Shown here: positions 1 to 64,000 of the stretch, in pieces | Position numbering within the stretch: position 1 is the first letter of the stretch | Layout of the letters: each line of letters opens with the position of its first letter | From: Phyto melanocephala | Taxonomy: Eukaryota > Arthropoda > Insecta > Diptera > Rhinophoridae | Assembly (NCBI GenBank): GCA_941918925.1 | Contig: OW799233.1 | Coordinates: forward strand, 57,069,841-57,133,840 | Direction: 5' to 3' | Length of the DNA: 64,000 nucleotides | The notes under the pieces: model-generated | Databases searched by the model: none | What the model was told of the DNA's origin: nothing | What the model saw: only the letters and a program-made list of their open reading frames with translations | Made by a program: the position numbers and the translations under genes

Positions 1-946
1 ATAACTTTCTGAGATATGAGCAAAAAACCACGACCACCTCGTTTTTTTTCACAATTACAACAACAACATACATACATACATACATGTAAAAAACATACCA
101 AACAAAAAAAATTACAAAAAAAAAAATATTAAAAATAAGAAAAAAATAATAAAAAAAATACAAAAAAAAATTACAAAAAAAATTTTTAAAAAAATTTAAA
201 AAAAAATTTAAAAAAAATATTTAAAAAAATAATAAAATATAAATAATATATTAAATAAAATAAAATAAAATTTTTTTGGCTCAGCTGGGATTCGATGCCA
301 CATTTATTCTAACGTGTACGTATGCACGTATTTTATATGGGATGAATGGTGATACAAACAATTGTTATTGCATGACTACACGTTGTGAAGGGTATATAAG
401 ATTCGGCACGGCCGAATATAGCACTGTTACTTGTTTTTGTTTGGTATGTTTTTTACATGTATGTATGTATGTATGTATGTATGTATGTATGTATGTATGT
501 ATGTATGTATGTATGTATGTATGTATGTATGTATGTATGTATGTATGTATGTATGTATGTATGTATGTATGTATGTATGTATGTATGTATGTATGTATGT
601 TGTTGTTGTAATTGTGAAAAAAACGAGGTGGTCGTGGTTTTTTGCTCATATCTGAGAAAGTTATTGGGCGATTGAGCTGAATTTCAATAGCGATTCATTC
701 CTGGATATTTCCAAGAGATTGATACCATATACAGATCTGATGAACATATAGTTGCTTCTAAAAGTTGATTTCAACCAACACACGGACAGACGGGCAGACG
801 GACAGACGGTCAGGGCTTAATCGACTCCTCTATTCATAAGCTTTCAGAAAATATATACTTTATGGGGTCGGAAATGAAAATTGTAGAAATTACAAACGGA
901 ATGACAAAGCTATATATACCCTTGTGCACCACAGGTGAAGGGTATA
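1..946. repeat. Inverted pair of A1 INE-1-like elements
   Basis: Bases 1-105 are nearly the exact reverse complement of 432-663: both carry the GAGATATGAGCAAAAAACC block, a CAACAACATACATAC stretch and GTAAAAAACATACC. Between the arms lie an A-rich desert, a reverse-sense GGCTCAGCTGGGATTCGATG block (277-305) and a forward tail hairpin with ATTCGGCACGGCCGAAT ending in TTACTTGTT near 437. The right half continues as a reverse element to its head (GTGAAGGGTATA) at 946. I infer two A1 copies joined head to head, or one copy inverted internally. The left arm may continue outside the window. Confidence 0.7.
457..602. repeat. (ATGT)n microsatellite, about 36 units
   Basis: An almost pure tetranucleotide array in the right arm of the inverted pair. 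The matching place in the left arm (about 67-86) has only four or so units. The open frames through it, reading MYVCMYVC, are artefacts of the array. Confidence 0.97.
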
Positions 947-949
947 AAA

Positions 950-1612
950 ATAAAAAATGGCAACTTGATCAGCTGCTTTTCTTTTGTTTACTTTTGTTGA
1001 AGCAAACAATAAATAATAAAAATTTTAAAACGTTTTACATCTATGTATAAAATCAAAATTTATTAAAATAATGGAAAAAACAGAAATGGTAAGTCTCAAT
1101 AACATATTTATGTATGTACATACACATGTACATATGTGTGATATATTTTTTTTTAGTTTGGATGTGGTAGAAAACAGAGGAAATGATATTTCATTAATAC
1201 AGAAAAAAAAATTCGTGGAAAGCTATAAGGAAAACGATGCTTTCATCTTACCAAAGCTTACCAAAAAACGAGTTGTAATTTTGTCATATTAAATCTATTT
1301 TTGTAATTTTTAGGCTTCCTTACACAAAAATCATCCTCACAATCACCAGTTATTGAAAAATCTCTTTCAATATCTTGAAATCTTGGCATTTTTTTAATTT
1401 TCAATAAATCTTTTAACTTTACAATGAACAGCTGATGTTATTGTAAATAGAGTTAACAACAGGTTCAGCTGGTTTTAAATTTAAAGCCGACTTTAATGTC
1501 AAAAACCAACTTTAAGTTGTCTATGAATGACTTAGAGTACACTTTTTTAAGAAATTGACTTAAGTACTGTAAAAGTCGACTTTTTTGATGACTATGAATA
1601 TGCCCCCTTGTT
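950..1612 (+). mobile_element. Possible PIF/Harbinger-like relic
   Basis: The right end reads GACTATGAATATGCCCCC, the reverse complement of a GGGGGCATATTCATAGTC terminus. It resembles the GGGCCGTATTCATAA ends of the hairpin element at 34821. The matching left terminus was not found, so the boundaries are approximate. Inside is a possible spliced reading frame (1071-1292). The superfamily call is inference. Confidence 0.3.
1071..1292 (+). other. Possible spliced ORF, unrecognised
   Basis: ATGGAAAAAACAGAAATG is followed at once by a consensus donor (GTAAGT at 1089) and, about 65 bases later, by a T9 tract and AG acceptor near 1156. The sequence after the acceptor is open in one frame and lysine-rich (KKKFVESYKENDAFILPK), ending at a TAA at 1290. 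The donor and acceptor do not keep this frame as drawn, so either the start or the splice phase is wrong. A weak likeness to MADF-type DNA-binding domains, which occur in Harbinger ORF1 proteins, is only a guess. Confidence 0.25.
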
Positions 1613-1775
1613 TCTAAAATTCAGCAATACCGCTATATTTGATATTTTACTTATTCTGGTTTGTTTACTATAAGGGTGGTTTATATTATGAAATTCATTT
1701 TTAAGTATTAATATTATTATTATTATCGAAATGCAATTAAAAAAAAAATATTAAAAAAATGTATATATAAATATT

Positions 1776-2317
1776 TATTTGGCTCAACATTCCGGCACCG
1801 TTGAAGATCTTCACTCCTTCAACCAACTGGTAGTGGAACCAATTAGCAGACGGGACGCCTTAAAATGCCGCTTTGGGCTTTGACCTCCGCCACTCTGACC
1901 TTGCCGTCTTCACCTTCGACCACTCTTATTACTCGCCCGGTCAGCCAATGCTGTGGCGGGGAATTGTCCTCGTGGATTATTACCACTTGACCGACTCTGA
2001 GGCTGGGCGTTTCTTGGCACCATTTGCCTTTGCAAAGCAGACACTAACGCTTTTATAACTTCGCCTCTTTGCCGCTCACGTCTTCTACGGATTCTTGCCG
2101 GAGCAGGTGCGCTGGTTTTAGCGCTTATCCGTCGTTCGAGTCTGGAGACAGTGGTGCAATTAAACGACTGTTGAGCACCACCTCTACGTCTGCAATTATT
2201 TTTGCGTCAGCCTACAGCGCGCTGAAGTAGGAACATCGCTAAATTTGGGGAGCTCCATATTGGTAGCCTTGATGCGTGTGGTTGTACACTTCCGATTCGG
2301 AAGGAGAATCTTGGCGA
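1776..2317 (-). pseudogene. BEL/Pao LTR-retrotransposon pol fragment (integrase C-terminus)
   Basis: Read on the minus strand, this stretch is much more GC-rich than its surroundings and encodes the end of a BEL/Pao polyprotein. VEVVLNSRLIAPLSPDSND (about 2130-2190) matches the conserved integrase tail. SLRVGQVVIIHEDN then WLTGRVIRVVEGEDGKVRV, and SGILRRPVC (about 1845-2015), match the DUF5641 domain at the pol C-terminus. FNGAGMLSQ follows near 1780-1800. It is dead: there is an in-frame TAA at 1843-1845, several more stops, and a deletion between the two domains. No LTR is recognisable. An A1 element begins directly at its upstream edge (2321). Confidence 0.85.
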
Positions 2318-2320
2318 TTT

Positions 2321-3082
2321 TATACCCTTCACACAGTGAAAAACGGTATATATAAGTTTGTCATTCCGTGTAAAATTTCTACAACTTTTATTTCCGACCC
2401 CATAAATTATATATTTTCAGAAATCTTATGAATAAGGAAGTCGACTAAGCATTGTCAGTCTGTCTGTGCGTATGTTGAAATCAACTTTTTGAAGCACCCA
2501 GACATCGCCTGGACCCGCGTGATTAGAATATCAGAAATATTCGGGAGCAGATCGGTATTGATAATCAGAAAAATCGGTACATAAAGAACTGAGATATGAA
2601 GAAAAAACCACGACCACCTCATTTTTTTCACAATAACAACATACAACACATACATACAAACGTGGTATGCTGGTCAAATTGAACGTGGCATAGATATCCA
2701 GGCGAGCTAAACAAAATTTTTTTTTGATATTTTATTTTTTATATTTTTATTTTTTTTTTAACTTACATACATTCATACATACATACATACATACATACAT
2801 ACATACATACATACATACATACATACATACATACATACATACATACATACATACATACATACATACATACATACATACATACATACATACATACATACAT
2901 ACATACATACATACATACATACATACATACATACATACATACATACATACAACCATACATAAATATATAAACTCACTTTATAATTTTACCATGGGATGTT
3001 TTTATGTATGTATGTATGTACGTATTTCATATGAAGGGTATATAAAATTCGTCATGGCCGAATATAGCAATCTTACTTGTTT
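2321..3082 (+). mobile_element. A1 INE-1-like (Helentron) element
   Basis: Starts with the head hairpin TATACCCTTCACACAGTGAA, followed by the TTTCCGACCCCATAAA block, and ends with ATTCGTCATGGCCGAATAT and CTTACTTGTT. No coding capacity. It is diverged from the other A1 copies, and its second ACAT site is hugely expanded (2774-2950). Confidence 0.85.
2774..2950. repeat. (ACAT)n microsatellite, about 44 units
   Basis: A pure tetranucleotide array. It lies where other A1 copies have only ACATACATAC just before the tail region, so it grew from a short seed inside the element. Confidence 0.97.
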
Positions 3083-3516
3083 GCCAGTCATATTGTACAA
3101 TTTTGATCTCAAAGCAAATAAAAATTACCAAATTAATTTATTGACCAAAATATAAAAATTCATATTAAAATTGCGTTGGTTATTTAGAATTATCAAATTA
3201 AACAAGTAAGAGTGCTATATTCTGCCATGACGAATACGATAATACCCTTCAATATCATGTACATAGGTATAAGCCCACATCGAAGCTTAACCTATAACTC
3301 ATATGATACGCCATTTTTCCTTATTATTTCCGAAGCCATTCTTGATTTGGAATTTTTACGTAGTAAACCTAATTGATGGTGCTAAAAAAATTTGATCCGC
3401 CATTTTAATACCAATATTGAGGGAATTAAAGAAGTTACATTATAAAATATCAGATTTGACCCATATATAAATTTCTTGTCCGTCATTTTGTACTAGCGGC
3501 CAAAATAAATTTTTAT

Positions 3517-4290
3517 TATACCCTTCACACAGTGAAAAAGGGTATATATAGGTTTGTCATTCCGTGTGAAATTTCTACAATTTTCATTTCCGACCCCATA
3601 AAGTATATATTTTCTGAAAGCTTATGAATAGAGGAGTCGATTAAGCCCTGACCGTCTGTCCGTCTGACCGTCTGTCCGTGTGTATGTTGAAATCAACTTT
3701 TTGAAGCCCCCCGACATAGGTTGGACCCGGGTAAGGTATTAAAATATCAGAAATATTCGGGAGTAGATCGGTATTGAAAATCAGAAACATCGGTACATAA
3801 ACAACTGAGATATGAGCAAAAACCCACGACCACCTCGATTTTCTTTTCATAAAAACAACATTACAACAACAACATACATACATACAAACGTGTATACTGG
3901 TTAGAGAAAACGTGGCATCGAATCCCAGCTGAGGCAAAAAAATTTTTTTTTAAATTTTTTTAAAATTTTTTTTTTTAATTTTTTTTTTATTTATTTTTTA
4001 TTTTTTATTTAATATATTATATATATTTTTATTATTATTTTTTTTTATTTTTTTTTTTTTAATTTTTTTTTTATTTTTTTTTTGTTTTATATATATTATA
4101 TATGTATATAATAATTTTTTTTTTTTGTAATTTTTTTTTTAAATTTTTTTTTTTTTAAATTATTTTTTTATTTTTTATTTTTTTTTTGTTTTTTTTAACA
4201 TACATACGTGAATTTACTGTTATTGCATGACTACACGTTGTGAAGGGTATATAAGATTCGGCACGGCCGAATATAGCGCTTTTACTTGTT
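3517..4290 (+). mobile_element. A1 INE-1-like element inside A2
   Basis: Complete, with both hairpins. Its first 400 bases are essentially identical to the copy at 8323, and both share a deletion before the tail (GTGAATTTACTGTTATTGC). Positions 3936-4195 are an oligo-T desert. The 98-residue open frame on its minus strand is fortuitous. Confidence 0.9.
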
Positions 4291-4455
4291 TTTTTATAGT
4301 GCTTATATTGTGCTAGTAAAGGCCTTTCAGATGATACTCTCGGTTGTCGAAAAGCTGAAAAAATTGATTTTCGCTTGTAAATTTTTGGAATATATATTTT
4401 TAAAAAGAATTTTTGCCTATAACTTTACCGAATATCTCTAGAGGCATATTATATC

Positions 4456-5049
4456 TACAAATAGTAGTAAAGGTACCTACCGTGGTACTGCTGCCGTTGG
4501 ACTTATTTGTAAGGGAGACGGCGGCAAGATCGGTGATTCGGATGCGAAGCGATGGCATGTGGTATCGCTTTGGATCGGTTTTGGGGAATAGGAGAATCCT
4601 GGACCTCGTGGATAAAGAGGTTAGGGAGGCTCAGATGCCGATGGAGCGCACGAGTCGGGTGAAAGTGGTCGAAAGGCTACATCACACGCTCATAGCGGAT
4701 GGATTCATGCACGATGAGTGCATGGAGAATGACATCAGTATATTTACTAATGGGTCCTACAAATAGTAGCAAAGGTACCTACCGTGGTACTGCTGCCGTT
4801 GGACTTATTTGTAAGGGAGACGGCGGCAAGATCGGCGATTCTGATGCGAAGCGGTGGCATGTGGGATCGGTTTTGGGGCATAGGAGAATCCTGGACCTCG
4901 TGGATAAAGAGGTTAGGGGGGTTCAGATGCCGATGGAGCGCATGAGTCGGGTGAAAGTGGTCGAAAGGCTACATCACACGCTCATAGCGGGTGGATTCAT
5001 GCACGATGAGTGCATGGAGAATGACATCAGTATCTTTACTGATGGGTCC
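4456..5049 (+). repeat. Tandem duplication of the non-LTR 5' end plus flank
   Basis: Two units, 4456-4757 (302 bp) and 4758-5049 (292 bp), each start TACAAATAGTAG and end GATGGGTCC or AATGGGTCC. The first 30 bases of each unit derive from the host A2 element, so the duplication happened after the retrotransposon inserted. Unit 1 carries an extra 9-10 bases after GGCATGTGG, which breaks its frame. Confidence 0.9.
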
Positions 5050-6020
5050 TTTATGGACGGAATGGCAGGTGCTGGTGTGTACTCATCTGAGTTGGACTTA
5101 TCCTGCACCCTGAGTCTGGGGGAGTACGTGTCGGTCTATCAGGCGGAAATGCTTGGTTTGCTGTTGGACCACCTGTTGGAATGTCGAATGTATGGGAAGA
5201 AAATTCTTATTGCATTTGACAACCGGTCGGTTATAAAACGTATGCAGCGGATGGATGTGAACTCCTCTTTGGTGCTTGAGTGTGTTCTAAAGCTCAATAG
5301 GTGTGCCTCTACAAATGAGGAAACGCTGATGTGGGTTTAGGGACACGTGGGCATAGCTGGGAATGAGGCTGCTGACGAACTTGCGGTGAAGGGGTCTGAG
5401 GCTGCATTCTGTGGACCGGAACCCAGAACTGCTCTGGGCAATGGGTTAGTGCGGGCGAAGATCTTTTAATGGATTCTGTAAACTTGCGAAGGTGGATGGA
5501 GGGAACCACGTGTAGACAGGCTCGTATGGTGCTCAGGGAGCCACTTCGCAGGGGTGCAGTGAAGATACTCGGTTTTAATCGGAGTATGATGAGCTGGATC
5601 ACTGCGTTGATTACAGGACATGGTAACTTCAAAAATCATCTGAAGAGGATGCGGATCGTGGATGATGATATCTGTAGAATGTGCCTGGAGGGTGCCGAGA
5701 CGGCAGCGCATGTGGTATGCGAGTGTCCGGCGTTGGCGAGCGTAAGATTAAGGGTCACAGGCAAGCACACGTTGAGTGTTAGTGCGATGGGGGGCCTTAG
5801 TCTGAGGGAGATGCTGGCGATTACAAAGGACTGTGCGATGAGGATTGTCAACAATCACCAGTCGGCAGTGTGAAATCGTTTTTCTAGTCCAGAGCAAACG
5901 CCGGTTTTGGCGCGGGACTCAGTGATTGAGGGTGTGCTGATCGGTGGACACGAAATCACTGGGGAACGAAGGGGGTCGAAAAGGGACCCGTGGTAGTAGT
6001 GGTCTGCTTCGATATTCCCC
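4487..6020 (+). pseudogene. 5'-truncated non-LTR retrotransposon ORF2 (RNase H and zinc knuckle)
   Basis: Encodes the C-terminal part of a LINE-type ORF2. An RNase H domain runs from about 5031 to 5400: IFTDGSFMDGMAGAGV has the first catalytic D, YQAEMLGLLL the E, LIAFDNRS the second D, and GHVGIAGNEAADELAV the final H/D region. A C-terminal CCHC knuckle follows at about 5680-5740 (CRMCLEGAETAAHVVCECPA), and the frame ends at 5871-5873. The reverse transcriptase is missing through 5' truncation. Two lesions are visible: TAG at 5338-5340 inside the RNase H motif, and a frameshift near 5467 after a TAA. RNase H plus a terminal CCHC suggests the I, R1 or LOA groups; I cannot choose between them. 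The flanks AAAGGTACCTA and AAAGGTGCCTA look like a target duplication in A2. No poly-A tail is obvious. Confidence 0.88.
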
Positions 6021-6409
6021 CTACATGTGTATAAAGGTGCCTATAAATTATTCTATGACTGAAAAATTTATTTTTGGTGTTAAAAATATGGGAAAAAACA
6101 AGCAGTCGTGTTTATTTGCTCATATCTCAGAAAGTGATGTGGCGATTGTTCTGAATTTCAAGAGCGAATCATTCCCAGAATTTTTTAAAAGATTGATACC
6201 ATACACAGATCTGAGGAACATATGGTTACTTTTGAAATTTGATTTTAACTAACACACGGACAGACGGGCAGATCTTAATCGACTCCTCTATACATAAGCT
6301 TGGAGAAATTACAAATGAAAACTGTAGAAATTAAAAACGGAATGACTAAGCAATATACATACATATACCCTTGTGCCCCACAAGTGCAGGGTATAGAAAA
6401 TTACAAATT

Positions 6410-7134
6410 GATAAACACACCAATTATGAGGAAGAAAGTTATAGGTCGTAATGCAAGAGTAGGCCAAAAAAAATCAATGTCCTTACAACATGATATAAAA
6501 TGCGATTGAGTCTAAACGCATTGACGCATTGACGATAAAATTTCATAAGTATATTTCTTAAGTTAAAAAAATATTTTTAGCTAAAAATTGCTTAAATTTA
6601 TGCATTAGAAAATGATTTATAGATCAAAATGTACGAAAATTTACACCGCACACAGTATTTTTCGGTATACTCAAAACGTAATAAAACTGTCAAAATTAGA
6701 TGTATGATTCTAAGATTTTGCAAATATTGCCTTTTGGTCAAAGGCTTTGTACTAACGGAAAATAAATGTTACACGCCCTTGTTACGCCCTCCTCCCATAT
6801 AACGCTTTATTCTAAATTCGTAAAATTTCTCTATGGACACAGCTTTTGGAAGAATAAACGACCATATTGAAATAGCTAAGTAATAATTATTTAAAGAAAC
6901 TATTTTGACACGCCTACTTTAACGTCTACTTTTATTGGAAGACTAAATTTACGAAATATTTCAATAGCATATCGAAGTTGTACAAAGAAATTGATACATG
7001 ATCTATTATAAAGAGATTATTCCATACCGACTACTGTTAATAACAAAATAATAAATTCTGTGCTATAAAGGAATATCAAATTGGTGATGGGTATAAAAAA
7101 TTCGGCACACCCGAGCAAAGTGCTCTTATTTGTT
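6410..7134 (+). mobile_element. B-type INE-1-like element, 5' truncated
   Basis: Matches the body of the full-length B copies at 33485 and 42843 (GTAATGCAAGAGTAGG, CACGCCTACTTTAACG). It ends with GATGGGTATAAAAAATTCGG and CTCTTATTTGTT. The head is missing; it starts just after the A2 head at 6396. Confidence 0.75.
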
Positions 7135-8322
7135 TTTAAATAAATACGCAACCAAAAAAGAAAAAAATGGTTTAAGTAATATAATCTAAGAGCTGCTTAC
7201 TATAACTGAATTGTGTGATTTTGAATTAAACGTTTAATAGTTGGAAGTTACCATTATTATTAGGTTTAATTAAATATCATTCGATTATCATATTGAAATT
7301 AAATATAAAATTTGTTCTTTGTATTAAAAGATGTAAACCAAATGTCTGCACATGATTCTAATTAATTCTAACATTCGACTGTGATCAGAAACTAACCGGC
7401 AAAGGATCCAACATGCAATCCACAAACATAAATATTCCAGCATAGATCACACTTTGCAGAAACCATCAGACGACAAAGCAAAATAGGCTATAAAGTGGAA
7501 CACACAGAACAGCTGGCGTACATATAGACTATTGCGTACCTTGAAAAGTCGAATAACAATTTAGAATTTCAAGTTAAACTTCAGTTGGACAAAAATTAAA
7601 CATCGAACAGTAGATAGAAAATATTGGAAAGAACTTTCTCTGGCTCTACGCTCCTTTTACGAGTTTCAAGAAACTGTAATACATTTATAAAATAATTTAC
7701 TTGAATATTGTGATAAATGTGTTATTCTAGGCTATTGTCTGTATGTGTGCAAATGGCATTTAGTTCCGTCCAGCCGTTTTTGAGTGAGTGACCAACAAAC
7801 ATTCACTTTTATCACATTAGTATGATTTTATTTATTTTTTTAACTACAACTTAATATAATAATATTTTTTTAAATTTAATCATTTATTTTGATTATTTCT
7901 TTAAATATTTCAAAACTTTTTATAGCTTTTCACAACTTAGATTGTTAAGATAAAACGAATTTATTCAACAAAAAGAAGAAGAATTAAAAAGAAATTAAGT
8001 GATCACTTAATGATAAAATTTAAACCAACGTAATGAAATAAATGATAAAACGAAACTAGAATAGCTATTACTTGTTTGGAAATGCATATATGCAATTTTT
8101 AAACTCTTCTTGCCTACGTTAAGGTGCTTCCGTTTTGTTGGAAGTCAAATAATCTATAGTTTTTCTTAAAAATATAATAAAAATTATAGGCATATTTCAT
8201 CAATGAAAGCTTTATCCGCACATTCCGAAAACATATTTATGCTTCTTGGAAAGTAAACAAATATTTTAATGTGTTTCAAATGGAATGACCAAAATAATAC
8301 ACCCCACACCATTTGTTGTTTT
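7135..8322. other. AT-rich spacer with one Helitron scrap
   Basis: No gene recognised. Positions 7380-7570 are slightly less AT-rich, but no conserved motif was found. Positions 7712-7825 are a Helitron fragment, listed separately. Confidence 0.6.
7712..7825 (-). mobile_element. Helitron 5'-end fragment
   Basis: On the minus strand it begins TCATACTAATGTGATAAAAG and continues with AAAAACGGCTGGACGGAACT. This matches the 5' half of the complete element at 38229. The 3' end is absent. Confidence 0.65.
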
Positions 8323-9070
8323 TATACCCTTCACACAGTGAAAAAGGGTATATATAGGTTTGTCATTCCGTGTGAAATTTCTACAATTTTCATTTCCGAC
8401 CCCATAAAGTATATATTTTCTGAAAGCTTATGAATAGAGGAGTCGATTAAGCCCTGACCGTCTGTCCGTCTGACCGTCTGTCCGTGTGTATGTTGAAATC
8501 AACTTTTTGAAGCCCCCCGACATAGGTTGGACCCGGGTAAGGTATTAAAATATCAGAAATATTCGGGAGTAGATCGGTATTGAAAATCAGAAACATCGGT
8601 ACATAAACAACTGAGATATGAGCAAAAACCCACGACCACCTCGATTTTCTTTTCATAAAAACAACATTACAACAACAACATACATACATACAAACGTGTA
8701 TACTGGTTAGAGAAAACGTGGCATCGAATCCCAGCTGAGGCAAAAAAATTTTTTTTTTTAATTTTTTTTTTATTTTTTTTTTTATTTTTTATTTAATATA
8801 TTATATATATTTTTATTATTTTTTTTTATTTTTTTTTTATTTTTTTTTTTGTTTTATATATATTATATATGTATATAATAATTTTTTTTTTTTAAATTTT
8901 TTTTTTAAATTTTTTTTTTTTAAATTTTTTTTTTTAAATTTTTTTTTTATTTTTTATTTTTTTTTTGTTTTTTTTAACATACATACGTGAATTTACTGTT
9001 ATTGCATGACTACACGTTGTGAAGGGTATATAAGATTCGGCACGGCCGAATATAGCGCTTTTACTTGTTT
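8323..9070 (+). mobile_element. A1 INE-1-like element, near-twin of 3517-4290
   Basis: Complete, with head and tail hairpins. Apart from length changes in the oligo-T desert (8740-8970), it is essentially identical to 3517-4290. The flanks differ, so the two arose by transposition and not by local duplication. Confidence 0.9.
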
Positions 9071-9418
9071 GTGTTGTTTTTTTGTGGTGAGTATAAAAAC
9101 GTTGCAACAAAAAACTTTATTGTTTAAGCACAAACGGGAGAGTGTCAGGTACGGAACTTTTCAAATAAAACTTTTAATGAAAAATGTTTGAATATTTCAT
9201 TTCAAACAAAAATATAAGCGAATGCAGAGAGAACAAAAAGGAATTCTTTTAAATTGTTTCGTAAAAAGGACTGAATGAATGAATTCAAAATGTAGTACGT
9301 ATTATTTTGTGTTCCTTTTCATTTTTACTTTGTATGCATACGATTCGTGACCGAATTCGATTCTTAAAACTTTGACATTATTACCTTTTTCTCTTAGTAA
9401 ATTTGAAATAAAAAAAAA
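9071..9418. other. Spacer without recognised features
   Basis: AT-rich, short open frames only, no motif found. Confidence 0.6.
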
Positions 9419-11352
9419 TAAGTAAGAGAGCTATATTCGGTCATGTCGAATCTGTTAATATCCTTCACTATATGTACACATCGTTGTTTGACTTAGATTT
9501 CAGATTTTATGTTATGCGCAATTTCCTTTATTTTTCGGACGCCATATTTTATTTTAATTATACCCTTCACACAGTGAAAAAGGGTATATATAGGTTTGTC
9601 ATTCCGTGTGAAATTTCTACAATTTTCATTTCCGACCCCATAAAGTATATATTTTCTGAAAGCTTATGAATAGGGGAGTCGATTAAGCCCTGTCAGTCTG
9701 TCCGTCTGACCGTATGTCCGTGTGTATGTTGAAATCAACTTTTTGAAGCCCCCCGACATAGGTTGGACCCGGGTAAGGTATTAAAATATCAGAAATATTC
9801 GGGAGTAGATCGGTATTGAAAATCAGAAACATCGGTACATAAACAACTGAGATATGAGCAAAAACCCACGACCACCTCGATTTTTTTTTTTCACAAAAAC
9901 AACATTACAACAACAACATACATACATACAAACGTGCATACTGGTTAGAGAAGACGTGGCATCGAATCCCAGCTGAGCCAAAAAAATTTTTTTTTAATAT
10001 TTTAAAAAATTTTTTTTAATTTTTTTTATTTTTTTTATTTTTTATTTAATATATTATTTATATTTTTATTATTTTTTTTTTTAATTTTTTTTTTATTTTT
10101 TTTTTTTGTTTTATATATAATAATTATAATTATATATAATAATTTTTTTTTAATTTTTTTTTTTAATTTTTTTTTTATTTTTTTTTAATTTTTTTTTAAT
10201 TTTTTTTTTTTTCGTTTTTTTAACATACAGACGTGAATTTATAATTTTACAATGGGATGTTTTTATATATGTATGTACGTATTTCATATGGGATGAATGG
10301 TGACACAAACTACTGTTATTTCATGACTACACGTTGTGAAGGGTATATAAGATTCGGCACGGCCGAATATAGCGCTCTTACTTGTTTTTTACTCAGTTTA
10401 CTATATTCTACTAGTCAAGTCCTTTTTTTATTACCCATATTGATGGGATTAAAAAAGTTCCGACATTTTGTTTCACGCGCCAACTTGGAATTTAACTTTT
10501 TTTAAATTCACTCTATTCCACCGCAAAGTCCTTTGTTTGATGCCAATATTGGGGGGGTTGAAGTGGGTACATTTTTAATTACTAGATTCGGCCCATATAT
10601 AAATTAGTTGTACTCCATTTTGTAGTTGCTGTCATTTTGGATTTTAAATTTTTTTATAACGTCCTATATTCCATATATTCTATATTCCTAGTCAAGGCCT
10701 TTCTTCTAATACCCAAGTCATTCCTATCTGTTATCCAAAAGCTGAAAAAATTGAACTACATTTGAAAATTTTAGCACAAACACTAAAGCATTTGTATTTT
10801 TCTGCTTATATCTCAGTTACTTTCAAACCGATTTGTCAGTCTTTCTCGGCAATAATTTTCGAGGCAATGGGTTGTATTTCGATGTCTTAACCATGTTCGA
10901 AATTTAGTTCCGAGCTTTATTAATTTTATATATTTAAGAAAACTTATAGTTTTCAGAAGTATTTTTGCCTATAACTTTGCCGGTTAGTAACCGATTTATC
11001 CAAAATTTTGTAAAAATATCACTAGTAACAAATGCCTCTATAAATTAACCTAGAGCTGAAAATTTTGTAATTTTGTGGGAAAAAAAGAGGCAGTCATGTT
11101 TATTTGCTCATATCTCTGAAAGTTAAAACGCGATCGTTCTGAATTTCATTAGAGATGTTAATATTTGCAAAAGATTGACACCACATACAGATCTAAGTAA
11201 CATGTTAACACGCGGACAGTTGGACTTGGCTCAATTGACTTTTTCAGAAAATATATACTTTATGGGGTCAGAAATGAAAATTGTAGAAATTACAAACGGA
11301 ATGTCAAAGCTATATAAATATATACAATTGGAACCATAAGTGAAGGGTATAA
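9419..11352 (-). mobile_element. A2 INE-1-like element broken by an A1
   Basis: The reverse tail is at 9419-9558 (AAGTAAGAGAGCTATATTCG). The body resumes at 10387 (TTTACTATATTCTACTAGTC, CCCATATTGATGGGATT), and the head block CAGAAATGAAAATTGTAG and GTGAAGGGTATA ends at 11351. The gap is filled exactly by the A1 copy at 9559-10386. Confidence 0.8.
9559..10386 (+). mobile_element. A1 INE-1-like element inside A2
   Basis: Complete copy with a longer tail region than the 3517 and 8323 copies: it keeps TTTTACAATGGGATGTTTTT and the second TATGTACGTATTTC part. The oligo-T desert covers 9985-10215. It belongs to the less deleted A1 subfamily. Confidence 0.88.
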
Positions 11353-11383
11353 AAGAAAACATACATATGTATATTGATACATA

Positions 11384-12700
11384 CAGGGTTGCCCATATTC
11401 GACGGACCCATCTGGCAACGCCATAACTTTTGACAGAGATGTCAGATCGCTTAATGACATACCGCGTTTGAAGCGTCAGTCCAAGCAGATTTTTACCATG
11501 CAACAATACACGAGACGCGAGCGCTCTGAAATAGTTGAAATTTACATTCAACAGAACAAGTCAATTGTGAAAACTCAACGTGCTTTTAAAATATTAAAAA
11601 ATGTGAGAAGTGCGCCTTCTAAGAACACCATTAAGCGTTTATACGAAAAATTTTCGACTGGTGAGGCTCTTTCTAATCCGAAGAGGCCAAATAAAAGTCG
11701 ACCAAGGCGATCGGCCGAGAATATCGCTGCCGTACGAGCCAGTGTTGAGAGGTCCCCAAGAACATCCCAAAAACGCCGTTCTCAGCAGTTGGGCATGGCT
11801 CGGTCCACTTTACAACGGATTATTCGCGTTGATTTGCATTTGTTCCCGTACAAAATTCAATTGACGCAAAGATTGTTGCCTGTGGACAAGCCTCGTCGAT
11901 TGGAATGGGCCCAAAGAGTCATCGAAATGGCCGAAGATGACGAGCAATTTTGGAACAAAATTATCATGTCCGATGAAGCCCATTTCACATTGAATGGGAC
12001 CGTAAATAAGCAAAATTGCCGTATTTACGCCACTGAAAATCCTCAGGAGATTCAAGAAGTGCCTCTTCATGACGAAAAAGTCACAGTTTGGTGCGGCGTT
12101 AGTGCGAAAACGGTCATTGGGCCGTTTTTCTTCCAAAATGAAAATGGCCATGCTGTTACCATCAACCAGGAGCGTTATCGCGACATGATGACCAATTTTG
12201 TGATGCCAATTATTCGTCGAAAGTGTATGAGGCAGTTCTGGTTTCAACAAGACGGCGCTCCACCGCACACAAGTCGCATAACAATCGATTTTCTGAAGAA
12301 TTTGTTTCCGGGCCGTTTGATGTCGAAAAGTGGTGATTTGGACTGGCCACCGCGTTCGCCCGATTTGACGCCGCCTGACTTCTTCTTGTGGGGATATTTG
12401 AAGTCAAAGGTTTACGTTAACAAGCCAAGGACCTTAGAAGAGCTCAAGGACAACATTCGTGAACAAATAGCCGCTATTCCGGCCGAAATGTTGGCGAAAA
12501 CGATGGAAAATGCTGCAAAAAGGGCACAGTACGCCATCAACGCCAGAGGCGGCCATTTGAGAGATATCATATTCAAAAATTGATGTAAACAAATCTACTT
12601 GGAAAAAATTAAATGATTAAGATTGCCAACCGCCAAATTTTTATTTTTTTCTTTGATTTTTTAAAAAAAAACATGGGTCCGTCGAATATGGGCAACCCTG
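11384..12700 (+). mobile_element. Complete DD41D (rosa-like) mariner transposon
   Basis: 1317 bp bounded by perfect 28-bp terminal inverted repeats, at 11384-11411 and 12673-12700, starting CAGGGTTGCCCATATTCGAC. It is flanked by TA on both sides (11382-11383, 12701-12702), the target duplication of Tc1/mariner elements. It lies about 30 bp beyond the head of an A2 element and holds one uninterrupted transposase gene. Perfect ends and an open frame point to recent arrival. Confidence 0.95.
11498..12583 (+). CDS. Mariner transposase, DD41D type
   Basis: Cut-and-paste transposase of the Tc1/mariner superfamily. It should bind the 28-bp ends and insert the element at TA dinucleotides in the nucleus. 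I start at the ATG at 11498 (ACCATGC context), giving 361 residues; the upstream in-frame TTG at 11468 is an unlikely start. Residues 1-55 and about 85-115 form the paired-type helix-turn-helix region (RRERSEIVEIYIQQNKS; RRSQQLGMARSTLQRII), separated by SRPRRSAENIAAV. The catalytic acidic residues are D159 (IIMSDEAHFTLNG), D252 (WFQQDGAPPHT) and D294 (SPDLTPPDFFLWGYLK). Spacing D252-D294 leaves 41 residues, the signature of the rosa group first described in Ceratitis rosa; classical mariner has 34. All expected motifs are present and there is no stop or frameshift. Whether it is active cannot be told from sequence. Confidence 0.94.
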   Translation: MQQYTRRERSEIVEIYIQQNKSIVKTQRAFKILKNVRSAPSKNTIKRLYEKFSTGEALSNPKRPNKSRPRRSAENIAAVRASVERSPRTSQKRRSQQLGMARSTLQRIIRVDLHLFPYKIQLTQRLLPVDKPRRLEWAQRVIEMAEDDEQFWNKIIMSDEAHFTLNGTVNKQNCRIYATENPQEIQEVPLHDEKVTVWCGVSAKTVIGPFFFQNENGHAVTINQERYRDMMTNFVMPIIRRKCMRQFWFQQDGAPPHTSRITIDFLKNLFPGRLMSKSGDLDWPPRSPDLTPPDFFLWGYLKSKVYVNKPRTLEELKDNIREQIAAIPAEMLAKTMENAAKRAQYAINARGGHLRDIIFKN

Positions 12701-12702
12701 TA

Positions 12703-14264
12703 CACATGAACATACCTACATATGTACGTCGCGTCGTATGTATATTCAGTCATTCATGCCTTCTTTAAAACGTTGAATATAGTGCTGGCAAAGTTTACTA
12801 AGTACTTTTTTTTTATTACTCGGTACTACTCAGCGCTTCGCTTTGTTTGGATACACGAAACTTTTATTTTTTTTATTTTTCCGAAACAACGTATATTTTT
12901 TACACTTTATCAAATCTCAATTTTCATTTACGAATCAAAGAATCCTACAAATATGAAATAGTTTCTTGTTTGAAAATAAAAGAATATATTGTGTAAACTT
13001 TAGATTTAATAACATCTAGCATGTTTTTGTTAATCAAATACACAGTTTGCATTTGCAAGACATAATATGGGTATTCGTTTAATCTGCAAAATGCGTAGTC
13101 ACCTTTTAACTTTTACATTTACTTTAAAAGTTTGACAAAGATTAAGGGTTTTTCTCATACTATTGTCATCACATTTAAAACTCAATTAAAAATCAACTGA
13201 ATTACCAGGTGTATTTGTTTAATGTAGTTGCTAAATTCAAACAATTTAATTTGAAATAGTTGTTTTAGCAAATACCCTTAATATCTTTTATAATTTCTTT
13301 TATTTATTTTTTTTAAATCGATTTGTTACGTCTTATTATGAACACAGATACAGGTTTCTAGAGAATTATATTTTAGCCGTAAAATGTTCTTTGCAATAAA
13401 GTTGAAAAATAAATTTATAAAAGTATTGATCATTTTGCTTTGTGTAAAATATCCGGTACATTTTATTCAACACTAGTGGGGCAAAATGCTAACTGATGTG
13501 ATGTGTTTATTGCTAATACACTTTCCAGTTTAAATGAGGAAATTATTTGTAGTCAACAGGAATCCATTTACGAAAACACGTACATAAATATGCAAATTGT
13601 ATTAATTTATTTTTATGCTGCGTGTAAATTACATACGCTTACGTTAAGCTTTCTGAAATATTATTTTCTTCAAAAGTTATATTGAAATTTTCATTGAGTT
13701 CATAATGATGTGACAATGACTTAACTTGTTCAACTTATTCATTGTACGAGTACCAACATTGAATGGAAAAAGTTGAAATGTTAAAACAAAAATAAAGTGC
13801 ATGTCGTATTATTAGAATTATTATTATTTATTGCTCTTTTATATATTTTTCAACTTTCTAATTTATTTTGTTATAAAGCAAAGTTTATAGAACACAAAAA
13901 TGTGAACGTAAGGGCCAGAATAAAATGCACCTTCTGATTGTTAATAAAATTAGCCGTTTTTTATGAAAAATAAATTCGAAATCAAGTTTTTTCGTAATTA
14001 AAAAATTATATTTGTAGCATTTGTTTACTCCTAAAATAAAAAATGTATTATTGTTTAACGTTTAATTAATTTTTTTCATTTTCATAAAAATTTTATTTTT
14101 TTTATAATGCAGAAGTACGATTTAATCTACTTTCCCGTTTAAGTTTTTTTTATAAGCTTGAAGTAAAAAATTATTTGTCATACTACTCATTACAAGTAAA
14201 TAAATAGAAACTATTTATATACATATGAACAGATGATACAAAATATGATGGCTCATTATAAACT
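12703..14264. other. AT-rich spacer
   Basis: No coding or repeat structure recognised on either strand beyond short chance frames. Confidence 0.6.
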
Positions 14265-14364
14265 GCCTAATTCATAAAAATTATTAGAGGTTTATAAAGG
14301 GTTTATTAAGCTGATTTTCTATGGAAATTTGATATAAGCTCTTTTAGTATTTATGAATTAGACC
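14265..14364. mobile_element. Degenerate hairpin MITE
   Basis: The left end CCTAATTCATAAAAATTATT and the right end TATTTATGAATTAG are imperfect inverted copies. The arms resemble those of the 76-bp hairpin at 34821 (CGTATTCATAAAAAATATTT). Probably an older relative; the ends are ragged. Confidence 0.45.
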
Positions 14365-14849
14365 GTAAATATTTAAAACTTTTTCTTTCACGTACATTCG
14401 TGAACTACACTTGTACTAAAAAATCTTAATCTTAATCTTGTTTAAGAGCCCAACTACATAAATATTAATAACTTTGTTCCTATACAGTTTATATGTACAA
14501 AAAAATTCAAATTATAAATAGTTTAGTGGCTATATGTTGACGTAATTCCTGTGAACTTTTTAATTTTATGAAGTTTTTGTTATTGTTTTTCTTACGATTA
14601 AAATTTTTATTTTATAAATAAAGTTATTTTTATATGCACTCAATAATTGCAGAAATTTTGTTTTTACATTTTTTGAAAAACGTGAATTAAGGGGTGTATT
14701 TAGACTTTTTCCTTAACTGTATTTATTTTCTTATCTATTTTCTGCCCTTCAGTTAAAGCACATTAGAGTTTTAGGGGACCAATTTATCCCAAAATATTTC
14801 TAATACATAAGGAATGTTTAGTATATTAGGAAGATTATTATAGTTTGTA

Positions 14850-15325
14850 ATATAAAAGTAGGTACAAACGATGTCCTTCCTACATCGAATAAAAACGTTT
14901 TTGAACAAACGCTCTAATGTAGATCGGAAAAATTCGCAAGTATATTTCTTGAGTAAAAAAATATTTTTCCCTAAAAAATGCTCACTCACTTCTCATATAA
15001 TCTGCTGTCAATAAAATTTAAAAGCGAAAAAAAGGTACGATGATGAAATTTCGTATATATAGATTTCTAGTAAATTTACTTTAAATGCCAAAATATAAAG
15101 GCTTGAGAGCACTTAAGCCCCCACCGTACAATATTGGTTGATCCTAAATTCATATATATGGACCAAAATTTTGGAAGAAAAAAGATATCTATAATGGATT
15201 ATCTAAGTTAAATTCAAACATAAATTAATTAAAATGTTATGCCCACACAAAGATAATATTATTTTTTAACTACCTCTGCGTACCAAATTATACTCTTTTT
15301 TTTTTGTAAAATATATATGTTAAGT
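14850..15325 (+). mobile_element. B-type INE-1-like fragment
   Basis: Internal part of a B element. It aligns by eye with 33720-34490 (ATGTCCTTC..., ATATTTTTCCCTAAAA, AACTACCTCTGCGTACCAAA). Head and tail are missing. Confidence 0.65.
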
Positions 15326-15531
15326 GTACTTGCGTATATATGTTCAGTGGACTTTATAAATTTTTGCATTGCACTATTATTTGGAGATCGTAATTATATA
15401 TGTGAGATCTCAACATATAAAAATCCATATGCATATTTATGTATCTTTGCATGGTTTAAATTGAGTTAGTCTGAAAGTAAGAAATGTATGACTACGGTGG
15501 CCATAATTTTCTTAAATATTATATTCTTGTA

Positions 15532-16165
15532 CAGGGTGGTCCTACTAAAACGTACGATGTTAGCTCTAAATAAAACAAAACGTTTTCAGGGAATTATCTT
15601 AATAACTTTTATTATAAAAGAAGGATCTATGACAGTTCTATGTGAAACAGAATATCGGGCATATACTAGCAGAAGCTTCCGTGACATATTTCTATTCGAC
15701 AAAGGTGGGATTCAATGTGGTTTATGTGATGAGTTACCTCATCCTTTAGCTCTTGAATTGTTGGCTTATTGACGTATACTTTTTCTTTCAAATATTATCA
15801 AAGAAAGGATTTCAACGGTGTCAACCCAGATGATCGTGGCGGCCAATTAACATTGCCATTGTATGCTCAACCAACTACTCGGCGTATTGGCGACATTTGA
15901 AGTGATCAAGAGGCTTGAAGTGCTAAGTCAATTGAACCCTGTAAGCCTATAAATCTTTATTCAAAATTTGCATCAGTGATGTTCGTGAGATGCTCAATTG
16001 TTAGACACGACGAGTATACGACTCTTCCACGATACTGTCGCAAACAACACACTGTTCAGAACGCACTGGGAGAGCATGGACAGGTGGTTTTACAATTACT
16101 ATAGATCCAATGTCCTGAAATTTACAAGATTTTCCCGATCATATTGATTATTCTAACCAATATAA
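15532..16165 (-). pseudogene. Internally deleted mariner-like element, minus strand
   Basis: The plus-strand end starts CAGGGTGGTCC after a TA, as a mariner terminus would. On the minus strand the N-terminal part is readable from about 16150: helix-turn-helix motifs (TRRV, then QLSISRTSLMQILNKDL at about 15945-16005), then KPLDHFKCRQYAE. The frame then jumps into NWPPRSSGLTPL (about 15816-15849) and YLKEKVYVNKPTIQELKDEV (about 15730-15797). The segment with the first two catalytic aspartates is gone, and several stops are present. It is a different family from the intact mariner at 11384. The second terminal repeat was not found. Confidence 0.8.
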
Positions 16166-18403
16166 ACACGAAGTGCAAGAAATTCATATTGATTTCAACA
16201 CCCATTTTCCTATAATTGATGGATTTATTAGATTTTTGGTTTTCTGTTTTAACAACACAAAAGAAAATTCAAAATTAAACAGAGAAGTCAGATTACCATA
16301 TTTGGCCATCGTTTTTGATACCCATAGTCAAAAGCTTTTATTAGATACCAATATTGAGGAAGTTGGCCCATAAATAAATTTATTGTACAAAATTTTTTAT
16401 TGGCAACCATTATAGATTTTAAAATATACTGTATTCTATTGGTCAGGCATTTTTGGATATCAATGTTGAGATTATTGGTTGTCTGGAATCTCACTATCGT
16501 ATCTAATAACATAGTGAAACAAAAACAAAACAGCCTCAACAACTCCAATGGGAAATGAAAGTTCGCCATTAACTTAATGAAACTGCCAAAGGGTGTTGAA
16601 AAGTCAGCTTGATATTAATTTTATGGCCTCTTGAAGTTGTGCCATTTTTTTACGAATTTTTGCACTATAAGTGAATGTTGGAAAAAAACATATAAATATA
16701 TAAAAATGTTTAATCGAATTTAATTATGCGTACTTTTCCTTTATTTCTATAAATGGTGGGCGGTATAGGCGTGGTCAAATATAAAGGAATTATCAATTTT
16801 GTATTAAAATGCAGTACATGACATTTATTGTCTTTTTCAGAAAAATTTTAAAACTAATCTGGGTCAAATGCATTTAAAATTGTCTTGAATTTGAAAAAAA
16901 AACGATTTTTAAGATTTATTTGTTTATAATTATTAGTTCTTTTGACCTCTTTAATAATATGTAATAGTCTTTTTCAGCTTAAGGTCTTTTCAATCATAAA
17001 CATTTTTTTTGTTCTATTTTATATTATTTGATCAATATTTTGCTACCGCTTTGTGTAGCATCATCAGGATACGAAAATTTAAATGCCAAGCCAAACTGAA
17101 CATAAATCACTTAACCGCTGACATAATGGCCGTCAGTTAAAAAAGTGTTGCCAAATTAAATGTTTATACATCTATGAAAAACACATACATAACTAGTACG
17201 TAAATTCTTTAACAATTTGTTGCATTTCAATAATTTAAAAAAATTATGTTTCATCCTTGCATGTGGCGTTATGAAGCTCATTTTTTATCATTTACATTCA
17301 AGTGTTAAAAACTTCTGTTACATATTTTTTTAATTATTTCTCCTCAATTGTTTTGCGTTTTAATTCTCATATAAGAGTTATTACTCGTTTTTCGATAAAG
17401 TTAAACCCAGCGAAACATTTAGTATCTAATCATATACAAAAAGTTCACAAATAGAACACGAACAAAAGATAAAACTTATATAACAAACTGACAATATTTA
17501 ATAAAGAAAACTTTTACAAATACGGATTTCTAATGCTTTTAAAATAAACAAACCATCACATAAAAAAATAAATAAGATTTATAACCAAGATACTAAATTA
17601 ATAAAATGAACCAAAGTTCAAGTTTTTCTTACACAATCTTTTACAAAACAGTTTACCGAATATAAGTAATAGTCTCAGAAATACATTTTATTTTTGTTGT
17701 TGTTTTGCTGGGATATGTTGTATGTGGTAGTCATACATATTTTCATTAATATTATTGGATTCTTGTTTAATGATTTAAGAAATTATTTCCCCAAAAGCAA
17801 TGATGGTGGGGAAACTTCATACCTCTATTTAGTCTGATGTGATTAAAGGGCATGTTAACATATCGAAGTTAAATTGTTTGAATATGTATACACACTACCT
17901 AAATATACAAACATTCTTGCATATGGAGCACTCAAGTGAAGTAACTTTTTAATTTTTTTTTTGTTTTTAATTCGGCTTAATTCTGCAAAACACTTTTTTG
18001 GCCTGATTATCAAAAAGTGACAAGTTTCAAATAATGAGTGGTGCAATTGAAATTCAGGTAAAAAACAAACAAAAATTCTATATACAGCGATAGGTGTAGA
18101 AAATTGTCGTTTACTTTCGAATATAAAATGAGTTTAAGCAAATTTTTTGTTTGATGTACAAAACAGAATATACGAAAAATTTAGTTTTATTTTTTCAATT
18201 TGCATTTATTTTAAAAAACTGAAAAAGAATTTAATTTATATGAAGAACAGTTAAACTGAATTAAAGGTTTTCCTCTTCACGTGGTATGCCCCATATTGTA
18301 TGTTTAACATATGAATTATAAATAAATTTTTACAGGAATTATGTATGCAGATAAACGTAGTTACATGCACATAAATACACAGATATAAATACATAAGTAT
18401 GTA
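16166..18403. other. AT-rich spacer
   Basis: No gene or repeat family recognised. Short chance frames only. Confidence 0.55.
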
Positions 18404-19527
18404 CCCAGCTAGCATTTAGATGATTGTTTTTCAAAAAAATAAAAAACTGATAAGTCACTAACATGATTAAAAAAGGACTTGAAAATGATTCGCCTTAATG
18501 ATTAAAAAGAGTTTGATTTAAAATACAATAACAAAACGTAGTGCAATCGCAAATCGATCAACCAGGCGTTTAAAATGTGAGTATTTTATCAGTTATTTAT
18601 TATCATAATTTACGTAACTGGAAGATCGAAAACTGATTGTTCGACAATAGATCAAGCAGGTGTTTGAAGTATGCTTATTTTCTGCATTTTGTGATAATTA
18701 TAGATGATTTAACACTGCTTGTTATGCTGCTTTTTTCTTAAGTATGTAGTATAACGGGACAATTTTTGAGTACTCTTAAGTAAATATCAAAATGTTTAAT
18801 TCTTGTTCATTTATAAAAGTAGTATCGAGGTATACACATTAATTGTGCACACATTTAATTGCGAATTAATTAATTTTTATTTTAACAACTATTTTTAATG
18901 AAACAATTAATTTTCTTTTAAATAAAGTTTGATGTGTTATGTATATACATCAAATGAATATAAATTTAATATATTTTTTTATTTAATGTTACCCCAGGTA
19001 TATATGGACGATTTTGATTATTCTACTACCACTACGCGGTTAAGGAATAATAAACAAAATCAAGTCCTTTTTAGAAACTACGTCAGTGTGAACGTAGGAT
19101 TAAGAAAACCGACTAAAAAAAACACAAGAAAAAGAGTCAAATCCGATTAGCAATACGACTTATAAATGATTCGAAAAACAATCATAAATTACTATAAATA
19201 ACACAAAAACCAACAAATAAGAAAACGACAAAAATTACTCAAAAAAGACTCGTGAGCGATTAGAAATATGACTAAAAAATGACTCGAAAAAGGCTTACAA
19301 ATTATGTCAACTAAGACTGATAAATGACTAAAAAACGAATCGAATAAGGCTATAATAGACATAATAAAAGGGATCAAATATTACTAAAGTGATTAAAAAA
19401 ATTAATCATAAATATAAGATCAAGAAAAGACGATCAGAAAATGAGCTCCTATTCGGCATTTTTAATCGCGCAGAGGAGTTGAAAAAGACTCGAATTTAAT
19501 TAAAAATTAAAAAAATTGCTGGCTGGG
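18404..19527. mobile_element. TA-flanked element with CCCAGC(T/C)AGCA ends
   Basis: The left end CCCAGCTAGCATTT and the right end AATTGCTGGCTGGG are inverted copies with one mismatch in 11, and TA lies on both sides (18402-18403, 19528-19529). The right half (about 19060-19490) is a run of diverged short motifs (GACTAAAAAA, GACTCGAAAAAGG, GATTAGAAATATGAC). No transposase is recognisable, so it is non-autonomous. The TA duplication would fit Tc1/mariner, but the ends match no family I can name. Confidence 0.65.
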
Positions 19528-19529
19528 TA

Positions 19530-21000
19530 AGTACAGAAGATAAAAATATATATATGCATTTAACTACTTATGTTCTGTGAGACGTTAACATACATAAACA
19601 TACATACATATGTTTGTACCTTCAAGTGTACAAAAACGTTTACAGATGTGAATATGTAAAATTACACATGCACACATTATTATATTACCTTACAATAGAA
19701 AACAATAAGAATATTAAAATTATTTTTTTTTTTAATTTTGTACTCTTACTTAAAGGCATTAGAAATCATATGTTAAAGAGTTGTGTAGATTGTAAATATT
19801 TTGTTGCTGTGGTTGTGCAATACTGTAGACAAAGTTTAAATAATAATTTACCGGTTCGCATATTTCAGTATTGCCAAGTTCCTATTTTAAAGTCACTATT
19901 TTATACAAACACTATAACATATCTGGGAATTGAGTAATAATTTATATTAGTAGTTAGTTTCTATGTCATATCCGTTACATTTATACATTTATTACTTACT
20001 TTAAGTTTAATTTAATTTTTTCCTCGAAAACAAGTTCAAACTTTGAGAGTTACTACTTTGATACCAAGGCTACCTAAGTTATCCATATACATTCTTATAA
20101 AAATTATTTGTAATTGAACAACAGCGGCATTTATCAGATTTTAAAATCACTACTTATAAACTACCTCAAAATGAAAACTTCTTAAGAAATAAGACAGTTT
20201 TGAAATGAGGTATTTCTCTAAAAACTTGTATATAAAAACAGCAATTACTAAATTATTTGGCTACAGCGCCACCTAGAGTGCTAAAAAATTTGTGGTCTTT
20301 GGTTTAAACATCAAAACTTAACAAATGTTAAACATGAGTTGTTTTGAGATACAAAAATAGATTTTGTTGATAATATTTATACTCTGGCGCCATCTTTTGG
20401 AAGTTTTGTTAACAAAATTAATAGGACCCGTAGTGAATAACTAAAAATGGTAGAGGCAAGTAAGAAATGAATGTAAAAATAAAAAGTGCTCATAAAAAAA
20501 ATGGTTTTTCTTTTTACTGCTGAAACACTAAGCACAACAAAACATATACTTTGCTGCGCTTTCGTAACAGTTCCATATACAAATATGTATATGTGAATGA
20601 AGTCAGCACTGGTTAGAAAGATTAGCAAAATTTTTAATAACAAAAATAATAATATTAACACTGTGCTATTCTTCAAAAACAGCCATTTAATGACTTAGTG
20701 AGGATTATAGCTCTAGCTGAGAGTAATATTTGATCATAATATTTAATTTATCGCAATTTTATATGCAACAAGAAGATATCTTATATTCGTCATACCTGAA
20801 CACTTCGAAGGTAAATAGATGATATTTACATTCACACTAATCGAACACTATTGATCGTAAAACCACAACTGGTTTTGAAAATTTTCTCCATTCGTCTAGT
20901 GTCGGCAAAGCTTAGCATTGAAACATTTTTTCCAATTAACTTGAACTAGATTAACTTGATTAAACAAAAAACAATAGATTTATAAAAATGTCCAAAATTT
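19530..21000. other. AT-rich spacer
   Basis: Nothing recognised. The 107-codon frame at 19614-19937 has AT-driven composition and no motif. Confidence 0.55.
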
Positions 21001-21047
21001 GTTCGGGCAAAGACAATAGCTATATAGTCTATTGTCTTTGGTTCGGG
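21001..21047. repeat. Palindromic insert with 7-bp target duplication (copy 1)
   Basis: A 33-bp palindrome at 21008-21040 has perfect 12-bp arms CAAAGACAATAG and CTATTGTCTTTG around CTATATAGT. It is flanked on both sides by the 7-mer GTTCGGG (21001-21007, 21041-21047). A second copy at 32764-32802 has the same arms and a different duplicated 7-mer. This is the expected shape of a transposon excision footprint, or of an element reduced to its ends. Confidence 0.88.
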
Positions 21048-21579
21048 TTTTTACTTTTATTCATTCAAAAAATAATTTCTCGATATTTCAGGTGAATTCA
21101 ATTATATTTGATTTTTATGAATTTATAAATTTACCAGAAAAATAAAATTTAAAAAAAAAATCTAAAAACCTTGAAAGTTATTCAGAGAGTGTAAGGAAAT
21201 AACGGAATTTGAAGCAAATTTTTTTCTTAAGAACAGAAAATTTAAAACACAAATAGAAATTGTTTTTACATTTTATGAACTTTTTTATTTTGTATATTAA
21301 ATTTTAAATTATTTAAATAATTTTGTATTTTTTTCATTATAGTAAAGGATCATTATTCAAAAAAATTTATCATTGGCCCTTCAATACACGTAAGATATAC
21401 ATTTAATTTCATTCTCTTAAATATTATAAAAAAATTAAACAAAAATAAATACGTTTAGCTGAAAGTAAATATGTACGTTTAAATGCTTCAAAATCCATAT
21501 GCTGAAACATTCTCAAAATAAATGCTAGATATCGGCCATGGGAAAGTAGCTGCCTATAAAAATGCTGGATGCATAAAAT

Positions 21580-22065
21580 TGCTGACCGATTTCTGCGCAA
21601 CCATTTATTCGAAAAGTGCTCTCATTGATCAAATATTTCCCGATATACCCACTTCTATACTCGGGTCATGAGTTTCTGGCAGAAAGAGTAATTCTGGCTG
21701 AAAGAAATGTATTCGTTAATTTTCACGATACAACCGATGTTGCCAGGGGACTTGGTGTCATACAAATCTATAGATACAATTTGCAATACCAACGAAGCAG
21801 TAAATAATTCCGTAGAGTTTTTAAACTTATTAGATTTGCCAGGCATGCCACTGTATCATTTACAACTTAATGTCGGATATCCGGTTATTTGCTTAGGCTG
21901 TGCAATGACATGCGATAAGTCATTAAAAAATTAATGAAGAACGTTGTCGAAGCTAGAATTTTGAATGGAAAGTCCTGAGGAGAAGCTGTATCACAAATGT
22001 GCCAATTGAATTAAAACGTTTACAACTTCCAACTAGATTGGCATTCGCAACGACAATAAATAAAT
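21580..22065 (+). pseudogene. Helitron/Helentron PIF1-like helicase remnant
   Basis: The C-terminal half of a Helitron Rep/helicase is readable across several frames. LTDFCATIYSKSALIDQIFP leads to HEFLAERVILAERNVFVN (frame at 21616). LPGDLVSYKSIDTICNTNEA then EFLNLLDLPGMPLYHLQLNV follow (frame at 21707), then KKLMKNVVEARILNG, and finally ELKRLQLPTRLAFATTINK (about 22007-22060). These are conserved blocks of the Helitron helicase in their proper order. Frameshifts, stops and a deletion after the PGMP block make it non-functional, and the Rep domain and helicase N-terminus are missing. It is the only trace here of a protein that could have moved Helitron-type elements; kinship with the INE-1-like families is not shown. 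Confidence 0.85.
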
Positions 22066-22846
22066 AAATATCGTACACTTCATTGCACTAAGAGAATAAT
22101 GTTTTTTTTTTAATTGTCATAATTAAGAATAGAGATGTAATTGAAAACTTATTAGTTGAGTATATAAAAAAAGTACAATGAATTCAAAAAATTAATACAA
22201 AATTAACACTTGTAATAAATTATTTGCTTTTTATTTGACTACTAGAAATAATTTATAAACGTTGATTTGCCAGGTCAGCAAAAGTTTAGTGAGTATACGA
22301 AAATATACGAACAAATGGAGGAATATAACAGAAATTGCACTTGTAACAATAAAAAATTTATTTTGACTAACAGCGATATCAGAATTTATCTCAAAATTAT
22401 AACAATACAGAAAAATATTGTCTGGGCCAGCAATGTGGCCCTAGTTTAGCTAGAATTGCTACAGAAATAAATTTATAAATGTATTTGATATAGTAGGATT
22501 ATTTATAAGCTGTTTTAAGAAATACAAATCGGAAATAACAGAGTTATCGATCTTTCTTAATCTCAGTTACTCAAATTGCTATTTGTCTCATACCCGGAAT
22601 TTTGTAATACTCTCAGTTATACCCAAAATCATAAGTATCTAACTTTTTTTAGGTTATAAAAAAAATACACTGTGTTACAATAATTTCGGCAATTTTTACT
22701 TTTTTTTTATTGATCTCTCAAAGGTTATGTAAAAATACTGATAACATTTGCTTAAAGGGACTTTTTCTAGAGGTATACAAATTTTAGTTGGTGATGCTGT
22801 TTGATTTGTGTGACTTTTTGATAGGTGTTGCTGGTTTTAAGTTTAG
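22066..22846. other. AT-rich spacer with an unassigned open frame
   Basis: The open frame at 22267-22449 (QKFSEYTKIYEQMEEYNRNC) has somewhat protein-like composition but no recognised family. Otherwise nothing is seen. Confidence 0.4.
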
Positions 22847-23026
22847 TTGGGTCTTCAATCTCATCATCCAATTTTTTTAAACGACGAAGGTTATTTTTGC
22901 GTGTATGGTGAAAAGGATAACAGCGGCGGCTGGAGTTTAGATTTGTGGATTAAAGAAAAACCATTTTATAAGGAGAAAGCCACTATAGATATTGATCCAC
23001 AATTAAATGTCATTAACTTAGAAAAG
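22847..23026 (+). CDS. Candidate coding exon, unknown product
   Basis: Sixty codons open in one frame, with composition far more protein-like than the surroundings: NDEGYFCVYGEKDNSGGW, SLDLWIKEKPFYKEKATI, then DIDPQLNVINLEK. Stops (TAA, TAG) lie immediately upstream in the same frame. TTTTAAGTTTAG just before it could be an acceptor, and AAG|GTGTAA just after it a donor, giving a 180-bp phase 0-0 exon. I do not recognise the domain. It could be a host exon in a large AT-rich intron landscape, or a piece of an unknown element. Confidence 0.35.
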
Positions 23027-25744
23027 GTGTAAAACATTGCAATTTAACACTGCGCAACTATTTAGGCAGATAGATAACATATACACGTATCCATGACATA
23101 CAATTTCTATAAAAAGTTCTTACAAATTTTATTTTTTTTATGACAATTATTACAATTTTTATGTGTTTTGTTTTAAATTAAAGTGTTATACTACTAAAGA
23201 ACACAACGCCTTAGAGACATTCTGAAAAAATATTCGTGGACAAATACCACCAAAAACTGAATTGCGAATGCTGTAGTAATCTTGTAATTTATTTCAATGT
23301 GTGCTGCTCTCAAACAATGAAGGAAAAACTTTTCTCTCTATATGTATATCTAAAGATGCATGTTTATTTCGTCCTAGAATTATGCAATTTAATTGAAAAT
23401 TTTTAAAATATTTTTCGTAACATTTTCATATTAATAAAATACCAGACGATGTTAAAGTGTCGGCAAGTATGAAACTCTGAGATAGATATTCATACGAGCA
23501 TAAATACAATAAAGTTTGGAAAAGTTTTAATGAAATTTCTATAATCATCTTATGGAGTGTTAGCAAGTGTTACTACCCACACTAATCTACGACAATTTTG
23601 CTTACCTCTGTGTGACATAAGTACATATGTAAGTATATAAGGACATATATACGTCCTTTATTTTACATAAATATTATACATACAAAAATGTAAAATAAGA
23701 TATTTAGATAAAATGTTCACAGGGAACATAGGGCGTAAGTGTAGCCGTTTTTAAATGTCACACTGATTTTGTTCCACTTAATGTCTCCTCCATTCGGTTA
23801 TTACAAAAAACTTTGTGGCTACAAGTTGAATCAACAAAAATTTATTTACGTTTCAAACGTACACACATACAACAAGATTTTTTAAATTTTTTTGATACAA
23901 AATTTTGAAATCGACTTGATATTGTGACAAAATATTTTATACGCCCATTTGTGAGAAGAATATTGATAGTTTGTAGTAAAATTGTAAGGCAAAAACAAAA
24001 ATCGTTTACCACTTCTCTTTAGAATAATTTTTTAAATAAAACAAATGTCCGTTTATCCAACTTAATTATGTAAATCTTAAAATGATGGAAGTGGCGTTTA
24101 CACACATTTATTTTGATTATTAGAAAAAATTATCAATCTTAGTTTGAATTTTCAATTAATTTAAATTTAGGTAAATTTTATTTCAATAATGCGAGCCGAA
24201 ATATTAATTTTTTTTTGTTTACAGTTTAATGGTTGTTAAAGCGATTTAAAGAGAGTGTAACAAATTTGAAAGACAACCGATCATCGCGAAAGTTTTTGAC
24301 AAATTTTCTATTCATATAATATTTAATTGTGGTGCGTAATATACCAGAAAAGCATTTAATTTTTATTATATTTAGGTTGAAAATTAAATTGGTTAAACAT
24401 ACTTATTTGTATTCACACGAAACCTATTTGTATTGCATTTGATTTGAATAGGCGATCGATTTGGATTTAATATAGAAAAATATTCTAGTTGATCTTTTTT
24501 TAAGTATTTGTAATAAAAATTTTTGAAAATCATTAAACACAAACAATTTGTTATGAGCCGATAGACATACCCGTATGACGGACATTGCTTACTCCACTAA
24601 GAATATTTTAAGGTGGTTGTATGCATACATACACACATGCATATTTATGAATGCAGGATTGAAGGTTAAATCCTAGTTAGTTGTCAGTTGACGTACAACA
24701 GGTTAAAAATTTAAATCAGTGATTAGTCGTAGTAGCTGAACTAACGTAAAAGAAGTAAATGTGTCGTTGACGGAAACAGACGCTTACGGTCGTAGTTATT
24801 TTAAGTTTAATAATATGAATGCGCTGTAGCCATTAATCTAAGTTATTTTCTTTAATAAATGATTACATTATTTCCAAACAGTCGGAGTATGGAAGTTCGT
24901 TTTATTGACAGACCCAAATTGATCCTGCATGTACATATTTATACTTACATACATATGCACGTGAAAAATATCTCCAACCTCTTAGTTTTATAACACTCAC
25001 TTTTATTTACGAGCTCACCCTAATACATATAAAAATATATCCTCCGTGATCAAAGTGTACAATTTAAAGTTGAAAAGTCTAATGCAATTAAAACTTTTTA
25101 AAAGTTATTTTTTTTTTATTTCCAATTAACATATACATAGGTACACAAACACATATAAATATTTTTGTCACATTCAAAATCATTTGCTTTTTTCCCATAA
25201 ATACTTTATTATATACTGGTCAGACTTAGATTGTGTGGTTGGTAACATTAGAAGTACTTAAAATGTTATGTTGTGGCACAATTTGGTTTCACTTATAAGT
25301 ATGTATGTATGTATGTAGTTTCACTAGAAGTTTTCAAATTACATCCTGCATAAGCCACCACAATTAAATTATGCTAAATGTAGGAACATTTTATAAAATT
25401 TCCTTTATACCCAGTCGTAGTATTTTGGCCCAAAACTAATGTAATTATTAGTAGACAAACAACGAATGTGTTTCTTTTATATGTAATGCTTGTGAAAGAA
25501 CAGAGTATGCAAAATTATTAACCGGTTAACAAGTAAACAATTCACCTGTATGTGTGAAAACACATGTAAGCTTAAATGCATGTGTCAATGTGTATATATG
25601 TTTAACATTTCTGTAAGATGTAAGCTTGGTTAAAAATGTATGTTTACTACACATTCATTTCAAAAGGGTGTCCCAAAATGACCATTAGATTTGAATTAAA
25701 GAGAAAACACAATTATTAGTACTTTGATGGTTTTTTTTATCTTT
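23027..25744. other. Long AT-rich spacer
   Basis: No gene, transposon end or repeat family recognised. Confidence 0.55.
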
Positions 25745-26045
25745 TTATAAAAAAAGAGTGTCGTGACTGAATAACTACTACTGATTCATCGTTTTTCATA
25801 ACTTCGATATGCTAGTAAAATATTTTCGTAAATTTAGTCTTTCAATGAAAATGGGCGTTAAAGTAGGCGTGTCAATATAGTTTTTGCTAATATATAAAAC
25901 TTAGACATTTCGATATAGTCCTTTATTCTTCCACAACTTTATTCATAAAGTAATTATATGAGTTGGAGGTAAAGCGTTATATGGGAGGTTGGCGTGTCAC
26001 TTTCATTTTCTGGCATAACAATGAATATACTAGGAAGCCATATGT
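25745..26045 (-). mobile_element. B-type INE-1-like fragment
   Basis: A reverse-oriented internal piece: GGGCGTTAAAGTAGGCGTGTC and GGTAAAGCGTTATATGGGAGG are the complements of B blocks found at 33485 and 42843. Confidence 0.6.
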
Positions 26046-26418
26046 ACGCAATTTTATCATCATACCTCTAATATTGTCCGTTTTATGAGCTTTTAAATTT
26101 AAATTAACAGTAGATTATGTAGGGATTTCACCATGCAGAAAACTTTGTAATTTAGTAAAACGTGGAACACAATCATTAGAGGGTAGAAAGGAGAAAACTC
26201 ATGTAGTTTTTGTATTTTATACGTTATTAAATATAGAATTTTGAAATTTAAGATTATTGATTCGACGTGAGACTGAAAATTTTATGGGCCCCAAAATGTC
26301 CTCTTAAGTATTCTTATAGTACCTTTTGTATTTTCTACATTTGTCAAGGTAGAATTTTGACAATAGAAGCATTTGATCCGTGATAAGACTGTACAAAAAA
26401 ATTACATTTTTGCTTATT

Positions 26419-27180
26419 TATACCCACCACTAAAAAAATGGAGGGTATACTCATTTTGTCATCGAAATATCCATTTTCGATCCCATTGTCATTGACTAAT
26501 GACATCATTTTAGGACGATCTAGCTAAGTCTGTCCGACTGTTGAAAGCTTGATAGAGCTTGAACCGAAAAAACTAGGGGGCTCAAATTTTGCCAGAATAT
26601 TTCTTATACACAGGGTTAGTTTGGAATCGAATGGGCTATATCGGTGTATTACGAAGAAAGTTATGGCTCTTAATGCAAGAGTTGGTCAAAAAAAGCATCT
26701 CCTTTCAACATCGTATACAATGAAATTGTGCCTAAAAGCATTAAGGTAGAGCAATGAAATTTCGAATGTATATTTCCTGAGTAAAAAAAATATCTTTCCC
26801 TAAAATTTCTAAAATATATGAGTTAGGAAAGGAGTTGTAGATCAAAATGTACGAAAATTTATACCGCACAGTGTCTTTTTCGTTATATTCAAAGTTTAAA
26901 ACAGAATAAAACTGACAAAATCAGATTTAAAACCCTAAAGTTTTACAAAAACTGCTCTTTTATCTAACGACTTGCACTAACGGAAAATTAAGGTGACACG
27001 GTCACTTTAACGCCCACCTCCTATATAACGCTTTATCTCAAATTCATATAATTTCTCTATAAAAAGAGATTTTGGAAGAATAAAGGACCGTATATTGAAA
27101 TATCTGAGTTGCGTTTATTAGAAACTATTTTGATACGCCTACTAAATATAATGCCCACTTTTCGCGTAATCTTGAGCTAG
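26419..27180 (+). mobile_element. B-type INE-1-like element, 3' truncated
   Basis: The head TATACCCACCACTAAAAAAA with GGAGGGTATA, then ATCGAAATATCCATTTTCGA, GTAATGCAAGAG-like and AACGCCCACCTCC blocks. It lacks the tail hairpin. Confidence 0.75.
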
Positions 27181-27292
27181 ATTTTTTATATTAGTGACTA
27201 CTGATCCTAGGCGAGACGAAAAGTTTTAAGGGTGCAAAAAAGGTACTTTTACGCATTTAATGATATTGTACTTTTTGTATTTATTTACGTTT

Positions 27293-28205
27293 TTATACAC
27301 TTTACACTGCAGTATAAAAGAGTATGTATATGTTTGTTATTCCGTGTGAAATTTTTACAATATTCATTTCCAACCCAATAAAGTGTATATTTTCCGAAAA
27401 CTTATGGGGAATCGATTAAACATTATTCTTCTGTCCGTCAGTCCGTGTTAATGTTGAAATCAACTTTTTGAAATCCCCCGACAACGCCAAGATCCGCCTG
27501 AATTATAAAAATATCAGTAATATTTGAGAGCAGATCGATATTTCAAGTCATCCCCTTATAATTTTCTGAGATATGAGCAAATAAACACAACTGTCTCTGT
27601 TTTTTTGTTTTTTTTTACTACAAAATTTAAATTTTCACAGCCTAGGATTATTTATAAAACGGTATACCTTTAGAGATATTCGTGATAAACTGTGCACAGT
27701 TTAGTATCTAATCGACAAAGTTATGGGCAAAAAATTGTTTTTAAAAAATATGTTTTTTAAAGCATTCAAACAAACTCCTTAATAATTTATTAGCATGCTT
27801 AAGATACCATATTATAAACCGCAATATCAGAAATTATTCCAAAAGAAAAAACTATCAAATTGGCTTAAAGCTTTTGTCTTCTTTAAACCCCATAACATTT
27901 GTGTCAATTTAAAGGGCTTGATGAGTAAAATATAGCAAATTATTAAAAAAGTGTAAAATGCAAGATGGCGTCCGAAACAAAATGTCAGAATAATTTTTTT
28001 TAACCCCAACAATGTGGGTATTATATAAAAGAGCTTGACTATTAGAATACAGTTAACTATGAAAAAATTTAAAATCAATTATGGCGGGTTAAATGAAATC
28101 CAAAATCTAGGCTTAGCTACCATGTGGTGTTTAAACTTATAATTGTACATGACGGTGAAGGGTATTATCAGATTCGGTACAGGCGAATATAGTGCTCTTA
28201 CTTGT
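27293..28205 (+). mobile_element. A2 INE-1-like element
   Basis: The head is degraded (TATACACTTTACACTGCAG). The body has ATTCATTTCCAACCCAATAA, GTGGGTATTATATAAAAG and AAGATGGCGTCC, and the tail ATTCGGTACAGGCGAATATA with CTCTTACTTGTT. Complete in extent but old. Confidence 0.75.
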
Positions 28206-28639
28206 TGAACATAGATTCATACAATTTTGAATTATTGATCCAAGGTGAGAATCGAAATTTGTTGTTTCTCATTCTAATGACTCTTTTTGTATTTTTGATG
28301 TTTTGCAATAAACTGAAATTATTATTATTTTTAATTTTGGAATTAGGTATTGTTAATCCAAGTTGAGTTTGTAAATTATAGAGAAGCACAAAATGGTACT
28401 TTTATTATTTTAATAGTTTCTTTTTTGCATTTTCTGAATTTATGAATCTAAAATTTTGAAACTCAAAAGCATTGATCTGGGTTGAGATAAAAGATATTTC
28501 CCCGATATATTCTTACAATACTTTTTATTTTTCTAAACAGAATTAATCAGATTAAAAAGTTTTCATAAATTTAACGTAAACTTGCGTGATACTTAAAAAA
28601 AAGAACTTGTGTATTCAATAAATAGTATGAACTGCGCTA
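28206..28639. other. AT-rich spacer
   Basis: Nothing recognised. Confidence 0.5.
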
Positions 28640-29470
28640 GCGATAGTATAAAGGATACGGTATTTTACGGAATAAAACATGGTGCAATTGGCCATTACGG
28701 CTTTGCTTGCGCATTTGTATGCACCCTTTTGTCGAAATTTTTTATGATCATTTTGCATAAAAGTGGCCTAAATTCCTTGATGCAGCGTTGAATCTCTTCC
28801 ATTCGTGCACGGGTGGTTGTGGGCTTTTTGATACATATTTGACATAGATTTCAAATAATCACATAAACAGCAATTTAATCTAAGAAAAACTATTATTATC
28901 ACAGAAACGATTAAGTACTCGACCTAAAAATATCTAATGTCGTAATGGATTAGTTTCGCGGGCTGTATAGCATATGCCACTTTCTTGTTGAAACCACATA
29001 TTGGCCATATTAATATCATCAAATTTCAGTAGAAAGAACTGTGTTATCATGTTGCAATATTGAACTCCAATAAGAGTCACTGCTTGACTAGCCTCATTAA
29101 AAAATTATGGTCCAAATCCAAGATCCTCACCAAAAAATGACACCTTTGCATTTGTTTTTTTGCAGTTACATGTGGGTTCTCGGAACCCCAAAAGTGGTAA
29201 TTTTTACGACTAACAAAACCATCAAGGTGAAAATGTGTGAAAAATCAGCTTCTCTTAATTTGCAATTCTTGTCAATGAAGCCGAATTAAGGTTCTTCGAT
29301 TGTCACCGACACTCACGAACTGCTTCAGTATTGATATTGAAACGGCTAGATTTTGGACGACTTGTGTATTTGGCGTCTCCAATGGATACAGTCTCCCTGG
29401 GTTTTTCAATTTATTTCTTCATAGTGGACGAAGTTAAAACACTACACCGGCCATATTTTGTATGAAGCTT
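28640..29470 (-). pseudogene. Decayed mariner-like transposase, minus strand
   Basis: On the minus strand most of the catalytic domain can be followed through stops and frameshifts. NEASQAVTLIGVQYCNMITQ is followed by FDDINMANMWFQQESGICY (MWFQQ block at about 28982-29000) and TARE. IFLGRVLNRF then leads to a damaged WPPRS/DLTPL region, and RARMEEIQRCIKEF comes near the C-terminus. The second catalytic aspartate, in WFQQDG, reads as glutamate here. Spacing to the damaged WPP block equals that in the intact DD41D element, so it probably belongs to the same broad group but a different family. Confidence 0.78.
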
Positions 29471-30839
29471 TCATTATTTTTGAAATATTGTCCAATAATG
29501 AAGTTGTTGTATAGTTGTTTTAACTAACCAGAAACTTTCAGCTGTCAAATTATTTTTAATAACTGCGCAAATGGTGCCAAATTTAAATCTTGTGGTAATT
29601 TCGGCGTACCCGTTATCTACAAACATCTCTGCATGCGTGTGCATGTTTGTACTTTGTGAATTTGTTTTCGAAAATTGAGGAAAGTGTTTCTCCTTTGATT
29701 GTTAAAAGTTGTTGTATACGCATTCGACATAAAACTACTCGTACAACAACTGTAATGTTTTAAGCGTTTTTCAAGTGATACTTAAAAGCTGTGACATTTA
29801 AATTGCTTCTAGTAAATAAATTACAAAATAAACAATAACAACACATTCATAGTAGCTGTACTATACTTAAGATTGTGTTTACTTTTAAACCTGATGAAGT
29901 ATTTGAATAATTATCGACCCATGAAGATTTAAATGCCACAAAAAACGAAAGTGTTAAATTAATAATGTTTTAATTTTTCATTATATCTTAAGGTTCTCAT
30001 ATGAGTCTAATGGAAATGTTCACTAAATCACATAGAAATACATTTATACTTTTACACAAGTCTCTAAACATACATATGTATGTATATCTATGTATGTATG
30101 TATGTATAGACATTGTAAGTTAAACAATTATAGTTTAATTATATACTTACATAAATATGTTTGCATGAGTAATTGAAATTATTCTGTAATCTTTTGTCAA
30201 TAATCATTCAATTAAAACAAAATCGAAAACAGGCTTTAATTGGGCACATACATATGTATAGTTTTTTTTTTCTCTAAAACATGCTTAAATTAGGGTTGCC
30301 AATCCCGAAATCCCGATATTTTTATAAAAATGGATTATTTATAAAATATTTTAAAAAGTACTTCTTATTCTGGCAGTTATTTTCATTCAACTGTTAGAGA
30401 CACGGTTAAGTGATTTTCGTGTATGACTGTCTAATAAAATATTAGGCTTCACAATAAGACGGGTGCAATAAATTATTGCACCCAAGCACCAATTATTGTT
30501 TGCACATGGAATTCATCTGCCAATTGTTAATGTTTTTTTACCAAGATTTTAGTTGTGCAAGTGAAAATGATACATCTTAATCAGATGGTGATAACGAAGA
30601 ACAACAGGACTAAATTAAGTTTTGGGTTCTTAAAACAAATACTGATGGATCAAATTTCTTTTTATTTGCAAACGTTTTTGTAAATTGGAAATACCTATTA
30701 AAAAAGCATTAATATATTAAAAATTACAACAAATAGGTGATACAGAATTTGCTATATTTAAACAAATAACAGATGAAGCCTTTTGCCGTAAATAATGAAT
30801 TTAGAAAAAGCCTCTCATTTATGCTTAAAGAAATTTCAA
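29471..30839. other. AT-rich spacer
   Basis: Contains a short imperfect TATG array at about 30075-30110. No gene recognised. Confidence 0.55.
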
Positions 30840-31595
30840 AAATCTTTATTTATTCGACGGTCCGTGTGTTTTGTTTAAGTCAACTTATAAAAATCCCAAC
30901 ATTTCGTACAATCCAGTACAATTTCACCATGGCTTTCGGAGAAATGAGCAAATAGACACGACTGCTTCTGCTTTACAACCCCTAGAACAATTTAAATACA
31001 CGTTTGTTAATATTAATAGATATAATATGCCGCTTTTCGTGAAAAAAGTCTGTACAAATCAAAAATGGTTTTTAAAATTATACATTTAATATTATTTAAA
31101 TATTTCAAGCTACTAAAGCTTCTCAATTATGTTTGGGCATGGTGGGCCGTACTCAAGAAAGTTTTTTCTGAAAATAACTGTTAAGTCTGTTAAAAACTAA
31201 CTGAGAAAAAACTACAATATAATACACTATAAAAACTTTAGAATCCATGGTGGCCGGCACTACTAAATGGAATACAATAAATTCATATGAGGGTCATAGT
31301 GATTAAAAATGAATCCACTTTAAAACCCCCAATTTAATATCAAATGGAAGAGCTTAAACTACGAAAAAGTTAAAATCAATTTTTGTTTAACCTTGACTAG
31401 TAGAATACAGCTAACAGTGCAAAACTTCCAAATCAGCAATGTCATTGGAAATAATTAAAAATGGCGTTGGAAGTAATAAATCACAAGGGCGTATGACATT
31501 AAATGTGTAATCTATCCTCACCTACGATGTGGTCACTGTACATATGTACATGATGGTGCAGGGTACTATCAGATTCGACACTGCGATATTTTCAA
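30840..31595 (+). mobile_element. A2 INE-1-like fragment
   Basis: Recognisable blocks are GACGGTCCGTGTG, GAGCAAATAGACACGACTGC, ATATAATATGCCGCTTTTCG, CATGATGGTGCAGGGTACTA and the tail stub ATCAGATTCGACACTG. The head is missing. Confidence 0.6.
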
Positions 31596-31599
31596 TGAC

Positions 31600-31882
31600 A
31601 ATTTTAATGTTAAATTATTGGGCACGTCGATGAGTCGACCAACAGCAATGTTTTCAGCAGAAAGATCTGGGCGATCATGCACAGGTAATTTCACGTTTCC
31701 TTCAGAACCAGTTTGCTAAAATTAGCGCAATTTGCACAATTATCCTGATTGTGGACACATTTAGTCGATTACGCTGATCAAAAAAAATCGCAAAGTGTAC
31801 GAAATGCATTTTGATTTTAACCCGAATTTTGGTAAAAGGCTTCAACAATCTTAACGCGCTGCTGAATTGTGTACTTCTCCAT
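31600..31882 (-). pseudogene. Mariner-like transposase N-terminus, minus strand
   Basis: Starts at a minus-strand ATG at 31882 with MEKYTIQQRVKIVEAFYQNS, a typical mariner N-terminal helix-turn-helix opening. NRLNVSTIR and, in another frame, DLSAENIAVGRLIDVPNN (the conserved SAENIAAV region) follow. Stops and frameshifts are frequent, and nothing of the catalytic domain remains. Confidence 0.75.
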
Positions 31883-31895
31883 GGTTAATAGTTTC

Positions 31896-32623
31896 AAATA
31901 CAGAAATAAAGAAATGTCAATTTAAGTTATGCAAACAACTTGACGTTACGGTAGGACTCACAATTAACATTGTGCGTTATGTTTGGATTACCCTTAACAA
32001 ATTCAATTATAAACTGACTCAGATTTAAGCACAAATTACAACTGTAAAGTTATTATTTTTAAAATTTTTGAAATAATAATTTTTTTTCAGCTTCCATACA
32101 ACAGACTTGCTCATAGTAAGTATCAAATTGGGGACCTTGACTAGTAGAATATAGTGTATTGTAATGTAGTATATTCTATATTGAAGATATAATTTTTAAT
32201 CATTTTTCGTTTAGGCATAAATGCATACTGGCCTTAAAATTATAATTTGCGACATATGCAATTTTATTTTCAGAAATTCTCAAATTTGTGACAGTAAATT
32301 CAAATTATTTTTTCTAATTCACCTTGAAATTGGCTGTAAAGACTTGGCATTTAACTTAAATTGCATGAACATAATTTTCCAATCTTAAAACATATAAGAA
32401 TTTCGAAAGGAATTGAAAAATATTTAACGAGATTGTTTATGTGAACATTTATGAAATTCTATATTCTTCATTATGAACTTTTATTAGTCATAAAAAAGAA
32501 AACGTTTAAGCATGTCTTGATTTGTTTAAAAGTATATAACAAAAGATATGTTTGAATGTTATACCTATTACAAAGTTACAAAACAAAATGCATTTTTGCT
32601 CTTCTGAAAACTTAATTAAAAAA
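31896..32623. other. AT-rich spacer
   Basis: Only a possible A2 scrap (CTTGACTAGTAGAATATAG near 32137). Confidence 0.5.
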
Positions 32624-33187
32624 AACAAGTAACAGTGCTATATTCGGCCGTTCCGAATCTTATTTACCCTTCACAACGTGTAGTCGTGCAATAACAATTG
32701 TTTGTATTACCATTCATCTCATATGAAATACGTACATACATATACAAAACATCCCATTGCAGAATTTAAGCAAAGACAATAGTCTATTGTCTTTGATTTA
32801 AGTTTACGTATGTATGTTTCAAAAAAATAAATAAAAAAAATGTATTAAAAACATTCGATTCGATGCCACGTTTACTTTAACCAGTTTATATGTATGTTGT
32901 TGTTGTAATTGTGAAAAAAACGAGGTGTCCGTGGTTTCCAAAAGATATTTCTAAGAGATTGATACCATATTCAGATCTGAGGAACATATATGTAGTTGCT
33001 TCTAAAAGTTGATTTCAACCAACACACGAACAGACGGACAGACGGCCAGGGCTTAATCGACTCCTCTATTCATAAGCTTTCAGAAAATATATGCTGAATG
33101 GGGTCGGAAATGAAAATTGTAGAAATTACAAACGGAATGACAAAGCTATATATGTATACCCTTGTGAACCACAGGTGAAGGGTATAA
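32624..33187 (-). mobile_element. A1 INE-1-like element carrying a palindromic insert
   Basis: Tail AACAAGTAACAGTGCTATAT at 32624 and head ending GTGAAGGGTATA at 33186. The A-rich desert is shorter than in other copies. The 25-bp palindrome at 32771-32795 interrupts a stretch that is uninterrupted in sister copies, which supply the empty site. Confidence 0.85.
32764..32802. repeat. Palindromic insert with 7-bp target duplication (copy 2)
   Basis: CAAAGACAATAG, one T, CTATTGTCTTTG (32771-32795) flanked by ATTTAAG on both sides (32764-32770, 32796-32802). In other A1 copies the matching place has one uninterrupted sequence, so this is a true insertion with duplication of the target. Confidence 0.9.
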
Positions 33188-33484
33188 AAACACATAACTG
33201 GATATGTTAGAGTAACGACGATCTGTAAATATTAAGGAACATATAAAACTATATACACAGTAGTTTTTACTTGGTACATACTCAAAAAAACATCTGTTTG
33301 AATCAGTTTTTAGAAAATTTGTTTTTTTTTTTGTTAAAAAACGCCACAATTACAAATAATTTTTCTGGCCCTGAAGTTATTAAAACTGCTAGATTTAGCG
33401 GGAAAACCTCTAAGCTGACAACAATGTTGTCACACTATATCTTGGAGCCAGAGCGGCTCCATTTAGGAATTTTTTTATTCTTAT
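33188..33484. other. Spacer with a protein-like scrap
   Basis: Positions 33346-33470 are open with mixed composition (EVIKTARFSGKTSKLTTML) but no recognised domain. Confidence 0.35.
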
Positions 33485-34769
33485 TATACCCAATAATAGA
33501 AAAACGTATATTCATTTTGGCATTTTGTTTTTAACACATCGAAAAATTCATTTTAGATCCCTATGTCCGTCCATATATTCGTCTGTTGAAAGCACGATAG
33601 AGGTCGGACCGAAAAAGTTAGGCGGCTCAAATTTTGCCAAAATATATTAATTATACACAAGGTTTGTTAAATTAAAAATGGGCTAAGTCGGAACATGAGA
33701 AAGATAGTTATAGGTCGTAATGCAGGAGTAGGTAAAAAAACAATGTCCTTCAACATTGAATAAAACGCGATTGTGTCCAAACGTATTGACGTAGACCGAT
33801 GAAACTTCGAAAGTAAATTTCCAGAATAAAAACAAATATTTTTCTTCGATAATTGCTCAAATTTATACATAGCGAAAGAAGTTATAAAACCAAATGTACG
33901 AAACTCGGTCTTTTTGGTATATTTAAAATTTAGAACGTAATAAGACTAACAAAATTAGATGTATGATTTTGAAATTTTGCCACAATTGCTAATTGATCAA
34001 AAGACTTTCAATAACGGAAAATTAAGGTGTCACGCCCACCTCCCAAGCAACGCTTTATCTCAAATCCATATAACTTTTCTATGGACAACGATTTTGGAAG
34101 AAAAAAGTACTCTATATTGAAATATCTAAGTTGAATTAATTAGCAGAAACTTCTTTGCCCACTTCTCCCATAATCTACTGTTAATTTTAAAAGCGCATAA
34201 AAGCGACAAAATGAGATGTAAAATGTTGAAATTTTGCACATATGCGTTTCTTGCAAAGTATAATTCAAAAAAAAATTTAGGTCCACCTCAAATATAAAGC
34301 TTTATCTTAAAATCATATTATATCGATATGGGCAAAACTTTTTAGAAGAACAAAAAAGAAATCTTTAATGGATTATTTAAGTTGAATTCAAACATTAATT
34401 ATGTTATTTTAAAAGTAGGAGAAATCATGTCCACACAAGGCTATTATTATTTTTAACTACCTCTGGGTACCAAATTATGCTGTTCAGTTTCCGTAAAAAT
34501 ACAACATTGTAAATAGTAAAAGAGAGTCGATAGTATCAACTCTAATGAAGAAGTTCTTAATGTGTCGTTGTAAGACTTAATTAAGGGAAATAAAATAATA
34601 ACAAATCAAAGTCACACAGAGAGAGTAAAACATTTTTTTAATATAAAGAGATTATTCCATAGCGATTACTGTTAATAACAAAAGGATACATTTTGTGCTA
34701 TGAAAGTACACAAAATTGGTGGTGGGTATCAAAAATTCGGCACAGCCGAATACAGTGCTCTTACTTGTT
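33485..34769 (+). mobile_element. Full-length B INE-1-like element
   Basis: 1285 bp from TATACCCAATAATAG to ATTCGGCACAGCCGAATACA and CTCTTACTTGTT. A GGTGGTGGGTAT block precedes the tail hairpin and mirrors the TATACCCACCACC heads of sister copies. It is the longest B copy and a useful reference. Confidence 0.82.
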
Positions 34770-34820
34770 AATGTTACATTTAAAATTTTTTAATATTATT
34801 TTGAATTACATTTATATTTA

Positions 34821-34896
34821 GGGCCGTATTCATAAAAAATATTTTAGGTTTATTAAAGGCTTATTTGACCTAAAATATTTTTTATGAATACGGCCC
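34821..34896. mobile_element. 76-bp hairpin MITE, PIF/Harbinger-like
   Basis: Perfect 29-bp inverted arms (34821-34849, 34868-34896), starting GGGCCGTATTCATAAAAAAT, enclose an 18-base loop. TTA lies on both sides (34818-34820, 34897-34899). A 3-bp TWA duplication with a GGGCC-type end is what PIF/Harbinger elements produce. No coding capacity. Confidence 0.82.
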
Positions 34897-34899
34897 TTA

Positions 34900-36529
34900 G
34901 TCTATAAGTTCAATGCAAAATAAACTTGTTAAATAATAATTAAATATTAAATAAACTGTTGTAAAGTAAAAGTGTGTTCAAACAAATATAACGTTTATAA
35001 AGTAAATTCAAAGAGTAAAGATTATTGTTTCCAATAGAAAATCCAGGGTTATAAAAAAATATATATAAACTAATGTAAACGTAAACGTTGCAATATTTTT
35101 GATTTTCTTTGAATGAAAAAGATCGTTCAAAGTTGCTTAATACTTATTTCTTAAATGTCTTCAAAATTATTTTTAAGTTAAACAACTCTAATAGAATTAT
35201 AATACATAGAATGGATGTCAATCTAAATTACATGCAAAAATATCATCATGTGACAATTTTATAGCATTTCAACTGACTTAATGTATATTTGATGTTTTTG
35301 TATGTGATTTGTTTTAACTATTTGTTTTTATTACATTCAGATCTAATAGAATTAATTTTATTTTTTTTTTACTGTGTGGTAACTTTACTTGCATACTCGT
35401 ATAACGGCAGAAAAAGAATGACTCAAAGAAACAACACTACAGAGCCACTAATAAATCACAAAAATCTTTTGTGTTTGAAATAACATAAATTTGAATGTAC
35501 ATATGTATGTATGTACAACAATGACTAAATACCACAACAAAGTGTCCTGAGTATTAGAATGTTAGGAAAATAAAAGCAAACAAAGCATTACAAAATTGTT
35601 GGTAAAACAAAAGAAATATGAAGAAAAAATTTATAAAAATCTTTCATGTATGTATGTAGTATGTTCTCGTGAATGTAAGTATGTGTAAGAGCTTTGGGAT
35701 TTTTTTCCTTTAAATTATCCAGGTATTTATCATTATATGAGTACACAAATACAATTTTGATGTTATATGATAGCACCACTTTAGAAAAAATTTATATCGC
35801 TCTATTATTCTACATACAAGCCCGTGCTCCCATACACTGTTTGTGTTGCAGCGTTGCCAAATTATACACTTTAGCTGTGTTTTTAAGGCGGCTTGTTGTG
35901 TAACACTTACAAAGGTTTTAATACATTATTTCCTTAATTTTCTACGTAGAACATAGGTCCATTATAAATGCTTTAAATTGACTTCTGTCATTTGCTAACA
36001 GCTTCAGTTTGGTTTTATTCAAATATTAGTCATTGAGTCGTGTTCGATGAACATGATGACAATGTGAGGTCATTATTATTATTCCTCGACCAGCTCTTTG
36101 AATTTGCCGTGATCGATCCCGTAGCTTATTGGAGATCACCGAAGGTGAAAAATATACATAACAATGACTACTGCCTAAAAAAAAAAGTGGAACACCATTG
36201 TTATAAAAAGTATATTTTTTTCTTGTATTTTCATAATTATAATTGTTTCCTTGAATTATTTAATTACAATTATTATTATCAGCCACATAAATATGTGTAT
36301 ATAAAATTATAATTCATTTTAAAAATATATGCTTTTTCAAATCGCCATAAAATATTGTTTTGCACCGACATCAATATCGAGTATTCGAATGTCAGTTTTT
36401 TATTCGACTCTCCAAATATAAACAAATGAACGTCAACGCTTATACTCCCAAAACGTTGTTATTTAGCTTTCTCACATAATTTTAATTTCTAATTATTGTT
36501 TTCAATGTTATTTTTATTTTATAAGGTCA
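34900..36529. other. AT-rich spacer with a coding-like patch
   Basis: No repeats recognised. Positions 36034-36150 are open in one frame with mixed composition (FDEHDDNVRSLLLFLDQLFE, VIDPVAYWRSPK). CAAATATTAG upstream and AAG|GTGAAA downstream are weak splice candidates, but the upstream stop lies between the acceptor and the frame. No family recognised. Confidence 0.3.
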
Positions 36530-38115
36530 TGCCGTGTGAAATTTCTACAATATTCATTTCCGACCCAATAAAGTATATATGTATGTAAATATATGAAAGC
36601 TTATGAATAGGGGAGTCCATTAAGCATTACCCGCATGTCCACCTCTCCGCGTGTCTATTGAAATCAACTTTTTGGAGCCTCCCGACATCACCAGGTTGTA
36701 CTAAAACATCAAAAACAGATCAGTGTTTGAACATTCTAAGATATGAGCAAATAAACACGACTGCCTCTGTTTTTTCGCTTATTCGTACCACAAAAATGAA
36801 AATTTGCCAGCCCTAGAATAATCTATATACTACATGATTGTTACTTTTTATAGATTTGGTATGCCTCTCGCAATATTCATGAGAAGTTTGGGATAAATTG
36901 GTCAATAATCGCAAATTTAGAGGTAAAAACTATATTTTTTACCCTTCACCTGTATTTCACAAGGGCATATACATATAGCCTTGTCATTCCATTTATAATT
37001 TCTACAATTTTCATTTCCGACCCCACAAAGTGTATATTTTCTAAAAGCCTATGAATAGAGGAGTCCATGTTCCCCAGACCTGTGTATAATATTAATCTTT
37101 TAAAAATATTCTGGAATGAATCTCAGCAGCGATTTAGCTAAATCGCATTATAACTTTCTGAGATATGAGCAAATAAAATCGACTGCCTCTGTTTTTCCCA
37201 TATTTTTACCAACCAAATTAAAATTTTTCAGCCATAGAATAATTTATAGGTACCTTTATCACAATTTGTAGATATAATATGCCTCTAGAGATATTCGTAA
37301 CAATTTTGGATAAAACGGACTATAATCGGTAAAGTTATAGGCAAAAATTTTTTTAAAAATATATATTCCAAAAATTTACAAACGAAAATCAAATTCTTTC
37401 AGCTTCTAGATAACCGAGAGAGAAAATATTGGTATCATCTGAAAGGACTTGACTAGCGCAATATAAGCACTACAAAAAAAATAAAATTCATAATGGCTGC
37501 CACTACAAAATAGTGTACAGAAAATGTATATATGAGCCAAATCTGGCATTTTAAAATGCAACTCCTTCAACCTCCACCAGTGGACTTTAGTAAATTTTTA
37601 AACTAATGTAAAATCCAAGATGGAGTCTAAAACGAAATGGCGGAACAATTTTTTTTAACCCCATGAATATGGGTATCAAATGAAAGGGCTTAACTAGTAG
37701 AATACAGATAACTACGTAAAAATTCAAAATCGAGGATAGCGTCGGAAAAAATAAGGAAAAATGGCGTAAAACATGAAATATAGGTTAAGCTACGATGTGG
37801 GATTAAACTTATGTACATGATGGTATAGATGGTATTATCAGATTCGGAACGGCCGAATGTAGCACTATTACTTGTTTTAAATATGTCAAATGTTTTTTGA
37901 ATATTAATATATTCTTAGCTATGGAGAAAACATCCAAAATGGCGTCATACATTAAATGGCGAATGTACGAGTCAAACACACCAGTTATGCGTTTGGCCCC
38001 TTTAACCCGTTTGGCCCCTTTAACCCCAACAGTATTAGTATCAAATAAAAGGGCTTGACCAATACAATGTAGTAAACTGCAAAAAGTAAAAAAATCCAAG
38101 ATGGCGTCTTGTACT
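36530..38115 (+). mobile_element. A2 INE-1-like element split by another A2
   Basis: The first part (36530-36938) begins within the head block (GTCATGCCGTGTGAAATTTC). What looks like its continuation (AAAATGGCGTCATAC, CAGTATTAGTATCAAATAAA, AAGATGGCGTC) resumes after the second A2 at 37877-38115. The tail hairpin is absent. Confidence 0.55.
36939..37876 (+). mobile_element. A2 INE-1-like element
   Basis: A nearly complete copy: head TACCCTTCACCTGTATTTCA with AAGGGCATATA, TTTCCGACCCCACAAAGTG, then a body with CAAGATGGAGTC and the tail ATTCGGAACGGCCGAATGT with ACTTGTTTT. It gives the uninterrupted order used to reconstruct the nested element at 3201. Confidence 0.8.
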
Positions 38116-38228
38116 TGCTTTTAAAGATGTTATATTTACATTAAACTTGTAATAATATACTTATTTTGCTAAATTTGTTATAAATATAAGAAACTTTCTT
38201 GTTGTACAGAATATAAAATAAAGTCAAA

Positions 38229-38613
38229 TCCTACTAATATAATAAATGTGAATGTTTGGATGTTTGGATATTTGTTACTTAATCATGCAAATACGGCTGA
38301 ACGGAACTAAATGAAATTCAGAACATAGATAGATAGCAACCTAGATTAACACATAGTCTACTTTTTATCACGATAACCAGGAGAAGTCGTTGGAAAACTC
38401 ATCATTGCAAAGCCTAAACGGGTTTTTTGTGTTGTAAATATTTTTTTTGTTTTAAGTTTCGCCTTTTCTGTCATATTTTCAAATCAAAATTTTCAAATTA
38501 ATAATCGTACTAACATAATAAATGTGACAGACATATAAATAGCAATTTAGGTTAATACTAAGTCTACCTTTTTTCCCGATAACTACGAAGACGAAGTCGC
38601 GGGCACAAGCTAG
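38229..38613 (+). mobile_element. Small non-autonomous Helitron
   Basis: 385 bp starting TCCTACTAATATAATAAATG and ending GCGGGCACAAGCTAG, preceded by A and followed by T. This fits Helitron structure (5' TC, 3' CTAG, insertion between A and T). Two partial internal repeats are visible, each with TACTAA(T/C)ATAATAAATGTGA and an AGTCTAC...GATAAC block. No coding capacity. Confidence 0.75.
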
Positions 38614-38739
38614 TAAATAAATAAACAAAATAAATTAATTTTATTTAAAGATATAAATTTAGTGAAATATAGAGTTATTAAATATTCGGCATATAAGAAA
38701 AACCATTTTTCGAATTTTTCGAAAAACCACAAGAATAAC

Positions 38740-39410
38740 TGTGACGTCGGCCATGCCAAAGCTGACCTCATCGTAGCATAGCCTTGATTTCATAATTACC
38801 ATTATACGCCATATTGCGTTTTTACTTCAGATGCCATCTCTGATTTTTTACATAGTTCACTGTTCTACTTTTCAAGCTCTTTTGATATTTATGGCGTTAA
38901 AAAATGTTTACCAGCTTATTTCAAACTTCATGCCGGATTTTACAATTTTTCATAGCTTACTGTATTCCACTGGTCAAGCTCTTTTATTTGATATCCATAC
39001 CTCTCGATTGTCTAAAATCGGAAAATATAGATTTTTGTTTACGAATTTTATAATGTTGATGCTTATATTTGCGTTGCATTTAAACCGATTTGCAAGTTTT
39101 TCTTAGGAAAAATTAATGAGGGCACGGCTTACAATCCGGTATTACTAGCGTGTTCAAACATTATTTGAGAAACTTTATATATTTAAAACAAATATACATC
39201 TATATTTTTCCAAATATTGTTTACCTATAACTTGTCGATTAGTGACCGATTTGTCCAAAATCTTTTTAAATATTTTTGGAGACAACGCATATTTAGAAAT
39301 AGTAACAAAATGTTAATTTTTATGGTTAATGAGAAAAACAGAGAAAGTCGTGTTTATTTGCTCATATCTCAGAACCTTATGCGGCGATTGTGCTGGATTT
39401 GTATACTTTA
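38740..39410 (-). mobile_element. A2 INE-1-like element, partial
   Basis: Reverse-oriented: CGGCCATGCCAAAGCTGAC (damaged tail), CCATATTGCG, CACTGTTCTACTTTTCAAGC and TTGCTCATATCTCAGAAC. The head is lost after 39410. Confidence 0.6.
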
Positions 39411-39816
39411 TAGCATAACAACTATATACACCCTGCACACATTTCTCGAGTGTCTTGCAGACGAAAGTAGATTCTAAAGAGAGAGTTTAAAAATTGTGAT
39501 ACAAAAGCCGTTTATATGAACAAAGATTGATGTTCATATTTATTTATATATTTATTTATCAGGTAATCGTAATTCAAAGGAAATTTTTTTGTTTATATTT
39601 TTTATATACGACTTTTGACATTTTAAATAAATGAGGAAAGAGACATAAACGTTTTAACTAAGTGAAAAAATACTCAACCGACAAATCAAGATTACCTGAT
39701 GAATAATCTAGCATTGAAGCGAACCAAACTAGTTTAAATTATTCAATAATTTGAGGCATAAGCCCGGTTTCTCGAATAGTTCGAAACCCGGTTTATAGAA
39801 ATAAATGTAAAATATA
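39411..39816. other. Spacer
   Basis: Nothing recognised. Confidence 0.5.
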
Positions 39817-40577
39817 ACAAATAAGAGTGCTATATTCGGCCGTCCCGAATCTTATATACCCTTCACAACGTGTAGTCATGCAATAACAGTAGTTTGTATC
39901 ACCATTCATCTTATATGAAATACGTACATACATATATAAAAACATCCCATTGTAAAATTAAAAATGTATGTATGTATGTTAAAAAAATACAAAAAAAAAA
40001 ATTAAAAAAAAATTTAAAAGAAAAAATTAAAAAAAAATATTTAAATATTAATAAAAAAAAATAAACAAAAAAATAAAAAATTGAAAAAAATGATAATAAA
40101 AATATAAATAATATATTAAATAAAAATTAAAAAAAAAATTAAAAAAATATATGAAAAAATAAAAAAAAATTTTTTTTGGCTCAGCTGGGATTCGATGCCA
40201 CGTTTACTCTAACCAGTATACACGTTTGTATGTATGTATGTTGTTGTTGTAATGTTGTTTTTGTGAAAAAAAAAATCGAGGTGGTCGTGGGTTTTTGCTC
40301 ATATCTCTGTTGTTTATGTACCGATGTTTCTGATTTTCAATACCGATCTACTCCCAAATGTATCCGATATTTCAATACCTCTCCCGGGTCCAAGAGATGT
40401 CGGGGGGCTTCAAAAAGTTGATTTCAACATACACACGGACAGACGGTCAGGCGGACAGATTGACAGAGCTTAATCGACTCCCCTATTCATAAGCTTTCAG
40501 AAAATATATACTTTATGGGGTCGTAATGACAAACCTATATATGTATGTATACCCTTTTTCACTGTATGAAGGGTATA
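39817..40577 (-). mobile_element. A1 INE-1-like element with tRNA-like box motifs
   Basis: Complete reverse copy: tail AACAAATAAGAGTGCTATAT, head GAAGGGTATA at 40577. The A-rich desert covers about 39975-40165. At 40177-40199 TGGCTCAGCTGG is followed directly by GATTCGATGCC. The first fits the tRNA A-box consensus (TRGCNNARYNGG) fully, and the second fits the B box (GGTTCGANNCC) at 10 of 11 positions. The block recurs in most A1 copies. Confidence 0.88.
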
Positions 40578-41559
40578 AAAAGCGGTTTTCAAATTATTCG
40601 GCAACGCGTATTGACAATTCTAGCAAAATATTATTTTGTTAAACATTTTTTAAAACGCTCAGTTTGAAATATTTTTTTAAGAAAATTTTGTTAAGATATT
40701 TTTTAGTGGCAACACTGATATACACATATTAACAGAGTTGATTTTAGCAGTGACATTATTTCTACGCAAACAAGCTTAAACTATAGATACTGTATCTTAA
40801 TGTGAATACAAAAACAAAATATTATTCTATGGTTTGCATTTAATTGAAACAATGACACAGATTCAACAAGGTTACAATTAGTTTCATTCTAGTGAACATA
40901 TATAAATACAGAAATAAACCTTTACAAAACATTTTAATACTTACTTGCATAAGCATGTCGCAATCGAATGTGAAAAAGGGACAATCAAATCAACGGATTA
41001 AGAAAGAAATAAATAAAATAACAAATAAAATACCTTAAAACATTTTCCATATTTCATAGACACACAATGAAAATATATTTCATAAAAAGATTTGTTGATT
41101 TTTATATCCTTCCCCAAGGCTATATGTCACTTCTACAATACTCATATTCTACTCAATAAAACATATATTATTTGAAAGCTCAATTATCGTGGAAATATTC
41201 CAACTTGACAAATTGAATGATGCAGAAGTTCTTATTTTTGGGACTACTTTCGCGTGCAATTCTTAAAACTGCGATACAAATGAATGAGCTGACAAATGTT
41301 GTACTGCTTAATTCATAACTTTCATAACGTCATTTATTAGATCGTTTTGCAAAACTATGTCATTCGCAAGAAAATAACAAAACTTGGTATACCCTGCATG
41401 TAATCCAGTTAGCATAACTACAACTTTCAATTCACCACAAATGTTTCATAAGTACTGCGGATATTTAATTTTATCGAGTAATTACTTCATTTTTGCATAG
41501 TTTTTTCTTTATGTAAACCGATTACTATTTGTTACCATTATAAATTAAAGTGGCTTTTT
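40578..41559. other. Spacer with a possible A-type head remnant
   Basis: Positions 41099-41190 (TATATCCTTCCCCAAGG, ACATATATTATTTGAAAGCTC) resemble a very old A head. Nothing else recognised. Confidence 0.4.
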
Positions 41560-42090
41560 AGTCTCTTGGCATCATCGTTTATGAAAAAGCTTAAAAAGTC
41601 TTCTTGTCTATTTCAAAAGTATGAGAACTTCGTATTCCTATTCAAGAAATTCCATCGCTGTAGTCTTGAGGCAAGAAGTTGAGGCTTTGATTTCAAGAGT
41701 CCTAAGGCTCGCGCGAATAAATTTAGGTCAGAGTGTTTTATAAAATCAGATGAATAAGTACCTATGGAATAGTAAGTGCATTAAGTATGTACAAATAAAA
41801 TACCCTCATCATTTACAATTTCTTCACTATTAGAAGACACTTGAGATACGAAAAACATCTTTATCATTAACGATTTCATCTCTGTTAGAAGGCATTGAAA
41901 GTAAAGCATCATCGCCTCGAAGAACTGACTGTTGGGCAGATGAAATATTCAGATATACGATTTTGTTCTAAGTTGTTTTCTTGTATCCATATGTTGTCGT
42001 CTTGCAGGAGTAACAATAATTTTCATGATTTTGTCGTTCACTCCAAATCAATGGGCGTATAAAGGGCAGGAGCTTACAATATCCTCCAAG
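41560..42090 (-). pseudogene. Relic of a conserved arthropod repetitive protein (copy 1)
   Basis: On the minus strand RPLIWSERQNHENYCYSCKT (about 41990-42050) matches the WRE...DCYFC motif of a large family of uncharacterised arthropod proteins. A low-complexity acidic stretch follows (LLSMPSNRDEIVNDKDVF; SSNSEEIVNDEG). Next come LKSKPQLLASRLQRWNFLNR and NRQEDFLSFF (about 41570-41735), matching the LLASRLQ-W-N-LL block of the same family. Stops and frameshifts show it is dead. The family is known to me only as multi-copy predicted proteins in insects; its function, and whether it is a transposon ORF, is not established. Compare 56440-57095. Confidence 0.7.
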
Positions 42091-42842
42091 CCAATCCCTA
42101 AAAGCTGTTATTTTCGGCAGCCAATTTTTTTTTGCAGACCAGTGTAGTTAGTGATAAAATAAATTTTTATTCAATAAGCCATAACCAGTTAGTAAGTTTT
42201 CATATCGGTTGACGATATAAAAATTTTTATATGTGACTTATGTACATATGTGAATGTTTTGCCAATAAATCTCTGCTGAGTTAATGGGAGTACTTGAATG
42301 TATATTTATACTAAAATTGTTTTATACGAATACGCAGTAACATTTAAATTAAACACAAAAACTTTACACAATATACAAGCATGCACATATTTATATAGAT
42401 AACTTTTGCTATGTATTTATGTGCATTGGGGTTAAAACTAAAAGTCGACCATATTAAATAATGCGTGGAGGTAATGATGTGCTAAATGAACTTAAGAAAT
42501 ATTAATAAATCTGTAGTTTCTAAGCCGATAGTGGTATGGTCTTAAAGTTTAACTTGACTTTCAATATTTAAGTTCAAGTTTTAAGATGGAATTTCTATTA
42601 CTTAAAAACAGGGATAGTGTCACAATGGTGTAAAATAGAGAACCTCGGTTGTTTAAAATATCTTTAATGATGAAATAGGAAACACATTTCTGTACGTTGA
42701 CACTTCTAGTTAAAATATTTCAGAAAAACGTGTATATTACCAGTTCAAGTTTAAGTTTATTTTGTAAATTCGAGTATTTTTTTTAAGCTTAATTTTCTGT
42801 TAAATAATCTTGGAAGTATTTATACAAATTCTTGAACATTTT
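42091..42842. other. AT-rich spacer
   Basis: Nothing recognised. Confidence 0.5.
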
Positions 42843-43837
42843 TATACCCGCCACCAAAAAACTGGTGGGCGTATATTCATCTTGTCATTCCTTTTGTAAC
42901 ACATCGAAATATCCATTTTAGACCCCATAAAGTATACATATTCTGAATCGGTGTTTCATTTTATGACGATCTAGCTATTTCGGTCCGTCTGTTGAAATCA
43001 CGATAGAGGTCGCACCGATAAATCTAGGAGGCTCAAATTTTTCCAAAAATTTTTTCATACACAAGATCTGTTTGGTATTGAAAATGAGCTAAATCGGAAT
43101 ATCAGAAAGAAAGTTATAGCTCGTATTGAAATAGTAGGTAAAGAAACCGAGTGTCCAAACGCATTAACGTACAGTCATGAAACTTCAAATATATATTTTC
43201 TGAGTAAAAAAAAATATCTTTCCCACCTACCATATAACGATTTATCTAAAATTCATATAATTTCTCTATGAATAAAGATTTTGGAATAATAAGGACTACA
43301 TTGAAATATCGAAGTTTTGTACTCATTCGCAGAAACAACTTCGACACGCCTACTCTAACGCCCACTTTTCACATAATCTACTTTTATTAAAATTTAAAAG
43401 CTCATAAAACCGATCAAATTAAAGGTATGATGACGAAATTTCGTACAAATAATTTCCTAGTCAATATCATTGTTATGTCAGAAAATTTAGGTGACACGCC
43501 CACTTAAATGCTTACCTCACATATAACGCTTTATCTTAAATTCATATAATTTCTCCATGGACAAAGATGTGGAAGAATAAAGGACTATATTTAAATATCT
43601 CAGTTTAATTTATTAACAGAAACTAAATTGACACGCCCACTTTAACGCCCTTTTTTGTTGAGAGACTAAATTTACGAACTTATTTTAATAGCATATCGAA
43701 GTTATATGAAGAAAGTAATATTTTAGTATAAAGAGATTATTCCATAGCGATTAATGTTAATAACAAAATAATATATATTGTGCTATGAAAGTACATCAAA
43801 TTGGTGGTGGGTATAAAAAATTCGGCTCTTACTTGTT
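42843..43837 (+). mobile_element. B INE-1-like element with a damaged tail hairpin
   Basis: Head TATACCCGCCACCAAAAAAC with GGTGGGCGTATA, full body, then GGTGGTGGGTATAAAAAATT. After CGGC the sequence jumps to TCTTACTTGTTT. The right half of the ATTCGGC/GCCGAAT hairpin (about 17 bases) is missing. Confidence 0.82.
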
Positions 43838-45349
43838 TCTTTTATACGTTTTCGATCTTATATATATCAAATATCAATTTGTTTTTAATTTTCTATTTTG
43901 CGTTAGATTTTTCGTTTTATATTTATGTAATAGTACTTAAATCAACTGATACTTTACTTTACTTCCCATTAAAGTCAAGTAATCTTCATAAATTTAAGAA
44001 AAATGTTTAGCAACATTAGCTTAACCAAATCATGGCTCAAATTCCATGTGATGAATATCGGCGGAATCATTTCATTGTAAACATAGTATGCAACAACAAA
44101 AAACAAAAACCCACCACGAATCGACTTTAATACATGTAAAAAATTTAAATTTTCAGCTGGATCTACGGTGCAAAGTATAAGTTATTTAAATTGCTGTTGC
44201 ATATAAATTGTTACTCATACGTCTTCGTTACGATAAAAATAACTAGAAAACGATTTCTTAAATTTAATGTAACTATTGGCCTTATTCCCAGTAATAAATA
44301 CATGTGCCACATCTATTCTCTATTTGAAATATTTAAATCGTATAGATATAATTAACTTAATCCCGAAGTCAAAATTGACAGTGAATTTAAAACTAAATTG
44401 TGCATTAAGTTGTTATGTATTTGACAAAAAGCTTAATATACACATTAGACATAATGCGTTTATGCTTCACAAACACCATTGTAATTTTTATTACTTAAAC
44501 TACGCATACAAACGTACATACATTAACATATGTATATTATATATATATATGTACATATATATATACATAGGTAGAGGCAAAAGTCAACAGGGCTTTACAT
44601 TTTAGGCCTCCTTGAAGCTTTAATATTATTTATCTAGCTATACCCTTCAATGCCTTTTAGAAAGCCTCTGAACTCCCTTCTAAAGATCCCATATTTTTTT
44701 CTTTCGTTCTTTAGTATATCATTAGCGGCAGCAAATAAACGTTACTAAAACCAGAAAAAAATAAAGGAAAAAACATTTAAAAATAAAGAAATCTTCATTA
44801 GGTTGCACTTAAAGCTTAGAAAGAGTGAGTTTTATAGTGCTCAACTCAAAACAGAAAAAAACTAAAAATATGTATGAAAAATGCATATAGTTCTTATTAT
44901 CATAAGAAAGCAAATATGTTTTACAATTTAAAATTCAGAAGGACATTTATCAGGCTCTAACAGAAATGGTTCCAAGAGAGCCATCATCAGAAAAACTTCT
45001 TTAGGCCCCCTTCTTTGAAGAGTGTGTTCAAGCCCTAGCTCAATATCCCAAGGCGTGTAAGAAAAACGAGTATGCAATGGATATCGGAGTCCTTATATCT
45101 GCTAAATAAGTATAAACAAGGCCTTTTATAAGACCTACTTCCCCCTACTTTTTATCACTCGGTATATACAGATAACGTGATAAAACCTTGTTTACATACA
45201 TATGTACATGTACACTTAAAGCCAGTAACAAACATAAATACAAATATAAGGCAAAAACAGTTACAAATGATTTCATATGCATTTAAGAATTAGGAATGTA
45301 TATTGAAGTACTGGTCGTACGTATAGAAACGCAGAACCCGTTTTTTTTT
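43838..45349. other. AT-rich spacer
   Basis: Contains a TATA-rich run at about 44530-44570. No gene recognised. Confidence 0.5.
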
Positions 45350-45990
45350 CTTTATTATATCCTTCAACTGTGGTGCCTAAATGTTATGTCAGCCTTTTGA
45401 AAATATTCGCGGGAAAGAATTTCCGATTTGTTTTCAGTAACATCGCCTATATTCGTACTCGGTCCTGGAATTTATGGACACGTTTGTTACAATTTTTAAA
45501 TATCGTATGCATCTCGGGCTACTGGTAAGAAAAGTTCAAACAAAATAGCCGTTAATCGGCATAATTAATGTTTAAAAATAACTGACATAAAAGTATTGAC
45601 CGTAAAGCTTCGTCATTTCTCCTAAAACTTACTCAAATGAATGAGCTTGACTAGCAAAATAGACTATAAAACTATTTTACTACAAAATGGAGCACAATAT
45701 AGTAATTGAGTCATATGTAGTAATTATGAATTTGTCCCCATCAGTCCCTACAATATTGGTATCAAATAAAAAGGCTTCACCAGTAGAATACTACGAAGGA
45801 GTATGGCGTCCGAAACAAAATCAATATCAGTCTCAAATGAAAGGGCTTGACTGGTAAAATGCAAATTTAGTATGTAAAAATACAAATTCAAAGAACAAAA
45901 TGGCGTTAAATATTGAATCTAAATCTGAGCTACGCCACGATGTCATCCCTATACAAATCAACATGATGGTGAGGAGTATTATAAGATTCG
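45350..45990 (+). mobile_element. Degenerate A2 INE-1-like element
   Basis: Head TATATCCTTCAACTGTGG, body ATGAGCTTGACTAGCAAAAT and CAAAATGGCGTTAAATATTG, and a tail stub AACATGATGGTGAGGAGTAT. Heavily mutated. Confidence 0.6.
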
Positions 45991-47049
45991 TTATTAAGTT
46001 ATGAGTAATTAAATCACTTTAACAATTATTCACAAATTCTTCATTTATGATTTGTAATTTATGAGTGTTAGTAGACGCGTGTATGTATGAAAATAAAAAT
46101 GTGCTTGTATGAAATGAAATATTACTTTAGTATTTCTACTAATTGGGTTATGGCTTTGTTTTTTTTTTACGTTAAATTGTGTTACTTTTCTCTACCATAG
46201 TGGTAGTGTAGCTGTGCATAATATGTATCGGTGTGTGTGTGTCTGAAAATATGTGCCTATACTTATGATTGGTGTTACCATCTAGATGTTTATTTCGGTT
46301 GAAACGTACATATGTATTTACATAAATATATGGTATAAAAATAATAACTTTGTATAAATATTTGAAAAAGATTAACTTTTTGGGCCTAAAGTCTTGTGAC
46401 TTTCTGAAAATACTTTAAAAAAAACATTTTTAAATGGTTTTACTGGGATTGAAGATAAAACACAATACATAACTATACAACGCAATGTAAATTTTTTGCC
46501 AAAGTAAAACCATTTTGAAAAACAAATTTTTGATACAATAATTATAAATATTTTGATAAATATTAAATTCATATATAGCAAGTTTCATACACACGGTTGT
46601 CAGATAGTACAATATTGTCTGAAAAATTGGTGACAAATACCTTACAGTCTTGAAAAATGCCAAATATGATATCATTTTCATACAAGTCAGCGCTGTTAGA
46701 TTTATAAAATGTTGCTTTGTTGAATAAAATACTGTCTTAGGAATTTTCTAGCACTTTCTATTTTATTACTTGAACCTGTAAAAATAAAACATTTACATAA
46801 ATTAAAACAATTAAGAGCCCTTTATATCGTCCCTGCCGAATCTTGTTTTTAGTTAAACACAAAGAACTCGCTTGTATTCTGCAACTAATAACTTAATCCT
46901 AATTTAGAAAAGAAAAAGTTTATAGCAAAAATATCCATATATTTGTAGTATGTATAGGAATACATACAAAGACATCAATCCATTATATATAATTCTGGAC
47001 TTCCATACATACACACAAACATGAATAAATGAATTACTATTTACATGAC
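45991..47049. other. AT-rich spacer
   Basis: Nothing recognised. Confidence 0.5.
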
Positions 47050-47840
47050 TTTTCATTTAATACCAATATTGAGAGGGATAAAATTTTAGCTAATGCAATT
47101 AGCTTATACCCATTTGCATCATCTTGTAGTGGCCACCATATTGAACTTGAAAGTTTTTAATAGCGTACTGTAATCTACCAGTCATGTTCTTTTATATGAT
47201 ACCCATATTGAGGGGTTTGAAAAAATATGTAATCCGCCTTTTTGTTTCGTAAGCCATCTTGGATAAGGAATTTTTGTAAAAATTGTAAATTTTTAATTAC
47301 AAAAATTGTTAAATGTACATATATAAACTTGTCCGCTATGTTGTCATGGCTGGCATGATGTACTGTATTCTACCTGTCAGTTTCTATCATTTGTTACCAA
47401 TATAATAATAACTAAAATTATAGAAATTTATTCGCCACACATTCAAGAAAAAATTTATGTTTAAATGGCGTCATTGCAAGATGCTCTTTCAATGCAAGCA
47501 AAATAAAATTATTAATTTTCTTTTGTGTTTCTTGCGACAATTTAGTTTTGTGTTAATAAGTGGTAAACAAAATGGAAATTCAAGTTTATTGTGAATATAA
47601 AGATATAGAGTATTCAATTCTTAAATCAGACTTGTGATTATTAATTTCGAACTTTTACCGATATTAATAATCACAAAATGTTTTTAAATACAAAACTTAT
47701 GAATAAGGAAAATGGTTCTCCATCTGGCATAATTGTCTTCGAGATATTTAGAAACTTCAAAAAGTTAATTTTAACTGACATGCGGGCAGGCAGACGGACA
47801 TAACAAAGTCGATTCGATTCATTATATGGTAACGTTTACA
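47050..47840 (-). mobile_element. Degenerate A2 INE-1-like fragments
   Basis: Reverse-oriented blocks TACCAATATTGAGAGGGAT and CTGTAATCTACCAGTCATG (47050-47420), then TTCAAAAAGTTAATTTTAAC and GGCAGACGGACATAAC (47690-47830). Both ends are lost. Confidence 0.55.
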
Positions 47841-49330
47841 TTATGACTTGCTTAATAAAATTGTGACAATTATAAGCGAAATTTTCAAATTCATTTATGC
47901 TCTTTACTCTTACTGTACTGTGAATGATACGAAAATCTCACTTGCAATTTATCAAATACTTACACACAATTATTAAAAGTGAAAGTAAAGTGAAATATGT
48001 GCCATGATGACAATTATAAATTCTTTTAAGTTATTCATCTAATTATGGAAATGAATTGTTAATTATTAATAAAATAATTAAAGAAGAAAATAATTCCTTA
48101 TACTAAGATGCAGTAAAATATTGATTAAACAAATGATTGATTCGACTGGGCTTCTAAGTATATCGTACCTTATAAGTACATTCATTTGTTTATCAAAGAC
48201 TATCTTGTTTTTAATATTTAAAACTTTATTTTTACAAAAGCTGTTTCAGCTTATGTAATTATTACTATCATAAAAAATAATAATATTAAGTAAAATCAAA
48301 ACTCTGGAGGTTGAAGATAGTTTTATAATTTTAAAAATAATGTTTATTTTTTACTAAAAGTAATAATAGCTGTAAAAAATTAAGCAATTGAGGCAGCATC
48401 ACGAATATGTATATTTGAAGTAACTTGATGTATGCGTTATACACAGAATGATTAGTATTTAAAACCAGCTTCCAAAAGCACATCCGATCCAGTTAGAGAT
48501 ATAAAAAAATATTTCATATAATTCGAAAATGGTTAAATTGTTTTTTTTTGTTTTTGTTTGGCACATTGTAAGAGAAAAGAAAACATTTTTTTTCGAATTT
48601 TGTTTTGTTTTGAATATTTAAACGAGAAACAACAAACATACACATCAGTGATGCCGTTTAGTTTATTTTTAAAATTTTTTTATTTCGAACAAAATGTAGT
48701 AGAAACACACATACATAGTAGGTACATAAAAGTAATATAAGGAACTAACTTGAGGTAAAATAAAAAACAGCATTGTTTGTTTTTTTTTTATTTAATAATA
48801 CATTTTTATTTAAACAGTTTTACAAAATTTAATCTGCTCTGAATATTGTATTTTTCCAACATTCGATAGCCCTTTAACTGAAACTTAAGACCCAGCAAAA
48901 TAACACATTACAAAATCATGAGTTGAGTGTGCTAGAAAACAGTTCTTCACTACTTACAATTTGGCATCTAAACACATTGTTTTAACACGGCGATGTCATT
49001 GGAGGCAAGTACTTCATCACCCTCGCTTACAATTAGGGAATCGTATAAGTGCTTATTAACAGGGACTTAAATAAGTACTTACTTTTAGAGCAATAAATAA
49101 GTACTTGATTTTAATAACCTAAATAGCCCATTACTAGTATTATAGACTTACAGAAGTCGTTCGGTTCTTCTAAGGACGAAAATTTGGTTAAGAAAATCTT
49201 TAAGCCATCACTTGTTTAATGAAATGCTTTGCCGCTGTGGTCAAAATAATTATTACTTATACCCTAAGCGTGTTAAACTAAATGTGAATTGTAAAAAGTT
49301 ATGTATTTGAATGGCTTCTAGCACCTTAAG
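47841..49330. other. AT-rich spacer
   Basis: Nothing recognised. Confidence 0.55.
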
Positions 49331-49334
49331 TGCC

Positions 49335-49516
49335 GTGTACACTGCTGGCGGTACACACTTTATTTTTATTAGAGTGCCATGTGTACCGCCGGCGGTGCAC
49401 AGTTACTTGTGAATTCAATTCGATATATTTTTTGCGGCTTCCATGACTACCGGCGGTACACATGGCACCTGAGTTTATTATATTATCTGTGTGCTACGTG
49501 TACCGCCGGCTGTCAC
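49335..49516. repeat. Cluster of GC-rich palindromes (TACCGCCGGCGGTA type)
   Basis: Four variants of one motif occur in 180 bp: GTGTACACTGCTGGCGGTAC (49335), GTGTACCGCCGGCGGTGCAC (49381), ACCGGCGGTACACATGGCAC (49449) and GTGTACCGCCGGCTGTCAC (49498). 49374-49392 and 49450-49468 are perfect 19-bp inverted repeats that include GTGCCAT. It could be nested MITE termini or a cluster of binding sites. Confidence 0.75.
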
Positions 49517-51078
49517 ATACATAACGGTACAAATAACACACATATACAAAAAATCACTTAAACATTAATTTACACCTGTTATATATTGGCACTTTACTAA
49601 TATATTTTTATATTGTATGACGGCACTCAACGTGCTAGCAAATTGTATTGTGTGTGTATGTAAGCAAAATATTAAGTCATTACTAAAATACTTCTAAGTA
49701 AGACAGACGATATGTGATAGTTGTTGAAAAGTATGTTGTTTAGTAAGAGCAAGTTATTACCTAGTTTTTGCTGGGGATATATTTTAAACAAAAAAAAATA
49801 TTAATTTTAATCAACTCTTCAAAAACTCTGTATGTGTTTAGAAGAGCGATTCAGAATTGACAGCAGGTCTACTGCCAAGGTTTGTTTATTTAGTCCTTTT
49901 TATACACCTCAATAAATTAGGTTAGAATATTATTTGCAATTATACTGTAGTTAAAAATTGATACTTTAATAAACAAATTTTATATTTTGGAAATAAGTAC
50001 TTCTGACAACACTGATGCACACACCCACATACCCACATAACTGACTGCGAGTATACATACTAAAGAGTTTTTATTATTGCCTTTATATGTGCCAAAAAAA
50101 ATTTGTTTTTGCAGCAGTTTTTTGTTATCTCTTTAAGCAAAGTTTACACTGTAACACAAGTCGCAAATTCTGTCAAAAAAAATTTTATAGAATGAAGAAA
50201 GTAGAAGAACTTTACAGGTGATGGTAAAAACGTAATGAAAACTGTATTATCATAGTGTAACTCCTTTTATAAAATAGTTTTTTAATCTCTAAGTTTTAAT
50301 GCTATTGCGTTAAGTTTTGTATCGAGGTGTATTTGTGTCAAATGTATTGGAATCACTAAAAAACTCAATTTCGTAACACGTACGAGTTAGGGCCTTTCAA
50401 CTTGTATCCATCGTTATGTATGTTAAAACTAAGTCAGAAATACAGTTATGTATTTTAATATAGTCATTGGAAAACGCATTTCGATATTTTTGCGGTTAAT
50501 ACTTAAAGTGCTAGCAATTCTACAACAATAAACAAAAACATATTTTTTTTGTAATTATTGCAGAACACCATGAATTATTTTATTCATCAACCACATTAAA
50601 AATATAAAAAAAATATTAAAAAAATGAAGAGAAAAATAGTAAAGCTAAAAATTAACTTTTTATTATTCATTTACATTCATTTGTGAAGGCAAATTTTATC
50701 ATACTTTTCTTTTAATAACCTGGCAAAATATTTTAAGACTTGCATTATAGTGTAAACTTAGCTTAACTAGTTGGTCCTCTTAACGATGAATACGATAGAG
50801 AAGTTGTTGTTTTCATAGTCGGATGAAAAATAATAAACATTTTTTTAATATTCATGCAAAATTTACGAAAGTTTTCTTTTTTTGTTCTTAGTTTTTGTTT
50901 ATATTTAGAACACAATAACGAAAAAAAAAAAAATGCTGCTACACAATAAAAACAATATATAGTGTATGTATGTACGTATGTATGTATGTAGTAAGTATAT
51001 AAGTAAGTTTAAATATACCATAAATATTATGTGCCAACACTCCTATATACATCTATCTATCTATCTTCTATCTATCTA
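49517..51078. other. AT-rich spacer
   Basis: Short TATG runs near 50965-50995 and TATC runs near 51053-51080. No gene recognised. Confidence 0.5.
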
Positions 51079-51098
51079 TCTATATATATAAAAGTGAA

Positions 51099-51151
<53 letters not shown>

Positions 51152-52102
51152 GCTATAGACTCTGAAACTGTAAAACCGAAAGGGCTCAAACTTTGGTAAG
51201 TTGTTGTACACATACCGGGGAGTGTTTATGGATGAAAAAAAGTGGGCGGGGCCACGCCCATAAAAAATTACTTATCAGTTTTAGCTACTTGCACTTGACC
51301 GATTTTTCTGAAACTTTGCACACATATCGAGCTCTGATGACTAAATAATTTCGTGATAAAAAAAAGTGGGCGGGGCCACGCCCATAAAAAATTTTTAATT
51401 TTGAGGTACTTGCAATGGACGGATTTTACTGAAACTTTGCACAAATATTGGGCTGTCATGACTTTATAATTTCGTGATTAGAAAAGTGGGCAGGGCCACG
51501 CCCATAAAAAAAAAGTTATAAGTTTGAGGTACTTGCACTGGACCGATTTTTCTAAAACTTTGCACACACACTAAGCTGTCATGACTTTATAATTTCGTGA
51601 TTAGAAAAGTGGGCAGTGCCACGCCCATAAAAAATTAGTTATCAGATTTAGCTACTTGCACTGCACCGAATTTTCTGAAACTTTGCAAACATACTGAGCT
51701 GTCATGACTTTACACTTTCGTCATTAGAAAAGTGGGCAGTGTCACGCCCATTAAAAAAAAGGTATCATTTTGAGGTACTTTCACTGGACCGATTTTTTTG
51801 AAACTTTGCACACATATTGAGTTGTCATGACTATACAGTTTCGTATTTAGAAAAGTGGGCAGTGCCACGCCCATTAAAAAAAGGTATCATTTTGAGGTAC
51901 TTACACTGGACCGATTTTTCTGAAACTTTGCACACTTATTGAGCTGTCATGACTATACAGTTTCCTAATTAGAAAAGTGGGCAGTGCCACCCTCATAAAG
52001 AAAAAGTTATAGTTTTTAGCCTTGCACTTGATATTCGATTAAAATTTAGAATGCGATTAAAATTCATGAAGGGGCGTAGCAACGCGCGCCGGGATTGGCT
52101 AG
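51079..52102 (+). mobile_element. Helitron-like element carrying a minisatellite
   Basis: Starts TCTATATATATAAAAGTGAA. A GT array (51103-51149) and CTATAGACTCTGAAACTGTA follow, then seven tandem units, and the 3' end GGGATTGGCTAG. Just inside the 3' end GCGT-AGCA-ACGC can form the short hairpin expected of Helitrons, and the element ends CTAG before T. No coding capacity. A shorter reverse copy lies at 58630, and a 3' scrap at 61867. Confidence 0.72.
51243..52030 (+). repeat. Minisatellite, seven units of 120-124 bp
   Basis: Units start at 51243, 51367, 51487, 51610, 51733, 51856 and 51978, each with TGGGC(A/G)G(G/T)GCCACGCCCAT. A second conserved part reads TTTTCTGAAACTTTGCACAC. The last unit is truncated by the 3' end of the element. 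Confidence 0.93.
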
Positions 52103-52899
52103 TGTATGTATATAGATATAAAAGTAGAGTATTGGATTAAAATATATGTAATCATATATATTTTATATTTAGCTAGGACTTGTGTTATATGAATGTTTCT
52201 TTAGGTGAAAAGTTTATGTGCCGCTTCTATTTTCTCATTATTGAAAATGTAAATGTAAAATGTAAAGTAAACTTATGGTGCCAAATGCACCAATCAAGAA
52301 AAATATGAAATACCTTCACCGACGAAAAAGCTTACAACATATTATATAAGTATACATATCATATGTACAAAAACACATACTACTTACGTGCATGCATATG
52401 CGTTTAAATAAAATTTGAATTACAAAGTTTTTTTACTATACAACTTCATTCAAATGTAAATTACAATTGAGGACATAACTTAAGTGGGAATTAACTAGAA
52501 TAAGGGTTTTGTATAGGATATAATAAGTTTAAATAAAACAATTTAGATTAGATTAGTATCGATACTTGATAAAGAAAGATACAACAAAATTATTCACAAC
52601 GCGCTTATCTCTATTGTCCATTAGCAGTGTGCTCTGCGAGTCACGCCAATATTTTCCAAGGGCCACCAAAGTGTGCTTGTCTTGAATCGCTTAAATAAAG
52701 CTCTTGTAGAAGACATGTATTTTTTATACGATTCACTATTACGATACACTTTTTCGCCGTTAATAAGAAACTATTTCATGCCTCACCAAACGCTCTACAA
52801 GGTAGTTAAAAAATAGTATTAGCTTTATGTCGGCATGGCGCCTCCTACCTTCAACATTTTATTACTAATGTTTGAATTCAACTCAGATAATTCATTACA
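52103..52899. other. AT-rich spacer
   Basis: Positions 52615-52700 are less AT-rich, but nothing is recognised. Confidence 0.5.
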
Positions 52900-53560
52900 A
52901 ACTTCTCTTTTTTTTAATTTTTTTCCATAAAAAATTAATATGAATTTGAGATAAAGCGTTATATGGCAGATGGGTGTTAAAGTAGTTGTGTCACCTTTAT
53001 TTTCCGTTATTACAAGTCAGTTGATCAAAGAGCAAGTTTTGCAAAATTTCAGAATCGTGCATCTAATTTTGTTAGTTTTATTACGTTTTTAAATTTAAAT
53101 ATACATAAAAAATTCTGTGCGTATATTTTGATGGATTACTCCTTTCGTAATGCATAGATTTAGGCAATTTTCAATGGGAAATATTGTTTTTATTTGAGAG
53201 ATATATATTCGAAGTTTCATGACTCTACGTAAATGCGTTTAGTCACAATGGCATTTTATTCGATGTTGGAAGGACATGGCTTCTTTTGTCCTAATCTTGC
53301 ATTATATTCGAGTTCACCGATTTATCCCTTTTTCAATAGCAAACTAACTCTGAGTATAAGATCCCTAGCCTTGTCGGTTCGAGCTCTATCGTGCTCTCAA
53401 CAGACGGACAGATGGGCGGACATTGCTTGATCGTCATTAAATGCGATCAGGACTCAGAAAGTATAAACTTTATGGATAAAATGGATATTTCGATGTGTTA
53501 CAAACGAAATGACAAAATGAATATTCCCCCACCATTTTTTTGGTGGTGGGTAGAAAAAGT
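52900..53560 (-). mobile_element. B INE-1-like element, reverse
   Basis: Ends with the head complement CCCCCACCATTTTTTTGGTG GTGGGTA near 53555. Inside are CAACAGACGGACAGATGGGCG and AAGCGTTATATGGCAGATGG. The tail is missing. Confidence 0.78.
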
Positions 53561-53610
53561 AAGTTGCATCGCTATATTTAAACAATTTGAAATTTATTAA
53601 ATTTAACACA

Positions 53611-53690
53611 TTTTATACCCACCACTAAAAAATGGTTGCGATATATTTTTTTGTTATTCCGTTTATAACACTTGTAATAGTGTATTATGG
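53611..53690 (+). mobile_element. B INE-1-like head fragment
   Basis: TATACCCACCACTAAAAAAT then TTATTCCGTTTATAACACTT. Only the first 80 or so bases remain. Confidence 0.6.
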
Positions 53691-54838
53691 TTTGTTATAC
53701 GATATATGTATGTGTAGGGTATTTAATTTAAATAACAATTTTAAATAAATACTAATTAAGTTGACCAAATTAAAATTAACCCAGAAAACAAATTATGGAT
53801 TTTAAAGAAAAGTAAGTACAATAAATTGAATCGAAAATTAAATTTTTAACAAAATTTTAATTCAAGTTAAAAATATTAAAATTTATTTATTTATTTATTC
53901 ATGTAAGAATTATGTGTAAGAATTTACAATTTAAATAACTAAAAAAAATAAGAATAATAATCTGTAGGATAACAGAGCAATATTTAATTTAAAATTTTAT
54001 TCGTGATTGAATTTTGATACTCATGCCTTAGTATTATGAAATTCTATTCAGGAAGTCACGATCCGATAAAATTGAGCAATTAATTTAATATCTTCCAGTG
54101 AAAAGGAAAGACAAATTACGTATTTTTGGCGAATAACTTTCAGCCGAAAATGATTTGGTTTTCTTTAATAAGATGCTGGTTGTACTAATTGAACTTGAAT
54201 AGTATTTAATAAAACAGTCGTCACTAAGTACACATAATACATTAGCCACCAGAAAACATGTAAAAACAACATTGAAATACCTTCATTAATTCACCAAATA
54301 TATTTATCTTTAAATAAAAATATCTTTTATTTCTTATTTTCTCTCAGTTGATTTCATCACCACACTAATCGTATAAGTAATTATTTTCTTATGACCAACT
54401 CAACTTGATTTTTTTTTTTTTAAATAATGAAAAGTTTTTAATTTACAATATTTTCAATGAAAATAAAATAAAAAAAATGTTCCAAGACTTAATAAAAAAT
54501 AAAACACCCGAACAAAATTATTAGTGCAAACAAATAAAACCAAAAAACGTTAAATTAAAATCACTACCGGAATAATAAATAACATATAAATTATTATATA
54601 TGTATATATGTAAGTAATCTATAGAAATACGAGATTTCCCAGGTGTCCCTTTTGATATGCAAAATCTGACTTTATTTAAATGGATGTGAAGGGTATAAAA
54701 ATAGTGCTAAAATTATACAATATATTAAAATAAAAATTTATTTGTATTTAGTATTTTTAAATGTGTTATTTTTATTCTCTACATCGTTAGTTTTTTTTAT
54801 TTGTAAACAGAATATTACTTAAACTACTGTTTTGACAC
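53691..54838. other. AT-rich spacer
   Basis: Nothing recognised. Confidence 0.5.
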
Positions 54839-54840
54839 TA

Positions 54841-55239
54841 AGGGCCATTATTACAACTTGCCGACAAAGGTGACGTTTGTTAACTTGAGCAATAAACTGA
54901 CCATTAAGTATTTTTTGTTATTACAACCTCCCTGTAAAATAAATTGTATTTCTTTAAAATATGGCAGCACCAAAGAAAAATGCGACTATTTCAAACAAAT
55001 TAATTAGTTCTTTAAAAACAAAGTGGCAACGACAATCGAAAGTAAACATTTCCTTTATACCGTAGAAAATATGGTTACTTTTAATTTATAAGCCTCACGT
55101 TAAAAGTTAAAGGTAGAGTGACCTTCCCTTTAACATATCGGACACTTTTAGGTTAAAGTGAAGTTGTAAAACCGAAAAAGTAGTTATCTAACCGATAACA
55201 TCCTAAATTTAGTTATCGATAAGTTATAATATTGGCCCT
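54841..55239. mobile_element. 399-bp MITE with AGGGCC ends
   Basis: The ends AGGGCCATTATTACAACTTG and (complement of the right end) AGGGCCAATATTATAACTTA match at about 17 of 20 positions. TA lies on both sides (54839-54840, 55240-55241). No coding capacity. Tc1/mariner-type by its TA duplication; family unknown. Confidence 0.7.
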
Positions 55240-55323
55240 TAAAGTTACGTACAACATTTTAATGTTTCAAGTTTGAATACAGAGCTCTTGGATATTAAGT
55301 TTAAAAAAAGGTTTTTAAACTAA

Positions 55324-56228
55324 ACCAGCTATGATGGTATTTTAAAGATGGATATGCCTGATGGGGCTTTCTTAGTCAGCTATGCAGATGACATCGCAGC
55401 TGTAATACAGGCCAGGACCACGGAAGATGCACAACGCAAACTTAACCAGGTCATAATACGTACGCAGAGCTGGTTGCAATCACATGGACTAGAGCTAGCC
55501 GCACATAAAACCGAGCTGCTGCTATTGACCGGGCGCCGTATGCCTACTGAAATTCTAATGAATGTTGGAGACATGGAGATAACCACGAACAAGTCTGCTA
55601 ACTACCTCGGCATAAGATTGGATACGAAATTAACTTTTCACATCCAGATTAAATATGCTAATGGCTAACGTAGGTGGACCCATTGAAAAAAGGAGAAAAT
55701 TACTGATGGAGTCGTGTAACAGTATCCTCCGCTCTCGGGTCACGGATACTTTAGGAAGTATCTTTACAAAATGCAAAAATGCAGTTCACCATACTGCATC
55801 TACGAAGGGGACGGCTATATTGACGATGCGGAGCATACGTTCGATGGCATAACGAGCGGGAATGGGTGGTTATGAGAGTAGGACCTATAACGCCGGAAAA
55901 CATTACATATAACATGATGGAGAAGGAAGAAACTGGAAGTACGTCGCAAATTTTTGTGAAAAAGTACTAAGATTGAAGAAAGTGGACCTTGATGAAATAT
56001 AAATAGCGGACTTGGACGCAAGCAGCACAGTTGATGGGGCGACGTAGCCACAGAGGGAACCACCTCGAAGTAATGCGAAAGCGGTCCCGAGGTGGTAAAA
56101 TTCCCTAGGTAACCAGGATGGTTTTTAGTCGGTGCACTTCGCATGAGGGAGCCCGACATATCGCTAAAGCGATGGCTGTTAGTGAATGCGTAACAGCATT
56201 TCTCATCCTCCACCGCAAAAAAAAAAAG
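55324..56228 (+). pseudogene. Truncated non-LTR retrotransposon (RT palm and 3' end)
   Basis: Opens in the reverse transcriptase palm: SYDGILKMDMPDGAFLVSYA with the catalytic YADD (about 55378-55392), then HKTELLLLTGRR and SANYLGIRLD, the usual order after YADD. The frame shifts near 55655 into NVGGPIEKRRKLLMESCNSI, the thumb block. A further frame gives HGYFRKYLYKMQKCSSPYC and DDAEHTF, the C-terminal zinc-knuckle region. An internal deletion brings the thumb next to the knuckle. The 3' UTR ends in a poly-A tract (56217-56228), so the element is on the plus strand. The upstream in-frame TAA at 55321 marks the 5' truncation. It is a different family from the one at 4487. Confidence 0.85.
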
Positions 56229-56439
56229 TACTTCTATATGTAAAAAATATTTATAATAAAAATTTTGTTTGTAAATTATTTTAACCAACCAAGCTATCAA
56301 GTTGTGCTTATATAAAAAAAATTTACAAATTATGGTTCGATCGAGCCAAAGTTCCATCCCTGCTTTTAGGTAACAATATATAACTAGACGACTCCAAGAC
56401 CTCTCCCTTAGTAGTTAGCCGACCGAGGGCCGAAGTATT

Positions 56440-57095
56440 TACCTCAATGGATTTAAAATTATCCATATTCAGCGTTGCCACAATGATGATTTTACCATAA
56501 TTTCGATTATGCAAAACGACACACTTTAAGCTGCGTTTTGATGAGTCGATAAATAAACGCCATTCGTTTGAATCGAATCTCTGTAAAACTATGGCAGACA
56601 TCAAACCAGATATATTTTATCAATACACAAAATCATTCTCTCCAGCAGAATAATGAAATAAGCCTGCTTCAGTTATGAGATTTGATTATTTTATACGGGA
56701 CGCAAGCAAATCAGAAGATCTTTTTGACAATCCAAGGTCTCTAATTACATCATTTAACTGGTCTTGATTCCATGGTCTCGGCGAGAAATTTTTGTGTGGG
56801 ATGAACTCGTCATTATCAGATGCAGATAGCAGTGCTGTACTTAAGGTTAAGTGTCCAGATGAAGATGAAAGCACTAGACTACAGCTTGGAACAAACCTTG
56901 AGCATATTAAATGTCTTGTGTATGTAGAACTACAAGCGTAAAACCATTAGCAGACCTCGTGAGGTAAGATCATCGCATATGTTTTCCGAAACCGGGTTTG
57001 TACTTAAACAGAAATAACAATCGGATTCTTGGCTCGCACTTTCTCTCCATAGCATAGGCTTTGAAATTTCCAAGTGTCGTCTGTAAAATAAAAAA
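56440..57095 (-). pseudogene. Relic of a conserved arthropod repetitive protein (copy 2)
   Basis: On the minus strand, from about 57085 downward: an acceptor-like T-run ending ACAG, then PMLWRESASQESDCYFCLST (the WRE...DCYFC motif, about 56990-57060). A serine-rich stretch (SSSSGHLTLSTALL) and WNQDQLNDVIRDLGLSKRSS DLLASR (about 56690-56780) follow. A damaged part reads AGLFHY, and last comes SNEWRLFIDSSKRSLKCVVL (about 56500-56570). These blocks are in the order found in a large family of predicted arthropod proteins of unknown function. Frameshifts and stops are present, and the conserved C-terminal half is missing. It lies directly after the poly-A end of the non-LTR relic. Confidence 0.75.
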
Positions 57096-57793
57096 ATTGT
57101 AAAAAGGAATGTGAAGAATTCTAAAAATTAGGCCTATAGTTACATTAGCGATATAGTCCACGATTTGGCTATATAGGATGTAAATATAAGCGGAAAGTAC
57201 TGTACTTACTTTACGTTAGAAGACCTCACAGATAAATTCAATCGACATGAAACGCAGATAGTACTCGGTGTTCAATGTTGGTTCAAATTGTGCGGATATA
57301 TATTATAGCAATCTTCATATGACTTTGCAATGAACTTAAGAAGCACTTCCGTTTTTCTCGGTGATATATTGGCCGTTCACATGACAAAATGATTCCGATT
57401 TTTTTTTACATAAAAATGATCGGACTTTGTTGCTCATTTTACTAAAACTTGAAAATATATTTTTACTTGTAAGCTGAATGGCTATAATCATTATGTAGGG
57501 ATATAATGATGTTTCCGCTATCGCAAACACTTCTTGAATTAAATAAAAGGGCTCAAGGAGCTCTTATTAATACTGACATAATTTCAGATAACTCTTTGTG
57601 TGGGTACAGTATTTTGTGTGTGGTGCAAATTGTATATTATTGCCAAGAATCATAAAAATTATTACGGAATTTTATTCAAAAAAAAACATACGTTACAGGT
57701 AGCCAACGGAAAAAAAAGCAATTTAGGGTGCACTCACAATTATAAGGGTTTATAACTTTGCTACCGCAATTGTAAAAATTTAACAACCTTTTG

Positions 57794-57865
<72 letters not shown>

Positions 57866-58629
57866 TTAATTCTGAGAATCACAAACATGTCAAAAAGATT
57901 TTTTTCAAAAAATTTTTCTAGGGGAAAAACATTAACTACTCAATTTGATGTATATCAAACAAAAACTAAAATTTTGCAAAAATGAGCGAGATCACTTAGT
58001 TGTGAATAAATTCCAAAAGAATCAATCGGTTTTTATGATCGATATCTGTTTTTGTTGGTATTACTTGTAGATTTGCGATAAAATAATAAATCTGAACAAT
58101 TTTTGGTGTTTTCGATTTGGTATGATTTTTTGAAAACAAAAAAGTTGCTATTTTCACATAAAAAATAATATTTTTCGCTTTAATTTTTTATTATAACTCC
58201 GAAACTACCGAACCGATAAAAATGCAATATATAAACGGAAATTGAAAAATTAAACTGCTATGCAAATCTAAATTTTTCTAAGTTTATTTCAATAATTTCG
58301 GACTAACTGTTTTTGAGTTGTCATCGATTTAACGTTGTCTAATATCTTTTTTGCGCTCAAGGCCACTCGGTGATTTTGATGTATAAAATTCTTGACGTCT
58401 TTATTTTAGGGAGAGAAAAATAAGTTTCTTTGGAAAAGTCTTACCTTAAATAAATGTTTATTTAATAAAAAATTTTCTTAATTTAAACCAATAGCAATAA
58501 AATCTTGTATTATATAATTTAACGATATTTTGTGTAAGAAAAATTACAATAATAGTGGCAACACTTATTTAAGCAAAAATCTGTCAAATTTATTTGCTTT
58601 ATTTCCATGTGTATTTTATTATATAAAAG
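57096..58629. other. AT-rich spacer
   Basis: Apart from the ATT array, nothing recognised. Confidence 0.5.
57794..57866. repeat. (ATT)n microsatellite, about 24 units
   Basis: A pure trinucleotide array. The poly-isoleucine frames across it are artefacts. Confidence 0.97.
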
Positions 58630-59212
58630 CCCGGCGCGCGTTGCTACGCCCCTTAATGAATAAAAATGCATTCTGAATTTTAATTGAATATCAAGTGAGC
58701 GTGGCACTGCCCACTTTTCTAATCACGAAACTGTATAGTCATGATAGCTCAATATGTGTGCAAAGTTTCAGAAAAATCGGTGAAGTTCAAGTAGCTGAAA
58801 ATGATAACTTGTATTTATTGGCGTGACACAGCCCACTTTTCTAATAAAAAAATGATATAGTCACGACAACTTCATATGTGTGCAAAGTTTCACAAAAATC
58901 GGTCCAAAACAAATATTTCAAAATTATAACTATTTTTATGTGCCTGGCACTGTCCACTTTTCTAATCACGAAATTTTATAACATGGCAGCTTAATATGTG
59001 TGCAAAGTTTCAGAAAAATCGGTCAAGTGCAATTAGCTAAAAACGATTACTAATTTTTTATGGGCGTAGTACCGCCCACTTTTGCCACCCATAAACACTC
59101 CCTGGAATGTGAAAAACTTGCCAACGTTTAAGTCCGATCGGATTCACAGTTTCGGAGTCTATAGCTAACACAAAAACACACACAAACTGAGTTTCACTTT
59201 TATATATATAGA
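58630..59212 (-). mobile_element. Helitron-like element with minisatellite, short copy
   Basis: Reverse copy of the 51079 family: GCGCGCGTTGCTACGCCCC at the left (3') end and the complement of TCTATATATATAAAAGTGAA at the right (59212). It has about four minisatellite units instead of seven, and the final CTAG part is replaced by unrelated sequence. Confidence 0.75.
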
Positions 59213-60152
59213 TAGAAGAAGAAGATGATAGCTTTGATTTACCGCACCAATTTTCGAAAATAAATGAATCGTGCTGCAGAAAATTTTTGTAAAAAAGTAT
59301 TTATGGACCACATTTTTCCTAACAAAATGGGTGAGTTCTCTACAAAATGTTGTTCTTTTATTAAGTTTACGTCAAGTTGACATAGGCAAATACATTTACC
59401 TGTTAGTTAGTGTGTGGCAGGTTTTAAATAACTAAATCTCAAAAATCTTAATTTTGGGAAATAGATCTTCAAATGTTATTTTCATTCAAAAATCTTAAAT
59501 TCTTCATCGCTAAAGTGATAAAATGTAACGCGTATATCTTAAAATATTATAAATTATTATAAAACGAACCTAAAAAAACCAACTTTAAAAATAAAATTCT
59601 TTTTACCAGGAGTGCTTAATAAATAAACAAAATATTTCTTACTCAAAATTATATTGAGTTATGTAACAGAGATCTGCAACGAATACTAATGAAGTAAGTC
59701 AACTTGCATCATTATTTTGTTGATTTATACACATTCATACGTATTAGCAACTTAGCCTAAAGGCCATAATCAGTTGATACTTGCAAAAATTGTATATTAC
59801 ACATTGTAAAATTGCAAATTTTCTGGCGGCCAAAAACTATCTTGCACTCTCCGACCTGGCAACATTGTTTATTCTTCATACAAATGAGAGCTGTTAATGT
59901 GTTTGCTGTTGACTCAACTTGCATCATTCTATGAAGATAAGTAGTTTCTTAAAAATATGAATCAACGTGAGTAGTCTTGCAAATCATATAAATATGGGAC
60001 GCTATAAATATAAGTACGACGTAGTACTTTTGTTCATTGTGAGTTGTACTTATAAATCGACGTTGTTGTGGGTATGCGTACGTCAGCTCAGTTAAATTTC
60101 AATGATTTATACGCACTTATACTAAAATTTTATGACTCACTATGAATATTGA
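59213..60152. other. Spacer
   Basis: A direct repeat TCAACTTGCATCATT occurs at about 59699 and 59915. No gene recognised. Confidence 0.5.
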
Positions 60153-60887
60153 AACAAGTAAAAGTGCTATATTCGGCCATGCCGAATCTTAAATACCCTT
60201 CACAACGTGTAGTCACGCAATAACAATTGTTGGTATCACCTTTCATCCCATATGAAATACGTACATATGTACATAATAAAAACATCCCATTGTAAAATTG
60301 GAAAATTACGTATGTGTGTTAAAAAAAAATATAAAAAGAACTTTTAAACAAAAATTAAAAAAAGAAAAATAATAAAAATATAAATAATAAAAATAAAAAA
60401 AAATAAAAATTAAAAAAAAATATAAAAAAAATACATAAAAAAATATAAAAAAAAAATTAAAAAATATATTAAAAAAAATTAATAAAAATATAAATAATAT
60501 ATAAAATAAAAAAAAAAAATTGTTTGGGCTCGGCTGGGGTTCGATGCCACGTTTACTCTAACCAGTGTACCACGTTTGTATGTATGTATGTTATTTTTGT
60601 GTTAAAAAAAACGAGGTGGCCGTGGGTTTTTGCTCATACCTCAGTTGTTTATGTACCGAAGTTTCTGATTTTCAAAATCGATCTACTCCCGAATATTTCT
60701 GATATTTTTGTACCTAACCCAGGCCCAGGCAGTGTCGGGGGGCTTCAAAAAGTTGATTTCAACATTCACACGGACAGACTGACAGAGCTTAATCATATAT
60801 ACTTTATGGGGTCGGAAATGAAAATTGTAGAAATTTCACACGGAATGACAAGCCTATATATACCCTTTTTCACTGTGTGAAGGGTAT
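60153..60887 (-). mobile_element. A1 INE-1-like element
   Basis: Complete reverse copy: AACAAGTAAAAGTGCTATAT to GTGTGAAGGGTATA. The box block at 60526-60548 reads GGGCTCGGCTGG then GGTTCGATGCC, a full match to the tRNA B-box consensus. The A-rich desert covers about 60315-60520. Confidence 0.88.
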
Positions 60888-61429
60888 AAAAACGACTCAA
60901 AGCCGATTACTGTTATGTAAGCAAATACTAAAACAATTTGATTTAACTGATAATTTTCTAAAAGAGAGTTATAGATAGAAAAGTTCCTTCTTTGACAGGT
61001 TAAATACAAAATTGTGCAAATTGAAGAAAAAGACATTAAAAATTTAGATGATGAGTTAGAGAACTTCGTCTTGTTAACTTAAAGAAACATTTTGCAACTC
61101 TACATAATCTTCGTTGTGATCAATTTTGATCAAAAGTCCAAACCTGTCCAAATTTGTCAAAAACTTTATAAGTCTTCCTATTTCTTCTGCAAATGTTGAA
61201 CGAATATTCTCAAAAGTAAATTAAAATAAAACAAAATGTAGGAATGAATTAGATAAAAGTACTCTTATATTTAGGTATTAAATTATTTTAAATATTTTAT
61301 TTTAATATTTTTTTTAATCGATATTTTTCCTTAAAATATGATTTTTTTTCTTTCCAAATGATGATTTTCAATACAAATACTCTAGCAACGCTTCCCAGGT
61401 TTATCGCACAGATAGACTGTAAATATGAC
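60888..61429. other. AT-rich spacer
   Basis: Nothing recognised. Confidence 0.5.
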
Positions 61430-61575
61430 ATTAGTTACCGGCTGAGCGCCGAAGTATTAATCTCGTCGGATTGTTTATAACTCGCAGTTATTCGACAAAG
61501 AGCCGAAGAATTTATCTCGTCGAATCATAGATATTTCAGTAGTTAACCGACCGTGGGTCAAAGCATTTACTTCGG
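61430..61575. repeat. Diverged tandem GCCGAAGTATT units
   Basis: Three related units of about 50-65 bp: GAGCGCCGAAGTATTAATCT, AGAGCCGAAGAATTTATCTC, then GTTAACCGACCGTGGGTCAA. A fourth relative, GTTAGCCGACCGAGGGCCGA, lies at 56416 inside another repeat. Family unknown. Confidence 0.6.
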
Positions 61576-61866
61576 TGGATTGCATACAACTCGTAGTAAA
61601 TTGATCAAGAGGTAGACTTTTACTGCTACCGAAATCTCACGACACGAGTCAAACCTCTCGTATACTGATAGATCCAAAATAACCCAGTGATATTTCAATA
61701 GTCCAAAGGAAGCAAACTTTTGAAGAAACCTTTACAGACGCAGTTTACCTAAGAAGGAAACGAAAATTGCGCCACAAAGAGATGACTAATGATTAGGTAT
61801 AAGCACCTGTAAAATTCGCCAATGTGTAATTGTTTTCGTAAAATTTGGTTTAATTTTTATGTAACT

Positions 61867-61915
61867 TTCTAGCCAGGCGAGCGTTGCTACGCCCCATAAT
61901 GAATAAAAATGCAAT
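61867..61915 (-). mobile_element. Helitron-like 3'-end scrap
   Basis: CTAGCCAGGCGAGCGTTGCT then ACGCCCC is the reverse 3' end of the 51079 family, with the CTAG terminus kept. Nothing of the minisatellite is left. Confidence 0.6.
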
Positions 61916-62409
61916 AAATTGGTGTTAGTTGCCACTAATATTTACTATTTTTGACAACTGCTGACAAGGCAACTGAGTTCGACAGCCATTGATAATAAAT
62001 CCACTAATTCAGATTTTATTTATCATAATAAGCACAACTTAACCACATGCTGAAACAAAGCTGCTAAGCCAATAACGAGCTAATTATTAGTATTTTATCG
62101 ATCTTAGGTAGTTAAAAATGAACAATAAACACTAGTTAATATGTCACAAAAAGCATTTAAATCATTTTTGTGTAAATTTATATGCCCTGTAGTAATTTAT
62201 TAGTACAGAGGAAAGTATGTATGTATGTATATGTTTTTTCACTTTCTCTTATTTGCAAAATAGAAATATTTATAAACTTATTTAAGTAGTTTAGTTATGG
62301 CCAAAAGCTAAAACTTTTAGTGCGACTACGTGTCGAAAAAGTTATTTTTTTTTATTTTTTTGTTGTTGTTTTCAACAACGGCAACCACTTATGTGTTTAC
62401 GTTAAAACA
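61916..62409. other. Spacer
   Basis: A short TATG run near 62215. Nothing else recognised. Confidence 0.5.
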
Positions 62410-63117
62410 AAACAAAAAGTAACATGCTATATTCGGCCGTGCCGAATCTTATAAACCCTTCACAACGTGTAGTAGCAATAACAATTGTTTGTATCACCAT
62501 TCATTTCATATAATATACGTACATACATGTAAAAAACATACCGTAAAAAAATATATTGAAAATAAAAAAAAATAATAAAAAAAATAACAAAAAGAATTTA
62601 AAAAAAAATTTAAAAAAATAATTAAAAAAATATTTTAAAAAAAATTTTAAAAAATTTTTTAAAAGAATTAAAATAAAAATATAAAAAAAATAATAAAATA
62701 TAAATAATATATTAAATAAAATTGTTTTGGCTCAGCTGGAATTCGATGCCACGTTTACTTTAACCAGTATGTATGTAGGTTGTTTTTGTAATTGTGAAAA
62801 AAACGAGGTGGTCGTGGTTTTTTGCTCATATCTCAGAAAGTTATGGAGAGATTGTGCTGAATTTTAATAGCGATTCACTCCTGGATATTTCCAAGATATT
62901 GATACCATATAGAGATCTGAGGAACATATAGTTGCTTCTAAAAGTTGATTTCAACCAACAGACGGGCAGACGGACAGACGGTCAGGGCTTAATCGACTCC
63001 TCTATTCATAAGCTTTTAGAAAATATATACTTTATGGGGTCGGAAATGAAAATTGTAGAAATTACAAACGGAATGACAAAGCTATATATACCCTTGGGCA
63101 CCACAGGTGAAGGGTAT
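62410..63117 (-). mobile_element. A1 INE-1-like element
   Basis: Complete reverse copy: tail AACATGCTATATTCGGCCGT, A-rich desert at about 62540-62720, box block at 62728-62750, head GGTGAAGGGTAT. Its head hairpin is the CACAGGTG variant, also found at 946 and 33186. Confidence 0.86.
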
Positions 63118-63476
63118 GATAACTTTTTTCATATATCCGTGCATATGTGAGAATCGAATGACTTTGTTCACACGTACTACAAAATAAAATATAAGATGTT
63201 GCAGCCAAACAAATATAATAAAATAGAAAACTTAATTAAGAAGCATTAAAATCGAAAAACTTCCTACAATTGCCACATAAAAATATTTTAATGAATACTT
63301 TATATTTTCATATTTTTTTGTTTCTTTTATTTTTTTCTGTTCTCTTGCAAATCCGTTGGGATAAACAACTTTATTTTGTCATAGAAACAAACATAAATGT
63401 TGAAGAACTTATGTATATAAATGTGTGCATACATACATACAAATTTCTGTTATTTTAAAATACTGTTTTCTTACAG

Positions 63477-63579
63477 TTAGATCTAAATCAATGCGTCAAC
63501 CGGAACCTTATCTAGCGCCTAGCCTTAACACTGAAATAGCATTCCTAGATAATAGTATCAACGTTGTGTCGCAAACAGT
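63477..63579 (+). other. Candidate exon with a strong acceptor
   Basis: ATACTGTTTTCTTACAG ending at 63476 is an excellent 3' splice site. The sequence after it is open and mixed in composition (RSKSMRQPEPYLAPSLNTEI, AFLDNSINVVSQT). ACAGTAATG near 63578 is a weak donor. No protein family recognised; it could be a small host exon or chance. Confidence 0.35.
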
Positions 63580-64000
63580 AATGTTAAATTATTATCATGA
63601 GAATTTTTTCACATGTACAATTCTTGATGTGCTAATTAAAGTTTGGCTGTTAATTGTAATTAAAAAACCTACTTAACCCAGAGTATGTTATAATTTGTTT
63701 TTCAAAATCAACGCAATATTTGAAGTTGTCGCCATTTCTGCAGTAAAGATCTATATCTCCATGAAATATTATTCAATAATGAATACACATTGTTGTATCA
63801 TGCATCGCTCCATTTTTACTAACCCTAAACTGTCAGCTGTTGAATTATTACACTTACTAAGGGTAAGGTTTGTCATTGTCTTACTATGGGTAAGGTTTGT
63901 CATTATTGGCAATCAACATAATTGCATTATAGCTCTCTAATAGGGCCCATACACAATACCATAATAATTGTGCAATCAAGTGACTGTGCCAGTTTGATAT
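63580..64000. other. AT-rich spacer
   Basis: A direct repeat GGGTAAGGTTTGTCATT occurs at about 63860 and 63889. Nothing else recognised. Confidence 0.5.

What the first reader, a model, noticed from the sequence alone, without database searches (positions are those of the whole stretch)
21001..32802. Two tiny palindromes, same arms, each with its own perfect 7-bp duplication: footprints of an unseen transposon
21008-21040 and 32771-32795 share the 12-bp inverted arms CAAAGACAATAG/CTATTGTCTTTG. The flanks are GTTCGGG...GTTCGGG and ATTTAAG...ATTTAAG, so each insertion duplicated a different 7-bp target. Copy 2 sits in an A1 element whose sister copies give the empty site. Copy 1 differs from copy 2 only by eight extra bases, CTATATAG, which read as a templated repeat of ATAG/CTAT, typical of end-joining. 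The simplest reading is excision footprints that kept about 12 bases of each end. P-superfamily elements are known for long footprints, and 7-bp duplications are reported, as I recall, for the hoppel/ProtoP branch; that assignment is inference. The alternative is an element of 25-33 bp mobilised in trans.
Basis: partly seen in the sequence, partly recalled or inferred. Interest (0 to 1): 0.88.

Follow-up and report, generated by a model that had tools for sequence, protein, structure and literature searches.

The report
Scars of a departed P-type transposon
Two short mirror-image DNA sequences in this insect genome are made of the first 12 to 18 bases of the two ends of a P-type jumping gene that is present elsewhere in the same genome, and they are likely scars left when copies of it cut themselves out; at least 75 similar sequences occur across the genome, together a likely natural record of how broken chromosomes were repaired.

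Summary
The window's genome (740 Mb) holds 55 such palindromes (reversed-pattern control 0) plus at least 22 asymmetric ones. Of 72 sites whose flanks I read, 57 have a perfect 7-bp duplication, 6 match 6 of 7, 9 fail. The parent was found: 101 ends match CAAAGACAATAGACTATAM (two of them inside footprints); 25 of 30 ends read carry a 31-bp repeat; 9 of 10 end pairs read have perfect 7-bp duplications; copies encode a P-transposase RNase H C-terminal domain and a THAP-like motif. Of 100 footprint arms, 99 keep 18 nt or fewer; the only two microhomologies of 3 nt or more within those 18 nt give the two commonest footprints, 26 of 50. This fits P-type excision (17-nt 3' tails) followed by end joining. 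The 7-bp duplication and STTNAAS target resemble 1360/hoppel. Known kind, apparently new family; the notable part is a large natural record of P-type excision repair. The mobilising enzyme was not found.

The parts
21001..21007 (.). target duplication GTTCGGG, left copy
   Evidence: (L005, 7 of 7)
21008..21040 (.). excision footprint 1 (33 bp)
   Evidence: one end 12 nt, other end 18 nt of the parent terminal repeat
21008..21019 (+). 12 nt kept from one end of the element
21020..21022 (.). CTA between the two kept ends (short insertion, or loss of one A from the 34-bp form)
   Evidence: the reading is inference
21023..21040 (-). 18 nt kept from the other end
21041..21047 (.). target duplication GTTCGGG, right copy
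32764..32770 (.). target duplication ATTTAAG, left copy
   Evidence: (L006, 7 of 7)
32771..32795 (.). excision footprint 2 (25 bp), the recurrent 25-bp form, 12 of 50 sites
32771..32782 (+). 12 nt kept from one end
32779..32795 (-). 17 nt kept from the other end; ATAG 32779-32782 is shared by both ends (4-nt microhomology)
32796..32802 (.). target duplication ATTTAAG, right copy

Best explanation
The two palindromes are likely excision footprints of a P-superfamily DNA transposon whose 31-bp terminal inverted repeat and 7-bp target duplications are present elsewhere in the same genome. Shown: the parent element's ends, its 7-bp duplications, its RNase H C-terminal and THAP-like remnants, and at least 77 footprint-like sites whose arms are prefixes of the terminal repeat (or one-base variants of it), nearly all ending by position 18. 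Inferred steps: (1) a P-type transposase, most likely of the 1360/hoppel branch, inserted the element with a 7-bp duplication; (2) later a transposase cut the element out with long staggered cuts, leaving about 17-18 nt of each end as 3' single-stranded tails on the broken chromosome; (3) the tails cannot pair along their length, so they were joined by end joining at short internal complementarities, ATAG/CTAT (giving 25 bp) or TATA/TATA (giving 32 bp), or nearly blunt (34 bp), or with short extra TA-rich or copied bases; (4) the duplication that flanked the element stayed, so each scar reads duplication - end - end - duplication.
For: 55 palindromes genome-wide with exact 12-bp arms, control 0; an asymmetric pattern gives 119 strand-wise matches, control 0, with 22 further sites among the places listed. 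Perfect 7-bp duplications at 40 of 50 sites read of the first set and 17 of 22 of the second, 57 of 72 in all; none of the 57 extends to 8; flanks paired between different sites agree 7 of 7 in 0.45%. Parent: 101 ends match CAAAGACAATAGACTATAM, control 0, two of them inside footprints; 25 of 30 ends read carry all 31 bp; 9 of 10 end pairs read have perfect 7-bp duplications, the tenth 6 of 7. PF21789 TNP-like_RNaseH_C E 3.3e-9 in L111 and 1.4e-5 in L112; Drosophila P transposase 6p5a E 0.0039; THAP-type C2CH spacing in one L111 copy. Arm lengths: 99 of 100 arms of the first 50 sites and 44 of 44 of the 22 others are 18 nt or fewer; 0 places keep 21 nt on both sides, 2 keep 21 or more on one side. 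The only two complementarities of 3 nt or more in the first 18 nt give the 25- and 32-bp products, 26 of 50 sites; random joins in the detectable range would give 15 of 57 for 18-nt tails (P 1e-4) or 13 of 44 for 17-nt tails (P 7e-4). The P element has 31-bp repeats and 17-nt 3' extensions (PMC7776569, passages); P excision junctions recovered from Rad51-mutant Drosophila show the same classes: short AT/TA overlaps, blunt joins, templated or TA-rich inserts (PMC2895639, passages and parts of tables).
Against: No excision was observed. 9 of 72 sites have 5 of 7 or fewer duplication matches. No copy carrying the catalytic N-terminal part was found: of 65 high-identity fragment matches on C1-C5 that I compared with 81 of the 87 PF12017 matches, the nearest pair is 4.4 kb apart, and both lists were capped by the tool; so the mobilising enzyme is unidentified. 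The THAP motif is intact in one of three copies checked: the second L111 copy lacks it and L112 has a stop inside it, and Pfam gave no THAP match. Whether the tail is 17 or 18 nt cannot be told, because TATA at the cut fits both. One arm keeps 23 nt. The patterns used favour footprints that keep at least 12 nt of one end, so deeper deletions are missed. In the P junctions of PMC2895639 long-microhomology joins that remove most of both tails are common; such scars could not be detected here.
Confidence: 0.93

Rival explanations
1. The palindromes are themselves tiny non-autonomous elements (25-50 bp) mobilised in trans by a transposase that recognises the outer arms, each inserting with a 7-bp duplication.
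For: They have terminal inverted repeats and 7-bp duplications, and two forms recur often (14 and 12 of 50). End requirements can be modest: the Anopheles P-MITE paper infers that about 100 bp per end suffices there (PMC1562414, passage).
Against: The 50 read sites hold 14 different sequences (counting both strands as one), 8 of them once only, most explained by joining the two ends of a larger element. They lack the inner 13 bp of the terminal repeat and everything beyond; deleted D. melanogaster P copies are reported to need at least 138 bp and 216 bp at the two ends (PMC1562414, passage). Among the first 50 sites only one pair shares even one flank above 60% identity, so no site looks like a copy of another with its surroundings.
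Confidence: 0.03
2. The palindromes are extreme internal deletion derivatives made by interrupted gap repair, not by end joining of cut ends.
For: The family is internally deleted in the copies read, and short copies with intact ends seem to exist, for example facing ends about 240 and 280 bp apart.
Against: Gap-repair deletions have no reason to stop at nt 12-18 of both ends; only 2 places keep 21 nt or more at one end within the searched distance, none at both.
Confidence: 0.03
3. Unrelated palindromic repeat or assembly artefact.
For: None found in these calls.
Against: Control pattern 0 against 55; different duplications at different sites on several contigs; sister repeats without the insert.
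Confidence: 0.01

Closest known systems
P element excision footprints (Drosophila melanogaster)
   Same: 31-bp terminal repeat, up to about 17 nt of each end kept, joins at short overlaps, TA-rich or templated inserts, duplication kept (PMC7776569 passages; PMC2895639 passages).
   Different: Duplication 7 bp, not 8; terminal repeat sequence different; here the junctions are natural and spread over a genome, not recovered in a laboratory assay.
1360 / hoppel / ProtoP
   Same: 7-bp duplication and target motif GTTNAAC (PMC3276498, passages with table rows); the STTNAAS motif here fits it best of the motifs tried.
   Different: Protein phylogeny and terminal repeat sequence not compared; no 1360 sequence was at hand.
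Galileo
   Same: P superfamily, 7- or 8-bp duplication, palindromic target GTANTAC/GTATTAC (PMC4168063, passages).
   Different: Galileo has long, internally repetitive terminal repeats (abstract of PMC3573991 in the listing); here 31 bp.
Natural excision footprints of rice DNA transposons
   Same: Footprints read from genomes as a record of break repair: 94 putative excisions from comparing two rice species (PMC4423477, passages).
   Different: Found by comparing two genomes; mostly deletions and filler DNA, only eight perfect excisions. Here one genome, one P-superfamily family, ends kept up to nt 18.
Second P-superfamily family of the same genome (L017, L020-L038, L040-L045)
   Same: THAP to RNase H C-terminal order; roughly 30-40% amino-acid identity over most shared parts.
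   Different: L028 has the full domain set PF05485, PF12017, PF21787, PF21788, PF21789; its terminal repeats could not be read.

Membership tests
P superfamily | P-type transposase (THAP, RNase H with GTP-binding insertion) | tested here: inconclusive
   RNase H C-terminal domain PF21789 E 3.3e-9 and 1.4e-5, 6p5a E 0.0039; THAP C2CH spacing intact in one of three copies, no Pfam THAP match at E 1 or better. Catalytic N-terminal part and GTP-binding insertion not found in the copies read.
P superfamily | about 31-bp terminal inverted repeats | tested here: met
   31-bp identical run, CAAAGACAATAGACTATAAAGATGTTGCACT; in 25 of 30 ends read. That P has 31 bp is from PMC7776569.
P superfamily | 7- or 8-bp target duplication | tested here: met
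   7 bp at 9 of 10 element pairs and 57 of 72 footprints
P element proper | 8-bp target duplication with motif GTCCGGAC | tested here: not met
   0 of 57 perfect duplications extend to 8; poor motif fit
1360/hoppel branch | 7-bp duplication, motif GTTNAAC | tested here: met
   14 of 57 match 6 or more of 7 (N counted as a match), random window 7-mers 0.6%
1360/hoppel branch | transposase groups with 1360 in a tree | not tested
   no 1360 protein at hand; the family's own catalytic region was not found
Galileo | long, internally repetitive terminal repeats | tested here: not met
   terminal repeat identity ends at 31 bp in the L111 copy measured
P-type excision footprint | duplication plus about 17 nt of each end, joined at microhomology | tested here: met
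   17 or 18 nt not resolved
MITE | short element with conserved ends able to transpose, many copies of one sequence | tested here: not met
   14 different sequences among 50, arms stop inside the terminal repeat; transposition itself not testable here

The most novel reading that the evidence does not exclude
The genome holds a readable fossil archive of germline double-strand-break repair: each scar is one excision with known starting ends, and the spectrum (two microhomology products, blunt joins, iterated TA and 7-nt copies) is that of polymerase-theta-type end joining acting in the germline over evolutionary time; moreover intact copies persist mainly in the P-rich central zones of the chromosomes while scars dominate the arms, so excision or its repair would depend on chromatin.
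Probability: 0.5. Interest if true: 0.65.

Novelty: new member of a known kind. Interest (0 to 1): 0.5.

Why it matters
Footprints of P elements are well known from laboratory crosses, and natural excision footprints have been collected by comparing rice genomes (PMC4423477). Here at least 77 footprint-like sites of one P-superfamily family sit in a single insect genome with intact ends still present, so the starting DNA ends of each break are known. That would let one read natural germline repair choices outside model species, count departures as well as arrivals of a transposon, and predict where the mobilising enzyme cuts. It also warns annotators that 25-50 bp palindromes with 7-bp duplications need not be mobile elements.

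Tried and rejected
Considered and rejected: trans-mobilised mini-element, gap-repair deletion, chance or artefact (see rivals). The idea that copy 1's eight extra bases are a templated repeat was rejected once the terminal repeat was known. A full-length partner was sought: L112 is an internally deleted copy with an unrelated stretch inside; the copy with a 542-residue open frame (L114 joined to L055) is a fusion with a stretch that looks to me, by recall, like a retrotransposon polyprotein. A PF12017 match near a family end (L025/L113) belongs to the second P family. The viral-contig scan gave 0. One search found the arm string in 2 papers, both on pulmonary hypertension in rats; only the listing was seen. 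Listings showed no census of natural P-type footprints in a genome; the rice study above is the nearest I saw. That is a statement about those open-licence searches only. Papers: passages only of PMC4168063, PMC7776569, PMC10983969, PMC1562414, PMC2895639, PMC2775673, PMC3276498 and PMC4423477; none was read whole. Terminal-repeat variants (CAAAGACTATAG in 10 of the 22 second-set footprints) could not be checked among intact ends, nor could the wide palindrome pattern, because the tool stayed unavailable. On re-checking I added, which confirmed the L111 and L112 duplications and counted the 31-bp ends.
Full report
Observation. Both palindromes and both 7-bp duplications are present at the stated coordinates. 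In the window the exact arm occurs only at these four places; among 77 palindrome hits with arms of 11 or more and loops of 0-199 they are the only two with a direct flanking duplication of 5 bp or more. Ten first-order Markov sequences gave no palindrome (arms of 12 or more, loop up to 20) with a 7-bp duplication, against two in the window. Copy 2 lies in a repeat whose sister copies in the window align across the site without the insert, though without the exact heptamer.

Genome-wide copies. The window lies in a 740-Mb assembly of 9 contigs. The pattern with both 12-bp arms and 0-20 bases between them occurs at 55 places, reversed control 0. I could place 50 of the 55 (the output was cut) and read their flanks: 40 have a perfect 7-bp duplication, 5 have 6 of 7, 5 have 4 or fewer. 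An asymmetric pattern (16 nt of one end, 5 of the other) gives 119 strand-wise matches, control 0, and adds 22 sites among the places listed, also a cut list. I read all 22: 17 perfect, 1 with 6 of 7, 4 lower. Together 57 of 72 are perfect, 6 have 6 of 7, 9 are lower; none of the 57 extends to 8 bp; flanks paired between different sites agree fully in 0.45%.

Parent element. The footprints predicted a terminal repeat CAAAGACAATAGACTATA; the search for it followed by A or C gave 101 ends, control 0, with at least seven facing pairs 3.1-3.3 kb apart in the list; two of the 101 lie inside footprints. In an L111 copy the two ends are identical over 31 bp, then differ; 25 of the 30 ends read carry all 31 bp. 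Of 10 pairs whose outer flanks I read, 9 have perfect 7-bp duplications and one 6 of 7. The inside of L111 encodes, on one strand, a piece with PF21789, the RNase H C-terminal domain of P-type transposases, E 3.3e-9, weakly matching Drosophila P transposase, 6p5a, E 0.0039, and upstream of it a piece with THAP-type C2CH spacing; that spacing is lost in the second L111 copy, has a stop inside it in L112, and gave no Pfam THAP match. The catalytic N-terminal and GTP-binding parts were not found in the copies read. A search with the fragment returned 150 scored matches of 344 candidates; those at high identity are this family, those near 30% mostly a second family. The second family has the full domain set in L028 (6p5a E 1.1e-22). 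Its 27 protein matches include named ones from Episyrphus, Teleopsis and Calliphora (flies), and weaker ones from Aphis and Temnothorax; the host is likely a fly.

Reading the scars. Measured against the terminal repeat, the 100 arms of the first 50 sites keep 18 nt (57 arms), 17 (17), 12 (15), 14 (5), 16 (4), 15 (1) and 23 (1); the 44 arms of the other 22 sites match for at most 18, some for only 5-7 because of single-base changes in the arm. The pattern could not show long arms at both sides, so I tested this directly: no place has 21 nt of one end followed within 30 bases by nt 12-21 of the other, and only 2 places have 21 nt or more of one end with at least 7 of the other (the letters of one were not shown). 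The cut therefore most likely leaves 17 or 18 nt; the two cannot be told apart because the bases there are TATA. P transposase leaves 17-nt 3' extensions (PMC7776569, passages). Within the first 18 nt the only complementarities of 3 nt or more are ATAG/CTAT and TATA/TATA (and sub-words of them), with products of 25 and 32 bp. These are the two commonest scars, 12 and 14 of 50. Random joins in the detectable range would give them in 15 of 57 joins of 18-nt tails (P 1e-4) or 13 of 44 of 17-nt tails (P 7e-4). The 34-bp form (6 of 50) is a blunt join of 17-nt tails or a 2-nt overlap of 18-nt tails. Forms with extra TA, or with a 7-nt repeat of neighbouring bases (the 39-bp form; the second 32-bp form, 5 of 50), look like copied bases; that is inference. 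P excision junctions from Rad51-mutant Drosophila show the same classes (PMC2895639, passages and parts of tables); joins that remove most of both tails, common there, would be missed here. In the window, copy 2 is the 25-bp form; copy 1 keeps 12 and 18 nt with CTA between, or is the 34-bp form that lost one A.

Which branch. The perfect duplications have the symmetric motif S-T-T-N-A-A-S with an A/T preference three bases outside on either side. 1360/hoppel has 7-bp duplications and motif GTTNAAC, P has 8 bp and GTCCGGAC (PMC3276498, passages with table rows); Galileo has 7 or 8 bp and GTATTAC or GTANTAC (PMC4168063, passages). The 57 duplications fit GTTNAAC best (mean 4.6 of 7 against 2.7 for random window 7-mers; GTANTAC 4.2; the better of two 7-base slices of the P motif 2.6). 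This works like a P element and is probably related to the 1360 branch; a tree was not possible.

Where the scars are. On contigs C1-C4, 58 of 76 listed intact ends but 26 of 71 scars lie within 15 Mb of the median position of the PF12017 matches (Fisher P 1e-6); counting merged loci, 38 of 50 against 26 of 71 (P 2e-5); with the 10-90% range of those matches instead, 47 of 76 against 25 of 71 (P 0.002). The lists were cut by the tool, C5 and C6 were left out, and I chose the distance after seeing the positions, so this is a lead only: intact copies persist in P-rich central zones, scars are more often on the arms. That these zones are heterochromatin is inference.

Verdict. A real, well-explained feature: likely excision footprints of a P-superfamily transposon. 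The kind is known, and natural footprint collections exist for rice (PMC4423477, passages); the family and the size of this P-type record are the new parts. Open: the mobilising enzyme, the exact cut, and direct evidence of excision.

Noticed in passing
window 34820-34897: Perfect 30-bp inverted repeat with an 18-bp loop, beginning AGGGCCGTATTCATAAAAAATATTTTAGG; no exact flanking duplication of 4-11 bp; possibly a small inverted-repeat element.
   Followed up: no
window 49347-49509: Cluster of inverted copies of a GTGTACCGCC-type motif.
   Followed up: no
window 11468-12583: Open frame of 371 aa with a helix-turn-helix match DUF4817 (PF16087, E 6e-9); looks like a Tc1/IS630-type transposase (recall).
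   Followed up: partly
window 55324-55665 and 5400-5870: Reverse transcriptase match (PF00078, E 3.7e-8) and a weak zf-RVT match below its cut-off: retroelement remains.
   Followed up: partly
window 21692-21931: Weak Pif1 helicase 2B-domain match (E 2.9e-4, below the curated cut-off), perhaps a Helitron remnant.
   Followed up: partly
L052, L053, L113: In L052 and L053 a family end lies directly beside the 100-bp right end of another copy; L113 has the same 100 bp followed by other sequence. This suggests a self-insertion that later spread; inference.
   Followed up: partly
L115, L116, L119, L121, L125, L126, L129, L131, L132, L136: Footprints in which one end reads CAAAGACTATAG instead of CAAAGACAATAG (10 of 22), suggesting a subfamily with a variant end; the search for intact variant ends did not complete.
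   Followed up: partly
L017, L020-L038, L040-L045: A second, abundant P-superfamily family; in L028 one frame is open over all five transposase domains.
   Followed up: partly
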